Shown one piece after another: positions 1-64,000 of a stretch of 64,000 nt of DNA (position 1 is the stretch's first letter; the number at the start of each line of letters is the position of its first letter). The stretch covers positions 62,001 through 126,000 of the forward strand of contig JALWWO010000002.1 in the NCBI GenBank assembly GCA_027078745.1, in the 5' to 3' direction. A model generated the notes under the pieces. It saw only the letters and a program-made list of their open reading frames with translations, ran no database searches and had not been told where the DNA came from. This DNA is from Chromatiaceae bacterium. Lineage in GTDB: Bacteria > Pseudomonadota > Gammaproteobacteria > Chromatiales > Chromatiaceae. A program made the translations under genes and the position numbers.

Positions 1-108
1 CGGTTTGTCCAAACAGTGGACGGGTAGGACCTTCTCTTTATTGTAGGAGCTGCCACAGCCATTCAGCAGCACCACGAGCGCAAGGCCTGCTAGCACAGAT
101 TTTCCCAT
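1..108 (-). CDS. Lipoprotein, N-terminal part (runs off window)
   Basis: Only the first 36 codons are present; the gene continues past the left edge. The translation has a short basic start (MGKS), a hydrophobic core and a lipobox LLNGC followed by GSS, so Cys18 is the likely lipidated residue and Ser at +3 favours the outer membrane. The start ATG (complement of 106-108) lies 11 bases after the stop of the upstream ATPase gene on the same strand, with an AGGGAG ribosome-binding site, so the two are probably co-transcribed. Function cannot be told from this fragment. Confidence 0.7.
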   Translation of the reverse strand, partial: MGKSVLAGLALVVLLNGCGSSYNKEKVLPVHCLDKP

Positions 109-119
109 GAAGTGCTCCC

Positions 120-965
120 TTAGAGTTTGATTTCCACCCCCCCCAGATATAGGAGGATGGTATCCACTGCCTTTTCCAGGGGTTCTCTGAGCGACTCGGA
201 GAACAGATGCTGGCGATCGATGCCCTCCACCCAACCGAAGAGGGAATGACGCAGTTCTTCCGCTGTGCGCACGCTCTGATGAATGTCAAAGAGCAAGCGT
301 TCATATTCGCTGCGGGTGGGACTCGTCCCTAGGGCATCGAACACTTGATCCAGGGCTTCCATCATGGGGGCCGCCCGTTCCGCTAAACCGAAATCTGCCG
401 GCCGATAGCTTATCTTTCGGCTGGAGATCGCGGGAACCCAGATGCGGAAGCTGTGCTTCTGCAAGGAATGGTAGAGGGGCTTTTCCGAAATCAGGAAAAC
501 CAGCAGATATTTGAGGTTGGCATAGTGCGTCGTTCCCCGAAAGTGCCATTCTCCCGAGAGTAGGAAGCGATAGAGTCGGATGTGTTCCCGAAAATCCGCT
601 TCCTGCAATTGATCCAAGATGATGACGGTATCTTCTCCCTCGCTCCGGGCACAAGCTTCGCTCATGCGGCAATCGAGGACATCAATAGGTGCCTCTTCCC
701 GTCCCTGAGGATCTTTAGAAGGGGGTAGACGCACTTCCGGCGGCGGAGGCTTGCGCTCGGAATAATCATGGTAGATCACATGGGGATAGCCCAAAGCTTG
801 GGCCAGCGCGGTGGCAAAGGCTGTTTTTCTGCGGCCAGCATCCCCCTGGATGTTGAGGGTGCGGATGCCAGCAAAGGGTCCCTGCAACAAGCATTGCACC
901 TGATATTCATAGTCTTCGTTCGACTCAAAGCCACAATCTGCCATGCGTTCCCGTAGATTTTTCAT
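120..965 (-). CDS. AAA-type ATPase-like protein with altered Walker motifs
   Basis: 281 residues, predicted cytoplasmic. Near residues 40-47 there is a P-loop-like GDAGRRKT, where the invariant glycine before Lys-Thr is Arg (codon AGA, one transition from GGA). The Walker B-like strand near residue 113 reads VIILDQ, with Gln in place of the usual catalytic Glu. The remainder predicts mixed helix/strand as expected for a P-loop fold; a proline-rich stretch (KPPPPEVRLPP) lies between the two motifs. It is followed 11 bases later by a lipoprotein gene. I do not recognise a named family; nucleotide binding is inferred and hydrolysis is doubtful. Confidence 0.6.
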   Translation of the reverse strand: MKNLRERMADCGFESNEDYEYQVQCLLQGPFAGIRTLNIQGDAGRRKTAFATALAQALGYPHVIYHDYSERKPPPPEVRLPPSKDPQGREEAPIDVLDCRMSEACARSEGEDTVIILDQLQEADFREHIRLYRFLLSGEWHFRGTTHYANLKYLLVFLISEKPLYHSLQKHSFRIWVPAISSRKISYRPADFGLAERAAPMMEALDQVFDALGTSPTRSEYERLLFDIHQSVRTAEELRHSLFGWVEGIDRQHLFSESLREPLEKAVDTILLYLGGVEIKL

Positions 966-1059
966 GGCTTCTCTCCGCGCTGCTCAGTACCCTATTCCGG
1001 ATTTGACAAGGAGATCTGTTCTTGGCAAGAAGGGGTCAATATTCTAAAATTCCCCCCTC

Positions 1060-1065
1060 TATAAT
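1060..1065 (+). promoter_or_regulatory. Candidate -10 element for the fcc operon
   Basis: A perfect TATAAT lies 88 bases before the tetraheme cytochrome start codon. No good -35 sits 16-18 bases upstream. An imperfect inverted repeat TTGGC-N8-GTCAA (1022-1039) is centred about 41.5 bases before the predicted transcription start, where a class II activator would bind. Its half-site spacing is too wide for an FNR/Dnr box. The activator, if any, is unknown. Confidence 0.35.
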
Positions 1066-1153
1066 GCAGTGAATAACAACAGTCCGGTGGGATTTCTCAT
1101 CGGAGGCTCGGGCATGGATCCGGGCAGAAAATTATCATCAGGAGAGGAGTACG

Positions 1154-1705
1154 ATGGGGCAGACCAACGGTGCTTCCCGACGGAAATACTATGTCGTCGG
1201 GCTGATCATCTTCCTTGCTGGCATCGCCTTCGCCGGTCTTTTCAATCTGGGCATCGCCTACACGAATGAAATGGCGTTCTGCACGAGCTGCCATTCCATG
1301 AAGACCAATCTGGAGGAGTACAAGGAAACCGTCCACTATAAGAATGCTTCCGGTGTGCAGGCGACTTGTGCCGACTGCCACGTACCCAAGCAATTTCTGC
1401 CCAAGATGCTCGCCAAGATCATGGCAGCCAAGGATGTATACCATGAAATTCTAGGCACCATCGACACGCCGGAAAAATATGAAGCACGTCGCTGGGAGAT
1501 GGCCAATCGGGTCTGGGCAAAGATGAAGGCAACGGATTCTCGGGAATGCAGAAGTTGCCATCAGTTTGAAAACATGGATTTGACCGAACAGAGCCGAACT
1601 GCCCGCAGCCGCCACGGCAATGCGCCCGATGCCGGCAAGACCTGCATCGACTGCCACAAGGGCATCGCTCATGAAGAACCCGATGAGCCCGAAGAGGAGG
1701 AGTGA
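1154..1705 (+). CDS. Tetraheme c-type cytochrome, NapC/NirT family
   Basis: 183 residues: one N-terminal membrane anchor (about residues 13-35) then a periplasmic domain with four CxxCH haem sites (CTSCH, CADCH, CRSCH, CIDCH). Family members oxidise membrane quinol and pass electrons to periplasmic reductases. It is clearly a paralogue of napC at 29274: both share the GTIDTPEK and TDSREC segments. Unlike napC it lies in an operon with fccA and fccB, so it may link sulfide dehydrogenase to the quinone pool (inference). It ends in an acidic DEPEEEE tail. The AGGAGAGGAG region gives a strong ribosome-binding site; its stop overlaps the next start by GTGA. Confidence 0.92.
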
Positions 1706-2682
1706 GCGTGCAGAATCTTCCCCAGCGTCCATCAAGGTTTTTTCCCCAGATGCGCCTTTCCTGGATGCTCTCTTTGATCCTGCTTCTGGGTATCCATGCA
1801 TTGGCGGGAGAAAGCGAGCTGGAAAAGGAACTGCGCATGGCTGCCGCTATCGGGGATACGGAAACCATCGAACGACTGCTTGATCAGGGGGTACCCGTGG
1901 ACGCCGCCAATCGGTTTGGGAAAACCGCCCTCATGATGGCAGTGGAAGGAGACAACATGGAGGCGGTAGCCCTCTTGCTCGCTCGAGGGGCGGATGTGAA
2001 TGCTCATACCACAGCTGGCTGCAACGCCCTGACCTTCGCTGCGGAGAACGGCAACATCGGCATCACTGCCTTGTTGCTGGAGCGGGGAGCAAATTTGCAC
2101 GAGCGCACGAGAGCGGGTTGGGATGCCCTCATGATCGCCGCCCGCTATGGAATCACAGACATGGTGGCCCAGCTTTTGTTCAAAGGTGCCGATCCCAAAG
2201 CTTCAGACAAACACCGCCGGACCGCCCTGATGCAAGCAGCAGTTCGGGGTCATCGGGATACGGTGGAGCTACTGCTCAAACAGGGGGCTGAAATCGATGC
2301 CCGAGACAAAGAGGGGGCCACCGCTCTGATGCTCGCCGCTGGTAAGGGACATGCTGCTGTGGTGGAAACCCTGCTGGCGCACGGTGCTGAAATCGACGCT
2401 CGGGACGAGCTGGGCGCAACAGCCCTGATCTGGGCCGCCGGAGAGGGACGCACGGAAGTGGTCGAGCAGCTGCTCGCCGCCGGTGCGGATCCCAATGTGC
2501 AAGATGTGGACGGGATTTCTCCCCTTATGGAAGCGGTTTCTACGGGGCACAATGCGATCATTCCCCTGTTGCTACAGGCGCATGCAGATCCTAGCCTGCG
2601 GGACGCCAAGGGACGCACCGCCCTGGATATTGCCAAGAAAAAGCACAACGAAGAAGCCGTTGCCCTACTGAACCAACCTTAG
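1702..2682 (+). CDS. Exported ankyrin-repeat protein
   Basis: 326 residues. The GTG at 1702 overlaps the previous stop and has an AGGAGG site five bases upstream; an alternative ATG at 1750 would leave a shorter signal peptide. A hydrophobic segment ending HALA-GESE predicts Sec export, so the ankyrin solenoid should be periplasmic. About nine 33-residue ankyrin repeats follow (recurrent ALM-AA-G and VV-LLL-GA patterns) with almost no other sequence. The repeats probably act as a scaffold for protein contacts, plausibly with the neighbouring cytochromes or FccAB. No catalytic residues are visible. Confidence 0.88.
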
Positions 2683-2749
2683 GGCAAGGAATACACCGAT
2701 CCCCAGAAGGGGAACTGTTAAACCCCACACCATCCCAACAGGAGGTACC

Positions 2750-3355
2750 ATGGCCACTCGATCTTTCCCATTGGCCCTATTGGCCGGTGCGCTCGCGCTC
2801 GGCCTATCATCCGCCGCTTCTGCGGACAGCGCATCCGCAGAAATGCTCGCCAATACCTGCGCTGGTTGCCACGGCACACGAGGCGCAAGCGTGGGTCCCG
2901 CCACGCCCATCATCGGTCACATGGAGCGGGAGACCTTCAAGGAGACCATGAAGGCCTTTCAGGAAGATGAGATGTACGGGACCATCATGAACCGGATCGC
3001 TAAGGGCTATACGGAAGAAGAGATCGAAAAGATGGCGGATTACTTCTTCCGACAGGAATACGTGCCCGCCAAACAGCCGTTCAATGAAAAGCTGGTGAGA
3101 AAAGGCGAGAAGCTGCACAGGAAATACTGTGAGAAGTGCCATGAAGATGGAGGCAGACCCGTAGAGGGGGAGGATGTGGAATATGCCCTGCTAGCGGGAC
3201 AGTGGACCCCCTATCTGCGCTATACCATGGAGGACTTCCGGAATCATCGCCGAGAGATGCCCAAGAAGATGAAAAAGAAGATCAAGCGCTTGCTCAGAAA
3301 AGAAGGGGAGAAGGGGCTAGAAGCGCTCTTCGCCTACTACGCCAGCCAGCAATAA
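2750..3355 (+). CDS. fccA: Diheme cytochrome c, FccA-like subunit of sulfide dehydrogenase
   Basis: 201 residues with a Sec signal peptide (cleavage near ASA-DSAS) and two haem sites, CAGCH near residue 37 and CEKCH near residue 131, the cytochrome c4-like plan of the diheme FccA subunit. It would accept electrons from the FAD of FccB and pass them to a soluble or membrane cytochrome. It lies 19 bases before fccB with AGGAGGT before its own start. The C-terminal region is very lysine-rich ([10 protein letters not shown]), which is unusual and may serve docking. Assignment rests mainly on the haem pattern and the adjacent fccB. Confidence 0.85.
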
Positions 3356-3374
3356 GCATCTAGGAGGAGAAGGC

Positions 3375-4667
3375 ATGAGTATGAACCGACGCGATTTCAT
3401 GAAGGCAGCAGGCGCAGTCACTGCGATGGGCCTGTTCGGTGCACCCCATCTGGCCCTGGGGGGGGGCAACAAGAAGGTGGTCATCGTGGGAGGCGGCACC
3501 GGTGGGGCGACCGCTGCCAAGTACCTGAAGATGGCGGATGAACGCATTCAGGTAACCCTCATCGAACCCAACGCCCAATATTACACCTGCTACATGAGCA
3601 ACGAGGTGCTCAGCGGGGAGCGGAGCCTGGAGAGCATCAAGCACGGCTATGCCGGGCTGAAGAATCGGGGCGTTCAGATCGTACAGGCGGCGGCAGAGGT
3701 CATCGACCCCGTCGCCAAGGTGGTGCGCGCTGGGGGTAAAGATTATCCCTTCGACCGCTGCATCGTCGCCCCCGGCATTGATTTGCTCTATGAGAGAATC
3801 GAGGGCTATTCCGAGGCCGCTGCCGCCCAGATCCCCCACGCTTGGAAAGCAGGCGAGCAGACGAAGATCTTGCGGAGTCAGTTGGAAGCCATGAAGGATG
3901 GGGGCATCGTGGTCATCGCGCCGCCACCGAACCCCTTCCGCTGTCCCCCGGGACCCTATGAGCGGGCGAGCCAGATCGCCATGTACCTGCAAGCTCACAA
4001 GCCTAAGTCCAAGGTGCTGATCCTGGACGCCAAGCAGAAATTTTCCAAGCAAGGGCTATTCATCCAGGGATGGAAGCGCCTCTACGGCTATGGCACGGAC
4101 AACAGCCTCATCGAATGGCAGCCGGGTCCCGATGCTGCGGTGGTTCGGGTCGATGTGGGCACAAAGACTGTGGAAACCGACTTCGGGGACGAGATTCAAG
4201 CCGATGTGCTGAACCTCATTCCCCCGCAGCGCGCCGGTAAGATCGCCCAGGTTTCAGACCTCACGGACGAAAGCGGCTGGTGTCCCGTGGACAAAAAAAC
4301 CTTCGAATCCACCAAACATCCGGGCATCCATGTGATCGGCGATGCCTGCATCGCCACCAAAATGCCCAAATCCGGCTATGCAGCTAACAGTCAAGCCAAG
4401 GTAGCTGCGGCAGCGGTGGCGGCCCTGCTCAAGGGTGCGGAGCCGGGCACACCGGCCTATGTGAACACCTGCTATTCCATCGTGGGCAAGGACTACGGCA
4501 TTTCCGTGGCTGCGGTCTATCGGCTCAGCGAGGATGGCAAGCTGATCGCACCGGTGAAGGGTGCGGGCGGGCTCACGCCCATGGATGCACCGGATTGGGC
4601 GCTGGCCCGAGAAGTGCAGTATGCCCACAGCTGGTACAACAACATCGTGGCGGATATCTTCGGCTAG
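3375..4667 (+). CDS. fccB: Flavocytochrome c sulfide dehydrogenase, FAD subunit
   Basis: 430 residues. The N terminus NRRDFMK followed by a hydrophobic stretch is a Tat signal, as expected for export of an FAD-loaded subunit. The dinucleotide-binding GGGTGG is at residues 39-44 and a second FAD contact GDAC at about 322. Cys190 (in FRCPPG) and Cys366 (in NTCYS) match the redox-active pair of the family. The protein oxidises sulfide to sulfane sulfur in the periplasm and reduces the partner cytochrome encoded just upstream. Length is normal. It is the last gene of the operon and is followed by a strong terminator. Confidence 0.95.
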
Positions 4668-4673
4668 CCAGGA

Positions 4674-4697
4674 AAACGCCCGCCGAAGCGGGCGTTT
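4674..4697. terminator. Bidirectional terminator between fccB and clpB
   Basis: A perfect 10-base stem AAACGCCCGC / GCGGGCGTTT with a CGAA loop lies between the convergent fccB and clpB stops. The A-run on one side and T-run on the other let it act on both strands. Confidence 0.85.
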
Positions 4698-4711
4698 CTC
4701 GGGCGGCTGTC

Positions 4712-7312
4712 CTAGCCGCCCACCACTTCCCCTTCCACAATACGCTCGAAGTGCAGCGCGCCATCCTTTAGGGTAACCTCGATCACATCGCCAGGCCCAA
4801 AGTGTCCCGCCAGGATTTCCTGAGCCAAGGGATTTTCCAGCTGCGCTCGAATGGCCCGCTTGAGGGGCCGCGCTCCATAGACGGGATCGAAGCCCGCTTC
4901 TCCCAGATGATCCAAGGCGGCATCGTCTACTACCAGCTTCATATTCCGACTGGCCAAGCGTTCCTGTAGATAGCGGATCTGAATGCGAGCGATGGCCCGA
5001 ATCTGCTCCCGACGCAAGGGGTGGAAGACCACGATTTCATCCAATCGATTGATGAACTCCGGTCGGAAGGCAGCGCGCACCACTTCCATGACCGCCTGCT
5101 TCATCTCGCTGTACTGTTCTTCCCCCGCCAACTGCTGGATCACATCGGAACCCAAATTGGAGGTCATGACGATGACGGTGTTGCGGAAATCCACCGTGCG
5201 TCCCTGGCCATCGGTCAACCGCCCATCGTCCAGCACCTGCAACAGCACGTTGAACACATCCGCATGGGCTTTTTCCACCTCGTCCAGCAGGATCACGCTG
5301 TAGGGGCGGCGGCGCACGGCTTCTGTGAGATACCCCCCCTCTTCATAGCCCACATAGCCCGGGGGCGCACCGATGAGGCGGGCCACCGAATGCTTTTCCA
5401 TGAACTCGGACATATCGATGCGGACCATGGCTTCCTCCGTGTCGAAGAGGAATTCTGCCAAGGCCTTGCACAGCTCGGTCTTGCCCACGCCAGTGGGCCC
5501 CAAGAAGAGGAAGGAACCGATTGGCCGCATGGGATCGGAGAGCCCCGCCCGAGAGCGGCGGATGGCATCGCTCACCGCGCGCACGGCTTCTTCCTGACCC
5601 ACGACCCGCTTGCCGATCTCCTGCTCCATGCGCAGTAACTTTTCCCGCTCCCCTTCGAGCATCTTGGACACGGGAATGCCGGTCCACTTGGATACGATCT
5701 CGGCGATTTCCTCCTCGGTGACCTTGTTGCGCAGCAATCGCTTCTCCGCTTGCTCCGCCTTAGAGGCTGCCTCCAGTTGCTTCATGAGTTCGGGAATGCG
5801 CCCGTACTGCAATTCCGACATGCGGGCCAGATCTCCCGCCCGCCGGGCGGTCTCCATCTCCACCCGCACCCGATCTAACTCTTCCTTGATATGGGCCGTG
5901 CCTTGCAGAGCAGCTTTCTCCGCTTTCCAGATCTCTTCTAGATCCGAGAATTCCCGCTCCAATTTGCGGATCTGCTCTTCCAGATCCGCGAGCCGCCGCT
6001 TGGAAGCCTCGTCAGACTCCTTTTTCAAAGCCTCCCGCTCAATCTTGAGCTGAATGAGGCGGCGATCCAACTTATCCATCTCTTCCGGCATGGAATCAAT
6101 CTCCATGCGGATCTGAGAGGCGGCCTCGTCGATGAGATCAATGGCTTTATCCGGTAGCTGCCGATCTGTGATATAGCGATGGGACAGGGTGGCGGCGGCG
6201 ACGATGGCCGGATCCGTGATCTCCACTCCGTGGTGGACCTCATAGCGTTCCTTGAGTCCCCGCAAGATGGCGATGGTGTCTTCTACGGTGGGTTCATTCA
6301 CCAACACCTTCTGGAAGCGGCGCTCTAAGGCAGCGTCCTTTTCCACATATTTGCGGTATTCGTCCAGGGTGGTGGCGCCGATGCAGTGCAGTTCCCCCCG
6401 AGCCAGGGCCGGTTTGAGCATGTTGCCTGCATCCATGGCCCCCTCTGCCTTGCCCGCGCCCACCATAGTGTGCAATTCGTCGATGAAGAGAATGATGTTG
6501 CCTTCTGCTTTAGCGATGTCGTTGAGCACCGCCTTGAGCCGTTCCTCAAATTCTCCTCGGAACTTGGCACCAGCGATGAGAGCGGCCATGTCCAGGGCGA
6601 GCAGCCGCTTGTTCTTGAGCCCCTCGGGCACTTCTCCGTTGACGATGCGTTGGGCCAGCCCTTCCACGATGGCAGTTTTGCCCACCCCGGGTTCTCCGAT
6701 GAGCACCGGATTGTTCTTGGTGCGGCGCTGCAATACTTGCACTGTGCGGCGGATCTCGTCATCTCGGCCGATCACGGGATCCAACTTGCCTTGCTCTGCC
6801 CGTTCTGTCAGATCGATGGTGTACTTTTCTAAGGCCTGCCGCTGATCCTCTGCATTGGGATCGTTCACCGCTTGCCCCCCTCGAATCTGTTCGATCGCCT
6901 GCTCGATGATGCTCTTGGTGGCCCCGGCCTCCCGCAGCAAGCGGCCCAGTTCCCCACTATCCGCTACCGCCGCCAGGACGAAGAGTTCTGAAGAAATGTA
7001 CTGATCCTTTCGTTGCTGGGCTAACTTATCGGTCTGATTCAACAGCCGCACGAGCTCGTTGCTCAGATGCACTTCCCCCGCATTGCCCTGTACCTGGGGC
7101 AGGCGTTCCAAGGCTTCCCCCAGGGCGGAGCGGAGCCGGTTCACATTCACATCCGCTTGGGTGAGGAGATGGCGCACCGTGCCCCCTTCTTGATCCAGCA
7201 GCGCCGCCATCAGGTGCACGGGTTCGATGAACTGGTGATCCCGACCCACAGCTAGGCTCTGGGCATCTGCCAAAGCCATCTGCAACTTGCTCGTCAGCTT
7301 GTCCATTCTCAT
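4712..7312 (-). CDS. clpB: ATP-dependent disaggregase ClpB
   Basis: 866 residues, normal for full-length ClpB. In order: N-terminal repeat domain, AAA1 with Walker A GEPGVGKT, a long coiled-coil middle domain (about residues 410-530, rich in Lys/Glu), AAA2 with Walker A GPTGVGKT, and the C-terminal domain. The presence of the middle domain and absence of a ClpP-binding loop argue for ClpB rather than ClpA. With DnaK it dissolves protein aggregates after heat stress. Start chosen at the first ATG with a CGGAGAAT site upstream; ATG two codons later is possible. A sigma-32-type promoter precedes it. Confidence 0.98.
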
Positions 7313-7347
7313 ATTTTATTCTCCGAATAATTACAGGGTTATAGGCA

Positions 7348-7375
7348 ATTTGGGGAAGTGCAGGGGAAATTCAAG
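7348..7375 (-). promoter_or_regulatory. Sigma-32-type heat-shock promoter of clpB
   Basis: On the minus strand CTTGAA (7370-7375) is followed after 14 bases by CCCCAAAT (7348-7355). This closely matches the heat-shock consensus CTTGAAA-N11-16-CCCATnT. It lies about 36 bases before the clpB start codon. Confidence 0.75.
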
Positions 7376-7380
7376 CGGAT

Positions 7381-7614
7381 TCAGTCCGATTTCTCCGAGA
7401 TCCATTCATATAATTCTAAGACGGCGGGATCGCACTGGCGGCAGCCGTTGGCGCAGCGGCTGCCCGGCGGCAGTTTCCGCACCCGACCCTTGCGTTCCAG
7501 CAGTTGCAGCATGGGGCGCAGGACTTCCGGATCCGTGTGAAACCGGTAGGCGAGTTCCGACAGGGCAACTTGCTGACGTTCCGCTAAATAGGCGTTGAGT
7601 TCGGAAAGAATCAT
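7381..7614 (-). CDS. FeoC-like winged-helix protein
   Basis: 77 residues from the ATG at 7614, chosen because AGGAG lies eight bases upstream and homologues begin at this point (MILSELNAYL). The N-terminal half is a small winged helix (QVALSELAYRF-HTDPEVL-RPML); the C-terminal half has a Cys cluster CANGCRQC, as in FeoC proteins that may bind an Fe-S cluster and act on the Fe(II) transporter FeoB. No feoA or feoB is nearby, so it is an orphan here. It is transcribed toward clpB and starts 52 bases from the divergent moaE. Confidence 0.65.
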   Translation of the reverse strand: MILSELNAYLAERQQVALSELAYRFHTDPEVLRPMLQLLERKGRVRKLPPGSRCANGCRQCDPAVLELYEWISEKSD

Positions 7615-7666
7615 GTGCTTGTGCTCCTGGGCTAAAGCAAAATAGATGGCGTGTAGAGGAAAACCA

Positions 7667-8122
7667 ATGGATGAGATTCGCATTCAAGCGGAACCCTTTG
7701 ATGTTCAGGAAGAACAGCAAGCCCTGCTGGGGGATCGGCCGCAGATAGGGGCGATGGTGAGCTTTTTGGGCTTGATGCGGGATTTTAACGAGGGCGACCG
7801 GGTCCAACGCATGTTCCTAGAACATTATCCCGGCATGACGGAAAAGGCGCTGACCGCCATCGCTGAGGAAGCCAAGCAGCGCTGGGCCATTCAGGGGCTG
7901 CGCATCGTGCACCGAGTTGGCACCCTTTCTCCACGAGATCCCATCGTATGGGTGGCGGTGATCGCCGCTCATCGGAATGAGGCCTTCCGCGCCTGTGAGT
8001 TCCTCATCGACTACCTGAAGACCCGGGCACCTTTCTGGAAAAAAGAGATCACGGATCGGGGGGAACGCTGGGTGGAAGCCCGAGCGAGCGACGCTCGGGC
8101 AGCCGCGCGCTGGGCGCGCTAG
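7667..8122 (+). CDS. moaE: Molybdopterin synthase catalytic subunit MoaE
   Basis: 151 residues from ATG 7667 (AGAGGA upstream; a start 21 bases earlier is possible). It has the MoaE fold signatures: GAMVSFLGLMRD near the N terminus, LEHYPGMTEKAL, HRVG and the lysine-rich KTRAPFWKKE near residue 120 that contains the catalytic lysine. With MoaD it converts precursor Z to molybdopterin, needed for NapA encoded in this window. The last 15 residues (EARASDARAAARWAR) are an extension encoded by an inverted repeat. MoaD and other moa genes are not in the window. Confidence 0.95.
   Translation: MDEIRIQAEPFDVQEEQQALLGDRPQIGAMVSFLGLMRDFNEGDRVQRMFLEHYPGMTEKALTAIAEEAKQRWAIQGLRIVHRVGTLSPRDPIVWVAVIAAHRNEAFRACEFLIDYLKTRAPFWKKEITDRGERWVEARASDARAAARWAR
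8079..8099. repeat. Inverted repeat in the moaE 3' end
   Basis: CCCGAGCG and CGCTCGGG flank a five-base loop inside the last codons of moaE, and a second GC-rich palindrome follows immediately. It may act as the transcription end of moaE, though no T-run follows. Confidence 0.5.
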
Positions 8123-8133
8123 ATAGCTCGGGA

Positions 8134-8565
8134 TCAGAGATATTTAGGCAGATGGGAACGAATGGCTGTCGGGTCGTGGGTGGTCAGATTTTTATCGATT
8201 TCCTGCACGATGCGTTGCCGGACACCTGGAGATTGATGCTTGCGCAGCAGGCCTAAGAAGGCCGGCGCAGCGACGATGTAGAGCTTGTGGAAACGATCTG
8301 CATTCCGGGCCTTCTCCAACTCATCGCAAAGCATCAGGGCGAAGCGTTCTGCTTCCGCCTGTTTGTGGGAACCTTCGTTGCCGACCCCATGAGCTCCGAG
8401 GACGGGGTTTCGGTCGCGACCGCCCTTATCGGTGACCAGATCCCCTTCCCGCAGCCGGCTCTCGGGATGGGCGAGATCCATGACTTCAGACAGGGGACCG
8501 GCGGGCTTCTCCGCCGCGAAGAAACGGGCCCGGCTGTTGTCGGCAACTACTACCCAAGTCGTCAT
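8134..8565 (-). CDS. Host attachment family protein
   Basis: 143 residues, cytoplasmic, no signal peptide. The N terminus TWVVVADNSRARFF and the ALMLCDELEKARN / LYIVAAPAFLGLLR / LTTHDPTAIRSHLP segments are typical of the protein family annotated as host attachment (originally from plant-associated bacteria, but widespread in free-living species). The fold resembles ribosome-release factor-like domains; the true role in non-pathogens is unknown. It stands alone, convergent with moaE and upstream of nhaA on the same strand. Confidence 0.8.
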   Translation of the reverse strand: MTTWVVVADNSRARFFAAEKPAGPLSEVMDLAHPESRLREGDLVTDKGGRDRNPVLGAHGVGNEGSHKQAEAERFALMLCDELEKARNADRFHKLYIVAAPAFLGLLRKHQSPGVRQRIVQEIDKNLTTHDPTAIRSHLPKYL

Positions 8566-8634
8566 ATTGGAATTCCTGCGTCGATTGAGTGAACGATTGC
8601 ATCCGAAGAGGGAAACGCGCCAAGTATAGCGGAC

Positions 8635-9999
8635 TCAGCGGGGGAGGATATGATGCAAAAGTCCCGCGCCGAAGAGTCCCGCCGCCAGGGAGACCAAGAG
8701 CACCGCAATCTTGCCCTCAGAACCCAGCAGGGGATCGCTGAAGGCCAAATCTCCGATGAAGATGGACATAGTGAAGCCGATGCCGGCCAGGGCACTGGCT
8801 GCCCCGATCTGAGGCCAGGTCACGCCTTTCGGCAGGGCAGCGGCACCGGAGCGCACCACTAGCCAGCTCGTGAGCAGAATGCCCAAAGGCTTGCCCAAGA
8901 ACAGGCCGAGAATCACGCCCCAGGCGATGGGCCCGGGAAAATGCTGCAAGGTGCTGGCATCCAGCGTCACGCCTGCAGCGAAGAGGGCGAACAGGGGAAG
9001 AATAACGAAGGCTTGGAAGCTGTGCAGCTGCTTTTCCAAGGAGATCCCAGGCGGGGTCATATCTTCCGCAGCCAGATAGATTTCATTCACCGCTTTGCGC
9101 TGGCGTTCATTGAGGTTGATGCTCTCCGAGGTGAGTTCTTCCTCTTTCAGGGCGTTCAGGTTGCATTGCACTGTCTCGAAGAACGTCCGAGGAGAAATGG
9201 CGCTGCGCACCGGCACCAGCAAGGCCACGAGTACACCGGCAATGGTGGCATGGATACCGGAGGCTTCCACACTCACCCAAACCCCGAAGATGAGGGGAAG
9301 ATAGATCGCATAGGTGCGGATGCGAAGCTGGCTCGCTGCGTACAGCAGGCCGAGCAGGAGCAGCGCGATGGAAACGGCCCAGAGATTCAGGGTTTCCGTG
9401 TAGAACAGGGCGATGACCAACACCGCCAGCAGGTCATCCACGATGGCCAGCGCCATGAGGAAGACCTTAAGACCGATGGGTACCCGGCTGCCGAACAGGG
9501 CCAGAACGCCGAGGGCAAAGGCGATGTCCGTAGCCATGGGAATGCCCCAGCCCGCCGCCCCCGGACCCGAGGCGTTGAACCAGGCGTAGATGAGGGCGGG
9601 CACCAGCGCGCCCCCGATCGCGGCGGAAACCGGTAGGATGGCCCGTTCTGGGGAAGAGAGTTCCCCGACCACCAATTCCCGCTTGATCTCCAGACCCACG
9701 ACGAAGAAGAAGATAGCCATGAGCCCATCCTTTATCCAGTGGCTCAGGCTGTGGCTGTAGCTGAGTTCACCGATGTGAAAACCCAATTCGATCTTAGCTA
9801 AGGTGAAGTACTGATGAGACCAGGGAGAATTCGCCCAGATCAGGGCGAGCAGGGCGAAGAACACCAGCACGCCGCTGCTGGCCACCTGGGAGTGCAAGAA
9901 GCGCTCAAACATGCTGTGAGCTTCTTCAAAGAAGTCCGGCTCTGCATGGGAAGCGGATGGTTCGAAATCCTTCTCTATGTCTGAAGCGGATTTAGCCAT
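8635..9999 (-). CDS. nhaA: Na+/H+ antiporter NhaA
   Basis: 454 residues with about twelve membrane segments. The NhaA hallmarks are present: [12 protein letters not shown] near residue 100, ATDIAFALG (discontinuous helix IV, residues 156-164) and the paired aspartates of the ion site at residues 188-189 (IVDDLLAV). It exchanges cytoplasmic Na+ for two H+ across the inner membrane. It is longer than the E. coli protein because of a 35-residue acidic N-terminal extension and a large loop near residues 275-325. Monocistronic as far as can be seen. Confidence 0.96.
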
Positions 10000-10115
10000 G
10001 GCGGGTTCCTGATCGTCCTGGTAAACGGAGGATGCAATGTATCACAGGGGAATGGATCCATTGCGCACCGCGTAAAATAGTGTGGTCGTTTTTCCTCTTC
10101 AGAAGGAGCACAACG

Positions 10116-10661
10116 ATGGAAGGCTTACATGGCACCACAATCTTATCCGTTCGGCGAGGTCCTTGCGTCGTGATCGGCGGCGATGGGCAGGTATCCTTGG
10201 GCCAAACGGTGATGAAGGCGAATGCCCGCAAGGTGCGGCGGCTTTATCGGGAGCAGGTGTTAGCAGGTTTTGCGGGCGCTACCGCCGATGCATTCACCTT
10301 GTTCGAGCGATTTGAAGCTAAGCTAGAAAAGCATCAGGGGCATTTGTTGCGCGCCGCCGTGGAGTTAGCGAAAGACTGGCGCACCGACCGCCTGTTGCGC
10401 AGATTGGAGGCTATGCTCTGCGTTGCCGATCGGAAGCATTCCCTGATCCTCTCGGGCACCGGCGACGTGTTGGAACCGGAAGCGGGCGTCATGGCCATCG
10501 GTTCCGGCGGTGCCTTCGCACTTTCCGCCGCTCGGGCGCTCCTGGACAATACGGATCTGTCTGCTCGTGAGATCGTGGAGCGGTCGCTTCAGATCGCGGC
10601 GGATATCTGCATTTATACCAATCATGCCCTCGTGCTGGAAGAATTGGCGAACGATTCCTAA
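10116..10661 (+). CDS. hslV: HslV protease subunit
   Basis: 181 residues. ATG 10116 was chosen for its AAGGAG site; the first six residues (MEGLHG) form a propeptide that is removed to expose the catalytic Thr of TTILSVRRG. This propeptide is longer than the single Met in E. coli. The body carries the family segments [32 protein letters not shown] and AIGSGG. HslV forms the dodecameric peptidase of the HslUV complex in the cytoplasm. It is followed 26 bases later by hslU. Confidence 0.97.
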
Positions 10662-10687
10662 TCTTCACTGCTGTTCGTAGGCCCCCT

Positions 10688-12019
10688 ATGTCAGATATTA
10701 CGCCCCAACGTATCGTTGCTGAGCTCAACAAGTATATCGTCGGTCAGGAAGAGGCGAAGCGCGCGGTGGCCGTCGCCCTGCGCAACCGCTGGCGGCGCGC
10801 TCAGGTGCCTGAACCCCTGCGCTCGGAGATCACACCGAAAAACATTCTCATGATCGGCCCCACCGGTGTGGGCAAGACGGAGATCGCCCGCCGCCTGGCC
10901 CGGTTGGCAAATGCCCCCTTCATCAAGGTGGAGGCCACCAAGTTCACGGAAGTGGGCTATGTGGGGCGGGACGTGGAATCCATCATCCGAGATCTTATGG
11001 ATATCGCCGTGAAGATGGCCCGAGAGCGGGCGATGGCGCAGGTTTCCGAAAAGGCAAAGGCTGCTGCAGAAGCTCGGGTACTGGATGCCTTGCTCCCGGA
11101 ACCGACGAGCTTCGCAGAGGAAAGTCAGTCGAGCATTTCCGCATCCACCCGCATTCGTTTTTTAGAAAAACTGCGTCGGGGTGAGCTTGATGAACGGGAG
11201 ATCGAAATACGGGTAGGTACCACGTCCATCGGTGTGGAAATCATGGGGCCGCCTGGCATGGAGGAGATGGCCAGTCAGCTGCAGGGGCTCTTTCGGAACC
11301 TGAGTCAGGGGCACACGAAGAAGCGCAAGCTGCGAGTGCGGGATGCCCTCAAGCTGCTTCAGGAGGAGGAAGCGGCCAAACGCATCAATGAAGAAGAACT
11401 GAGGCTCCGTGCGGTGGAACAAGTAGAGCAGCATGGCATCGTCTTCTTGGACGAATTGGACAAAGTAGCTCGCCGCGCAGATCGGGGCGCAGGGGCGGAT
11501 GTTTCTCGGGAGGGCGTGCAGCGGGATCTGCTGCCCCTGGTGGAGGGCTGCACAGTTTCCACCAAGTATGGCATGGTGCGCACGGATCACATTCTTTTCA
11601 TCGCTTCCGGCGCCTTCCACTTGGCGAAGCCTTCGGACCTGATCCCAGAATTGCAGGGACGCCTGCCCATTCGGGTAGAGCTGCAAGCCTTGAGTACGGA
11701 AGACTTTGTCCGCATTTTGACGGAGCCAGACAATTCCCTCACCGAACAGTACCGAGCCTTGCTGGCCACCGAGGGGGTGTCTCTGGAATTTACCCCAGAG
11801 GGTATCCGCCGGTTAGCAGAGGTCGCCTGGCAAGTGAACGAGCGCACGGAAAACATCGGCGCACGTCGATTACATACCGTGCTGGAACGCCTGTTAGAAG
11901 AGATTTCCTATCATGCTTCTGAGTACCGCTCAACCCAAGTCGTGATAGATGCGGATTATGTAGATCGGCATCTCGCGGAACTGGCAGCAGATGAGGATCT
12001 TTCCCGTTACATCCTTTGA
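10688..12019 (+). CDS. hslU: HslU ATPase subunit
   Basis: 443 residues. AAA+ unfoldase partner of HslV: Walker A GPTGVGKT near residue 59, GYVGRDVES pore loop, an inserted I domain (about residues 110-240), Walker [10 protein letters not shown] and a C-terminal tail LSRYIL that inserts between HslV subunits. It unfolds substrates for degradation. Its stop overlaps a TTG codon that could start the next gene. Confidence 0.98.
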
Positions 12020-12033
12020 ATCAGCAGTTGAAA

Positions 12034-12393
12034 ATGCCCACGCCTACTGAGTTCCACTTTCATCGCCAATCCCGTGTCCTAGAGATCGCCTTCGACGATG
12101 GCGCCCGCTTCCGTCTGCCCTGCGAATACCTACGGGTTTATTCGCCTTCGGCAGAAGTGCAAGGCCATGGACCAGGCCAGCGGGTGCTGCAGGTAGGCAA
12201 GGAATCCGTCAATATCGAGCGCATCGAACCCGTAGGCAACTATGCGGTCTGCCTGCACTTCGATGATGAGCACAACACGGGTATCTATTCCTGGGAATAT
12301 CTGTACAACCTGGGCAAGCATCAGGAAACCCTCTGGCAGGAATATCTGCAGGAACTGGAAAAAGCGGGTTATCGCCGGCGCAAACCCAATTAG
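12034..12393 (+). CDS. DUF971 family protein
   Basis: 119 residues from ATG 12034, which matches where homologues begin (MPTPTEFHFHRQSR). A TTG at 12016 overlapping the hslU stop would add six residues; neither start has a good ribosome-binding site. The sequence LEIAFDDG-RLPCEYLRVYSPSAEV and GNYAVCLHFDD-HNTGIYSWEYL is diagnostic of DUF971, a small domain also seen at the N terminus of gamma-butyrobetaine hydroxylase. It commonly follows hslVU in proteobacteria. The role is unknown. Confidence 0.88.
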   Translation: MPTPTEFHFHRQSRVLEIAFDDGARFRLPCEYLRVYSPSAEVQGHGPGQRVLQVGKESVNIERIEPVGNYAVCLHFDDEHNTGIYSWEYLYNLGKHQETLWQEYLQELEKAGYRRRKPN

Positions 12394-13448
12394 ACGGACC
12401 AATCGCAGTCTTGGATCAGAGCTTGTAGCTGGGGCGCTTTGGCTTCGATGTCTGCACTGAGAGCGAATTGCACCCGGGCCTTGTCCAGGTTTTCACCGGA
12501 ATAGCGGATGCGAAACCAGCGGTTCCCCTCCAGATGATCCGTGAGAAAGCGGATGCCGAGCTCCAGGGGGATCAGAGACAAGGCATCGAAGAGCCGCTGA
12601 ATTTCCCCTCGGGTCAGCAGACCTCGGGTTTCCCGCGCATAGGCCCTGAGCAGGGCCTGGGCAATCCCGAGATCGAACTGTGGGCCCGATGGCCGCCGCG
12701 CACAGGAGCGCAGACAATCCCCCAGATCGTAGAGCACGGAACCGGGCTGCACCGTATCCAGATCGATGAGGGCTAAAGCTCGCTCTCCCCGGGCATCGAA
12801 CAGGATATTGTCCAGCTTGGGATCGCCGTGCATGATCCGTTGGGGTAGATCAGCAGCTTCCAACACGGAAATTCTCTCCAAGCGCGCCTGCACGAAGTCC
12901 ATGCAATCCGAAACCGCCGCCCGTTGAGCTTTGGGAATCTCTGCGACTACCTGAAAGAGGCGATCCACATAGCGCGGCGTGCGGTGAAAATCCGGCAGGG
13001 TGATCTGAAGGGTGCTGGGAGGCAGGGTGTTGGCGATGCGATGGAAGGCTCCCAGAAGACGGCCGATCTCCGCCGCTTGGGAAAGCGCTTTGATTTCCTT
13101 TAGACTCTGCCCGGGAATGAAGGCCAAACGCCGCCAATAAGCACCGTCCGGAGCCTGCACCCCCAGATCGCCCGATGGACTGAGAATCAGGGTAGGAAAT
13201 TGGATGCCGGCGGCCTGAAAAGCTTGCCGATAGCGAGAGAGCTGGGCCAAGTTTCGGAGGTTCCGTTCCGGATGGGGAAAGACCTGGGGGTTGATGCGTT
13301 GCAACACCCAGCGCCGCTCTCCCTGGGAGAGGAGAAAAGTACGGTTGATGAGCCCCTGCCCTAAAGGGATGATCTGAACGGCTTCTCGGGCAAGTCCCAG
13401 CGCGCTGAGCACAGCCTGAAGGTCTTGTTCTCCCGAAGTGTGGTTCAT
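12390..13448 (-). CDS. Phosphotransferase, NahK/LnpB-like sugar kinase family
   Basis: 352 residues with the aminoglycoside-phosphotransferase/choline-kinase fold. Visible motifs are LGQGLINRTFLL (nucleotide loop), WVLQRIN with the ATP-binding region, HGDPKLDNIL (catalytic Asp209, Asn214) and IDLDTVQPGS (metal ligand Asp229). These and the C-terminal GIRFLTDHLEGN segment resemble N-acetylhexosamine 1-kinase more than antibiotic kinases. A sugar 1-kinase role feeding cell-wall or exopolysaccharide synthesis is likely, but the substrate cannot be read from sequence. It overlaps the end of the DUF971 gene tail to tail and is divergent from the hydrolase gene at 13489. Confidence 0.8.
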   Translation of the reverse strand: MNHTSGEQDLQAVLSALGLAREAVQIIPLGQGLINRTFLLSQGERRWVLQRINPQVFPHPERNLRNLAQLSRYRQAFQAAGIQFPTLILSPSGDLGVQAPDGAYWRRLAFIPGQSLKEIKALSQAAEIGRLLGAFHRIANTLPPSTLQITLPDFHRTPRYVDRLFQVVAEIPKAQRAAVSDCMDFVQARLERISVLEAADLPQRIMHGDPKLDNILFDARGERALALIDLDTVQPGSVLYDLGDCLRSCARRPSGPQFDLGIAQALLRAYARETRGLLTRGEIQRLFDALSLIPLELGIRFLTDHLEGNRWFRIRYSGENLDKARVQFALSADIEAKAPQLQALIQDCDWSV

Positions 13449-13488
13449 CTCTTAGGGCGGCGTCCTAGATTCTTCAGGAAGATATACA

Positions 13489-14022
13489 GTGTTGGAAAAC
13501 TCTGGGGTTTCTCACATCGTTCAGGCACTCGCCTTCGCTGCAGAAAGGCATCGGGATCAGCGCCGGAAGGATTGTCATGCTTCCCCCTACATTAACCATC
13601 CCATCGCCTTGGCACGGGTGCTCTGCGAACAGGGCATTCAGGATACGGAAATTCTGTGCGCCGCCTTGTTGCACGATGTCTTAGAGGACACGGAAACCCG
13701 TCCGGAAGAGTTGCAGGTTCGGTTTGGTTCCACAATCGCGGCCATCGTACAAGAGGTTAGCGATGATAAACGCTTGCCCAAGGCGGAGCGCAAGCGTTTG
13801 CAAATCCTGCACGCTGGACAGGCCAGCCATCCCGCGCGACTGGTTAAGCTCGCGGATAAGATCTGCAATTTGCACGATCTGATCCACGCGCCGCCGGTGG
13901 ATTGGGACCTGGCGCGACGACGCGCCTATTTCGATTGGGCGAAGGCGGTGGTGGACCAGCTGCGGGGGACCCACGCGGGATTGGAACAGGCCTTCGATAT
14001 CCTGTATGCGCAGCGTCCCTGA
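13489..14022 (+). CDS. MESH1-like HD-domain (p)ppGpp hydrolase
   Basis: 177 residues, only the HD hydrolase domain of the RelA/SpoT family: His37 (YINHP), the His62-Asp63 pair in LLHDVLEDT, and Asp123 in LVKLADK are the expected metal ligands. There is no synthetase, TGS or ACT domain, so it fits the small alarmone hydrolase class that removes the 3'-pyrophosphate of ppGpp or, as in some relatives, acts on NADPH. Start is GTG with AGGAAG eight bases upstream. No synthetase gene is nearby. Confidence 0.85.
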   Translation: MLENSGVSHIVQALAFAAERHRDQRRKDCHASPYINHPIALARVLCEQGIQDTEILCAALLHDVLEDTETRPEELQVRFGSTIAAIVQEVSDDKRLPKAERKRLQILHAGQASHPARLVKLADKICNLHDLIHAPPVDWDLARRRAYFDWAKAVVDQLRGTHAGLEQAFDILYAQRP

Positions 14023-14036
14023 ACCCATTGCGCAGC

Positions 14037-15443
14037 CTACTCTTTTTCCGATGCCTCGGTGGAGGTTCGGAACCAGTTCAGCTTATCCCGCAGCCGGACT
14101 ACTTCGCCCACGATGATGAGACTCGGCGGCTTCGGGGGATCTCGCTGTACGATCTCCAAGATATTGGAAAGGGTACCGGAATAGACCTTTTGTTGAGGGG
14201 TAGTACCCTGTTGCACCAGGGCGATAGGCATTTGGGGGGAAACGCCGTGGCGCATGAGCTGTTTCACGATGATTTCCAGTCCGATCAAGCCCATGTAAAA
14301 GACTACGGTCTGACGGGGTTGAGCTAGCTGCTCCCAGTTGAGATCCATGGAGCCGTCCTTGAGATGGCCGGTTACAAAGGTGACGGACTGGGCATAATCC
14401 CGATGGGTCAAGGGGATGCCCGTATAGGTAGCGCAGCCGGAAGCTGCCGTGATGCCGGGCACCACCTGGAAGGGGATGCCCGCTGCGGCCAAGGTATCGA
14501 TTTCCTCCCCGCCTCGTCCGAAGATGAAGGGATCGCCTCCCTTGAGCCGCAGGACCCGCAGGCCCTGTTGGGCGAGTTCCGTCAGCAAGCGGTTGATCTC
14601 TTCCTGGCGCATCACATGATGATTGCGTTCCTTGCCCGCATAGATGCGTCTGGCATCCCTGCGCACGAGATCCAAGATGGGCTGGGCGACCAAGCGATCA
14701 TAGATCACCACATCCGCTTGTTGCATGAGACGCAGCGCCCGAAAGGTCAAAAGATCGGGATCACCCGGACCGGAACCTACCAGATAGACCTCCCCCATGC
14801 CTCGGCTCTTCTGGGCCAGTGCGAGTTCCCGTTCCATGGCGGCATCTGCTTCTTCCAGATGGCCAGAGAACACGCGCTCCGCGACGCCTCCTTGAAGCAC
14901 CCGATCCCAGAGCCTCCTTCGGGTCTGCACGTCGGGCAACCGCCGCTTCACCACATCCCGATACCGAGCGCAGAAAGCAGCTAAGCGACCGTAGCCCGCA
15001 GGAATCAGAGATTCCAAGCGGATTCGAAGCAAGCGCGCCAGGGCGGGGGAAGTGCGCGTGGTGGAGACGGCCACCACCACCGGATCTCGGTCGATCACTG
15101 AGGGCAGGATGAAGGTACAGTCTTCGGGTCGATCTACCACATTCACGGGAATTTCCCGCGCTTTAGCGAGCTGGGCCACCCGCTGATTGACCTGGGAATC
15201 ATCGGTAGCCGCGATGACTAGCTGCATACCCGCTACATCTTCTTCCGAAAAGGACCGGGCGATCTGTTCTAGCTTTCCCTGATCAGCTAAGACCTGCAGT
15301 TCTCGATGCAACTTGGGCGCAACGACCTGCACCGCCGCTCCGGCGCGCAAGAGGTTCCGAACCTTGCGCAAAGCGGTTTCACCCCCTCCGACCACGAGGC
15401 AAGGACGACGCTTTACATCGAGAAAGACGGGTAGCAGATCCAT
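14037..15443 (-). CDS. cysG: Siroheme synthase CysG (trifunctional)
   Basis: 468 residues. The N-terminal domain binds NAD (VVGGGETALRK near residue 18) and does precursor-2 dehydrogenation and ferrochelation; the C-terminal domain from about residue 215 (VYLVGSGPGDPDLLT, RLKGGDPFIFGRGGEE) is uroporphyrinogen III methyltransferase. Together they convert uroporphyrinogen III to siroheme, for sulfite or nitrite reductases, or feed other modified tetrapyrroles. Uroporphyrinogen III would come from HemC and HemD encoded at 20161-21858. It is divergent from the rhodanese gene. Confidence 0.97.
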   Translation of the reverse strand: MDLLPVFLDVKRRPCLVVGGGETALRKVRNLLRAGAAVQVVAPKLHRELQVLADQGKLEQIARSFSEEDVAGMQLVIAATDDSQVNQRVAQLAKAREIPVNVVDRPEDCTFILPSVIDRDPVVVAVSTTRTSPALARLLRIRLESLIPAGYGRLAAFCARYRDVVKRRLPDVQTRRRLWDRVLQGGVAERVFSGHLEEADAAMERELALAQKSRGMGEVYLVGSGPGDPDLLTFRALRLMQQADVVIYDRLVAQPILDLVRRDARRIYAGKERNHHVMRQEEINRLLTELAQQGLRVLRLKGGDPFIFGRGGEEIDTLAAAGIPFQVVPGITAASGCATYTGIPLTHRDYAQSVTFVTGHLKDGSMDLNWEQLAQPRQTVVFYMGLIGLEIIVKQLMRHGVSPQMPIALVQQGTTPQQKVYSGTLSNILEIVQRDPPKPPSLIIVGEVVRLRDKLNWFRTSTEASEKE

Positions 15444-15492
15444 AGTTCATCCTGGGAGGTTCCCATTGAGTTTTTTCGCACAACCTATTAAT

Positions 15493-15516
15493 ATACTGAA
15501 ATACTAGGATACTAAA
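15493..15516 (+). repeat. Three tandem 8-base ATACT repeats before the rhodanese gene
   Basis: Three direct repeats of the form ATACTNRR follow each other without gaps, ending 12 bases before the rhodanese ATG. The first overlaps a possible -10 (TATACT, 15492-15497). They could be an operator for a regulator of the sulfur-transfer cluster, or simply repeated -10-like sequence. Confidence 0.45.
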
Positions 15517-15528
15517 CAGAGCATCCCT

Positions 15529-15852
15529 ATGGTTAGCGAGATCGATTCCCCCAGCTTATACGAACAATTGCAGAAAAAGGCGCTGTCCCTCATCGATGTC
15601 CGAACGCCGGCGGAAGTGGCCCAAGCGGCGATTCCAGGAGCGATCCATATTCCCATGCACCTCTTGCCCCTTCATGTGGAAGAACTGCCCAAAGACAAGG
15701 AAATCGTGCTCTATTGCCGCAGCGGGGCCCGTTCCTATCATGCCTGTTCCTATCTCATGCAACAGGGTATTCGCAATGTGATGAACCTCCGGGGCGGCAT
15801 CATCTCCTGGGCGCTCCATGGTTTCGAGCTCCAACCCGGCCTGCAATCCTGA
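15529..15852 (+). CDS. Single-domain rhodanese of the rhd-tusA-dsrE2 cluster
   Basis: 107 residues, cytoplasmic. The rhodanese signatures are IDVRTPAEV near residue 22 and the active-site loop CRSGAR with Cys63 carrying the persulfide. It would load sulfane sulfur from a low-molecular-weight carrier and hand it to TusA. The order rhodanese, tusA, dsrE2 is a conserved cluster in sulfur-oxidising bacteria, where it feeds the cytoplasmic Dsr or Hdr-like sulfur oxidation pathways; those pathways are not in this window. Spacing to tusA is 112 bases. Confidence 0.93.
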   Translation: MVSEIDSPSLYEQLQKKALSLIDVRTPAEVAQAAIPGAIHIPMHLLPLHVEELPKDKEIVLYCRSGARSYHACSYLMQQGIRNVMNLRGGIISWALHGFELQPGLQS

Positions 15853-15964
15853 GAAATCCAGCGCCTTTTCTCGATGGTTTCTGTTATCATTCCCATGCAG
15901 CGGTGAAACCGCTTTGTCCTACCTGCCCTGCCAGGCGATTTCCAACAATCGGAGGTTATCCATC

Positions 15965-16195
15965 ATGGCTGATTTTGACCAAGAACTCGATGCGAGCGGT
16001 CTGAACTGCCCTCTGCCCATCCTGCGCGCTAAGAAGACCCTCGCTTCCATGGAGTCCGGTCAGGTGCTGCACATCATCGCCACGGACCCGGGTTCTGTGA
16101 AGGACTTCGACGCCTTTGCCAAGCAGACGGGCAACGAGCTCTTGGAGTCCAGGGAAGAAGGCGGGAAGTTCCACTTCCTCATCAAGAAGGCCTGA
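15965..16195 (+). CDS. tusA: Sulfur carrier protein TusA
   Basis: 76 residues from ATG 15965, which has CGGAGG upstream. The CPxP motif (LNCPLPIL, Cys15) carries the persulfide; the rest (RAKKTLASMESGQVLHIIATDPGS-KDF) is the usual TusA two-layer fold. It relays sulfur between the rhodanese and DsrE2 or downstream oxidising enzymes in the cytoplasm. Situated between those two genes. Confidence 0.96.
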   Translation: MADFDQELDASGLNCPLPILRAKKTLASMESGQVLHIIATDPGSVKDFDAFAKQTGNELLESREEGGKFHFLIKKA

Positions 16196-16318
16196 CCCCT
16201 TGCACAATCGCCCTGCCCAGCCTTGTGAGACCAACGGTGGCGTAGGGCATTTTCTTTCTACTGAGACACGAACAAAGGCCGCGCTTCCCTGCGGGCTACA
16301 GCGCGGGAATAGGGTAAG

Positions 16319-16798
16319 ATGGAAGAGAAAAAGTTGGCTATCATCGCCACCAAGGGTTCCTTGGACTGGGCGTATCCTCCCTTCATCCTGGCCTCCACCG
16401 CGGCGGCCCTGGGCTATAACACCCAGATCTTCTTCACCTTCTATGGATTGCAGCTCTTGAAGAAAAAGCTATCCCTGGAGGTGACGCCTCTAGGCAATCC
16501 GGGGATGCCCATGCCCCTGGGAATGGACAAGTGGTTTCCCGTGCTCGGCATGGCCTTACCTGGGATGCAGCGCATGATGACCGCCATGATGAAGCAGACC
16601 ATGAAGAAAAAGGGGGTCGCCAGCATCGAAGAGTTGCGGGAGCTTTGCATCGAAGCGGATGTGAAGTTGATCGCCTGTCAGATGACGGTGGATCTCTTCG
16701 ATATGGAGGCCAGCGAATTCATCGATGGGGTCGAGTACGCGGGGGCAGCTGCCTTCTTTGAGTTCGCGGGTGAAAGCGATATCTGCCTCTATATCTGA
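16319..16798 (+). CDS. dsrE2: DsrE2-like sulfurtransferase
   Basis: 159 residues of the DsrE/DsrF-like family. The N terminus KKLAIIATKGSLDWAYPPFILASTAAALG is characteristic, and Cys120 in LIACQMTVDLF is the expected persulfide site. Two methionine-rich hydrophobic stretches (about 60-96) suggest membrane association, as proposed for DsrE2. It would exchange sulfane sulfur with TusA. No dsr or shdr genes follow; a terminator ends the cluster. The 123-base gap from tusA has no convincing gene. Confidence 0.92.
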   Translation: MEEKKLAIIATKGSLDWAYPPFILASTAAALGYNTQIFFTFYGLQLLKKKLSLEVTPLGNPGMPMPLGMDKWFPVLGMALPGMQRMMTAMMKQTMKKKGVASIEELRELCIEADVKLIACQMTVDLFDMEASEFIDGVEYAGAAAFFEFAGESDICLYI

Positions 16799-16824
16799 AC
16801 CTTTCCCATCCCCTGTGTAAAGCG

Positions 16825-16851
16825 AACGCCGCCCTCAGGGCGGCGTTTTTT
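16825..16851 (+). terminator. Terminator after dsrE2
   Basis: Ten-base stem AACGCCGCCC / GGGCGGCGTT with a TCA loop, followed by a run of six T residues. Confidence 0.9.
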
Positions 16852-16929
16852 GTTGCTTTCCCCCTTCGCGCGCGCTGAAAACTATGATATAAGGATTTTT
16901 TATTTGCTTATTCGCGTCGGGACGGTGCT

Positions 16930-17832
16930 ATGGCGGATCGCAGACTTCAAGTCTTCCACACGGTTGCGCGACTCCTGAGCTTTACCAAAGCAGCAGAACA
17001 TCTGCACATGACCCAACCCGCCGTGACCTTCCAGATCCGCCAGTTGGAAGAGCATTTCAACACTCGCCTGTTTGATCGTACCCACAATCGCATCAGCCTC
17101 ACCGAAGCAGGCCGAAAGGTTTACGAATATGCGGATCAGATCTTCGTCCTCTATGGGGAAATGGAAGAGGTGATCCGGGAGATGACCGGAGGCATCCGCG
17201 GCGCCCTCACCATCGGTGCGAGCACCACCATCGCCGAATACATGCTGCCCACCCTGCTGGGCGACTTCAAGGAAAAATATCCCGAAGTAACCGTGCATCT
17301 TCGGGTATCTAACAGCGAAGGTATTGTTTCCATGGTGGAGAACAACACCATCGATTTGGGCGTTGTAGAATCCTCTGTGAACAATAAAAATTTGATGGTG
17401 GAGACCTGCAAGCGGGATCATCTCGTGGCCATCGTGCCTCCGGGACATCCGCTGACGAAGAAAAAGCGGGTGCGGTTCTCCCAACTCTCCCAATACCCGT
17501 TTATCTGCCGGGAAGAAGGTTCCGGCACTAGGGAAGTCATCAACAGTTATCTCAAGCAGGTTTCCGATGGCAATACCCAGCTTAACATCACCATGGAGTT
17601 GGGTAGTCCAGAAGCCGTGAAAGGGGCGGTGGAAGCGGGCATGGGCGTATCCATCGTTTCTCGCGCCACCATTCAGAAGGAATTGCAGCTGGGTACTCTG
17701 GCCTATCTCGATCTCGTGCCTCCTCTGGAACGGCCCTTTTCCTTCGTCCATCAAAAGCAGAAATTCCGATTGCGCCTGGTCGAAGAACTGCTGAAGTTTG
17801 CTCGGGCCTATTGCGAAGAACATCCTGGTTGA
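16930..17832 (+). CDS. LysR-family transcriptional regulator (CbbR/CysB-like)
   Basis: 300 residues. N-terminal winged helix-turn-helix (LSFTKAAEHLHMTQPAVTFQIRQ, split here as LSFTKAAEHL and TQPAVTFQIRQLE) followed by a linker helix and a two-lobe effector domain (ALTIGASTTIAEYMLP, EGSGTREVI, GSPEAVKGAVEAGMGVSIVS). Such regulators bind a small metabolite and usually activate a divergent or adjacent operon. The effector is unknown. CbbR-like assignments for carbon fixation are possible, but no cbb genes are in the window. The gene starts 78 bases after the dsrE2 terminator. Confidence 0.9.
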   Translation: MADRRLQVFHTVARLLSFTKAAEHLHMTQPAVTFQIRQLEEHFNTRLFDRTHNRISLTEAGRKVYEYADQIFVLYGEMEEVIREMTGGIRGALTIGASTTIAEYMLPTLLGDFKEKYPEVTVHLRVSNSEGIVSMVENNTIDLGVVESSVNNKNLMVETCKRDHLVAIVPPGHPLTKKKRVRFSQLSQYPFICREEGSGTREVINSYLKQVSDGNTQLNITMELGSPEAVKGAVEAGMGVSIVSRATIQKELQLGTLAYLDLVPPLERPFSFVHQKQKFRLRLVEELLKFARAYCEEHPG

Positions 17833-17833
17833 T

Positions 17834-18211
17834 ATGCGCACAAAGCTAGACCTATCCCAAGGGGAAGAAAGGGAATTGCTGCGCTTGTTCCGAAAGCTCG
17901 GCGCGGAGGAACGCCGGATGCTCCTGCGCTTCGGGGCTTTTCTCGCCACCACAGGGGAGCATAGCCCGGAACCTCTCCGTCCTCAGGAACCCAAACCATT
18001 GCCCCGCCCGGAAAAGGAAACGGTGATCGCTGCCATCAAGCGGCTTTCCCAACAATATGCCATGCTGGATCGGAGCCTCATCCTTCAGGAAACTTCCGGT
18101 CTCATGGCGAGCCATGTATTGCAGGGTCGTCCGGCGGAAACCGTTATCGATGAGCTCGAAGACCTGTTCGCTCGCCACTATGCCCGATATCGGGAACGAT
18201 ATGACAAGTAG
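17834..18211 (+). CDS. Conserved hypothetical protein
   Basis: 125 residues from ATG 17834, one base after the LysR stop, so probably translationally coupled to it. The sequence is charged and helical (SQGEERELLRLFRKLGAEERRMLLRFGAFL) with a proline-rich hinge (RPQEPKPLPRPEKE) and a second helical half. No signal peptide, membrane span or catalytic motif. I do not recognise the family. Its place between a regulator and a transporter gives no clear clue. Confidence 0.7.
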   Translation: MRTKLDLSQGEERELLRLFRKLGAEERRMLLRFGAFLATTGEHSPEPLRPQEPKPLPRPEKETVIAAIKRLSQQYAMLDRSLILQETSGLMASHVLQGRPAETVIDELEDLFARHYARYRERYDK

Positions 18212-18222
18212 GAGTCCCGTTC

Positions 18223-19302
18223 ATGCAGGTGATTGCGAATTGGTTCCGACGCTATTTCTCCGATCCCCAGATCGTCTTCCTCACAGTCATCCTTCTCTTG
18301 GGCTTCGCCGTGGTGCTCACCATGGGGGATATGCTCGCCCCGGTGCTAGCCAGCATTGTCATTGCCTATCTGCTCCAAGGCGTCGTCGCTTTTCTACAGC
18401 GCCATGGCTGGCCGAGACTGGCGGCAGTCTTGCTGGTCTACATTGCCTTCATGCTCTTCGTGGCCCTGATCCTGTTCGGGATCATCCCCATCCTCTCCCG
18501 CCAAGTGACAGATCTGGTGCAGCAACTGCCCAGCATGATTTCTAAGGGTCAAGCCGCACTGATGCAGCTACCGGAGCGCTATCCCGAAGTATTCACCGCA
18601 GAACAGGTACAGGAGATCATCGGCTCCATCCGGTCTGAGATCGCCAATTTTGGCCAACAAGTGCTCTCCTATTCCATGGCCTCTGTCATCGGCATCATCA
18701 CTATTTTGGTCTATATGATCCTGGTGCCCCTGCTGGTGTTCTTCTTCCTCAAGGATCAGGAGTTGATCCTGAATTGGTTCGCCCGTTATCTCCCCCGCCA
18801 CCGGCGCATCGCCAGCAATGTTTGGCGCGATGTAGACCGGCAGATCTCCAATTATGTACGGGGAAAGTTCTGGGAGATCCTGTTGGTCTGGAGTGTGAGC
18901 TATGCAGTCTTTCACTATTTCAACCTAAACTACGCCATGCTACTGGCCTTCCTGGTGGGGCTTTCCGTCATCATCCCCTACATCGGCGCTTCGGTAGTGA
19001 CCATTCCCGTGTTGCTCATCGCCTGGTTTCAATGGGGCTGGAGCAATGAATTCTTTTGGCTTTCCGTCTCCTATTTCATTATCCAAGCCCTGGACGGCAA
19101 TGTTTTAGTACCCCTGCTCTTTTCGGAAGTCGTGGACCTGCATCCAGTGGCCATCATCGTGGCTATCCTGGTGTTCGGCGGGCTCTGGGGATTCTGGGGA
19201 GTGTTCTTCGCCATTCCTTTAGCCACCCTGGTGCAAGCGATCCTCTCCGCTTGGCCCCGAAAGGCTGATCCCGACGACCTGTCCCCCGGCATGCCGAATT
19301 AG
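18223..19302 (+). CDS. AI-2E family transporter (PerM-like)
   Basis: 359 residues with about eight membrane segments arranged as in the AI-2E/PerM family: paired N-terminal helices, a helical extracytoplasmic region (VTDLVQQLPSMISKGQAAL) and a C-terminal bundle with LVGLSVIIPYIGASVVTIPV and GNVLVPLLFSEVVDLHPVAIIVAIL. The family includes autoinducer-2 exporters and Na+/H+ antiporters; the substrate here is unknown. It follows the hypothetical gene by 11 bases and is followed 25 bases later by a protease gene. Confidence 0.9.
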   Translation: MQVIANWFRRYFSDPQIVFLTVILLLGFAVVLTMGDMLAPVLASIVIAYLLQGVVAFLQRHGWPRLAAVLLVYIAFMLFVALILFGIIPILSRQVTDLVQQLPSMISKGQAALMQLPERYPEVFTAEQVQEIIGSIRSEIANFGQQVLSYSMASVIGIITILVYMILVPLLVFFFLKDQELILNWFARYLPRHRRIASNVWRDVDRQISNYVRGKFWEILLVWSVSYAVFHYFNLNYAMLLAFLVGLSVIIPYIGASVVTIPVLLIAWFQWGWSNEFFWLSVSYFIIQALDGNVLVPLLFSEVVDLHPVAIIVAILVFGGLWGFWGVFFAIPLATLVQAILSAWPRKADPDDLSPGMPN

Positions 19303-19327
19303 CGAACGTGCTAAGCGCAAGGACGCG

Positions 19328-20239
19328 ATGAAACCGACAGCGATTTTCTTTCTCTATCTCCTGGGATGCCTAACCCTGGGTGCCCTGCTCACTCAACCCC
19401 TGCTGGAAACCGGTTGGATCGATTTCCCCCCCCATCGGGTCATGAGCCGCCTTGCCCAAGCCTTCATGCTGTTGGGGTTCTGGCCCCTGCTCCGGTTTTT
19501 CCGGTGCACGCATCGGCGAGCCTTGGGCTACGGCGTTTCCCTGCGCACCTTGCTGCGGTCCATCGCCTGGGGTTGGGTCCTCGGGGTGCTGATGCTGGCT
19601 GTCTTAGTCTCCGCCCTGCTCTTGCTGGAAATCCGCGTGCCCGATGAAAGGGCCTTTCAGTTCCTCCCCTTATTGCATAAGAGTCTTCAAGCACTTTTGG
19701 GCGGGTTGTTCGTGGCCCTCCTGGAAGAAACCTTCTTCCGAGGGGCTCTCCAGAGCGCCATTCAGAAGAACGGTTCTCTGCTGCCCGCCCTATTCTGGAG
19801 TGCCTGGCTCTATGCGCTGGTGCATTTCATGAAACCTCAGCCACTTCCCGAAGGCATGGTGCCGGATGGGTCAGGGATCTGGTATCTGTTCAGCCGGGTT
19901 TTTCTCGATGCCGTTCAGTGGCAACATCTAGACAGCTTTATCGCCCTATGGCTCGCCGGCCTGCTGTTAGGATTGATCCGAGCGCATACCCACCATCTGG
20001 GCTGGTGCATCGGCGTGCACGCCGGTTGGGTGTTTGTTCTACAGCTCACCCGCTTCCTCACGGATGAGAATCCCGTTTCCTCCCTCTCGTTCTGGGTGGG
20101 TTCCTACGATGGCATCATCGGTTGGTTGGGCAGCCTTTGGATCGGTGCCCTAGTGCTTCTCTATGCCTGGCGCACCAAGCCCACCAGGGCGGCCACCAAG
20201 CCCGCATCGTCCGCCCGTTCCGCCACTGCAACCCGTTGA
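19328..20239 (+). CDS. CPBP-family intramembrane metalloprotease
   Basis: 303 residues, about seven or eight membrane segments. The EETFFRG motif near residue 139 and a later HFMK and GVHAGW histidine give the glutamate/histidine set of CAAX-type (ABI) membrane proteases. Its 3' end overlaps the 3' end of hemD on the other strand by 79 bases, and the overlapping tail (TKPTRAATKPASSARSATATR) is low-complexity and may be dispensable. Substrate unknown. Confidence 0.85.
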   Translation: MKPTAIFFLYLLGCLTLGALLTQPLLETGWIDFPPHRVMSRLAQAFMLLGFWPLLRFFRCTHRRALGYGVSLRTLLRSIAWGWVLGVLMLAVLVSALLLLEIRVPDERAFQFLPLLHKSLQALLGGLFVALLEETFFRGALQSAIQKNGSLLPALFWSAWLYALVHFMKPQPLPEGMVPDGSGIWYLFSRVFLDAVQWQHLDSFIALWLAGLLLGLIRAHTHHLGWCIGVHAGWVFVLQLTRFLTDENPVSSLSFWVGSYDGIIGWLGSLWIGALVLLYAWRTKPTRAATKPASSARSATATR

Positions 20240-20925
20240 AAGCCCAGTTCCCGAGCTTTTTGAGCAGTGCGCGGGCTGAACACCGCCAGGGGCGTGGCCA
20301 CGAGCTGCGCTCGGTGGGCAGGCCCCAGGATCGCCACCAGATTTTCCAGCACTTCATTGCTGGTTGCCGTGAGCAGCTGCACTTCGCGGGCGTAATCCCC
20401 TAGGAGCGCCTGGACATCCAGATTCGGACGGACCCGCCGATAGGGCTGGGCATAGCGAACGATCGCGCCCCGCGCTTGCAGGGTCTTTCCCAGCAGTGGG
20501 CGCCCCCCTTCTCCCCGCACGATGGTAACCCGCTGCCCCCGGAGATCCTGCAGTTCCGGCAGGGCGAGCAGGGATTCACTGTCATAGCGTTCCGGTACCA
20601 AATCCGGCGCGCGGCCCGCTTGGGTGAGGGCTTCTGCCGTCGCCCGACCGATGGCCGCAAGCTTGGGCGCTGTGGGCAATCGCCCTTCAGGAAACAGGGG
20701 CAAGGAAAATTCCACCGCGTTGCGGCTGATGAAAATCAGCAGCTCCACCGGCTGTGCGAGCCGATTGCGGACCCATGTTGGATCCCCCACCGGTTCGATG
20801 CGGAGCACGGGAAAAGGGATGGGCCGTCCCCCCGCCGCTGCCACGAGCTTGCACAGGGATTCCGCTTGATGAGCGGGGCGGGTGATCAACACGCCCTGAC
20901 CGGCGAGAGGACCTTGAGGAAACAT
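20161..20925 (-). CDS. hemD: Uroporphyrinogen-III synthase HemD
   Basis: 254 residues with the two-lobed HemD fold: GQGVLITRPAHQAESLC at the N terminus, PVLRIEP, FISRNAVEFSLPLF, AAIGRATAEAL and LLTATSNEVLENLV in the second lobe. It cyclises hydroxymethylbilane, made by HemC encoded just upstream, with ring D inversion. It starts nine bases after the hemC stop. The C-terminal 26 codons overlap the convergent protease gene. Confidence 0.94.
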   Translation of the reverse strand: MFPQGPLAGQGVLITRPAHQAESLCKLVAAAGGRPIPFPVLRIEPVGDPTWVRNRLAQPVELLIFISRNAVEFSLPLFPEGRLPTAPKLAAIGRATAEALTQAGRAPDLVPERYDSESLLALPELQDLRGQRVTIVRGEGGRPLLGKTLQARGAIVRYAQPYRRVRPNLDVQALLGDYAREVQLLTATSNEVLENLVAILGPAHRAQLVATPLAVFSPRTAQKARELGFQRVAVAERADDAGLVAALVGLVRQA

Positions 20926-20934
20926 GGCGGATTC

Positions 20935-21858
20935 CTACTGCAAGACGCTGAGCAAGGCGTCGGCACCCTGTTCTAAAAGCGCCTCCGCCAGCGCGGTGCC
21001 CAGCGCGACTGCCTGGCTACGGGGACCCCGCCGGCTCGCTCGCAAGATGCGCTTGCCATCTGAACTGCCCACCAAACCTTGGATGAAGAGCTGATCTCCC
21101 TGGAGCTGCGCATGGCCGGCGATGGGTACCTGGCAGCCACCCTGGAGCCGTTGATTCAGAGCCCGTTCCGCTGCGATGCAATCAGCAGTGTCCAAATCCT
21201 GCAGGGGTTCGATGAGCGATTGAACCGGTTGATCCCCGCAGCGGCATTCGATGCCGATCGCTCCCTGACCGATGGCGGGTAGGCTTTCAGAGAGTTTCAG
21301 ACGGCTGCGGATGCGTTCCGTCAAACCCAGGCGCTTGAGACCCGCCGCAGCCAGGATGATGGCATCGAAGTCGCCTCGATCCAGCTTTGCCAAACGGGTA
21401 TTCACATTGCCCCGAAGGGGCAGGATCTCGAGATCGGGACGACGGGCGGCGAGCTGGCATTGCCGCCTCAGACTGGAGGTGCCCACCCGCGCTCCCGAGG
21501 GCAAATCATCCAGGGTTTCAAAGGCATTGGAAACGAAGGCATCCAAGGGATCTTCTCGGGCCAGGATGACGGGCAGATGCAAGCCTGCGGGAAACTCCAC
21601 CGGCACATCCTTCATGGAGTGGACAGCGATGTCCGCCTGATGTGCTAGCAGGCCTTGTTCCAGCTCTTTAACGAACAGGCCCTTTCCCCCCACCTTAGCC
21701 AAGGGTGCGTCCAGGATCTTGTCCCCTCGGGTGCGCATCCCCAGGATTTCTACTTGGAGATGAGGATGAATGCGCCGCAGGGCAGCAGCTACGTGCTCTG
21801 CCTGCCAGAGGGCTAGGGGGGATTGTCGGGTTGCGATGCGCAGACGGTTAAGGCTCAT
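20935..21858 (-). CDS. hemC: Porphobilinogen deaminase HemC
   Basis: 307 residues, standard length. [18 protein letters not shown] at the N terminus, Asp-containing SMKDVP near residue 81 and [11 protein letters not shown] near 127 match the family. Cys242 in [11 protein letters not shown] carries the dipyrromethane cofactor. It polymerises four porphobilinogen molecules for heme, siroheme and related pigments, in high demand given the many c-type cytochromes here. First gene of a hemC-hemD operon, divergent from tRNA-Cys. Confidence 0.97.
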
Positions 21859-21875
21859 GGGATCGGAAAAAACAG

Positions 21876-21905
21876 ATGACAGCGCGATGCAGAGATCGAT
21901 ATAAT
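21876..21905 (+). promoter_or_regulatory. Promoter of tRNA-Cys
   Basis: ATGACA (21876-21881) and a perfect TATAAT (21900-21905) are separated by 18 bases, ending ten bases before the tRNA. Confidence 0.7.
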
Positions 21906-21914
21906 AAAGAAAAA

Positions 21915-21988
21915 GGCTGAGTGGCAGAGTGGTTATGCAGCGGCCTGCAAAGCCGTGGACGCCGGTTCGATTCCGACCTCAGCCTCCA
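21915..21988 (+). tRNA. tRNA-Cys (GCA)
   Basis: Acceptor stem GGCTGAG pairs with CTCAGCC; the CCA end is encoded (21986-21988). The anticodon stem GCGGC/GCCGT encloses loop CTGCAAA with anticodon GCA. The T arm GCCGG-TTCGATT-CCGAC has one C-A mismatch at its second pair. Confidence 0.95.
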
Positions 21989-21995
21989 ACACAGC

Positions 21996-22019
21996 GCCCG
22001 CAAAACTGCGGGCTTTTTT
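21996..22019 (+). terminator. Terminator of tRNA-Cys
   Basis: Stem GCCCGCA / TGCGGGC with an AAAC loop followed by six T residues. Confidence 0.88.
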
Positions 22020-22028
22020 ATGGGCATC

Positions 22029-22406
22029 TCACAGGGTATTGGTTGGCCGCGGGTTCGGGGCGTCTGTGCCCAACATGCCTACCAGATAGTCTTCGATCTT
22101 CTTGCGCACATCCACCTGATCCTTCAATTTCTTCGGATCGGAAAATTGAATGCCTACGCCCGCTGTTCGGTTTCCCTCCGCTCCCTTGGGGGTGATCCAG
22201 ACTACTTTACCCGCCACCGGTAGCCGCTCCCGTTCGTCCATCAGTCGGAGGAGCAGAAAGATCTCATCGCCTAGTTCATAGCGATTCTCCGTGGGAATAA
22301 ACAGCCCGCCGTTCTTGATGAAGGGCATGTAGGCTTCGTAGAGTTTGTCCTTCCTATCGATGCTCAAGCTTAGGATGCGCTGTTGTCCACCGATTCCAGG
22401 CAACAT
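22029..22406 (-). CDS. pilZ: PilZ-domain protein (type IV pilus PilZ-like)
   Basis: 125 residues. The core YMPFIKNGGLFIPT-YELGDEIFLLLRLM-LPVAGKVVWITPKGAEG-GVGIQF is the short PilZ type found next to holB in many gammaproteobacteria and needed for type IV pilus function in Pseudomonas and Xanthomonas. The c-di-GMP-binding RxxxR is absent at the N terminus, as in that subgroup, so it probably works through protein contacts (PilB, FimX) rather than by binding the nucleotide. It starts 12 bases after holB. Confidence 0.9.
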   Translation of the reverse strand: MLPGIGGQQRILSLSIDRKDKLYEAYMPFIKNGGLFIPTENRYELGDEIFLLLRLMDERERLPVAGKVVWITPKGAEGNRTAGVGIQFSDPKKLKDQVDVRKKIEDYLVGMLGTDAPNPRPTNTL

Positions 22407-22418
22407 GGGCTCATTTCC

Positions 22419-23420
22419 TCATGGTGCTGATTGCAAGAGCTTGGCCCAGCGGATGAGCAGGGATTCATAGAGTAACTGGGGGTTGAGCAGGGCAAGATTG
22501 GTTTTCTCTATCTCCCAGATCTGGCGCAGATAGCGATGGCCCCGCACCGGGTCCAGCCGTCTCGATAAAGCAACCAGGGCGGCTTCTTGCGCCTGATGAA
22601 GGACCGGCGTACTACACTGAGTTCCAGCTAAACGCAGCAGATCGCTGACCCAACTTCCGAGCCAATTCAATAATACGCTCGGGGCGATCGGGTTCCAAGC
22701 TGCCGCTTCCTGCACGGGATCCGCTCGCCCCTCCCCCACAGCGATGAATCCAGCTAGAGCACGATCATGTTGGTTTCGATTCGGTCCCTTCGCCAGACCG
22801 AGGGCTGCCAGCGGTGCGCCATGGACGAGCCGCAACAGAGGTTTCGCTTCCTCGATAGGTAGTTGGGCTTGCAACCAAGTCAGGGCTTCGGCTTCTGGGG
22901 GGGTAGGCAAGAACAAGCGCTGACAGCGGCTGCGCACCGTTGCCGGGAGCAATCCAGGCCGATGGGTGAGCAGCAGGAACAGGCTGGTAGCAGTAGGTTC
23001 CTCCAAAGTCTTGAGAAGGGCATTAGCTGCGGCAGCATTCATGCGGTGCGCTTCCTGAATGCAGATCAATTTCCAGCGGCTGCGGTGAGGGGTCAGGCTT
23101 TCGGCGGCGACCAGCGTGCGAATGGATTCGATGTGGATCTCTTGAGATTTTTCTGTCGGATCCGGTGCGAGGATGCGATCTGGATGGGTGTGGGCCTGCA
23201 ACAACACACAGTCTTCACAGACTCCGCAGGCGCGACCTGTATCATCTGGCGCTTGACAGAGCAGGGCAGCGGCGAAGGCTTCTGCCAGGAACTGCTTGCC
23301 GATCCCCGGGATACCCGTGAGGAGCAGGGCATGGGGAAGCCGCCCTGCTCGATGCTGTCGCAGCAATTGTTCCCAAGGCGGCTGGAGCCAGGGGGGTATC
23401 CAAAATGCGGTTTCCATCAA
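22419..23420 (-). CDS. holB: DNA polymerase III delta-prime subunit HolB
   Basis: 333 residues. AAA+ clamp-loader subunit: P-loop-like GIPGIGKQFLAEA, zinc ligands in CGVCEDC plus an upstream Cys, AHRMNAAAANALLKTLEEP and the sensor region VRSRCQ. Delta-prime is the stator of the clamp loader and need not hydrolyse ATP, consistent with Gln after the P-loop Lys. tmk, often directly upstream of holB, is not here; the nap operon starts divergently instead. Two adjacent ATG codons could serve as start. Confidence 0.93.
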   Translation of the reverse strand: MMETAFWIPPWLQPPWEQLLRQHRAGRLPHALLLTGIPGIGKQFLAEAFAAALLCQAPDDTGRACGVCEDCVLLQAHTHPDRILAPDPTEKSQEIHIESIRTLVAAESLTPHRSRWKLICIQEAHRMNAAAANALLKTLEEPTATSLFLLLTHRPGLLPATVRSRCQRLFLPTPPEAEALTWLQAQLPIEEAKPLLRLVHGAPLAALGLAKGPNRNQHDRALAGFIAVGEGRADPVQEAAAWNPIAPSVLLNWLGSWVSDLLRLAGTQCSTPVLHQAQEAALVALSRRLDPVRGHRYLRQIWEIEKTNLALLNPQLLYESLLIRWAKLLQSAP

Positions 23421-23440
23421 GGGGTAAATGCGGGTCCCAA

Positions 23441-23454
23441 TTGCGCTAAATCAA
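23441..23454 (+). promoter_or_regulatory. Distal FNR/Dnr-like box before napF
   Basis: TTGCGCTAAATCAA matches TTGAT-N4-ATCAA at eight of ten defined bases. It lies 39 bases upstream of a better box and could bind a second dimer or act on divergent holB. Confidence 0.45.
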
Positions 23455-23479
23455 GCAATGCAATTCTTTTCCTTTCACA

Positions 23480-23493
23480 TTGATCTATCTCAA
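23480..23493 (+). promoter_or_regulatory. FNR/Dnr box of the nap operon
   Basis: TTGATCTATCTCAA matches the consensus TTGAT-N4-ATCAA at nine of ten bases. A -10-like TTTAGT at 23516-23521 would place the transcription start near 23528, putting the box centre at -41.5, the class II activation position. Confidence 0.75.
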
Positions 23494-23546
23494 GTTCCAA
23501 GGAATACGTACGCGTTTTAGTACCTGTTATTTTTCGAATCCTTGCC

Positions 23547-24035
23547 ATGAATCCATCCCGTAGGCAACTGTTGCGGGGCAATCTCTCCGGCATTTCGGAT
23601 GTCATCCGACCGCCGTGGGCGCTGCCCGAGCCAGAATTCTCAAATCGGTGCATCCGTTGTTCGGATTGCATCCGAGCTTGCCCCGAGGGCATCCTCCGCA
23701 CGGGCTCCGGAGGATTCCCAGAAGTAGATTTTCAGAAGCGGGGTTGTACACTATGTGGGGATTGTGCAACCGCGTGCACGGCGCAGGCCTTAGACCCAAA
23801 ACAGGATCCCCCCTGGAGACTGCGCGTCAAAGTTCTGGACATCTGCTTAGCCCAACGCAGGGTATTTTGTCGTTCTTGCGGCGATGCTTGCGATGAGCGG
23901 GCGATGCGCTTTGAACTGCAAGTGGGCGGGATCGCACGGCCTAACATCGATGCAGATCTTTGCAACGGCTGCGGCGCCTGCGTCAGTGTCTGCCCCGTCC
24001 ACGCGGTCCGAATCGCATCGGACGTTGCAACCTGA
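23547..24035 (+). CDS. napF: NapF, ferredoxin-type maturation protein
   Basis: 162 residues, cytoplasmic. Three or four Cys clusters of the 4Fe-4S type: CIRCSDCIRACPE (about 35-47), CTLCGDCATAC (about 67-77), CRSCGDAC and CNGCGACVSVCPVHA near the C terminus. NapF is thought to help assemble the Fe-S cluster of NapA before Tat export. The N-terminal RRQLLRG resembles a twin-arginine but no hydrophobic region follows. First gene of napFDAGHBC. Confidence 0.93.
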   Translation: MNPSRRQLLRGNLSGISDVIRPPWALPEPEFSNRCIRCSDCIRACPEGILRTGSGGFPEVDFQKRGCTLCGDCATACTAQALDPKQDPPWRLRVKVLDICLAQRRVFCRSCGDACDERAMRFELQVGGIARPNIDADLCNGCGACVSVCPVHAVRIASDVAT

Positions 24036-24054
24036 AGCGATTGGGAGCAAAGCG

Positions 24055-24321
24055 ATGAATATTTGTAGCTGCGTCGTCCACACGCGTCCCGAACGGGGGG
24101 CGGAAATCGCTGCTCGGCTGGAAGCAATGCCAGGCGTAGAAGTGCACGGCGGCGAGGCTATGGGCAAGCTGGTCGTTACTTTAGAAGATACGGCCGAGGC
24201 CCAGGCAGTGGACACCCTCAGCGCTATCGGTGCGGTGGAGGGGGTCATCAACACAGTTCTGATCTACCACTACGGTGGGGACGATATCGAGCAATCCATC
24301 CCGGAGGAGGATCACCCGTGA
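24055..24321 (+). CDS. napD: NapD chaperone for NapA
   Basis: 88 residues from ATG 24055. The sequence [30 protein letters not shown] and GKLVVTLED is typical of NapD, which binds the twin-arginine signal peptide of NapA and prevents premature export. Its stop overlaps the GTG start of napA (GTGA), indicating translational coupling of chaperone and client. Confidence 0.93.
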
Positions 24322-26897
24322 AAGTTACTCGACGCGAATTCATTAAATCTCAAGCGGCAGTGGTCGCTGCAGCTGCCGCCGGTGTTACCCTGCCAGCCTC
24401 TACTACAGCTATCGCCCAAAGCGGGGATGAGGGCCTGCGCTGGGATAAAGCGCCCTGCCGGTTCTGCGGTACAGGCTGTTCCGTGCTCGTGGGGGTGAAG
24501 GATGGCCGGATCGTCGCCAGCCAAGGCGATCCCGATGCGCCGGTCAATCGGGGCTTGAACTGCATCAAGGGGTATTTCCTTCCTAAGATCATGTATGGCA
24601 AGGACCGCCTGACCCAACCCTTGCTGCGCAAGAAGAATGGGAAGTTTGATAAGAACGGTCAGTTCGAACCCGTCTCTTGGGACGAGGCCTTCGATGTGAT
24701 GGCGGAGAAGTGGAAGGCGGCCATCGCTAGGAGCATGGAGGAGAACAAGGGCAAGCCCGTGGAGAAGATGACTTCTCGGGTAGCTATGTTTGGTTCTGGT
24801 CAATGGACGGTCTGGGAAGGCTATGCAGCCTCCAAGTTCATGAAGGCGGGCTTGCGGTCCAATAATCTAGATCCCAATGCGCGGCATTGCATGGCTTCCG
24901 CAGTGGGTGCCTTCATCCGTGCCTTCGGCATTGATGAGCCCATGGGTTGCTATGACGATTTGGAACATGCGGATGTCTTCGTGCTCTGGGGCTCCAACAT
25001 GGCGGAGATGCATCCCATCCTTTGGTCCCGCCTCACGGATACCCGCTTGACTAAGCCAGGCTGTGAAGTCCATGTGCTCTCCACCTATGAGCACCGTTGC
25101 TTTGAGCTAGCAGACAATCCCATCATCTTCAAGCCCCAGACCGATCTGGCGATCCTGAATTTCATCGCCAATTACATCATCCAGAACAAAGCGTACAATC
25201 GGGAGTTCATCGAAAAGCACGTTCAATTCCAAAAAGCGACCACGGACATCGGCTATGGGCTGCGTCCCGAAGATCCTCGGGAACGGAGAGCTAAGAACCG
25301 CGGGGTAGGAAAGAAGCATCCCTCCAGCTTCGAAGAGTTCGCCAAGCAAGTGGCACCCTACACTTTGGATTATGTTTCGGAACTCTCCGGTGTCCCCAAG
25401 AAAAAACTGCTGCGCTTGGCCAAAGTCTACGCGGATCCCCGCAAAAAGGTCTCTTCCTACTGGACCATGGGATTCAACCAGCACACGCGGGGCGTATGGG
25501 TCAATGGGAACCTCTACAATGTCCATCTCCTGATGGGTAAGATTTCTGAGCCGGGGAACAGCCCTTTCTCCCTCACTGGTCAGCCCTCCGCCTGTGGTAC
25601 CGCCCGAGAAGTGGGCACCTTCGCTCATCGCTTGCCCGCTGATCTCGTGGTGAAGAAGAAAGCGCATCGCGATTTTGCAGAAAAGATCTGGAAGTTACCT
25701 GAGGGTACCATCCCCGCCAAGCCCGGCTATCACGCGGTGCTCATGCATCGCATGATGAAAGACGGCAAACTGAATACGTATTGGCAGCTCTGCAACAACA
25801 ATATGCAAGCCGCCGCCAATATGAACGAGGAGTCCTACCCGGGCTGGCGCAACCCGGAGGTGTTCGTCACCGTCTCCGATCCCTATCCCACGGTTTCCGC
25901 TCAGGCGGCAGACCTCATCTTGCCCACCGCCATGTGGACTGAAAAAGAAGGGGCCTATGGCAATGCGGAGCGCCGCACTCAGTTTTGGCGGCAACAGGTA
26001 GCAGCGCCTGGAGAATCCAAATCCGATCTCTGGCAGATCATGGAGTTCTCCAAGCGCTTCAAGATGGAAGAGGTTTGGCCGGAAGAGCTGCTCGCCAAAA
26101 AGCCCGAGTACCGAGGCAAGACCCTCTATGAGGTCCTCTTTGAGAACGGTCAGGTCAACCGGTTCCCCTATGAGGGGCAGATCACGGACGATCGGGGCAA
26201 TGTGTATGAGAATCATGAGAGTGAACACTTCGGGTTCTACGTGCAGAAAGGCCTGTTCGAGGAATACCGGTTGTTCAATTCCGCGCCGGACAGAATCAAG
26301 AAAGGCCATGAGATGGCTGAATTCCAGGCCTACCATCGGGCGCGCGGCCTGCGCTGGCCAGTGATCGATGGGAAGGAAACTCTCTGGCGGTTCCGAGAGG
26401 GCTATGATCCCCACGTGGCGGCATTCAATCCCAATGTCGAGAAGGGGGATGTGTATTTCTATGGCAATCACAAGAGCAATGGGGGCCGCGCGAACATCAT
26501 CTTTGCGCCTTATGAACCCCCTGCAGAAAGCCCGGATCGGGAATACGACCTCTGGCTTTGCACCGGTCGGGTGCTGGAACACTGGCATTCCGGTTCCATG
26601 ACGCGGCGAGTGCCAGAACTGCACCGAGCGATGCCCGAAGCCACGGTCTATATGAACAAGCGGGACGCCCGGAAACGGCATCTGCGGGACGGACAGATCG
26701 CTCGGATTTCCACTCGCCGCGGGACGATCCTAGCTCGGGTGGAAACCCGAGGGCGCAATCGTCCGCCTCGTGGGCTGGTCTTCATCCCCTGGTTCGATGC
26801 GAGCCGGTTGGTGAACAAGCTCACCCTGGATGCGACGGATCCCCTTTCCAAGGAGACGGATTATAAGAAGTGCGCCTGCAAGGTGGTGAAGGCCTAG
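24318..26897 (+). CDS. napA: Periplasmic nitrate reductase catalytic subunit NapA
   Basis: 859 residues. Tat signal [12 protein letters not shown], then a 4Fe-4S site with Cys47, Cys50, Cys54 and Cys82. Cys191 in [10 protein letters not shown] is the molybdenum ligand; the rest is the bis-MGD molybdopterin oxidoreductase fold, ending [12 protein letters not shown] as usual for NapA. It reduces nitrate to nitrite in the periplasm with electrons from NapB. It is about 30 residues longer than E. coli NapA, mostly in surface segments. Start is GTG, coupled to napD. Confidence 0.98.
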
Positions 26898-26904
26898 CAG
26901 CGCT

Positions 26905-26926
26905 CGGGCCCCCTGCGGGGGGCCCG
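26905..26926 (+). other. GC-rich hairpin between napA and napG
   Basis: Nine-base perfect stem CGGGCCCCC / GGGGGCCCG with a short loop and no T-run. It probably stabilises the 3' end of napA mRNA or slows entry into napG rather than terminating. Confidence 0.6.
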
Positions 26927-26956
26927 CATCCGATCCTTCTTCATAGGGCAGCAGTC

Positions 26957-27814
26957 ATGGCAGATCTATCAGCGATCAAAAGGAAAGGCATCACGCGGCG
27001 GCGGTTCATGGGGGACGTGCTCAAGACTGCCTGCGGGGTGGGTCTGTTTGGACTGGGTTTGGGGCTGTATGCCAATCGCGCTTCCTCTCTGCCCGCTACG
27101 TTCATCCGGCCCCCCGGTGCCTTGCCGGAAGAAGATTTCAATGGAGCCTGCATCCGCTGCGGGCTCTGCGTGCGAGATTGTCCCTATGACATCTTGTACC
27201 TAGGTGAAGTGGGGCAAAATATCCCTACGGGTACCCCCTATTTTATCGCGCGCAAGGGGGCGTGCGAGATGTGTGAAGACATCCCTTGCGTAGCCGCTTG
27301 CCCCACCAATGCGCTGGACCATGCGCTCACGGACATCAATGAGGCCCGCATGGGTTTAGCGGTGCTGGTAGATCACGAGACCTGCATCGCTTTCTTAGGG
27401 CTGCGCTGTGAAGTCTGCTACCAGATCTGCCCCATCAAGGATGAAGCGATCAGCCTAGAACGACAACACAACGCCCGTTCTGGCAAGCACGCGATCTTTA
27501 TTCCCACCGTCCATTCAGATCGCTGCACCGGTTGTGGAAAATGTGAGGAAGCCTGCATTCTGGAGGAAGCAGCCATCAAAGTTTTGCCCCAGCATCTGGC
27601 CAAGGGAGAGTTGGGCAAACATTATCGGCTCGGCTGGGAGGAGAAAGAAGCAGCGGGGGGTTCTTTGGTAACCCCGGATGTAGAACACCGCTACAATCTG
27701 CCGGAAGGTATGAGATACGACTACTATGGGGAGGGGTTGATTCAAGAGGGTGCAGAGGAAACCCCGTTCCCCTCCAATCCCTTAGATACTCTGAACAAGG
27801 GAGGGGGGTTGTAG
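26957..27814 (+). CDS. napG: NapG, Fe-S quinol dehydrogenase component
   Basis: 285 residues from ATG 26957. Twin-arginine start (ITRRRFMGD) with hydrophobic segment, then four 4Fe-4S clusters: CIRCGLCVRDCP, CEMCEDIPCVAACP, CEVCYQICP and CTGCGKCEEAC. NapG sits on the periplasmic face and with NapH forms a quinol-oxidising branch that supplies electrons through NapC to NapB and NapA. It is four bases from napH. Confidence 0.95.
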   Translation: MADLSAIKRKGITRRRFMGDVLKTACGVGLFGLGLGLYANRASSLPATFIRPPGALPEEDFNGACIRCGLCVRDCPYDILYLGEVGQNIPTGTPYFIARKGACEMCEDIPCVAACPTNALDHALTDINEARMGLAVLVDHETCIAFLGLRCEVCYQICPIKDEAISLERQHNARSGKHAIFIPTVHSDRCTGCGKCEEACILEEAAIKVLPQHLAKGELGKHYRLGWEEKEAAGGSLVTPDVEHRYNLPEGMRYDYYGEGLIQEGAEETPFPSNPLDTLNKGGGL

Positions 27815-27817
27815 CTC

Positions 27818-28732
27818 ATGGCCATGAACGCATTTCCTGGCAAGGAAGCGGTGGAAAAAAAGGGTTGGTTTCGAGCCCATCAATGGTTGATCGCACGGCG
27901 AATCAGCCAGCTCGGTATCCTAGGTTTGTTTCTCCTCGGTCCCCTCGCCGGCATCTGGATCGTGAAGGGCAATTTATCCGGCAGCATGACCTTGGATGTG
28001 CTGCCCCTGACCGATCCCTTCTTGCTCTTGCAATCCATGCTCTCCGGCAATCTGCCCGTGTTGAGCGGTGCCTTGGGCGCCCTCATCGTGATCCTCTTCT
28101 ACGGTTTAGTGGGCGGGCGCGTGTTCTGTTCCTGGGTCTGTCCGGTGAACCTGGTCACCGATCTGGCCGCCTGGCTGCGGCGTCGCTTTGATCTGCGAAG
28201 CAGTGCAGTTCTCTCCCGCAGCTTGCGCTATTGGCTGTTGGGTTTGGTGTTATCCTTCCCCCTGGTGACTGGCGTGATCGCTTGGGAGTACCTCAATCCT
28301 GTCTCCATGCTACACCGCGGTTTATTCTTTGGCATGGGGGCTGGGTGGGTGATCATCGCCGCTGTCTTTTTCTTTGATCTGCTCCTGGTCAAACAGGGCT
28401 GGTGCGGCCGCCTCTGTCCTATGGGTGCCTTCTATGGCTTGTTGGGTAGTGGGGCGCTGGTTCGCGTGAAGGCAGCGAATCGGGATCGGTGCGATGACTG
28501 CATGGACTGCTTCGCTGTCTGTCCGGAACCTCAGGTCATCAAACCAGCCCTCAAGGGCGCAGAACAGTGTATCGGCCCGGTGATTTTAGATATCAACTGC
28601 ACCAACTGCGGCCGCTGTATCGATGTTTGTGCGGAGGAGGTGTTTCAATTCGGCTCACGGCTGTACAACCAGAGAGGATTGCCGAAACCCTGTGGTAAGA
28701 CAAACGAAGCGGTATCGACCGTTCGAAAGTAA
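27818..28732 (+). CDS. napH: NapH, membrane quinol dehydrogenase component
   Basis: 304 residues with four membrane helices and two cytoplasmic CxxxCP motifs (FCSWVCPVN and CGRLCPMGAFYG), then two ferredoxin-type clusters near the C terminus (CDDCMDCFAVCPE, CTNCGRCIDVC). This is the standard NapH architecture. It anchors NapG and links menaquinol or ubiquinol to nitrate reduction. Translation probably coupled to napG because they are only three bases apart. Confidence 0.96.
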   Translation: MAMNAFPGKEAVEKKGWFRAHQWLIARRISQLGILGLFLLGPLAGIWIVKGNLSGSMTLDVLPLTDPFLLLQSMLSGNLPVLSGALGALIVILFYGLVGGRVFCSWVCPVNLVTDLAAWLRRRFDLRSSAVLSRSLRYWLLGLVLSFPLVTGVIAWEYLNPVSMLHRGLFFGMGAGWVIIAAVFFFDLLLVKQGWCGRLCPMGAFYGLLGSGALVRVKAANRDRCDDCMDCFAVCPEPQVIKPALKGAEQCIGPVILDINCTNCGRCIDVCAEEVFQFGSRLYNQRGLPKPCGKTNEAVSTVRK

Positions 28733-28766
28733 CCCTGTTACAAAGCCTGAGGTGGTGGAGATCGCC

Positions 28767-29192
28767 ATGAAAACAAAGCTTACGACCCTGACCCTATCCC
28801 TGATCTTCGGTATAACGGGTTCAAGTGCACTTTTTGCCTTGGAATCCCTGCGCGGGGATGAACCGCTGACCGCAGAGTCTTCGAGGCCGGATAAATTCCG
28901 CCAAGAGGTGGTGGAAGGAGGCTTCGACCGATCCTATGAGAAGCAGCCCCCGCTGATCCCCCACAAGATAGAGAAATACCATATCAGCCTGCGGCAAAAC
29001 GGTTGCCTCAAGTGTCACAGCAGGAAGACGGCGGAGCGGGAGAATGCGAAGCCCACGCCGGAAAGCCACTTCATCACGCGGGACGGAAAGAGGTTGAATC
29101 GGCTTTCCACACGCCGCTATTTCTGCAACCAATGCCATGTGCCTCAGATGAATGCAACACCCTTGGTGCAGAACGTTTTCGAAGGTGATTGA
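28767..29192 (+). CDS. napB: NapB, diheme electron-transfer subunit
   Basis: 141 residues from ATG 28767. Sec signal peptide ending near ALFA-LESLRGD, then the NapB segments RPDKFRQE, PPLIPHKIEKYHISLRQN, and two haem sites CLKCH and CNQCH. It forms the NapAB complex in the periplasm, relaying electrons from NapC. A GAGGTGG stretch before the start serves as ribosome-binding site. Confidence 0.96.
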   Translation: MKTKLTTLTLSLIFGITGSSALFALESLRGDEPLTAESSRPDKFRQEVVEGGFDRSYEKQPPLIPHKIEKYHISLRQNGCLKCHSRKTAERENAKPTPESHFITRDGKRLNRLSTRRYFCNQCHVPQMNATPLVQNVFEGD

Positions 29193-29202
29193 TCGTTTGA
29201 AC

Positions 29203-29239
29203 CGCCGCAGTTCTCCTGGGAGGTGCGGCGATTCTTTTT
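29203..29239 (+). terminator. Hairpin with T-run between napB and napC
   Basis: CGCCGCA / TGCGGCG stem around a 14-base loop, followed by ATTCTTTTT. It looks like a weak internal terminator that could lower napC expression relative to napB. Confidence 0.55.
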
Positions 29240-29273
29240 CTCTTAGTCCATAAGAAAATCAGGACATACTGCA

Positions 29274-29885
29274 ATGACTGAAAGCGCGAAGAAGAAGAGC
29301 ACCTTGATCATCCTCCTCATCGGCATATTCCTCGGCATTATCTTTTGGGGGGGCTTTAACACCGCAATGGAGATGACTAATACGGAAGCCTTCTGCATCT
29401 CCTGCCATGAGATGGAAGAAAACGTCTATGAGGAATACACCGACACCATTCACTATATGAACCGCACTGGTGTGCGGGCCACCTGCCCGGATTGTCATGT
29501 ACCCAGGGAATGGGTTCACAAAGTTGTGCGCAAAATCCAAGCGACCAACGAGCTCTACCATAAGATCGTGGGCACCATCGATACGCCCGAGAAGTTTGAG
29601 GCCCGTCGCTTTGAACTTGCCAAACATGTGTGGAAGACTATGAAGCGTACGGATTCTCGAGAGTGTCGCAACTGCCATGATTATGAATACATGGATTTTG
29701 ACAAGCAGGAATTCCGCTCTGCAGAGCGCCACGAAGAAGCCTTTGAACAATTCGAAGAACATGGCGCAGCCAGGGATGCGGGCTTGACCTGCATCGATTG
29801 CCACAAGGGAATCGCCCATCGGCTGCCAGAGGAATACGATCCGGAGAAGGACATTCCCGGGGAAAGCATCTACTATGACGATTAG
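29274..29885 (+). CDS. napC: NapC, membrane-anchored tetraheme quinol dehydrogenase
   Basis: 203 residues. One N-terminal membrane helix (about residues 9-28) and four CxxCH sites (CISCH, CPDCH, CRNCH, CIDCH). NapC oxidises quinol and reduces NapB. It resembles the tetraheme cytochrome at 1154 along its full length but has a longer loop before the last haem and a longer acidic C terminus. Last gene of the nap operon, closed by a strong hairpin. Confidence 0.97.
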   Translation: MTESAKKKSTLIILLIGIFLGIIFWGGFNTAMEMTNTEAFCISCHEMEENVYEEYTDTIHYMNRTGVRATCPDCHVPREWVHKVVRKIQATNELYHKIVGTIDTPEKFEARRFELAKHVWKTMKRTDSRECRNCHDYEYMDFDKQEFRSAERHEEAFEQFEEHGAARDAGLTCIDCHKGIAHRLPEEYDPEKDIPGESIYYDD

Positions 29886-29893
29886 CCCCGAAC

Positions 29894-29922
29894 GGGGATC
29901 TAGGTATCTGGCCTAGATCCCC
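29894..29922 (+). terminator. Hairpin ending the nap operon
   Basis: Perfect 11-base stem GGGGATCTAGG / CCTAGATCCCC with a seven-base loop directly after napC. The following T-run is poor, so some read-through into the DUF2796 gene is possible. Confidence 0.7.
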
Positions 29923-29931
29923 CCACCGGTT

Positions 29932-30468
29932 TTGCCGAAACAAATCCCCCTTCCTTTCCCTTCGATCCTGCTCGCGACCTTTCTCTGCGTTGTTCCCGGG
30001 TCTCTGTGTGCTGACGATCTGCCGGACCCCTTTCGAGTGCAACCGGGCATCGCCTCCCTCGTGCTGGCTACCCAGGATTCCGAGTTGGAGGCCGTACTTT
30101 CCGCACCTGCCATCAGTCTGATCGGCTTTGAGTCCCCGCCCGAGACTGCTAGCGAATGGGAGCGATTTCAGTTAGCTAGGGAAAGTCTCCAACAGGGCGA
30201 GGCGCTCTTACGGTTTAATACGGAGGCTGCCTGCCGCCTGAGGATCGCCGAAGTGCAGACGGGAAGCCCGAGCCGAGGACGGATCCTTTCCGCTCGTTAC
30301 CGCTTTAGCTGCGCGGCGCCCGAACGGTTGCGGTCTGTCGCGGTGAGTGTGTTTCTCGCCTTCCCCAGGCTGCAACGCCTCTTCGTTCGCTATGCCATCA
30401 CAGGGCTGCGAGGAGAAGCAGAAGCCCGTTGGGCTAATCCCCTCATCACCTTTATTCCGCTTTTTTAG
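29932..30468 (+). CDS. DUF2796 (ZrgA-like) exported protein, His-poor variant
   Basis: 178 residues from a TTG start; no ATG or good ribosome-binding site is present. Signal peptide ends near SLCA-DD. The segments LSAPAISLIGFESPP, EAACRLRIAEV and SARYRFSCAAPERLRSVAVSVFLAFPRLQRLFVRYA follow the DUF2796 pattern of periplasmic zinc-uptake-linked proteins. The histidine-rich stretch that normally binds zinc is missing, so a zinc role is uncertain. It sits just past the nap terminator and its end overlaps the kinase gene on the other strand by 17 bases. Confidence 0.6.
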   Translation: MPKQIPLPFPSILLATFLCVVPGSLCADDLPDPFRVQPGIASLVLATQDSELEAVLSAPAISLIGFESPPETASEWERFQLARESLQQGEALLRFNTEAACRLRIAEVQTGSPSRGRILSARYRFSCAAPERLRSVAVSVFLAFPRLQRLFVRYAITGLRGEAEARWANPLITFIPLF

Positions 30469-31459
30469 CGTCCGATTTTTTAGAATCCGAAGGGGTCCGC
30501 TTAGAGTTCGGCAAATAAGAAGAAGAATCGAAATAGCTGAGTTCGGATAGGCGAGAACTGGGCAGATCCTCAGCAAACTTTTTCAGGGCCTGCAGGAGTT
30601 CTCCGGCGTTTTGGGGGCGGGCTTCCGGTTCCATCTCCATGGCCCAATCCACCGCTTCCAAGAGAAAGGAAGGATAGCGATCTCGAAACAGCTCTTTGCA
30701 GGACTTCATAGGTTTAGAACCTTGGCGTTCAATCGAGGGAGGTGGGGGCTTGCCTTCCATGCAGGTGCGGATGCTCGCCCCCACTGCATAAACATCGGTC
30801 CAAGGTCCGATATTGCCCCCGCGATAATACTGCTCTACGGGAGAGTAGCCCGCTGTGATCACCTGGCCCCGAGGGGTGCGCCCGTGAGAGAGGGAATGCA
30901 CTGCACCGAAGTCCAGCAACAAGGGATTGTTGCCATGCCGCAGATGAATGTTGCCGGGTTTCACATCCAGATGGAGCAGAGAACGGCTGTGGATGAGGGC
31001 CAGGGCATCGAGGATGGGCAAGAATATCTGTATGATAAAACTGGTGCTCAATCCTCCCTTGCGTTCATGAATATAGCTGCCCAGATTCCTACCTCGCTCA
31101 TACTTCATCACCATGTAAGCAGTGTTGTTCGCGAGAAAGAAGCCCAGTACGCGCACGATGTTGGGATGCTGGAGGGAAGCAAGGGTCTTGGCTTCCTGAA
31201 AAAAAAGCTTGCGCCCTCGATAGAGCCGCTCTTCATGCTTATGATCGATGGGCACCACTTGCATGTGTAAATCTCTGCGGGCGAGCTTCTTGGGCAGATA
31301 TTCCTTGAGGACCACCTCATCTTCTGTATCCTCATCCACTGCCAGATAGATGAGGCTGAACCCCCCCTTCCCGAGGGTCTTTAGGATGCGATAACCGCCC
31401 ACCACTGTGCCCGGTGGGAGCGTGTTTCTTGCGCTGAAAGTTGAAGATTTCTTTACCAC
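30452..31459 (-). CDS. Eukaryotic-type Ser/Thr protein kinase
   Basis: 335 residues. Complete kinase domain: glycine loop GKGGFS (30-35), catalytic Lys52 (VVLKEY), helix C Glu89, HLDVKPGN with catalytic Asp165 (Leu replaces Arg of HRD), DFG at 183-185, and APE-like SPVEQYY. The tail of about 45 residues is Ser/Lys-rich (SKRTPSDSKKSDAKKAE) with no membrane segment, so it is cytoplasmic. Substrate unknown. It lies 74 bases downstream of the diheme cytochrome gene on the same strand. Start is GTG with a weak site. Confidence 0.9.
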   Translation of the reverse strand: MVKKSSTFSARNTLPPGTVVGGYRILKTLGKGGFSLIYLAVDEDTEDEVVLKEYLPKKLARRDLHMQVVPIDHKHEERLYRGRKLFFQEAKTLASLQHPNIVRVLGFFLANNTAYMVMKYERGRNLGSYIHERKGGLSTSFIIQIFLPILDALALIHSRSLLHLDVKPGNIHLRHGNNPLLLDFGAVHSLSHGRTPRGQVITAGYSPVEQYYRGGNIGPWTDVYAVGASIRTCMEGKPPPPSIERQGSKPMKSCKELFRDRYPSFLLEAVDWAMEMEPEARPQNAGELLQALKKFAEDLPSSRLSELSYFDSSSYLPNSKRTPSDSKKSDAKKAE

Positions 31460-31533
31460 GAGGGGTCCAAATGGAGTTGATTCAGGCGGATACCTGGGAT
31501 GAGGCAGATGAACGATGGGCTAAGACCGACGGC

Positions 31534-32232
31534 TTAATCGTCGAGCACAGAAAGATAGGCGAGGATATCACCCAGCTCCTCCCGATTGAATTCTCTAAGC
31601 AATTCTTCTGGATCATTTTCATCGTGAACGCGCTGGCCGTTGAGATAGCGGTCGATCTGTCGCCAAAGGTATTGTGTATATTGGCCCGCTAGTCGAGGAA
31701 TACCCTGTGTCCATTTCCCCTGTCCCTTGCTGCCGTGGCAGGGAGCGCATTCTCGCCGATAGAGACGCTTTCCCGCTTTCAGGTCGCCGGGTGCGCGGGG
31801 AATCTGCACCAGCCGCTTGGCAGCGAGCAACCGTTCGTAAGCGTTGAATCCAGGTGCAGATTCGTCCGCCGGAGGCAATTTGCTGGGCAGCTCGATGGCA
31901 GCGAGATAGGCGGAGATGTCTCGGATATCTTCGTCAGGCATTTGACGATGGTCTACATATTCCACCATGGCGAGATTGGGCCTCGCCCGCTCCCGAAAAA
32001 GCAACAATTGCTTAGCGAGATAGGCAGGTGGCAGACCAGCGAGTCGGGGATATTCCCCTTCCTTGCCTCCTTGTCCGAAGGCGCCATGACATCCGGCGCA
32101 AACTTCATTGATTTCCTCTCCATTATCCAGATCTGCGCCCGAAAAATCGAACGGTTGGTCCTGGGCGAGAACGCCTTGCGCAGAGGAAAAAAGAAGCAAG
32201 AACAGTACGTTAAAAAATAACTGCGTGTTCAT
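31534..32232 (-). CDS. Exported diheme cytochrome c (c4-like)
   Basis: 232 residues from ATG 32232; a TTG 15 bases upstream also reads in frame. Signal peptide ending near VLAQ, then two cytochrome c domains with CAGCH and CAPCH, each with a distal Met-containing RLAG-type segment (YPRLAGLPPAYLAKQL and IPRLAGQYTQYLWRQI), which is the cytochrome c4 pattern. It probably shuttles electrons from the sulfide or bc1 side to NorC or oxidases. An FNR/Dnr box lies immediately upstream, almost touching the start codon. Confidence 0.88.
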   Translation of the reverse strand: MNTQLFFNVLFLLLFSSAQGVLAQDQPFDFSGADLDNGEEINEVCAGCHGAFGQGGKEGEYPRLAGLPPAYLAKQLLLFRERARPNLAMVEYVDHRQMPDEDIRDISAYLAAIELPSKLPPADESAPGFNAYERLLAAKRLVQIPRAPGDLKAGKRLYRRECAPCHGSKGQGKWTQGIPRLAGQYTQYLWRQIDRYLNGQRVHDENDPEELLREFNREELGDILAYLSVLDD

Positions 32233-32233
32233 C

Positions 32234-32247
32234 TTGACATCTATCAA
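32234..32247. promoter_or_regulatory. FNR/Dnr box between cytochrome c4 and norE
   Basis: TTGACATCTATCAA matches TTGAT-N4-ATCAA at nine of ten bases. For norE on the plus strand a -10-like TCTAAG at 32268-32273 puts the box near -40, suitable for activation. For the cytochrome on the minus strand the box lies at the start codon, where binding could only block, unless that gene uses another promoter. Confidence 0.75.
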
Positions 32248-32332
32248 GCCTCATCACGAACCCTTTCTCTAAGCTAGCGTGCGGGATTGGCTGAGGGATG
32301 GCTCAGTCTCGTCCTTGAAGGAGGTAGTTTAT

Positions 32333-32908
32333 ATGGAACTGCATTCGGCCGCGCGCCGCTATCCACCGGGTGATCTCGCCATCTGGATCTTCATCCTAGC
32401 AGAACTCGGCGTCTTTGCTGTGTTCTTCACCGTCTACGCCTTCACCCGCATGCAGCATGTGGAGCTGTTCAACACCTATCAGCAAACCCTGGATCAGCGA
32501 GCAGCTCTCATCAATACCCTCGCCTTGATCACGAGCAGCTATTTCGTGGTGCGGGCAGTGGCGGCGATTCGGGAAAATGACCGTCGAAGCTGCGTGGGCT
32601 GGTTGAGCGCAGCCCTCGGCATGGGAGGGCTCTTCCTGGTGGTGAAATTCTTGGAATATGCCCATCATTTCGCTGCCGGCGTGCAGCTGAGCACCAATGC
32701 CTTTTATACCTTCTATTTCTCCTTAACCTTTTTCCACTTCATGCATGTGGTGCTGGGCATGGCAATTCTCGCAGCAGTGGCCCTCAAGGCGCATCGAGGC
32801 GGCTATTCCGCTGCCGAGTACACCGGCATTGAAACCGGCGCTTCCTATTGGCATATGGTGGATCTCGTCTGGCTGATCCTCTTTCCCCTCGTCTATGTCA
32901 TGCGGTAA
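32333..32908 (+). CDS. norE: NorE-like cytochrome oxidase subunit III family protein
   Basis: 191 residues from ATG 32333, with AAGGAGG at ideal spacing. Five membrane segments of the cytochrome oxidase subunit III type (DLAIWIFILAELGVFAVFF, LTFFHFMHVVLGM, ASYWHMVDLVWLILFPLVYVMR). NorE proteins accompany nitric oxide reductase and raise its activity without being catalytic. It starts the norE-norF-norQ-norD operon on the plus strand. A second NorE-like gene is at 36077. Confidence 0.9.
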   Translation: MELHSAARRYPPGDLAIWIFILAELGVFAVFFTVYAFTRMQHVELFNTYQQTLDQRAALINTLALITSSYFVVRAVAAIRENDRRSCVGWLSAALGMGGLFLVVKFLEYAHHFAAGVQLSTNAFYTFYFSLTFFHFMHVVLGMAILAAVALKAHRGGYSAAEYTGIETGASYWHMVDLVWLILFPLVYVMR

Positions 32909-32911
32909 ATC

Positions 32912-33190
32912 ATGTTGAAAAGCACTGCCCATTGGGTGCGTCCCTGCACCCGCGTCTATCTCCTCATGATGGGCTTGACCCTCGTCACCTTCCTGTTCGG
33001 CATCCTAGGGGCGCGGGGACTGGGGATTTCCCTGCTTGTGCTCGCCTTCGCCCTCTTCAAGGGTCATCTGGTGGGGGATTACTTCATGGGATTGCGAGGC
33101 GTTCGAGGCCCCTGGCGGTGGGTCATCCTCCTGTGGCTGCTGATTCCCGGCAGCTTGATCAGCACGGCTTTTTACCTCAGCGGATCCTGA
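32912..33190 (+). CDS. norF: NorF-like small membrane protein
   Basis: 92 residues, three membrane helices, cytochrome oxidase subunit IV-like (LVLAFALFKGHLVGDYFMGLR is the signature helix). It lies three bases after norE and four before norQ. Thought to assist NorCB assembly together with NorE. A paralogue sits at 35803. Confidence 0.85.
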   Translation: MLKSTAHWVRPCTRVYLLMMGLTLVTFLFGILGARGLGISLLVLAFALFKGHLVGDYFMGLRGVRGPWRWVILLWLLIPGSLISTAFYLSGS

Positions 33191-33194
33191 TCCC

Positions 33195-33965
33195 ATGGTC
33201 TTCTACCGACCCCAGGGCAATGAAATCGCCCTCTTCGAACACGCCTTTGCCAACCGGTTGCCCCTGATGATCAAGGGACCCACCGGTTGCGGAAAGACCC
33301 GATTTGTGCGCTATATGGCGGAGCGTCTGGAACGCCCCCTTTACACGGTCGCTTGCCATGACGATCTCACGGCAGCGGATCTCACGGGCCGCCATTTGAT
33401 CGGTGAGGGGGGCACCTTCTGGAGCGATGGCCCCTTGACCCGCGCGGTGCGGGAAGGGGCGATCTGCTACCTGGACGAGGTGGTAGAAGCTCGGAAGGAT
33501 ACTACCGTGGTCCTGCATCCCCTCACGGACGACCGCCGGATTCTTCCCCTGGAACGCACCGGCGAAACCCTCCACGCACCGAACGGCTTCATGCTGGTGG
33601 TCTCCTATAACCCGGGTTATCAAAACCTGCTCAAGGGCATGAAGCCGAGCACCCGCCAGCGCTTTGTTGCCATCACCTTCGATTTTCCCCGGCCCGCCTT
33701 GGAAGTGGAGATTCTCCAGGAAGAGGCCGGGATCGACCGGACGACTGCAGAACGTTTGGTGCAGTTAGCCAACTGCTTGCGGGCGCTCAAGGATCACGAT
33801 CTGGAGGAAGCGGCTTCCACGCGTTTGCTCGTCTATGCGGCTACTCTCATCGCCAGCGGTTTAGATCAGCGGGAAGCCTGTCGCGCCGCTCTGGCGGAAC
33901 CCCTGACGGACGACGGAGAGACCCTCAATGCCCTGGGGGAAATCATTGACGCTAACTTGGCTTAG
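33195..33965 (+). CDS. norQ: NorQ, MoxR-type AAA+ ATPase
   Basis: 256 residues. Walker A GPTGCGKT near residue 28, CHDDLTAADLTGRHL pore/insert region, Walker B AICYLDEVVEA, sensor SYNPGYQNLLKGMKPSTRQRF. NorQ works with NorD to insert the non-haem iron (FeB) into NorB. Closely related CbbQ activates Rubisco, but the neighbouring norD and nor genes settle the call. Six bases separate it from norD. Confidence 0.95.
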   Translation: MVFYRPQGNEIALFEHAFANRLPLMIKGPTGCGKTRFVRYMAERLERPLYTVACHDDLTAADLTGRHLIGEGGTFWSDGPLTRAVREGAICYLDEVVEARKDTTVVLHPLTDDRRILPLERTGETLHAPNGFMLVVSYNPGYQNLLKGMKPSTRQRFVAITFDFPRPALEVEILQEEAGIDRTTAERLVQLANCLRALKDHDLEEAASTRLLVYAATLIASGLDQREACRAALAEPLTDDGETLNALGEIIDANLA

Positions 33966-33970
33966 GGGTC

Positions 33971-35806
33971 ATGGAAGAACAGGTAGGTGCCTTTTGGCAC
34001 CGGCTGATCACCCGCTTAGCCGAGCACCGCTATCCCCAAGCGGCCGTGCATCTGGAAAGCGTCGCACCCCTGCTGGGCATCCTGTTCCGAGCCCTAGGGG
34101 GCGATGGAGGCTTGGAGATCTGCGCTGCTGAGGCAGAACCCCATCGTGCTAGAAGGAAATGGCTGCAACGGCTGGCAGGCACGGGAGACCGCATCGCCCT
34201 TGCCTGGCGGGACGAACGCACCCTGCGCTTGCCGCCGGTCCTCGATTGCTTTCCGGAAAGTGCCCTGAACCGAGATCTCTATCTCTGGCTCGCTGCTTTA
34301 GCTGTGCAGCGACCGCCTGCTTCCTTTGGGGACTGGTTCATTCACAGTCAGCAGATGACGCGGGAGACGCTCAGTCGCTTCCCGGGATTGCGATCCCGCT
34401 ATCGCCGATTGGTCGATGCCCATCTCTGCCTGCGTCCCGATCCCGAGCGCTTGCCTCCCGAGGAAGCCCGGCAGGAACGGGCAGTTCGCCAGGCCCTCCA
34501 ATCCCCCGGACAAGTGACTGAACTGCCGCCGGCGAAGCGTCCCCCACAGCCGGTGCCCCTCTGGTTGCATCCCAGTCCACCCCAGGCCGCTGCGCCCGGG
34601 TATCGGGAAGATGACCCCCAGATGACGCCAAGCGATCCGCGCAATCGATCTCTGGGCGCGCGGAAGCGCAAGCGGGGGGAGCGGGTGGCAATGCCCAATA
34701 AGGATCAGGGACTGATCACCATCCGCATGGAGAACATTTTCTCCTGGAGCGAATATGTCAAGGTGGATCGGAGCACGGACGAAGAGGAAGACTTGGATCG
34801 GGCGCAGACTGCGGCGGAGGATCTGGACCGCGTCGCTCTGGCTCGAGATCGCAAGGCATCGGGGGCACGGCTGCGTTTTGATCTGGATCTACCTGCGGAA
34901 TCCGAAGACGATCTGATCCTCCGCGATGGCCTGCTATTGCCTGAATGGGATTGGAAGCGGCGCAGTCTGCTTCCGAACCATTGCCGCGTGCAAGAACTGC
35001 TGGCCTCAGAAGCGCCCCCCCAGCCTCTGCCCCCCCATCTGCGCCGGACAGCCAAGCGCCTGCGGCATCAGTTTCAAGCTTTGACGCCGGCGCGGGTCTG
35101 GCAGCACGGCCAGCCGGATGGGCAGGAAGTAGATCTGGATGCCTACCTTCGCTTTGTAACCGACCGGCGGGCCGGAGTGAATACCCATGCGGATGGGCTC
35201 TATCGGGCCATGCGCACCGGTGCCCGAGATCTCGCCTGCCTGCTCATCGCCGATCTTTCCCTTTCCACGGATACTTGGATCAACGATCAAGCCCGGGTCA
35301 TCGATGTGATTCGGGATAGCCTCTATCTGTTCGCCGAGAGCCTCGCGGCTACTGGAGATGCTTTCGCCATGTTGGGCTTTTCTTCCCGCCGCCGCGATCC
35401 CATCCGCATTCACCAGATCAAGAGCTTCGCAGAGACCTACAGCGCCCAGGTGCGGGGGCGCATCCAGGCCATCAAACCCGGTTACTACACTCGCATGGGC
35501 GCTGCCCTCCGCTATGGTGCCGATCTGCTGGCAGAGCAACCGGCGGGGCGTCGGTTGCTCCTGTTGCTCTCCGATGGCAAGCCAAACGACCTGGACAAAT
35601 ATGAGGGGCGCTACGGCATCGAGGACACCCGCCACGCGGTCCAGGCTGCGCGGCGATTGGGACTCACCCCCTTCTGCGTGACCATCGATGAGCGGGGCAA
35701 CGACTATCTGCCCTATCTCTTCGGCACCGGCGGCTATGTAGTCATCCGGCATCCCTCGGAGTTACCAACCCGCCTGCCCTTGCTCTATGCACGCCTCACC
35801 GCTTAG
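33971..35806 (+). CDS. norD: NorD, von Willebrand A-domain activation protein
   Basis: 611 residues. Variable helical N-terminal half with a proline-rich linker, then a C-terminal VWA domain whose metal-binding site reads ADLSLSTD (DxSxS) near residue 427, with LSDGKPND further on. Partner of NorQ in activating nitric oxide reductase. The stop overlaps by four bases the stop of a norF-like gene on the opposite strand. Confidence 0.94.
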   Translation: MEEQVGAFWHRLITRLAEHRYPQAAVHLESVAPLLGILFRALGGDGGLEICAAEAEPHRARRKWLQRLAGTGDRIALAWRDERTLRLPPVLDCFPESALNRDLYLWLAALAVQRPPASFGDWFIHSQQMTRETLSRFPGLRSRYRRLVDAHLCLRPDPERLPPEEARQERAVRQALQSPGQVTELPPAKRPPQPVPLWLHPSPPQAAAPGYREDDPQMTPSDPRNRSLGARKRKRGERVAMPNKDQGLITIRMENIFSWSEYVKVDRSTDEEEDLDRAQTAAEDLDRVALARDRKASGARLRFDLDLPAESEDDLILRDGLLLPEWDWKRRSLLPNHCRVQELLASEAPPQPLPPHLRRTAKRLRHQFQALTPARVWQHGQPDGQEVDLDAYLRFVTDRRAGVNTHADGLYRAMRTGARDLACLLIADLSLSTDTWINDQARVIDVIRDSLYLFAESLAATGDAFAMLGFSSRRRDPIRIHQIKSFAETYSAQVRGRIQAIKPGYYTRMGAALRYGADLLAEQPAGRRLLLLLSDGKPNDLDKYEGRYGIEDTRHAVQAARRLGLTPFCVTIDERGNDYLPYLFGTGGYVVIRHPSELPTRLPLLYARLTA

Positions 35807-36090
35807 AACCACCGGCCCAGCAACTCGCTGAACAGGAGCAGCAGGGGGATGCTGACACCGTAGAGCCGGACCATCCGGCGGAGAGTCGGGTTGGCATGGT
35901 TCAGTTCCAAGAAGAAATCGATGACCAAGCGGCCCTTGAGGATCATGATCCCGACGATCAGGGCGATGATGGCCAAACGCGGATCGCCGGATTCTCCGAG
36001 AAACAGCCCGCCCAAGCTGAGGAACACCAGCGCACCCCAAGCAAACTCCAGCCGGTATTTTCCTTGCAGGGCGGCTTTAAGGTAGGACAT
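35803..36090 (-). CDS. Second NorF-like membrane protein
   Basis: 95 residues with three membrane helices and the LIVGIMILKGRLVIDFFLELNHA signature of the cytochrome oxidase subunit IV family. It differs strongly from norF at 32912 and overlaps the upstream norE-like gene by 14 bases. Minus-strand operon with DUF2189 and the second norE-like gene; probably assists NorCB or another haem-copper enzyme. Confidence 0.82.
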   Translation of the reverse strand: MSYLKAALQGKYRLEFAWGALVFLSLGGLFLGESGDPRLAIIALIVGIMILKGRLVIDFFLELNHANPTLRRMVRLYGVSIPLLLLFSELLGRWF

Positions 36091-36658
36091 AGCACAGGGG
36101 GAAGATCATGAGCCAAATGAGATCCGTTGCATGCCAATAGCTGGCGAAAGCCACCAATCCGCTGTGGGATTGGGCGGAGTAGCCCCCCAGGGCTGTGCGG
36201 AAGAACACCCAGAGCAGGCCGAGCAAGCCCCAGCACACATGGACCAAATGGTTGAAGGTCAGATAATAATAGGCCATCTGAAACACGTCCCCCCGACCAT
36301 CAAGCCCCTGAGCGAGATTCCACCGGATTTCCAAGAACTTGACCACCGGATAACCGGCCCCCACCAGCCCGGCGCCGCCCAACCAAGCGAGGCAAGCCCG
36401 CTGCTGCCCCGCCCGCATGGCCCAGACCCCGCGGGCGATGAGATAGCTGCTGGTGATCATGATCAGGGTGTTGGCTGTGCCCGCGAGCTTGGAAAGCTGC
36501 TGGGAGCCCTGATGAAAGGCTTCGGGATGGTAAAAACGGGCGACGAAGTACACCAAAAACATGAGGGCGAATTCCGTGAGCTCCGCATAGATGCCCACCC
36601 AGATCGCCCGATTGCCAGGGATATCGCTGCCTTGACCGAAGAAAGGAGAGAAAGCCAT
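36077..36658 (-). CDS. Second NorE-like subunit III family protein
   Basis: 193 residues, five membrane helices: IWVGIYAELTEFALMFLVYF, MAYYYLTFNHLVHVCWGLLG and ASYWHATDLIWLMIFPLCYVLP align with the norE gene at 32333. The start overlaps the DUF2189 stop as TGATG, so translation is coupled. It belongs to the transcript leading from norCB. Two subunit III-like proteins for one NorB is unusual. Confidence 0.85.
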   Translation of the reverse strand: MAFSPFFGQGSDIPGNRAIWVGIYAELTEFALMFLVYFVARFYHPEAFHQGSQQLSKLAGTANTLIMITSSYLIARGVWAMRAGQQRACLAWLGGAGLVGAGYPVVKFLEIRWNLAQGLDGRGDVFQMAYYYLTFNHLVHVCWGLLGLLWVFFRTALGGYSAQSHSGLVAFASYWHATDLIWLMIFPLCYVLP

Positions 36659-37434
36659 CAGGCAGCCTCAGCGAGGGGGAAAGCCCGTCGGTAGAGAAAG
36701 AAACAAGCATAGGCCAGCACGGGCAGAGTGATGAAGAGCAAAGGCAAGCCGAGCACAGAAATCACCAAGAGGCCTGAAAAGATCCACCCCCAGAGGAAAC
36801 TCACCAGGGCGTTTTGAAAGACCGCGCGGACGCTGGCGCTGATGGCAGCTGTCAAGGACAGCCGCTGTTCATAGAGCAGGGGAACGGAAAAGCTGGCGAT
36901 GATGAAGAGAGCGAAGGCGAGTGCCAACCCCATGAGGCTAGACCAGAAGAGAAAGGGGATGACAGAAGGTTTTAGGGGGATCAGCAGGGGCGCCGCATAG
37001 GGCAAAGGCTCCGGCCCGATCATGAAGGCGTAGAGCACCGCCGCATCGCTGATCCAGATCAGAAACAAAAAGATACAGATGCCGCCGATCACCCAGAAGC
37101 CGCCAGGCGCTTGGCGAATGGCGAGCAAAGCTTGCTGAAACCTGGGCTTGTGTCCCTGCTCCCACGCGCGCATCAATGGGAAGAAACCGATGAGCAGGAG
37201 GGGGGCGACCAGCAAAAAACCGATTCCCAGGGGAAGCACCATGGGAGCGACCTGCATTTTTCCTGCAATCCCCAGGAAAAACAGACCCATTGCAACATCT
37301 AATCCAGCCCAGGCGAGGCTGGGCCCGAGCAGATTTTGGAAAGTTTCCCAACCCTGACGCAAGGCGAGGATGAGATCGCCGAAAACAAGCCGCTGCGGTC
37401 GGAGGACTGCGGGGGAAGCGGGTACTTGCTGCAT
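36658..37434 (-). CDS. DUF2189 membrane protein
   Basis: 258 residues from ATG 37434 (a longer frame overlaps norB and is rejected). Five or six membrane helices; the FGDLILALRQGWETFQ N-terminal motif and the repeat-like FQQALLAIRQAPGGF region are typical of DUF2189, often found near cytochrome oxidase or nor genes. Function is unknown, possibly assembly of haem-copper enzymes. It lies after the norCB terminator and before the second norEF pair. Confidence 0.78.
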   Translation of the reverse strand: MQQVPASPAVLRPQRLVFGDLILALRQGWETFQNLLGPSLAWAGLDVAMGLFFLGIAGKMQVAPMVLPLGIGFLLVAPLLLIGFFPLMRAWEQGHKPRFQQALLAIRQAPGGFWVIGGICIFLFLIWISDAAVLYAFMIGPEPLPYAAPLLIPLKPSVIPFLFWSSLMGLALAFALFIIASFSVPLLYEQRLSLTAAISASVRAVFQNALVSFLWGWIFSGLLVISVLGLPLLFITLPVLAYACFFLYRRAFPLAEAA

Positions 37435-37455
37435 AGGACTGTAACCCGGAGATGG

Positions 37456-37485
37456 AAACACAAACGCCGGTGCAAGGCACCGGCG
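37456..37485 (-). terminator. Terminator after norB
   Basis: Nine-base stem CGCCGGTGC / GCACCGGCG with a three-base loop, followed on the minus strand by TTTGTGTTT, 28 bases past the norB stop. Confidence 0.75.
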
Positions 37486-37513
37486 CTTACGATAGGCAAT
37501 ACCGAGGATTCGG

Positions 37514-39399
<1,886 letters not shown>

Positions 39400-39464
39400 G
39401 GGTTCCAGTTCTCCAGAGAAGAATATCCGCCGGCTCATTGCACTGTTGCCCCCCTAGGATAACC

Positions 39465-39478
39465 TTGATGCATGTCAA
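39465..39478. promoter_or_regulatory. FNR/Dnr box between norC and dnr
   Basis: TTGATGCATGTCAA matches TTGAT-N4-ATCAA at nine of ten bases. On the minus strand a -10-like TGCAAT at 39437-39442 puts the box centre at -41.5 for norC. On the plus strand a CATAAT at 39505-39510 puts it near -45 for dnr, so the regulator may control itself. Confidence 0.8.
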
Positions 39479-39549
39479 ACAGGGGGATTGCGTCGCCGAT
39501 CGGTCATAATGGATGAAACCATTGTACCCAAAACACAACAGGAGAAAGC

Positions 39550-40254
39550 ATGGATCGGGTATCCGTTGCGGAGCTGCGCGGAACGCTCCTGCTCTCGGGA
39601 TTAACGGAAAGACAACTACAACGGGTGGCCCGTCGGGCGATTCGATTGCGTCTGGGAGAAGGGCGCATGCTCTTTACCCAGGGAGATCCCGCAGATCGGT
39701 TCTTTCTGGTGCGCAAGGGTAAAGTGCGTTTGTTCCGGCTCTCCCCGGAAGGTGCGGAAAAGGTGATCGAGATCGTCGCAGCTGGACAAACCTTTGCCGA
39801 AGCCCTGATGTTTCTCAACGCGCCTCGATATCCCGTCTGCGCTGCCGCTCTCTGTCCCACAGAACTCATCGCCATCGATGCCAAGGACTTCGCACAGATG
39901 TTGCGGGAATCCATCGATACCTGCTTCGTGCTCTTGGGCATTCTCAGCCAGCGGTTGCGGGGACTGATTGGAGAGATCGATAATCTCACTCTGCACACGG
40001 CGACCAGCCGGATGGCCCGCTATTTGCTCGCCAAACTGCCTAAAACAGATCGAGTTGTGGTGCTGGATGTGCGCAAGGGAGTGCTCGCCTCTCGGCTCTC
40101 GATCAAGCCGGAAACTTTCTCCCGCGTGGAGAAGAGCCTGAGCGATCGGGGTATCATTCAGGTACAGGGCAGTCGCGTCACCGTGCTCGATCGAGCCGCC
40201 TTAGAGGATATCGCTAGGCTTGGGGATTCCCTAGAGCTGGACCCCCTGCGATAG
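39550..40254 (+). CDS. Crp/Fnr-family regulator, Dnr-like
   Basis: 234 residues. Cyclic-nucleotide-type sensor domain (LTERQLQRVARRA, FTQGDPADRFFLVRKGKVRLF, EGAEKVIEIVAAGQTFAEALMF) and C-terminal helix-turn-helix (GVLASRLSIKPETFSRVEKSL). It lacks the N-terminal Cys cluster of FNR, which fits Dnr-type regulators that sense NO through haem. Divergent from norC and with boxes of the right type before napF, norE and norC, it is the likely activator of the denitrification genes here. Confidence 0.88.
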   Translation: MDRVSVAELRGTLLLSGLTERQLQRVARRAIRLRLGEGRMLFTQGDPADRFFLVRKGKVRLFRLSPEGAEKVIEIVAAGQTFAEALMFLNAPRYPVCAAALCPTELIAIDAKDFAQMLRESIDTCFVLLGILSQRLRGLIGEIDNLTLHTATSRMARYLLAKLPKTDRVVVLDVRKGVLASRLSIKPETFSRVEKSLSDRGIIQVQGSRVTVLDRAALEDIARLGDSLELDPLR

Positions 40255-40269
40255 GAGGGTTGAGAGAGA

Positions 40270-40346
40270 TGGCGCGCCCGGAGAGATTCGAACTCCCGAC
40301 CCCTTGGTTCGTAGCCAAGTACTCTATCCAGCTGAGCTACGGGCGC
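40270..40346 (-). tRNA. tRNA-Arg (ACG)
   Basis: Acceptor stem GCGCCCG pairs with CGGGCGC; the CCA end is encoded (40270-40272 complement). Anticodon stem TTGGCTACGAACCAA contains anticodon ACG. 77 bases. Confidence 0.96.
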
Positions 40347-40365
40347 TTTTGGAATGGAGCTTTTT

Positions 40366-40394
40366 ATTATGCAGAAAGTTTCTTCCTGGGTCAA
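40366..40394 (-). promoter_or_regulatory. Promoter of tRNA-Arg
   Basis: On the minus strand TTGACC (40389-40394) and CATAAT (40366-40371) are 17 bases apart, about 20 bases upstream of the tRNA. Confidence 0.75.
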
Positions 40395-40875
40395 CCAGCC
40401 TCCTTGTGAGTAAGGATGACTCCTTCCCGCTCCATCGGTGTTCCCTTCCTCGGCGCAGCGCCGAACAGACCGCTGCTTTAGGCCGGGCATTCTCAATTCT
40501 CCCGTGATACGGGGGGATGTCCTGCTCATCCTTCGGGGTGTGCTCTGGATTTTAGCCCTGCGCAGTCTATCCCTTTCCGCGGCCTATCCCATGGTTCGGG
40601 AAACCATTTTGCCCAAACAGCGGTTGGAGATCGGGTTTATCGCTGATGCATAGGGCTGACGTCCCATTGAACCGTAGACGGACCCGCACCCCATGAACAA
40701 TTCATTGATCTAAGGGGATGACCTGAAGGCCTTGGATCCGCTCATGCGTTCATAGCACTGAGCCAATAATGCCTTCTCGCGGATACGAGAGAACAAGAAA
40801 TGGCCGCCGTGCAGCGTTTTACACGGGCGACCGTCCCGGTTCCTTTAGGATTGGGCGGAAATCGACTGCAAGACC
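40395..40875. other. Gene-poor stretch beside tRNA-Arg
   Basis: About 480 bases without an intact gene, between the tRNA-Arg promoter and the P460 gene. Apart from the transporter-like remnant described separately, I see no repeat, att-like duplication of the tRNA end, or hairpin with T-run. The location next to a tRNA and the decayed fragment suggest an old insertion or deletion site. Confidence 0.5.
40516..40600 (+). pseudogene. Remnant resembling a small multidrug/EamA-type transporter
   Basis: A short frame reads VLWILALRSLSLSAAYPM, which matches the LALxxLPLSxAYP helix motif of SMR and EamA transporters. The frame is cut off upstream and diverges right after, with no start, and the rest of the fold is absent. 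Probably a gene relic; chance similarity cannot be excluded for so short a match. Confidence 0.35.
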
Positions 40876-41382
40876 TTAAGGAAAGGGTATCGGCTGGGTG
40901 AATACATAGTCGTTTTCCTTTCTGGGGGTATGACATCCGAAGCATTCCTGATCGAAATGCTCACTCTTACCATAGGGTATTTGGTCCTCCCCGACCCAGC
41001 GTGCATAACCCCATCCGCCGGTGTCCTCATATTTTTCCGGATCTTTGATCATGAATTCTGCATGAACGAACTTGCCGGGCACCGTGGCTGCGGGCCAAGC
41101 GGCATGTTTGGCATCCTTGAGCACAATCTTGGCGAGCACCGTGCCCTTTGGCCAAGGATTGGTGTCCCCCGCTCGGGCGGCTTCGATGGCTCGATCGTTG
41201 CCGAGAATCACCCGTAGGCTTTGGTTGTCCGTGCGATGGGATATCCCGATGACCCGCCAATTTTTATAGCCAGCGGGCAGCTCGATGCCGTTGGGGGCCG
41301 GGGGCACGTCGGATTCTCCGTAGATCGGCGCTGCGGCACTGAGTCCGAGCAAAAAACCGATCGGCCATAGGTTAGATCGCAT
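40876..41382 (-). CDS. Cytochrome P460-family protein
   Basis: 168 residues with a signal peptide (ending near IYGES) and one C-terminal haem site CFGCH at 147-151. ELPAGYKNWRVIGISHRTDNQSLRVILGND and KGTVLAKIVLKDAKHAAWP match the P460/cytochrome c'-beta family. P460 enzymes turn hydroxylamine plus NO into N2O or nitrite, while c'-beta binds NO; the deciding residue near the haem (a cross-linking lysine, perhaps Lys85, or a Phe cap) cannot be assigned by eye. Its place beside nor genes supports NO or hydroxylamine handling. AGGAGG precedes the start. Confidence 0.87.
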   Translation of the reverse strand: MRSNLWPIGFLLGLSAAAPIYGESDVPPAPNGIELPAGYKNWRVIGISHRTDNQSLRVILGNDRAIEAARAGDTNPWPKGTVLAKIVLKDAKHAAWPAATVPGKFVHAEFMIKDPEKYEDTGGWGYARWVGEDQIPYGKSEHFDQECFGCHTPRKENDYVFTQPIPFP

Positions 41383-41417
41383 TGGGTTCCTCCTGGAAGA
41401 TTTTCAATGGGATCCAT

Positions 41418-41448
41418 GCTATACCATCCAAGAGGAATGCTTTGTCAA
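41418..41448 (-). promoter_or_regulatory. Candidate promoter of the P460 gene
   Basis: TTGACA (41443-41448, minus) and TATAGC (41418-41423) are 19 bases apart, two longer than ideal. No FNR/Dnr box overlaps it, unlike the other nitrogen-oxide genes. Confidence 0.45.
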
Positions 41449-41460
41449 GAGGGCCGGGAA

Positions 41461-41943
41461 ATGAGGAAATGTCTGATAAAAGGTTTGTTGTTTTGCAGTT
41501 TGAGTGGGATTGCTTGGGGAGCACCTCCCATAGTCTATAAATATATTGGGCCCGACGGGCGAATTACCTATTCTGCAACCCCGCCTGCTGAGGGTACAGC
41601 CACTCGAGTGGAATCCGTGAAGATCGCACCGCCGCCTACGGCAGCCCAGTTGCGAGAAGCCCAAGAACGGCTTCAGCGGTTAGAGAACAGCACCCAAGAG
41701 GATGAAGTCGCCCTCGCCGCGCAACAGCAAAACCGGCAGAACCGTTTGGCTGCAGCCGAGCAGGAACTCATGACTGCCCGCGAAGCCTTGGAAAAGGCAA
41801 AGGTGAAGACGCCTGCGGACTGGCAGCCCCTGGTGAATGGAAGACGGGTGCTCAAGCAGAGTTACTTTGACCGAGTCGAGCAGGCAGAGGCACGGGTGAA
41901 GGCAGCGGAGACTGCTTGGAAGAAGGCGAAGCGCAGCCGATAA
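41461..41943 (+). CDS. Exported DUF4124/coiled-coil protein
   Basis: 160 residues from ATG 41461. A signal peptide (ending near AWGAP) leads to a DUF4124-like segment (IVYKYIGPDGRITYSATPP), a small beta domain common in gammaproteobacterial envelope proteins. The C-terminal two thirds is a Glu/Gln/Ala-rich coiled coil (REAQERLQRLENS to AETAWKKAKRSR). Function unknown. It is convergent with the phosphatase gene at 41947. Confidence 0.8.
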   Translation: MRKCLIKGLLFCSLSGIAWGAPPIVYKYIGPDGRITYSATPPAEGTATRVESVKIAPPPTAAQLREAQERLQRLENSTQEDEVALAAQQQNRQNRLAAAEQELMTAREALEKAKVKTPADWQPLVNGRRVLKQSYFDRVEQAEARVKAAETAWKKAKRSR

Positions 41944-41946
41944 ACC

Positions 41947-42771
41947 CTAGGTTTGCTGTCGGAGCGGGCGAAAAAGATAGTGGTAAAGCCCTGCGATCAA
42001 GGCAAGAATGCCCAGGAGCCGTTGGGGTAGTGCTGCCTCAGCATAACCCCGATCCCAAAGGATCAAACTTAGGGCGGCTAAGACACACAGCAGCACCAGC
42101 CCTAGATGAACCACCGGATGGCGGAGCCCCCAGTTCCATCGATCTGCCCAATACAGGCCGAGCCAAGCAGAGAGCGCTCCGCCGAACAGACCTGCCGCCA
42201 CATCTATGGGCCAGTGAACCCCCAGTGCAATCCGGCTCAGCCCAGCGATCAAGGCTAAGCAAGTCAAAAAGCAGCGCGTTGGAGTGGACTTTAGAAAGGC
42301 GATCCAAACGCCGAAGAACAGGGTTGCGGTGACCGTGTGTCCCGAAGGAAAGCTGTTCTTTCTCAGCGCTGGCCCCAGCAGAGAGAATTGCTCGGGCGGT
42401 AATACCGCCGGTGGGCGGGGGGCTGCGATCGCCTGTTTGAGCAGATGGGTATAGATCAGAGCGATTCCGGCGGATACCAACAGGGACCAGAAGATTCTGG
42501 GATGGGTGCGGGAAAAAAAGAGCGCTGCTGCTAGGGCAACCCGCTCATCGCCCAGCAACGTGAGCCATTGCCAGACCCAAGCGGGGACCTGGGCAGCTGC
42601 TCCGTTGATGCGCAGGAATCCCGCCGAATAGCCGCAAGCTGCGAAGAGCACGACGCCTACCCATCCAGCGATCCATGCCCAGTGCAGCAACCAAGCACGC
42701 CCTGAGATCTGGTCCTGATGGCTACCGACTTCCAGCGCCTGTTGGAGGTCTTTCCACAGATAAGCAAGCAT
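41947..42771 (-). CDS. PAP2-family membrane phosphatase
   Basis: 274 residues, six or seven membrane helices. The three catalytic motifs are KQAIAAPRP (near residue 113), PSGHT (near 142) and SRIALGVHWPIDV (near 178). Members dephosphorylate undecaprenyl pyrophosphate, phosphatidylglycerol phosphate or phosphatidate on the periplasmic side. pgsA at 52522 makes phosphatidylglycerol phosphate, but the two are not adjacent, so the substrate is open. Confidence 0.88.
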   Translation of the reverse strand: MLAYLWKDLQQALEVGSHQDQISGRAWLLHWAWIAGWVGVVLFAACGYSAGFLRINGAAAQVPAWVWQWLTLLGDERVALAAALFFSRTHPRIFWSLLVSAGIALIYTHLLKQAIAAPRPPAVLPPEQFSLLGPALRKNSFPSGHTVTATLFFGVWIAFLKSTPTRCFLTCLALIAGLSRIALGVHWPIDVAAGLFGGALSAWLGLYWADRWNWGLRHPVVHLGLVLLCVLAALSLILWDRGYAEAALPQRLLGILALIAGLYHYLFRPLRQQT

Positions 42772-42849
42772 CTCATTGTTTTCTCAGTTGCTGAAGCGGA
42801 GAATTCTATGAAAAAATGCGTGCGTAAATAAACCAGTGGTGGTCTTGCT

Positions 42850-43386
42850 TTGATCGATTCAGAAGGCTTTCGGGCCAATGTGGGTATTATCCTGAGCAAT
42901 GCAGAACGCCGACTGTTTTTGGGACGGCGGGTAGGCCAGGACGCCTGGCAATTTCCCCAGGGTGGGATCAAAGCTTGGGAATCTCCCCTGGAAGCCATGT
43001 TCCGGGAGTTAGAAGAAGAGGTGGGATTGCAGCCTCATCAAGTTACCGTGCTGGGCAGTACCAAGGGTTGGCTGAGATACCGGCTTCCCAAGCGTTTCAT
43101 TCGACGGCATTGCAATCCCCTGTGCATCGGTCAAAAGCAACGGTGGTTCCTTCTGCGCCTCAACTGTGGGGAGGACGCTTTTTGCCTCGATCGCTGTGAG
43201 AAACCAGAATTCGACGCTTGGCGCTGGGTGCGATACTGGCAACCCCTGCGGGAGGTGGTCTATTTCAAACGACAGGTCTATGAAAAAGCGCTGAATGAGC
43301 TTGCGCATCTGCTCTATCCCGAAGGAGCCCCGCGCAGGCAACCTGTCCAGCCCTCTTTCCCGCGGAGGGTGCGGCATCATCGTTGA
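42850..43386 (+). CDS. rppH: RNA pyrophosphohydrolase RppH (Nudix)
   Basis: 178 residues from a TTG start. [21 protein letters not shown] at the N terminus and the Nudix box [23 protein letters not shown] (GX5EX7REUXEEXGU pattern, about residues 38-60) are diagnostic. RppH removes pyrophosphate from mRNA 5' ends and starts decay. The C-terminal region is basic. Homologues commonly start with MIDxxGYR, supporting this start despite the rare codon. Confidence 0.95.
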
Positions 43387-43405
43387 GTTCTAGGAAGTGC
43401 GCCGA

Positions 43406-43430
43406 TGGGATACCCGTTTCGAGTATCCCA
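43406..43430. terminator. Hairpin between rppH and the small exported protein
   Basis: TGGGATAC / GTATCCCA with a nine-base loop lies between two convergent genes. No T-run follows on either strand, so termination strength is uncertain. Confidence 0.45.
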
Positions 43431-43467
43431 AGCGCAGCCAGAGGCGAGGGAGGTTCCCTCGGATCGT

Positions 43468-43653
43468 TTAGAAGCCACCGTAAACCTCGATGGGGGGGGC
43501 TTCTGTATCGATCTCCACCGCCTGGATCTCAACGGTGGGGTTCTGCTGTTGGGAAGCGGCCGCAGCGGCCCGCTCTTGGTTCGTCTGGTTCACGGAGACG
43601 CTTGCGGAAACGGCTCCCACGAGAAGGGCGATAGCAGCAAGTGCGTTCAACAT
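43468..43653 (-). CDS. Small exported peptide, 61 residues
   Basis: Starts at ATG 43653, with AGGAG seven bases upstream; a start nine codons earlier lacks a site. The first 20 residues (MLNALAAIALLVGAVSASVS) form a signal peptide or anchor. The mature part is polar, with an Ala/Gln stretch (AAAAASQQQN), an acidic segment and C terminus EVYGGF. No known family is recognised. It has its own strong promoter and lies divergent from the ABC exporter genes at 43811. Confidence 0.65.
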   Translation of the reverse strand: MLNALAAIALLVGAVSASVSVNQTNQERAAAAASQQQNPTVEIQAVEIDTEAPPIEVYGGF

Positions 43654-43702
43654 TTTCGTTCTCCTATTCGTTCGGTTCATGTGGTTCCTGGATTTGCTTT
43701 TT

Positions 43703-43730
43703 AGTATATAAGCAAATACTAAAGTATCAA
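43703..43730 (-). promoter_or_regulatory. Strong promoter of the small exported peptide
   Basis: TTGATA (43725-43730) and TATACT (43703-43708), 16 bases apart on the minus strand, in an AT-rich patch. Overlapping inverted repeats TTAGTAT-N8-ATACTAA (43701-43722) and ATACT-N2-AGTAT (43716-43727) could be an operator. Confidence 0.7.
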
Positions 43731-43810
43731 TGAGAAATTTGTAACAGTTTGTTTCATAACTGGTTCAGAAAAAAAGAAAATCCGCAACCCCACTCCCCCT
43801 GCAGAACCCG

Positions 43811-45016
43811 ATGCACCCCAGGGATGCCCTGCGTTTTTCTTGGCAAGCGCTCACCAGCCACTCTCTGAGAAGCGGACTCATCCTGCTCGCCACCGGGTTC
43901 GGCACTGCGGCAGTGATCCTCCTCAGCAGCCTGGGAGAAGGCGCCCGCCGCTACGTGATTGACGAGTTCGCCCAGCTCGGCACCCACCTTCTCATCGTCC
44001 TGCCCGGGCGCAATGAAACGACCGGTGGTCCCCCGCCTCTGCTGGGAGAAACCCCCCGCGATCTCAGTTTGGAAGATGCCTTAGCTCTGAAGCGTTCCCC
44101 CCACGTGCAGCGGATCGCACCCATCATTGTGGGTGCCGCGCCCGTGTCCCTGGGTCATCGGGAACGGGAAGCCACCGTGCTGGGCACCACATCGGATTAT
44201 CAGCGCATCCGCCATCTCAACCTGGCTGCTGGGCGATTTCTTCCTCCAGGGGAGTTGGGCCGGAGTCAACCGGTGGTCATACTCGGGAGTCGGCTTGCCA
44301 GAGAGCTATTCGGGCAAGAAACTGCCCTGGGGCGTTGGGTGCGCATTGCGGAGCAACGATTCCGCGTGATCGGCTTGCTCGCCAACACCGGACTTTCCCT
44401 GGGAGTGGATCTGGGAGATCTGGCGATCATTCCCGTGAGCGCTGCCCAAGCTCTCTTCAACCGAGCCGGCCTATTTCGGATCCTCGTACAGGCACCCAAC
44501 CGTGCCTCCCTGGCACCTACCGGGGAAGCCATCCGCCAGATCCTCCGCAAGCGCCACGACGGAGAGGAGGATTTCACTGTCATCACCCAAGATGCCATGC
44601 TCTCTACCTTCGATCAGATCCTCCAAGCCCTGACCCTGGCAGTGAGCGGGATTGCTGCCATCAGCCTTCTCGTGGCGGGGGTTCTCATCATGAATATCAT
44701 GCTGGTCGCCGTCTCTCAGCGACGGGAAGAAATCGGCTTGTTAAAGGCCTTGGGTGCGGCGCGGCACCAGATCCTATTCCTCTTTCTCATGGAATCCCTG
44801 CTACTCGCCGGTGCCGGTGCCTTCAGCGGCCTGGTCATCGCCTATGGGGGCACTTGGCTATTCAACGTCCAGCTGCACAGTTTCCGACTCTATGTGCCCC
44901 TTTGGGCACCGCTCGCCGCATTCGGGGTTTCTCTTCTCACCGGCTTGACCTTCGGAATGCTGCCCGCTGTCCGAGCTGCCCAACTGGACCCCATCGCCGC
45001 CTTGGCCGGTCGCTGA
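43811..45016 (+). CDS. MacB-type ABC exporter permease 1
   Basis: 401 residues. One N-terminal helix, a large periplasmic MacB-core domain (about residues 45-270), then three C-terminal FtsX helices (IAAISLLVAGVLIMNIMLVA, RREEIGLLKALGA coupling helix, LTGLTFGMLPAVRAA). No ATPase domain, so it relies on a separate ATPase, probably that at 46219. Four bases before permease 2, to which it is clearly paralogous. It may form a heterodimer exporting a peptide, lipid or antibiotic, or act in lipoprotein-like extraction. Confidence 0.9.
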   Translation: MHPRDALRFSWQALTSHSLRSGLILLATGFGTAAVILLSSLGEGARRYVIDEFAQLGTHLLIVLPGRNETTGGPPPLLGETPRDLSLEDALALKRSPHVQRIAPIIVGAAPVSLGHREREATVLGTTSDYQRIRHLNLAAGRFLPPGELGRSQPVVILGSRLARELFGQETALGRWVRIAEQRFRVIGLLANTGLSLGVDLGDLAIIPVSAAQALFNRAGLFRILVQAPNRASLAPTGEAIRQILRKRHDGEEDFTVITQDAMLSTFDQILQALTLAVSGIAAISLLVAGVLIMNIMLVAVSQRREEIGLLKALGAARHQILFLFLMESLLLAGAGAFSGLVIAYGGTWLFNVQLHSFRLYVPLWAPLAAFGVSLLTGLTFGMLPAVRAAQLDPIAALAGR

Positions 45017-45020
45017 GATC

Positions 45021-46217
45021 ATGCGCGCCCGGGATGCTTTTCAATACAGCCTTCAGGCGATCCGCGCCCAGGGATTGCGCAGTCTGCTGACCATCCTGGG
45101 CATTGCCATCGGCATCGGAGCGGTGGTGCTCCTGACCGCCATCGGGGAGGGTATTCATCGCTTTGTACTCTCGGAATTCGCCCAGTTTGGCACCCATCTC
45201 ATCAGCGTGACGCCAGGCCGAACCACCACCCTGGGCCTGTCCGGTGCAGCGATCATCAGCACAGTGCGTCCCCTCAGCACCGCAGATGCCCAGGCCCTTG
45301 CCCGTCTACCTCAGGTAAAAGGGGTTAGCCCGCTGGTCCAGGGAAACGCCGCCATCGAATTCGGCAAGCGCCAGCGCCGAGCCTTGGTGCTGGGCGTGGG
45401 CGCAGATCTGCCCCAGGTCTGGCAGATGGAAATAGCACTGGGCCAGTTCTTTGCGGATTCAGAGGAAGAACGCGCGCTGGCCGTGCTCGGGGCAAAGCTG
45501 CGGAAGGAATTGTTCGGCAAGGATTTTCCCCTGGGCAAGCGGATTCGGGTAGCGGGAGAATCCTATCGGGTTTCGGGGGTCCTCGCGCCCAAGGGACAGA
45601 TGCTCGGCTTTGATCTAGACGATGCGGTATACATCCCCACAGAACGGGCCCTCGCCCTCTTCAACCGTCGGGGCCTGATGGAAATCGACCTCCTCAAGGC
45701 ACCTGAAGCGGACGGAGAAGCGCTAGTCCGTCAGATAGAAAAGCGATTGGAACAACGCCATGGGCGCAGGGACTTCACTGTGACCACCCAGGACCAAATG
45801 CTATCCGTAGCAGCGTCCATTCTCGATGCGCTGACCATCACCGTGGCCGCGCTAGGAGGTATTTCCTTGTTCGTCGGTGCCATCGGTATCTTCGCCATCA
45901 TGACCATCGCAGTGGGCGAGCGCCGGCGGGAAATCGGCCTGTTGCGTGCTTTGGGCGCGGAGAGCTATGAGATCCTCGGGCTCTTCTTGGGAGAGGCGGC
46001 GATTCTCGGTCTGTTGGGTGGATTGGCCGGCTTCGTGCTGGGCGTGGGGAGCGCCTGGATCATCGGCTGGCTCGTGCCCTTGCTGCCCACCCATGTAACC
46101 TGGTCCTTTGCCCTGGGAGCAGAGGGGGTTTCCCTGGGCATCGGCTTGGCAGCGGGCATCGGCCCCGCTGTGCAGGCCGCCCGATTGGATCCGATCTTCG
46201 CCCTACGGGATGAGTAG
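45021..46217 (+). CDS. MacB-type ABC exporter permease 2
   Basis: 398 residues, same architecture as permease 1: N-terminal helix (LLTILGIAIGIGAVVLLTAIG), periplasmic core, and FtsX helices with RRREIGLLRALGAESYEILG. The shared EFAQ-GTHL-V-PGR segment after the first helix shows they arose by duplication. Its stop and the ATPase stop on the other strand are one base apart. Exported substrate unknown. Confidence 0.9.
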   Translation: MRARDAFQYSLQAIRAQGLRSLLTILGIAIGIGAVVLLTAIGEGIHRFVLSEFAQFGTHLISVTPGRTTTLGLSGAAIISTVRPLSTADAQALARLPQVKGVSPLVQGNAAIEFGKRQRRALVLGVGADLPQVWQMEIALGQFFADSEEERALAVLGAKLRKELFGKDFPLGKRIRVAGESYRVSGVLAPKGQMLGFDLDDAVYIPTERALALFNRRGLMEIDLLKAPEADGEALVRQIEKRLEQRHGRRDFTVTTQDQMLSVAASILDALTITVAALGGISLFVGAIGIFAIMTIAVGERRREIGLLRALGAESYEILGLFLGEAAILGLLGGLAGFVLGVGSAWIIGWLVPLLPTHVTWSFALGAEGVSLGIGLAAGIGPAVQAARLDPIFALRDE

Positions 46218-46218
46218 G

Positions 46219-46908
46219 TCAGCCAGATCGCTCGTCCGAGAGCATGCGCCCGTCTTCCATATGGATCTGTCGATGGGCCCGCGCTCCTAATCGGAGATCA
46301 TGGGTGACCACCAACAGGGTGATGCCTTTTTCTCTATTCAGGGATTCCAAGGTCTCCATAACTTCCTCTCCGGATGCGCGATCTAGATTGCCCGTGGGTT
46401 CGTCCGCCAGCAGCAGATCCGGTTCCGAAATAGTTGCTCGGGCAATGGCTACTCGCTGCCGCTGTCCGCCGGAAAGCTGATCCGGTCGATGGTGCATTCG
46501 GTCCGACAAGCCCAAGGTATCTAGCATGGCTTCGACCCGTGGTTGCCGGATCTCCGGCGGGACCCCCGCCAGCACCAGGGGTAAGGCCACGTTCTCGGCT
46601 GCGGAGAGGCGGGGAATCAGATGGAAGGATTGAAACACAAAGCCGATCCGCTCTCGCCGCAAACGGGCTCGCGTCTCTTCATCAAGGGATTCCGTGGGCT
46701 GGCCATTCAAGAAATAGTGGCCTTCGTCCGGACGATCCAACAAACCCAAGATATGCAACAAGGTGCTCTTTCCGGAGCCGGACGGCCCCATGATGGCCAC
46801 ATATTCCCCCGCCTGGAAGGACAGATCGAGACGCCGCAGGGCGTGCACCGGCTGCCCACCCACCTGGAAGCGGCGGGCGATGGCTTCTAATCGGCAGATT
46901 TCTGCCAT
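46219..46908 (-). CDS. ABC exporter ATPase (MacB/LolD type)
   Basis: 229 residues from ATG 46908. Walker A GPSGSGKS, Q-loop FVFQSFHLIPRL, signature LSGGQRQRVAIARA, Walker B LLLADEPTGNLD, H-loop VVTHD. LolD/MacB-type ATPases pair with FtsX-like permeases. It follows the adaptor gene by 13 bases on the minus strand while both permeases are on the plus strand, so the exporter is split into two convergent operons. Confidence 0.94.
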   Translation of the reverse strand: MAEICRLEAIARRFQVGGQPVHALRRLDLSFQAGEYVAIMGPSGSGKSTLLHILGLLDRPDEGHYFLNGQPTESLDEETRARLRRERIGFVFQSFHLIPRLSAAENVALPLVLAGVPPEIRQPRVEAMLDTLGLSDRMHHRPDQLSGGQRQRVAIARATISEPDLLLADEPTGNLDRASGEEVMETLESLNREKGITLLVVTHDLRLGARAHRQIHMEDGRMLSDERSG

Positions 46909-46921
46909 AAAGTTTCCCGGC

Positions 46922-48079
46922 TCAAGGCTGCGCCTCTGCGGGCACTGCGAGAACCCCCGGGGCGATGCCTTCCTGATCCGATGCATTCACCACCAAATCG
47001 CCGATCACCAGCCCTGACCGGACCTCCGTGCGATCCCAGTTGCTGAGGCCGATTTCAACTTGCTTCTGCACTAATCGGCCGGTCTCTGGGTCCAATACCA
47101 GAACCCGATGATCGGGATCCAGGGCAGCGGTGGGAATGTATTTGGTATGCTCCCGCCGCTCGACGATGATCTCCACGTCTGCGCTATAGCCGGCGAGCAG
47201 TCGGACGGATTGCGGCATTTCCTGAAGACCCACTTCCACTTCCACGGTGCGCGCCTGTTTCTCCCGATCCAACACATAGGGTGCGATCCGCCGCACAGTC
47301 CCTGGAAAGACCTGATCCCCGAAGGCATCCAATGTCACGCGGGTTTCGTCCCCCAACTGCACTTGTGCCGCGTCCACCTCGTCGATAGGTGCAGAAATAT
47401 AGAAGCAACTGTCGTCGATGAGATCCACCGCAGGGGGGGTGGGGATGCCCGGCGGAGAGGGAGTGACATATTCGTTCAATTCTCCAGAAACTTCTGCGAT
47501 CACTCCCGCAAAGGGGGCTCGGAGGCGAGTTTTCTCCAATTTAGCCTGTGCAACACCTAAGCGGGCCGACCGAACACGCGCGTTCGCCTGGGCCGCTTCA
47601 CAATCCGCTTGCCCTACCTGAGCAGCTGTCACTGCCCGATCCAAGGCTTCTTCAGAGGCTAAGCCCTTTTCCTTGAGCTTAATCTGCCGCTCTGCTTCCC
47701 GCGCTGCGTTCTTCGCATTCAAACAACGGGCGCGCGCCTTCGCCAGCGCTGCTTCCGCTTCTCGCTCCGCCAAGCGCACCTGGGCTTGGAGATCCTGATT
47801 CCAGAGTTCCAACAGCAGCGCGCCCGCGCCCACTCGATCCCCTTTCCGTACTGTGAGCTTGGCGATCTGCCCCCCGAGACTGGGGGCGAGTCGAGCCCGG
47901 CGGCAAGCGCGCACCGTGCCCCCTCGGGTGTTGGCGACGATGCGTTCCACAGTGCCTTGCCGCACCGCAGAAACGGGAACTGGCAGGGGTTTGGGGCGGT
48001 GCTCCCACCAAAAGAAGAGCAGGCCCCCCAGAGAAAACAGGGCGATACCCAACCGAACGGGCGCGCGCTTCACCATCAC
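46922..48079 (-). CDS. Periplasmic adaptor (MacA/HlyD family)
   Basis: 385 residues. One N-terminal membrane helix, biotinyl-lipoyl-like half-motifs (LAPSLGGQIAKLTVRKGDRVGAG and TRLRAPFAGVIAEV), a long alpha-helical hairpin (about residues 90-190), and a beta-barrel region. MacA-type adaptors bridge the permease to an outer-membrane channel; no TolC gene is in the window. The helix hairpin contains three Cys residues, which is uncommon in a periplasmic coiled coil. It overlaps the CHAD gene by four bases. Confidence 0.92.
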   Translation of the reverse strand: MMVKRAPVRLGIALFSLGGLLFFWWEHRPKPLPVPVSAVRQGTVERIVANTRGGTVRACRRARLAPSLGGQIAKLTVRKGDRVGAGALLLELWNQDLQAQVRLAEREAEAALAKARARCLNAKNAAREAERQIKLKEKGLASEEALDRAVTAAQVGQADCEAAQANARVRSARLGVAQAKLEKTRLRAPFAGVIAEVSGELNEYVTPSPPGIPTPPAVDLIDDSCFYISAPIDEVDAAQVQLGDETRVTLDAFGDQVFPGTVRRIAPYVLDREKQARTVEVEVGLQEMPQSVRLLAGYSADVEIIVERREHTKYIPTAALDPDHRVLVLDPETGRLVQKQVEIGLSNWDRTEVRSGLVIGDLVVNASDQEGIAPGVLAVPAEAQP

Positions 48080-49020
48080 CGGGTTTTGCTAGAGGCCAAG
48101 GCATTCCACCAGGGATGCTTGACTTCCAGGAACCTTTCCCAATAGGGATCGAACCGATCTAATAGATGACGGAGGTCGCAGCGCTGCCAACCGATGACAC
48201 CACCCGCATGAATGAGAGTTTCTTGATCGGTCTCTTGGGCGAGCAGCTCATCGAGCAAATGTTGTGTAACCGCCCCATCATTCATCACGCCCAGGAGATC
48301 CTGAAGACCCTTCATGTGATCGATGAAGGTGTCGAGTTCCGGGAACAGGGGTCGAAAAAATTCTGCCGCATAGCGGAGCTTCTTGCACTCGATGCGCAAT
48401 CGATGCATGGCAGCTGCATCCTGCCGATCCAGATGGCTGCCTGCGGCGAGCACCTGGCGTTCCTGTTTGTCCAGAAGTTTGCGCGCATAGGGAATGATAT
48501 TGCCGTGCAACCGCTTGGCAACTTTCTTTTTCAGCGTCGCGCGTTCCCAAGCCCGCCGCGCAATCCAATCCCCGAAGCTTTCCTTGAACCGCTGATAGCG
48601 CGCGCTGTCAAGCATGGCACACACTTGATCCCGGTAGACCTGGGCGCGCCGCTGTTCTGCCCGTGCCCGTAGTTTTTCCGCGCCGCTGAGGGGCAGTTGA
48701 GGGGAAATAGCGGTGAGGGTCTGGCTCAGGAAAACATCCAGATCCCGAGCTGGCCCCAGCTCACCTCCGATCCAGCGCAGTTCTTGTCGCACTTCTCGAG
48801 TGGCGGACTTGGGCACCGCACTTTGAAAGAGGCTGACCGCAGAGCGCATCCGGCGGATGGTCACGCGAACCTGATGAACACCCTCGATCTCCTCCCAACT
48901 GCGCGCGACGCCTTCCCACTCGATGAGATAGAGAAGATTGTGTTGCAGGATGGTAGCGAAGGCTTCGCTCGTGGTCTGATCCGGAGTGATGGGTGCCGGT
49001 GCTTTGGATTTCGTCGGCAT
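48076..49020 (-). CDS. CHAD-domain protein
   Basis: 314 residues, all-helical. Conserved His residues in HQVRVTIRRMRS (about residue 49) and MHRLRIECKKLRYAAEFF (about 205) are the CHAD signature; these basic helical bundles bind polyphosphate. No CYTH (triphosphatase) domain is fused. A role at polyphosphate granules is likely from family knowledge. Located 20 bases after a PilZ gene and overlapping the adaptor gene by four. Confidence 0.9.
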   Translation of the reverse strand: MPTKSKAPAPITPDQTTSEAFATILQHNLLYLIEWEGVARSWEEIEGVHQVRVTIRRMRSAVSLFQSAVPKSATREVRQELRWIGGELGPARDLDVFLSQTLTAISPQLPLSGAEKLRARAEQRRAQVYRDQVCAMLDSARYQRFKESFGDWIARRAWERATLKKKVAKRLHGNIIPYARKLLDKQERQVLAAGSHLDRQDAAAMHRLRIECKKLRYAAEFFRPLFPELDTFIDHMKGLQDLLGVMNDGAVTQHLLDELLAQETDQETLIHAGGVIGWQRCDLRHLLDRFDPYWERFLEVKHPWWNALASSKTR

Positions 49021-49040
49021 GATACATCCCCCTGCAGACG

Positions 49041-49442
49041 CTACTCGCGTCGGTCATCCTGAAGGTGCTGTACCATCTCTGCCCAGACTTGATAATCGGT
49101 CTCCTCGCTGTCCTGGATCGCAACCCCTACCTCATAGCCCCGCGAGTTCGGATCCCATCGGCACCAGCGGGCTTCCCCTACCAGCAGAAACCGCTGGGGA
49201 TGATGGCGCAACTCCACGCAGATATCGAACAGTCGCCCCTTCTCGATCTTCTGATCCATCCAGAGGCGCAAGCCTTGTTCAGATACTTCGATGGTGCGAG
49301 TGTCCAAAATACGATAATCGGAAGAACCATCTTCCGCGAGCTCTCTGAGTTGAACAGAAACAGGCTCTGTGCGCGACCGTCGCGGGATCGTCCGCCGTTC
49401 CGTGGACCTCGAGCTAGAATCTTCAGGAAGTACCGGTACCAT
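49041..49442 (-). CDS. PilZ-domain protein (c-di-GMP-binding type)
   Basis: 133 residues. Unlike the pilZ at 22029, this one has the arginine-rich ERRTIPRRSR before the beta barrel and VSEQGLRL in place of DxSxxG, followed by WCRWDPNSRGYEVGVAI. The RxxxR element fits c-di-GMP binding, although the second motif has Val for Asp. It overlaps the DUF1631 gene by 20 bases, suggesting a joint function. Confidence 0.82.
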   Translation of the reverse strand: MVPVLPEDSSSRSTERRTIPRRSRTEPVSVQLRELAEDGSSDYRILDTRTIEVSEQGLRLWMDQKIEKGRLFDICVELRHHPQRFLLVGEARWCRWDPNSRGYEVGVAIQDSEETDYQVWAEMVQHLQDDRRE

Positions 49443-51321
49443 CGGCCTGGCTCCATTCTTTAGTCAAACGTTGCAGGGCATCTTCAAAGGCTACCCCGTA
49501 ATCCAAGATCGCTGCGTCGCCATTCGCGAGATGGGCTGCCAATTCTTCGGGCAATAACTCGGCCACGCGCCGACCCAAAGCATCCACGAACACCATTTTT
49601 CCAGAGGACTTCAGCTTGAGGGCGAGCTTGCAATCGATGCGCCCTCGCAACGCATCTACCAGTTCCACCGAAGCGCCAAGCTGCAACCGCTGTACCTTCT
49701 CCAACTCTTCTCGCAGCCGTTCATTTAGCTCCTCCTGCACGTCGGTTTCGGCCTCCGGTAAGTCTTGGTCCTGCTCCTCCGGACTTTCCGACGTTTTCTG
49801 CAGCTGTTTTTCTCGAAGCTGACGCAACCGTTGTGCCGCTTCTTCTTCCCGCCGCCGCTCTTCTTCCTGAAAGCGCTGTCGGGCTTCTTCTCGGGCTTGG
49901 GCGCGCTGGCGCTCATTCTCCTGGGCCTTGTGCTCCAACCGGTCGATCTTCTTTTTCAATCGCTCGTCGGCAGAGCGGAAAGCGTTTTCCAGAATGTCGG
50001 ATGCGGATCGGATCGCTTGAAGCCGTTTGGATTCCAAGGCCTGGGCTGTGTCCTTACAGGTCATCTTAGCGACTTTGATGCCCGATAGATTGGCAAAGAG
50101 ACAATAGTCATGCTCCTGATTATGGGCCACGAGCCGACATCGCTGCGCATTTTTTCCCTGCTTCAGGAGAAACCATTCTCCGATTTTGAGGGTATCGATC
50201 AGGCGGCGTTCTGCGGGAGTGAGGGCAGCATGCTGCTTCTCTTCCAAGGGATCTCCTGGCGCCACGGTCATATATTCCGCCGTGGGCGCTTTTCCCGCGC
50301 GGATTTCCTGGAAAGTGCGGTCGATCGTCTCGAAGAATCGCTCTGCAAGCGCTGGATCGCCGTAGATGGTACCCGCAGCTACTCGGAATCTCGCCAAAGT
50401 CTGGGAAAGCTGGGTATCCAGGTAGCGCTGCAGTTCTTCTGGATTTTGGATGGCAAGCCCGTCTGCCAGAATCTTAATGTCCTGAATGCCATGCTTCCAT
50501 TCCTCGCTCTGGGTACCCTGGCGCAGATAGGTGACGAAGAGATATTTGCTCCAGATCTTGGCGAGGAACTGCACGAACACGATGGGCACGCGGCGGCCTG
50601 CCACTGCCTCTAGGATCGCTTGGTTGACCAATTGCCGGGCGTCTCCTCTGGAAGCCTCCCCGCTCTCCTTGGAAATGAGATATTGCACGAACCGTTGGGA
50701 ACTCTGATCGACCTCTTTGAGGATCTTACCAAGCTGTGCTAGCGCTTCTTCATAATCGTGCTCATCCAGTTGGGCCGGTTGGATCAAGCGCACCTGAATC
50801 ATCTCCTCCACGTGCTGGGCCAGCCCCTGAGCTAATCTGCCCGCCTGCACATCATAACCTCGCAGGCTATCGACCAACCGTTCGCAGAAGCGATAGGCCG
50901 GATGACCTGGGTCCTCCAAGGACTCTGGATGCTGTAGGAGCAAGCGGGTGAGGGCTAAAGGCAAGGCGTGGATAGGGGAAAAGGCGGAGAGATCTAAACT
51001 GTTCTGAAGGAAAAATCCGTGGAACAGGTCGTCTACATATTGCAGGATCGCCGCTTGGCGCAGGGTCATGAGCCGCAACCCCCCATCTCCTGCTTGGATA
51101 GGTTGCAGCCGCGTGCGCACCCGACCTACCAGGTCGAATCTCGGTTTGAGCAAGCCCCGACCCTCGGAAAAGCGCCGGTGGTCCTGCTGATTGATTTCCA
51201 ACAATACCCGCTCGATCCGCTCGGGATCGGAAAGATGATCCTGTGCAGAAACGGAACCCCAGAGGCGCTGTTCTAGGGTCTCGATGGTAGCGATGAGTTG
51301 GCTTAATCCGGTAGTGATCAC
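49423..51321 (-). CDS. DUF1631 family protein
   Basis: 632 residues from a GTG at 51321 with GGAG eight bases upstream; the open frame extends further but would overlap the divergent gene at 51407. N-terminal and central parts are helical (VDDLFHGFFLQNSLDLS, RRVPIVFVQFLAKIWSKYLF, GEWFLLKQGKNAQRCRLVAHN), the last resembling a PilZ-like barrel. A highly charged coiled coil (about residues 465-560, Glu/Arg/Gln) follows. DUF1631 proteins are widespread in gammaproteobacteria with no firm function. Adjacent PilZ gene suggests a c-di-GMP link. Confidence 0.82.
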   Translation of the reverse strand: MITTGLSQLIATIETLEQRLWGSVSAQDHLSDPERIERVLLEINQQDHRRFSEGRGLLKPRFDLVGRVRTRLQPIQAGDGGLRLMTLRQAAILQYVDDLFHGFFLQNSLDLSAFSPIHALPLALTRLLLQHPESLEDPGHPAYRFCERLVDSLRGYDVQAGRLAQGLAQHVEEMIQVRLIQPAQLDEHDYEEALAQLGKILKEVDQSSQRFVQYLISKESGEASRGDARQLVNQAILEAVAGRRVPIVFVQFLAKIWSKYLFVTYLRQGTQSEEWKHGIQDIKILADGLAIQNPEELQRYLDTQLSQTLARFRVAAGTIYGDPALAERFFETIDRTFQEIRAGKAPTAEYMTVAPGDPLEEKQHAALTPAERRLIDTLKIGEWFLLKQGKNAQRCRLVAHNQEHDYCLFANLSGIKVAKMTCKDTAQALESKRLQAIRSASDILENAFRSADERLKKKIDRLEHKAQENERQRAQAREEARQRFQEEERRREEEAAQRLRQLREKQLQKTSESPEEQDQDLPEAETDVQEELNERLREELEKVQRLQLGASVELVDALRGRIDCKLALKLKSSGKMVFVDALGRRVAELLPEELAAHLANGDAAILDYGVAFEDALQRLTKEWSQADGTGTS

Positions 51322-51406
51322 ATTGACTCCAAGGATGCATGAAAAGCAGGCGGAGGTTCCGACGTTTTTATGCACCTCATGATCGAAATATGAGGAATAG
51401 TATGCT

Positions 51407-52525
51407 ATGCCCGATTCACCAGGGAAAGCCGTTTTTCCATGGCTATGCCAAGCCCTAGCTGCCTCTCCCACCGTCTGGGAGGGCAATGCGGAAACGATAT
51501 TCGAATCAGCCCGTTATCATGGGATATTACCTCTGCTCTATACGCGGCTCCAGGCAGTTCCCGAAGTTTGGGCAGGTCTGTCGGCAAGTCTCCGCCAGGA
51601 GCTACGACAAGCCTATTACCAGGCCGTCGCCTTGGAGATGAGCAGAGAACCAGAGATCCAAGCGGTGCTAGCTCATTTGCAAGAGGCAGATATTTCCGTC
51701 TTGTTGCTCAAGGGTACCCCTTTAGCCTATAGCCTCTACCCCGCTCCCTATCTGCGCAGCCGCTGCGATGTAGATCTCCTGTTCCGAGAACACAGAGAGG
51801 CGGAAAGAGCTTGGAAAGTGCTTCGGTCCCAAGGGTATCAACGCGCCTATCGGCTCGGAGGCGACCAGATCTTTCGACAATTTTCCCTTTATCGGAAACT
51901 GCCCGGGGGGCAGGAAATGACGTTGGATCTCCACTGGCACATTAACAACCATCCCATCCTCGCCCAGGCCTTGCCGCCTGCTGAACTCTTCGACCACAGT
52001 CAGCCCCTGCCCGCACTGGGACCTTTCGCCCGCACCCTGCATTGGAGATATAGCCTGCTGCTGAGCTGCGTTCACCTCCTGGCTCATGCACCGGAGGGCA
52101 CCGGAGATCGATTGATCTGGTACTATGATATTCATCTTCTGGCGCAGCGGCTAACCGCAGCGGACTGGGAGGCGCTGTACCCACTCGCGGTTCGGAAAGG
52201 ATTGACCCAAGCCCTTCTGGCTGGATTGACCGCAAGCCACAAGTACTTCCGCACCCAGATTCCTCCCGAGATTCTGGAAAAATGCAAGCATCGGGGAAAA
52301 AGAGAGCGATTCACCCCCAGCACCCAGCGTTCCCCCTTCCGCGCGGAGTTTTCTGCCTTTTGGGCCCTCCCCCATTGGAAAGCGCGGAGACAATTCCTGC
52401 GGGAACACTTATTTCCCCCACCAGCCTATATGCGGGTGCGATATGGCGACCGGAAAGGCTGGGCACTCCCTTGGCTCTATCTCTATCGGATTGGCCAGGG
52501 GATCAGGCGATTGCTCCGCCTCTAA
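51407..52525 (+). CDS. Nucleotidyltransferase-fold family protein (NTP_transf_5 type)
   Basis: 372 residues. The centre has LLLKGTPLAYSLYP and LRSRCDVDLLF, the G-T and D-x-D pattern of the nucleotidyltransferase-like family often found in exopolysaccharide loci; His-rich LDLHWHINNHP follows. Divergent from the DUF1631 gene; tail to tail with pgsA (stops overlap by four bases). The substrate is unknown; with the nearby glycosyltransferase this might be part of a polysaccharide gene set. Confidence 0.8.
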   Translation: MPDSPGKAVFPWLCQALAASPTVWEGNAETIFESARYHGILPLLYTRLQAVPEVWAGLSASLRQELRQAYYQAVALEMSREPEIQAVLAHLQEADISVLLLKGTPLAYSLYPAPYLRSRCDVDLLFREHREAERAWKVLRSQGYQRAYRLGGDQIFRQFSLYRKLPGGQEMTLDLHWHINNHPILAQALPPAELFDHSQPLPALGPFARTLHWRYSLLLSCVHLLAHAPEGTGDRLIWYYDIHLLAQRLTAADWEALYPLAVRKGLTQALLAGLTASHKYFRTQIPPEILEKCKHRGKRERFTPSTQRSPFRAEFSAFWALPHWKARRQFLREHLFPPPAYMRVRYGDRKGWALPWLYLYRIGQGIRRLLRL

Positions 52526-53082
52526 TCTTCCGAATCTCGCAGACTCGGCCAGGCAGCTTGCAGATAGAGAACCATGGACCAGAGGGTAAGCAGGGCGGCC
52601 AGGTAGAGCAGGCTCAGTCCGATCTCATAGAGCGGCACGCCCAGGGGATTATGTTGGAGGACTAGGAGAAAGATGGCCAGCATCTGGGCCGTAGTCTTGA
52701 ATTTACCCACCAGGGAAACCGCCACCCGAGAGCGGGCTCCCAACTCTGCCATCCATTCCCGCAGAGCGGAGACCGTGATTTCCCGACCGATGATCACAGC
52801 AGCTGGCAGGGTGAGCAAAGTTCTGGGATCTGCCTGGACGAGCAGGACTAGGGCAATGGCTACCATAAGCTTATCGGCCACTGGGTCGAGAAAGGCACCT
52901 AGGGGGGAAGTCTGACCGAGCCGACGGGCAAGATAACCGTCGAGCCAGTCGGTCACTGCAGCCGTTCCAAAGACGAGCGCAGCGGCAAAGCGTGCCCAGG
53001 GCGTAGACAGGTAGAACAGCCCCATGAAGACGGGAATCAGTGCGATGCGCAAATAGGTTAAAATATTGGGAATGCTCCACAT
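52522..53082 (-). CDS. pgsA: Phosphatidylglycerolphosphate synthase PgsA
   Basis: 186 residues from ATG 53082 with AGGAGG upstream. SIPNILTYLRIALIPVF is the family start and DWLDGYLARRLG-SPLGAFLDPVADK is the CDP-alcohol phosphotransferase motif (D-x2-DG-x2-AR-x8-G-x3-D-x3-D). Five or so membrane helices. It makes phosphatidylglycerol phosphate from CDP-diacylglycerol and glycerol 3-phosphate in the inner membrane. Confidence 0.94.
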   Translation of the reverse strand: MWSIPNILTYLRIALIPVFMGLFYLSTPWARFAAALVFGTAAVTDWLDGYLARRLGQTSPLGAFLDPVADKLMVAIALVLLVQADPRTLLTLPAAVIIGREITVSALREWMAELGARSRVAVSLVGKFKTTAQMLAIFLLVLQHNPLGVPLYEIGLSLLYLAALLTLWSMVLYLQAAWPSLRDSED

Positions 53083-53184
53083 GCCTTGGGGCCTCCTGCT
53101 CGCTGGGAAATCGCGAGAACCTGACAGTTGTAGCACAAGCCCCCATGGGCAAGGAAGCTCTTCAGGCGAGTGCAGAAAATGCTT

Positions 53185-53943
53185 TCAGCGAAAGAACCAC
53201 TGGCCGAGTTTGCGCAGGGGTTTGAGCATGAGCGTCCCCGGATAGGGCTTGAGCCCATTCAAGGTCCAGGCTCGGCGATCCATACGGTTGGCGCGCAACC
53301 GCTGGCCAAGACTCCGATTGCTGAGGCCTCCGACGCGCATCTTAACCAGGACTTGAGGGAGATAAACTGCCTTTGCCTGTCCCTTGAGCAAAAACCGGAG
53401 CATGAGTTCGTAATCTGCTGCGGAACCCAGATCCAGATTGAACAGTCCGAAGCGCTCATAGAGGGAGCGGCGTACGAAGAAAGTGGGATGGGGGGGCATC
53501 CAACCCCAGTAGAATTTTTGGGGATCGTAGGCACCGGCTTTCCAATAGCGGATGATCTGCGCCGGATCTTCTCGCCGCACATACTGCAAATCCCCATAGC
53601 AGGCTTCCACACTGGGATCCGAGAACAGGGCCAGAACCTGTTGAAGCACACGATCGGAAGCATAGATATCATCCGCATTGAGGATGCCTAGAATCTCTCC
53701 TCGGGCCAATCGGATGCCCTTGTTCATGGCATCGTAGGGGCCCCGATCCGGTTCAGAGAGGATGCGGCTGAGCTGAGGGCGATGGGCTTGAGCGATGGCG
53801 AGGGTGTCATCTGTGGAAGCCCCGTCCACTAGAATGTGTTCCAAGGGTACCTGTTGGCGAGCGACGGACTGGAGACAGTCAGCTAGAGTATCCGCCGCGT
53901 TTCGGGTAACTGTGATGAGGGAAAGGCTGTTCAAAGGTAACAA
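53185..53943 (-). CDS. Family 2 glycosyltransferase
   Basis: 252 residues, GT-A fold. LSLITVTRNAADTLADCLQSV at the N terminus, VDGASTDDTLAIA, and DxD-like NADD near residue 91 for metal-sugar nucleotide binding; DYELMLRFLLKG supplies the later acidic motif. Cytoplasmic face of the membrane, single domain. The start is TTG (no ATG available), nine bases after the stop of a decayed frame. Probably a surface polysaccharide transferase; substrate unknown. Confidence 0.88.
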   Translation of the reverse strand: MLPLNSLSLITVTRNAADTLADCLQSVARQQVPLEHILVDGASTDDTLAIAQAHRPQLSRILSEPDRGPYDAMNKGIRLARGEILGILNADDIYASDRVLQQVLALFSDPSVEACYGDLQYVRREDPAQIIRYWKAGAYDPQKFYWGWMPPHPTFFVRRSLYERFGLFNLDLGSAADYELMLRFLLKGQAKAVYLPQVLVKMRVGGLSNRSLGQRLRANRMDRRAWTLNGLKPYPGTLMLKPLRKLGQWFFR

Positions 53944-53952
53944 AAGGAGCCG

Positions 53953-54475
53953 TCAAGTCCAGAACGCGCTCATTGCCAGAGAACTGGGCTTGGATGCGAT
54001 CTGCACATCGCAGTCAAAGAAATCGTAAAGGATGCTTAAGGCCTCGCTGAGGTTCTTGCATTTCCGTTCCGCCAATAGCCGATGTTGCGCCCATGCTTCT
54101 CGATAGCACTGGAACCCCCGTGCGCCGCCTGCTCTCCAGCGTAACGAAGCGGATAGCCGGTTTCCATAGGCAACAAAGGATCTGGTCTGCTGCCTCTGCC
54201 AGGATTTCTACAATCGATTCATCCATACTTTCGGCTAAAACCACAGGGATTCGGCACTGTTGGGTTGGTTTTGACACGCCCCGCCTCATGCAGGAGTCCC
54301 TTGCTTATCTACCTGAATTCCTTACTAAGACACGGAATCTCAAATAGAGATACAACAGAAAGTAGGCGCTTCGATCGGATGCGGGATCATGCCTTATCCA
54401 AACCGCCTGGACCAAAAGAACTCGCTATCGGTTGGCATTATAATCGGAGAGATTTGACAAAAGAACAGCTTCGCT
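53953..54475 (-). pseudogene. Decayed reading frame upstream of the glycosyltransferase
   Basis: About 520 bases without an intact gene, though protein-like pieces appear on the minus strand in different frames: PIIMPTDSEFFW near 54440, IPVVLAESMDESIVEIL near 54230, and AYREAWAQHRLLAERK then NLSEALSILYDFFDC near 54010-54110. The last two would join by one frameshift and end nine bases before the glycosyltransferase start, the spacing of an operon partner. It may be a ruined glycosyltransferase or related polysaccharide gene; family not established. The stretch 54476-54600 shows nothing else. Confidence 0.4.
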
Positions 54476-54600
54476 TACCGGAAACCTCTCCCTATCTGCA
54501 CGATCTATCCAATCCGCAACATTGTCTCTGCCGCCGCAATGCGGTTTCCAGACATTATTGGCATTGGAACGATTAACCCTGAGAAGACTTCATAACCGCT

Positions 54601-55113
54601 ATGAACCAGAGAAAAACCGTTCGCGTGCTCTTCGTCTGCATGGGCAATATCTGCCGTTCCCCCACCGCTCAAGGCGTTTTCCGAAAACTGGTGCGACAGG
54701 AGAACCTAGACGGCTTTATTGAGAGCGATTCCGCAGGCACCCATGGCTATCATATCGGTGAGCCGCCAGACGAGCGGATGCAGGCCGTTGCGAAACGGCG
54801 GGGGGTGGATCTCAGCGATCTGCGAGCGCGTCGCGTCACGGTGGAGGATTTCGAACGCTTCGATTACATCCTCGCCATGGATCGGGAAAACTATGAGAAT
54901 CTGATGGATCTCTGCCCTCCCCCCTATCAGGACCGGGTGCAGATGTTCATGGCTTTTGCCCCCCAGCTCGGCATATCTGAAGTGCCGGATCCCTATTACG
55001 GCGGTGCCAAGGGGTTCGCGCAGGTCTTTGACTTGGTAGAAGCGGCCGCTCAGGGACTTCTAGCCGCAATCTGCAACGCCCATCAGCTCCCTAATGCAGG
55101 GAAAAGCGGATAG
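54601..55113 (+). CDS. Low-molecular-weight protein tyrosine phosphatase
   Basis: 170 residues, cytoplasmic. Active-site loop CMGNICRS (Cys13, Arg19) and general acid Asp in VPDPYYGG. DSAGTHGYHIGEPPDERM is the family segment. It may dephosphorylate a tyrosine kinase of polysaccharide export or act in general signalling; no kinase of that type is nearby. Its end overlaps the end of tonB on the other strand by 23 bases. Confidence 0.95.
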   Translation: MNQRKTVRVLFVCMGNICRSPTAQGVFRKLVRQENLDGFIESDSAGTHGYHIGEPPDERMQAVAKRRGVDLSDLRARRVTVEDFERFDYILAMDRENYENLMDLCPPPYQDRVQMFMAFAPQLGISEVPDPYYGGAKGFAQVFDLVEAAAQGLLAAICNAHQLPNAGKSG

Positions 55114-55885
55114 GCACGGTCACCGTCAGCTTCGTCCGGGCCAGGTTTTTGGGGATCGGCGGCATGGGGCTGGCGCGGTACACCAGGGCGCGAACTTCCC
55201 GATCCAACAGCATAGAACCAGAACTTTGTAGAAGATGGGAGGAAAGCACTTTCCCCGTAGCGTCGATGGTGAAACGGATTTTCACCGTGCCTTGCTGCCC
55301 TAATTCCTGGGCCCGACGGGGATAGCGCTTGTGTTTGTTCAGCCAAGCTGCGAGGCGGCTTCCATAGTCGCTGCCGCCCGTGCCTCTTCCCCGACCGGAA
55401 CCTATTCCCCCAACACCTTTCCCAGCTCTCCCTGGCTTTCGGGATGCGGTCGCAACCCTCCGGCGGCTCGTGCTTTTCTTGGCCTGTTTCGCCTGTTGAA
55501 CGGCCCGCTGCTTGGAAGATCGATGGGCAACCCGCTTCTTAGGTACGGTCATCGCCTGGACTTCTGCCGCTGGAGGCAGGGACAGGGCTACTGCGGTGGC
55601 GAGCATGGAAAGGGTCTGGGCAGTTGTCGGTTGCAACAGCGCGGTTTCTGCAGGAGATTCCAGCGTTTCGGTGGGAAGCGCTGGAATCGCGGTCTCTGCC
55701 TCAAGGGCTTCCAGCGATTGGGCTTGCAAAAGCGCGGTTTTCCCTTCGCCCAGAGAGAGCACGATACCTTCACCATCGCCCGAGCCGGAAGATACAGGGG
55801 TTCGCTCAAAACGGAGGGCAAGGGCGAGATGAATGGCAGTGGCGAGGCTGAGGGCGATGAGCCAATGATAACTGCGAATTTCCAT
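55091..55885 (-). CDS. TonB-family energy transducer
   Basis: 264 residues. N-terminal membrane helix (HWLIALSLATAIHLALAL), a central Lys/Arg/Ala-rich spacer (SKQRAVQQAKQAKKSTSRRR, GKGVGGIGSGRGRGTGG) rather than the usual Pro-rich one, and the C-terminal TonB domain (YPRRAQELGQQGTVKIRFTIDATGKV). It transmits proton-motive force to outer-membrane receptors. It ends the exbB-exbD-exbD-tonB operon; its start overlaps the exbD stop by one base. Confidence 0.9.
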   Translation of the reverse strand: MEIRSYHWLIALSLATAIHLALALRFERTPVSSGSGDGEGIVLSLGEGKTALLQAQSLEALEAETAIPALPTETLESPAETALLQPTTAQTLSMLATAVALSLPPAAEVQAMTVPKKRVAHRSSKQRAVQQAKQAKKSTSRRRVATASRKPGRAGKGVGGIGSGRGRGTGGSDYGSRLAAWLNKHKRYPRRAQELGQQGTVKIRFTIDATGKVLSSHLLQSSGSMLLDREVRALVYRASPMPPIPKNLARTKLTVTVPIRFSLH

Positions 55886-56313
55886 TACGAACGATCGGTG
55901 AGAAGTGTGACCTGGGGAATCCCTGCTCGACGCAGGATGTGCAACAGATGGCGCAACTGCCCTGCGGACACCTGAGCATCCGCCTTGAGGGTGATGGCGG
56001 GCTTCTGTTCTCCCTCAACTCGCGCTTGTAGCCGTAAAGGCAGGTCTTCCGCCTGGAGCATCTCTCCTTCCAGGGCCACGCGACCATCTGAGGCGAGAAG
56101 CAGGCGCAGATGCGCGGGTTCTGCCTGGCCTTCCCGTGTGGATCGAGGCGGTTTGACCCTGAGAACCTCTGGCGCTTCCAGCTGACCGGCGAGCATAAAG
56201 AAGATCAATAACAAAAATACCACATTGATCAAAGGGATCAAGGCATGGTCCCCCAACCCCCGAGAATGCTCGGGAACGGTCTGCAAGCAAAAGGAGGATT
56301 TCCCAAGTCTCAT
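55885..56313 (-). CDS. ExbD-family protein 2
   Basis: 142 residues, single membrane helix (LIPLINVVFLLLIFFMLAG) preceded by a basic region, and a periplasmic domain. The usual helix aspartate is replaced by Asn in LINVVF; ExbD normally reads LIDVVF. Start overlaps the previous exbD stop by ATGA. With ExbB it forms the proton channel driving TonB. Confidence 0.88.
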   Translation of the reverse strand: MRLGKSSFCLQTVPEHSRGLGDHALIPLINVVFLLLIFFMLAGQLEAPEVLRVKPPRSTREGQAEPAHLRLLLASDGRVALEGEMLQAEDLPLRLQARVEGEQKPAITLKADAQVSAGQLRHLLHILRRAGIPQVTLLTDRS

Positions 56314-56747
56314 CGCAATACCAGGTTTTCCACGCCAGCTGCCTGAAGCTGGTCGAACACATTGACCAGGGTTTGCAAGGACACGGCGTCAGCGGCCTGT
56401 ACTTGCACCCGAAGTTGGGGATACTTGGCCCGCAGTGCGCCCAAGCGCTCCGACAAGGCTGCCAAGCTCAGCGGCTCTCCGTTGAGATCCAATTGTCCTT
56501 CCGCCTGCACCCGAACCAACACTGCAGGATGTTGTCCCTGCGTGCTGTCCTGAACGGCAGTGGAAACGCGGAGCGTCTGCCAGCGGTGAAACTGGGAGAC
56601 CAGCATGAAGAACAACAGGAGGATGAAGACCACATCGATGAGGGGGGTCAAACCGATGGCCCTGGAGCGCTTCGACTTTCTGGCGGCGAGGCCATTGAAC
56701 GGCAGGCTAGGTGCGAAGCGCACGGGTGAACACCCGAGTGATGGCAT
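56310..56747 (-). CDS. ExbD-family protein 1
   Basis: 145 residues as given; GTG at 56723 is an alternative start that would reduce overlap with exbB. The helix LTPLIDVVFILLLFFMLVS contains the conserved aspartate expected for proton conduction. A periplasmic domain follows (LRVQVQAADAVSLQTLVNVFDQLQAAG). Paralogue of the following exbD. Confidence 0.9.
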   Translation of the reverse strand: MPSLGCSPVRFAPSLPFNGLAARKSKRSRAIGLTPLIDVVFILLLFFMLVSQFHRWQTLRVSTAVQDSTQGQHPAVLVRVQAEGQLDLNGEPLSLAALSERLGALRAKYPQLRVQVQAADAVSLQTLVNVFDQLQAAGVENLVLR

Positions 56748-57378
56748 CTTCCATTCGATGGGCGCAGCGCTCCACCCGCCGTTCCAACCAGCTGTGCGCG
56801 ATGAGCGTGGGCACCGCCACGGAAAGCCCCATGGCGGTGGTCAGCAAGGCTTGCCAGATGCCACCGGAAAGGATCGCGGGATCTACCTGAGTTCCGGCAC
56901 TTTCCAGCTGCTGAAAAGCCTGGATCATCCCCAGCACCGTGCCCAACAAGCCGAGCAGAGGGCTGAGATTCGCGATGATCTCCAGGGGTCGGAGATAGCT
57001 GCGCAGCATTTCCAACTGATTGCCCGCAACTCGCAGGAGTTCTTCCCGTAACAGGGACTGGGGGAGGGTTTCGCGGCTCAAGCCCTGCATCGCCAGATAG
57101 ACGACCTTCGCCACGGGCTGGCGAGCATCCGCTAACAACGCTCTAGCAGCTTCCGATTCCCCTTCACACCAGTGTTGCAGGGCCTGCTGCACGATACGAT
57201 CGCGCCCTAAACCCAGACGGGCGAATTGCCAGAGTTTGATGAGGAAGATGCTGAGGGCGAAGATGGACAGCAGCAGCAGGATCAGCACCACTGGCCCGCC
57301 GAGTTCCAGCAACCATTGAACCGGTGCTAAGACCGCGTCCAAGATCGTCGAGGCGCCAGCGGGGGCGAGCTGTGGCAT
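56707..57378 (-). CDS. ExbB/MotA/TolQ proton channel protein
   Basis: 223 residues with three membrane helices. GPVVLILLLLSIFALSIFLIK is helix 1; NLSPLLGLLGTVLGMIQAF and GGIWQALLTTAMGLSVAVPTLIAHSWL hold the Thr residues conserved in the channel. It surrounds the ExbD helices and energises TonB. It lies nine bases after an exported protein gene and overlaps exbD. Confidence 0.93.
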   Translation of the reverse strand: MPQLAPAGASTILDAVLAPVQWLLELGGPVVLILLLLSIFALSIFLIKLWQFARLGLGRDRIVQQALQHWCEGESEAARALLADARQPVAKVVYLAMQGLSRETLPQSLLREELLRVAGNQLEMLRSYLRPLEIIANLSPLLGLLGTVLGMIQAFQQLESAGTQVDPAILSGGIWQALLTTAMGLSVAVPTLIAHSWLERRVERCAHRMEDAITRVFTRALRT

Positions 57379-57387
57379 AAAAGATTC

Positions 57388-57798
57388 CTATTTAATCAAG
57401 GCCACCTTGCTGCGGGAAGAGACGGAGAGCAGATCCAAGCAGCTTTCCCGAAAGGGTTGGCATTCCAGAATGTCATTGACGAGCACCCGACCGACCGAAG
57501 TACACGGGGTGTTCGGAACTTGAAAGAATTTAACCGTGGTTTTTCGCGCCGCTAATGGAGCCGCATTGAGGAGTAAACGCTGTTGAATGAGCCCGTCTTG
57601 ATCGAAGAACACGAGTTCTAATTGCAATTCCCTGAATGGAGAGGAGAGCTGATTCTGAAAGACCAGGTAAAAGGCACAGTGCTGCCCTCGTTGTTCCAAT
57701 TTATTGAGTTCCAAATGCAGCCCTGGTTTCTCTTCCGCAAAGCTGATCGAAGAACTCCCCAGACAGCACAGGATGAGCAGGAATCGAGGAAAGGACAA
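57388..57798 (-). CDS. Exported protein at the head of the exb-tonB operon
   Basis: 136 residues with a signal peptide ending near SFAEE. LHLELNKLEQRGQHCAFYLVFQNQLSSPFRELQLELVFFDQDG, then GRVLVNDILECQ and CLDLLSVSSRSKVALIK. This beta-rich periplasmic protein resembles one commonly found next to exbBD in proteobacteria, as I recall; its function is not known. Two Cys pairs could form disulfides. Confidence 0.75.
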   Translation of the reverse strand: MSFPRFLLILCCLGSSSISFAEEKPGLHLELNKLEQRGQHCAFYLVFQNQLSSPFRELQLELVFFDQDGLIQQRLLLNAAPLAARKTTVKFFQVPNTPCTSVGRVLVNDILECQPFRESCLDLLSVSSRSKVALIK

Positions 57799-57857
57799 GA
57801 CACGCTCCCAAGGTTCCCTAAAATTTTTAATCTAGCACGGGCATGAATTTCCGTCCA

Positions 57858-58328
57858 TCAATTGCCCAGGAGGAAATTAGCTGCAGGCACCGATTGCCAG
57901 CGCCCGCTGACCACCGCCAGCTCCCCATCCTCCTGCGCAGCGATCTTCAGTGCAAAGCGATAGGTCTCCGCCCGGAGGCCCGCCAGTTCCTGAGCGCTGG
58001 CGATGGGCTGGCCGGCCATGGCTACATAGACGATGGCTTGAGCTTCCAAGGGTACCTCCCGATCGATTTGCACCCAGGGTACCCGCGTCAAAAGATAGAC
58101 TTGCTGATGGGCGAGCAGGTAGCGGGCGATCAGCCCCAACACCGCCTTCTTATCCAAGCCATGGGAGTCTTTATAGGTATCGGCTACATAGTCGCGGAAG
58201 TCCATCCAGCGCCGATCTTCTGCGGAAGCTGTCATGGTGTCGATGAAAGCACGCACCCGCGCTTCTGGCGTTTGGGCTTCAGAACAACCGCCGAGCAGAA
58301 GAATTAAACCTAAGAAAATCGCTTTCAT
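57858..58328 (-). CDS. Predicted lipoprotein
   Basis: 156 residues from ATG 58328. Lipobox LLLGGC-SEAQ (Cys near residue 15) follows a short signal peptide. The mature domain (VRAFIDTMTASAEDRRWMDFRDYVADTYKD to ALKIAAQEDGELAVVSGRWQ) resembles small SnoaL/NTF2-like folds but no family is certain. The start lies six bases after the T-run of the tRNA-Pro terminator with no ribosome-binding site, so it may be translated from a very short leader. Confidence 0.75.
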   Translation of the reverse strand: MKAIFLGLILLLGGCSEAQTPEARVRAFIDTMTASAEDRRWMDFRDYVADTYKDSHGLDKKAVLGLIARYLLAHQQVYLLTRVPWVQIDREVPLEAQAIVYVAMAGQPIASAQELAGLRAETYRFALKIAAQEDGELAVVSGRWQSVPAANFLLGN

Positions 58329-58333
58329 GGGAC

Positions 58334-58363
58334 AAAAAAAAGGCTTAGGTATCTGCCTAAGCC
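58334..58363 (-). terminator. Terminator of tRNA-Pro
   Basis: Eight-base stem GGCTTAGG / CCTAAGCC with a six-base loop followed by eight T residues on the minus strand. Confidence 0.9.
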
Positions 58364-58367
58364 GTGT

Positions 58368-58446
<79 letters not shown>

Positions 58447-58456
58447 AAAGCCGCTT

Positions 58457-58485
58457 AGCTTAGCCCTTGGATCGCGTCTTGTCAA
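58457..58485 (-). promoter_or_regulatory. Candidate promoter of tRNA-Pro
   Basis: TTGACA (58480-58485) and a weak TAAGCT (58457-58462), 17 bases apart, overlapping the end of the merR gene. Confidence 0.5.
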
Positions 58486-58847
58486 TCGAGCAGAGAGAGG
58501 GTTTCCTCGAGTTCCTGCCGGATCTGGCGGATGATCTGATGGCTCTGGGAAAGATCCTGTTTGGCGCTTTCCCCGGAAAGCTGTTGGCGCGCACCGCCGA
58601 TAGTATAGCCCTGTTCGTACAACAGGTTGCGGATTCGTCGCACCATGAGCACATCGTGGCGCTGGTAGTAGCGCCGATTGCCTCGCCGCTTGACGGGCTT
58701 GAGCTGGGGGAATTCCTGTTCCCAATAGCGCAGCACATGGGGCTTCACCCCACAGAGTTTGCTAACCTCACCGATGGTAAAGTAACGCTTGCCTGGGATA
58801 GGTGGGAGTTCACCGATAAATTTATCATTATCGCTTAGATCCCGCAT
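58482..58847 (-). CDS. MerR-family regulator downstream of ihfA
   Basis: 121 residues. [43 protein letters not shown] is the MerR winged helix; the C-terminal half is a short coiled coil ([18 protein letters not shown]) without metal-binding Cys. It follows ihfA with a 20-base overlap, the standard gammaproteobacterial arrangement. Targets unknown. Confidence 0.92.
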
Positions 58848-59127
58848 AGGTCTCTACCCGTGACTTGAGTTTCTGTCCTGGGCGGAAGGTGACGACGCGG
58901 CGGGCAGTGATGGGAATCTCTTCGCCAGTTTTCGGATTTCTACCCGGGCGCTGACCCTTTTCCCGTAGATCGAAGTTGCCAAAACCGGATAATTTCACGG
59001 GTTCTCCCCGCTCTAAGGCCGCGCGGATCTCTTCAAAGAAAAGATCTACCATTTCCTTGGCTTCCCGTTTATTCAACCCGAGCTTTTCGAATAGATAGTT
59101 CGCCATATCGGCTTTAGTCAGTGCCAT
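58828..59127 (-). CDS. ihfA: Integration host factor alpha subunit
   Basis: 99 residues. [35 protein letters not shown] and the beta-arm [27 protein letters not shown] are characteristic; the P in RPGRNP intercalates in bent DNA. Forms a heterodimer with IhfB. It follows pheT by three bases as in E. coli. Confidence 0.97.
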
Positions 59128-59130
59128 CGC

Positions 59131-62985
<3,855 letters not shown>

Positions 62986-63030
62986 GACGGATTCTCCAGC
63001 AATCTTGAATCGGTAGCTTGGAACCGGCGA

Positions 63031-63228
63031 CTAGCTGTAGGGCAGCAGCCGCTTGGCGATCTTCACATCGGCCTTGTGCAGGGTCGCGGGTTCCCGCAGA
63101 TGGCGCTTGCGCTTGGTGGATTTCTTGGTGAGGATGTGCCGCCGGTGAGAGGCGTTCCGCTTGAATTGACCGGAGCCGGTGCGTGCGAAACGCTTGGCCG
63201 CCCCGCGGTTGGTTTTGATCTTGGGCAT
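63031..63228 (-). CDS. rpmI: Ribosomal protein L35
   Basis: 65 residues from ATG 63228: [20 protein letters not shown] and the basic [17 protein letters not shown]. Part of the infC-rpmI-rplT operon. Confidence 0.98.
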
Positions 63229-63277
63229 GGGTTCACTCCGCAATTGTGATCGATTAGGCAGCCACTCGGACAGCCGG

Positions 63278-63796
63278 TTATTTCTTCTTCGGGGCCAGCA
63301 CCATAACCATCTGCCGCCCTTCCATCCGAGGCTGTTGTTCCACGGTGCTGATGTCTGCCAGGTCCTGTTCCACGCGCCGGAGCAACTTTAGCCCCAGATC
63401 CCGATGGGCGTGTTCCCGCCCTCGAAAGCGCATGGTTACCTTGGCCTTGTCCCCATCGGTTAGGAAACGGGTCAGGTTGCGCAGTTTGACCTGATAGTCT
63501 CCCTCATCCGTCCCGGGACGAAACTTGATTTCCTTGACCTGAATCTGCTTTTGCTTCTTCTTCGCCTCATGTTTCTTTTTCTTTTGATCGAACAGAAAAC
63601 GACCGAAATCCATGAGGCGGCAGACCGGTGGTTCCGCGTTGGGTACGATCTCCACGAGATCTAACCCCACTTCCTCAGCCTGTGCTAAGGCTTCCCGCAA
63701 GCTGAGTATGCCGACCTGTTTTCCTTCCGCGTCGATGAGCCGCACCCTGGGTGCACTGATCTCTTGGTTGACGCGGTTTCTCTTCGTAGCAGCGAT
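63278..63796 (-). CDS. infC: Translation initiation factor IF-3 with ATC start
   Basis: 172 residues when started at ATC 63796, which lies eight bases after GGGAGGA and gives the standard IF-3 N terminus ([21 protein letters not shown]). Starting at the first canonical codon (GTG at 63745) would delete 17 conserved residues. IF-3 bears an N-terminal domain ([23 protein letters not shown]), a Lys-rich linker and a C-terminal 30S-binding domain. Rare AUU/AUC starts let IF-3 repress its own translation. Confidence 0.97.
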
Positions 63797-63817
63797 CGCA
63801 GATTCCTCCCAATGGAT

Positions 63818-63850
63818 AAAAAGGGATCAGCCCAGTTTCGAACCGGGCTG
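63818..63850 (-). terminator. Terminator between thrS and infC
   Basis: CAGCCCGGTT / AACTGGGCTG stem (one G-U pair) with a CGA loop, followed by a five-T run on the minus strand. infC therefore may also have its own promoter or depend on read-through. Confidence 0.75.
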
Positions 63851-64000
63851 CTAATGTTTGCGGATCTCTTCTTCCCGAAGCCGAGCGATCAACGCTTCCA
63901 AACTCAGGGTGCCGAGATCCTTTCCCTGTCGCGTGCGCACAGCCAAGGTACGGTTTTCCAGCTCTCGATCGCCCAGGATGAGGAGATAGGGAATGCGCGC
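63851..64000 (-). CDS. thrS: Threonyl-tRNA synthetase, C-terminal end (partial)
   Basis: The last 49 codons are present; the gene enters from the right edge. The translation contains [22 protein letters not shown] and ends [10 protein letters not shown], matching the anticodon-binding domain at the ThrS C terminus. Directly upstream of infC, as in other gammaproteobacteria. Confidence 0.93.

Follow-up and report, generated by a model that had tools for sequence, protein, structure and literature searches.

A second NorE/NorF pair beside a single nitric oxide reductase belongs to a separate, widespread NorEF clade and is probably a further helper of nitric oxide reduction

The window analyzed here is a 64,000-nucleotide stretch of DNA from a Chromatiaceae bacterium (G000:C2:62001-126000), which is taken from an assembly of 2.18 Mb in 24 contigs with a completeness of 97%. 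It carries the genes of one nitric oxide reductase (NOR) and two NorE/NorF pairs, arranged on the basis of open reading frames (ORFs) and Pfam domains as norE1-norF1-norQ-norD on the + strand (32333–35806) and norC-norB-DUF2189-norE2-norF2 on the − strand (39438–35803). Gene names follow from Pfam domains and gene order, and the features of the region are as follows.

32234–32247, + strand: Fnr/Dnr-like box TTGACATCTATCAA, 5' of norE1 (9 of 10 consensus positions)
32333–32908, + strand: norE1, COX3-like, canonical NorE (Pfam COX3, E 1.4e-16; NorE1 clade in the tree)
32912–33190, + strand: norF1, COX4_pro-like (Pfam COX4_pro, 9.3e-13)
33195–33965, + strand: norQ, MoxR-type AAA+ ATPase (Pfam AAA_5 and CbbQ_C)
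33971–35806, + strand: norD, VWA-domain protein (Pfam VWA; named by domain and place)
35803–36090, − strand: norF2, COX4_pro-like partner of norE2 (Pfam COX4_pro, 1.1e-11; adjoins norE2 in many loci)
36077–36658, − strand: norE2, COX3-like, separate NorE clade (Pfam COX3, 6.7e-5; identity, tree and predicted fold)
36658–37434, − strand: DUF2189 integral membrane protein, directly upstream of norE2 (Pfam DUF2189, 1.2e-22)
37459–37491, − strand: hairpin of 15 pairs in the norB/DUF2189 gap (RNA fold; inverted repeat I3)
37514–38920, − strand: norB, cNOR catalytic subunit (Pfam COX1, 3.4e-80)
38947–39438, − strand: norC, cytochrome c subunit (Pfam Cytochrom_C)
39465–39478, − strand: Fnr/Dnr-like box TTGACATGCATCAA, 5' of norC (9 of 10 positions)
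39550–40254, + strand: Crp/Fnr-family regulator, divergent from norCB (NCBIfam FtrB/Crp-like, below cut-off)

This arrangement of two operons, two NorE/NorF pairs, and one NOR agrees with a preliminary description of the same DNA, and the 4-base overlap that had been placed at norD is confirmed by the stop codons: norD and norF2 lie tail to tail, with the norD stop at 35804–35806 and the norF2 stop as the complement of 35803–35805. The norE2 product scores 23.3 bits with the Pfam COX3 model, slightly below the cut-off of 23.8 bits, yet profile comparison, predicted fold, and tree all show it to be COX3-like. None of the NCBIfam models reaches its cut-off on these nor-region proteins, a PHROGs search with NorE2 gives no match, and Rfam over 30–42 kb of the window returns a single tRNA and nothing else. 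The nor region has napA on its left and a gene for a P460-type cytochrome (Pfam) on its right; nirS lies about 11 kb ahead of the window start on the same contig, and its product is 80% identical to the protein of locus L038.

Fnr/Dnr-like boxes were scored as at least 9 of 10 matches to the palindrome TTGAT-N4-ATCAA, which we take to be the consensus, at no more than 250 nt upstream of a gene. An extra 9-of-10 match is found in the window at 39298, inside norC, and no 9-of-10 box stands directly before DUF2189 or norE2, where the best matches are 7 and 8 of 10. The hairpin between norB and DUF2189, which is absent from the preliminary description, has a folding energy of −22.9 kcal/mol, with a z of −5.15 for the 51 nt of 37450–37500 and of −3.73 for the whole 77-nt gap (37440–37516). 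On the − strand, its G+C-rich core is followed by TTTGTGTTTCC, some of which can extend the stem; a terminator scan of the region found no excess (8 against 7.6 expected). As judged from its modeled fold, the hairpin may act as a terminator, an attenuator, or an mRNA-stabilizing stem of the norCB message, and it may separate norCB transcription from DUF2189-norE2-norF2; because such a strong hairpin lies 3' of norB, it is not certain that pair 2 is transcribed together with norCB.

The two pairs are diverged, as the preliminary description had held, because NorE2 and NorE1 of the window are 41–44% identical and NorF2 and NorF1 22% identical. In a tree of 81 rows (43 of NorE2 and 16 of NorE1, some of the reference rows being long-branched), the NorE side is split from COX3 of the CtaE/CyoC/QoxC type at 100/100. 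NorE2 forms a single clade at 100/100 and NorE1 a clade at 91/84. Support is lower for joining NorE1 with NorE2 to the exclusion of alphaproteobacterial NorE (96/77) and for another fork on the NorE side (91/45). The window NorE2 is placed with Chromatiaceae/Thiosymbion-type sequences (96/80). An origin of the two pairs by recent duplication in this genome is thereby ruled out, since NorE1 and NorE2 are separate clades, each common to many genera. Residues E110, H137, H140, W175-H176, D179, and W182 (NorE2 numbering) are common to both NorE groups and COX3, and the marks specific to NorE2 include E29 and N136, positions at which NorE1 has V and F. The alignment of NorE2 holds 41 invariant columns across 37 rows, and its predicted structure is a COX3 fold (pLDDT 89) that matches subunit III of the C. 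glutamicum aa3 oxidase with a TM of 0.84 and the E. coli bo3 subunit III entries with a TM of 0.70–0.80 (both by query). The order of genes in pair 2, with a COX3-like NorE followed by a COX4_pro-like NorF, is the same as in relatives.

A first look at 34 genomes of the same family, the window's own included, found group-2 NorE in 8, all 8 of which also have NorE1. When GTDB contigs were scanned with the group-2 alignment, 349 relatives were confirmed, and 80 of these loci, 3 to 17 kb long, were analyzed, including Thauera, Aromatoleum, Azoarcus, Dechloromonas, Azonexus, Azospira, Denitromonas, Accumulibacter, Noviherbaspirillum, Sedimenticola, Thiosymbion, Thiolapillus, a Gallionellaceae MAG, and other MAGs. 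NorE2/F2 thus recurs in Sedimenticola/Thiosymbion relatives and in Rhodocyclales, mostly as a stand-alone pair. At E 1e-30, norB, norC, norQ, norD, and ccoN were found in 0 of the 80 loci, and none of their called ORFs was labeled norB, norC, norQ, or norD at E 1e-3; as a result, pair 2 is usually apart from nor genes, and its link with NOR is mostly statistical. The same loci contain nirS in 4 (L067, L068, L069, L072), a second d1-heme protein in 4, DUF2189 ahead of NorE2 in 3 (L067, L068, L069), a CcoG-like protein in 21, and hemN in 8, in variable neighborhoods (e.g., mnmG, dnaG-rpoD, a glycogen-synthase-like gene, or queG). Genes in the relatives' loci were called by codon score, and some of the calls are antisense shadows (cluster c4).

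Closer linkage is seen in particular lineages. For instance, in the Thiosymbion loci L038 and L145, DUF2189-norE2-norF2 is followed by nirS and by genes for a d1 protein and a peptidase; norCB lies at a distance of about 8 kb from norE2, and NorB is 89% identical. Similarly, L147 and L149 have nirS in the same locus as norE2, and norE2 and nirS are 2.2 kb apart in G245 (locus L148, in which both were missed by the gene caller). Pair 2 stands beside nor genes in the window, and also in 7 genomes that belong to a single genus of the window's family, as against 0 of the 80 scanned loci; in that genus, norE1 and norE2 are head to head at a distance of 312–355 bp, and norEFQD was read in 3 genomes (G007, G405, G378). 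In relatives, the canonical NorE is found in the order norCB-norEF-norQ. Upstream boxes precede NorE2 in 14 of 77 distinct loci as against 16 of 609 other ORFs of the same loci (p = 5e-7), a comparison in which several of the control matches come from the same divergent intergenic region and each related species counts separately; the other 63 NorE2 loci lack a box that reaches 9 of 10. Among 7 loci of the window's family, a perfect box precedes norE2 in G007, and the rest have 6 to 8 of 10. Pair 2 is usually stand-alone, with an Fnr/Dnr-like box upstream in part of the lineages, and in the window it lies behind norCB together with DUF2189.

Co-occurrence was surveyed in two families with a group-2 profile whose match scores form two classes with nothing in between. 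Among 199 genomes of the family of Dechloromonas denitrificans (completeness unstated), NorE2 is present in 62, NorE1 in 94, and cNorB in 104. NorE2 is accompanied by NorE1 in 60 of 62 genomes (p = 9.8e-24), by cNorB in 58 of 62 (p = 1.5e-16; the count leaves out G107, G197, and G274, with 40–47% matches), and by NirS in 61 of 62 (p = 4e-14; the count leaves out the weaker-match genomes G100, G121, G127, and G171), with kinship not removed from these p values; NorE1 occurs without NorE2 in 34 genomes and NirS without NorE2 in 66. NirK exceeded the cut-off in 5 of the 199 genomes. The laboratory strain Dechloromonas denitrificans ATCC BAA-841 itself scores for all four of NorE1, NorE2, cNorB, and NirS. 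When 194 genomes of the window's own family were scored for NorE1 and NorE2, 48 had NorE2 and 85 had NorE1, with both in 46, NorE1 only in 39, and neither in 107, so that NorE2 again coincides with NorE1 in 46 of 48 (p = 1.6e-18, kinship not removed). The nesting of 60 of 62 and 46 of 48 means that NorE2 is added to NorE1 and hardly ever occurs alone.

At the genus level, NorE2 occurs in 17 of 61 genera, and all 17 also have NorE1 (p = 5e-6, scored as any NorE, which equals NorE1 at this level by the window-family rows), and cNorB is present in 37 of the 39 genomes that yielded NorE2 loci. Over the two families, NorE2 occurs in 110 of 393 genomes; as it is found in 106 of the 179 NorE1 genomes, the earlier statement that such proteins usually come once per Nor fails in both. 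The exceptions to the nesting, some of which may be draft gaps, are G119 and G222, with NorE2 and no match to NorE1 or cNorB, and G311 and G425, with no match to NorE1; G200 and G271 have NorE2 and NorE1 and no match to cNorB.

The preliminary description proposed that the two pairs may form mixed complexes or that one pair may serve another heme-copper enzyme. In the latter case, pair 2 would form subunit III/IV of an aa3, bo3, or cbb3 oxidase. Its COX3 and COX4_pro domains and the CcoG-like gene in 21 of 80 NorE2 loci favor this reading, but genome content, the tree, and the tracking of norE1 and norB by NorE2 all argue against it. A COX1 search of the assembly gives norB and one further match, a gene on contig 6 that passes the curated cut-off for ccoN and has ccoO, ccoP, and ccoG next to it; norB is therefore single assembly-wide, as had been noted for the window. 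The two COX3 and two COX4_pro matches of the assembly are all accounted for by the two NorE/NorF pairs. Since only norB and ccoN were found as COX1, the 97%-complete assembly offers no aa3/bo3-type subunit I for pair 2 to serve, and it is possible but unlikely that such an oxidase lies in the missing few percent. No cbb3 enzyme is known to use COX3, and ccoN occurs in 0 of 80 NorE2 loci. Moreover, NorE2 is missing from 91 of the 95 genomes without cNorB in the family of Dechloromonas denitrificans, and pair 2 groups with no different oxidase, NorE2 standing apart from CtaE/CyoC/QoxC at 100/100. Another heme-copper oxidase is thus rejected as the partner of pair 2 by genome content and tree, and the oxidase reading is rated as highly improbable.

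Alternatively, rather than being a NOR subunit, pair 2 could be a free-standing membrane module that handles nitrite or NO (e.g., in association with NirS or as a scaffold for NirS and NOR). This is considered unlikely, though several findings speak for it: the flanks of 80 of 80 loci lack any norCBQD gene, NirS accompanies NorE2 about as well as NOR does (61 of 62 genomes), nirS shares the NorE2 locus in several lineages, and the genome's own nirS lies on the same contig as the window. Among genomes with both cNorB and NorE1, NirS is found in 57 of 58 with NorE2 as against 27 of 34 without it (p = 0.0035, kinship not removed). NirS is also present, however, in 66 genomes without NorE2, and pair 2 is linked to nor genes in the window and one further genus. 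The remaining reading, in which pair 2 is a passenger or a decaying duplicate with no function of its own, would suit its varying genomic neighborhoods and the marginal Pfam COX3 score of NorE2; the 41 invariant columns, the confident predicted fold, the presence in 110 of 393 genomes, and the enriched upstream boxes make it very doubtful.

Both pairs are read as NorE/NorF-type accessory membrane proteins for denitrification. Pair 1 is the canonical NorEF, the one that accompanies norCB and norQD, and pair 2 is a distinct, widespread paralogous clade added to pair 1. Because the family of pair 2 is separate, widespread, and almost always an addition to the first, pair 2 is probably a second helper of nitric oxide reduction and not part of another respiratory enzyme. 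Its link to NO reduction is regarded as quite likely, and the reading of NorE2/F2 as an additional NorEF paralogue acting in NO reduction is held with moderate confidence. Under this paralogue reading, NorE and NorF would form a membrane module resembling subunits III/IV that may bind NorB, or a NirS-NOR complex, and would keep NO reduction going under sustained NO, with pair 2 supplying a second, separately regulated dose or isoform of NorEF. The mechanistic step itself, in which a NorB-binding module keeps NO reduction running, is put forward far more tentatively than the link to NO reduction. In Rhodobacter sphaeroides, norEF is said, in work by Bergaust et al. in 2014, to lower NO build-up and to preserve NOR capacity under chronic NO.

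It is fairly improbable that NorE2/F2, together with DUF2189 in some lineages, has left its catalytic subunit behind and acts in trans on the NirS-to-NOR step as a free-standing, anaerobically controlled NO-handling module; if this were true, pair 2 would reveal the overall job of NorEF. The function of NorE and NorF is given as unknown in a 2026 paper, and other papers state that norE and norF can lie apart or be missing (PMC8139620) and that norE and norF of Marinobacter were overlooked by annotation (PMC6152468). What is new is the recognition of pair 2 as a NorEF clade of its own, widespread and nested in NorE1 genomes, and the available portions of the open-licence PMC literature yielded no name or description of a second NorEF family. 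Being nested yet mostly off the nor operon, the second clade provides a clean genetic handle, and pair 2 could help to distinguish a structural function within NOR from broader involvement in NO handling, which bears on NO leakage in denitrification, the step before N2O. Caution is also advised for annotations, as a denitrifier gene labeled "cytochrome c oxidase subunit 3" may encode a NorE.

Compared with known systems, NorE2 resembles subunit III of the aa3/bo3 oxidases (CtaE, CyoC, QoxC) in its predicted fold and shares F186 and Y190 with oxidase COX3 in addition to E110, H137, H140, W175, H176, D179, and W182, but it differs from the aa3/bo3 subunits III/IV (CtaE, CyoC/CyoD, QoxC) by the tree split at 100/100 and by the matching subunit I, which was not found in the genome. 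The orphan COX3-COX4 pairs on plasmids (Azoarcus sp. KH32C L132, Azospirillum L133, Rhodococcus L139) are likewise two-gene units, with no oxidase subunit I annotated within their 4 kb flanks; unlike NorE2, they lie outside the NorE2 clade and in catabolic or other neighborhoods. Alphaproteobacterial plasmid matches, among those listed, are about 26–32% identical to NorE2, and not all of them are NorE. The closest counterpart is NorE/NorF of the cNOR clusters of the Paracoccus, rhizobia, and Ruegeria type, since both are pairs of a COX3-like and a COX4_pro-like protein linked to NO reduction and NorE2 lies on the NorE side of the tree; in contrast to these, NorE2 forms a separate clade that is usually located off norCBQD and is present in addition to NorE1.

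In the window, norE2, of the second COX3-like/COX4_pro-like pair, is preceded by a gene for a DUF2189 membrane protein (36658-37434), as it is at three related loci (L067, L068 and L069), with 37-40% identity for the DUF2189 protein; a literature search that paired DUF2189 and nitric oxide reductase turned up no publication. The gap between norB and the DUF2189 gene holds a strong hairpin (37459-37491), possibly an mRNA stabiliser, attenuator or terminator. A cytochrome P460-family gene (40876-41382) lies 1.4 kb from norC, beyond a Crp/Fnr-type regulator as viewed from norC.

Noviherbaspirillum autotrophicum TSA66 carries four NorE2 loci (L114, L116, L119 and L128), three of which have an identical gene layout across the 16 kb examined, including CcoG-like and nitrite/sulfite reductase-like genes, as if the region were repeated. 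Three plasmids carry stand-alone COX3-COX4 pairs that fall outside the NorE2 clade; in the 4 kb flanks of these pairs no gene is annotated as subunit I of an oxidase:

L132:3950-4812, Azoarcus sp. KH32C plasmid
L133:3929-4811, Azospirillum plasmid
L139:3941-4871, Rhodococcus plasmid

Plasmid pTfr153 of Thiothrix fructosivorans (L135:3944-7739) bears, by annotation, norE-norF-hemerythrin-norQ-norD in that order, and norB is absent from the stretch covered.

At two loci, a second d1-haem-like c-type protein is encoded adjoining nirS and NorE2:

L069:1471-3114
L038:6650-8296, Thiosymbion

Compared with the model for "clade III lactonase-type" N2O reductase, the L069 protein gives a weak match that lies far under the cut-off.
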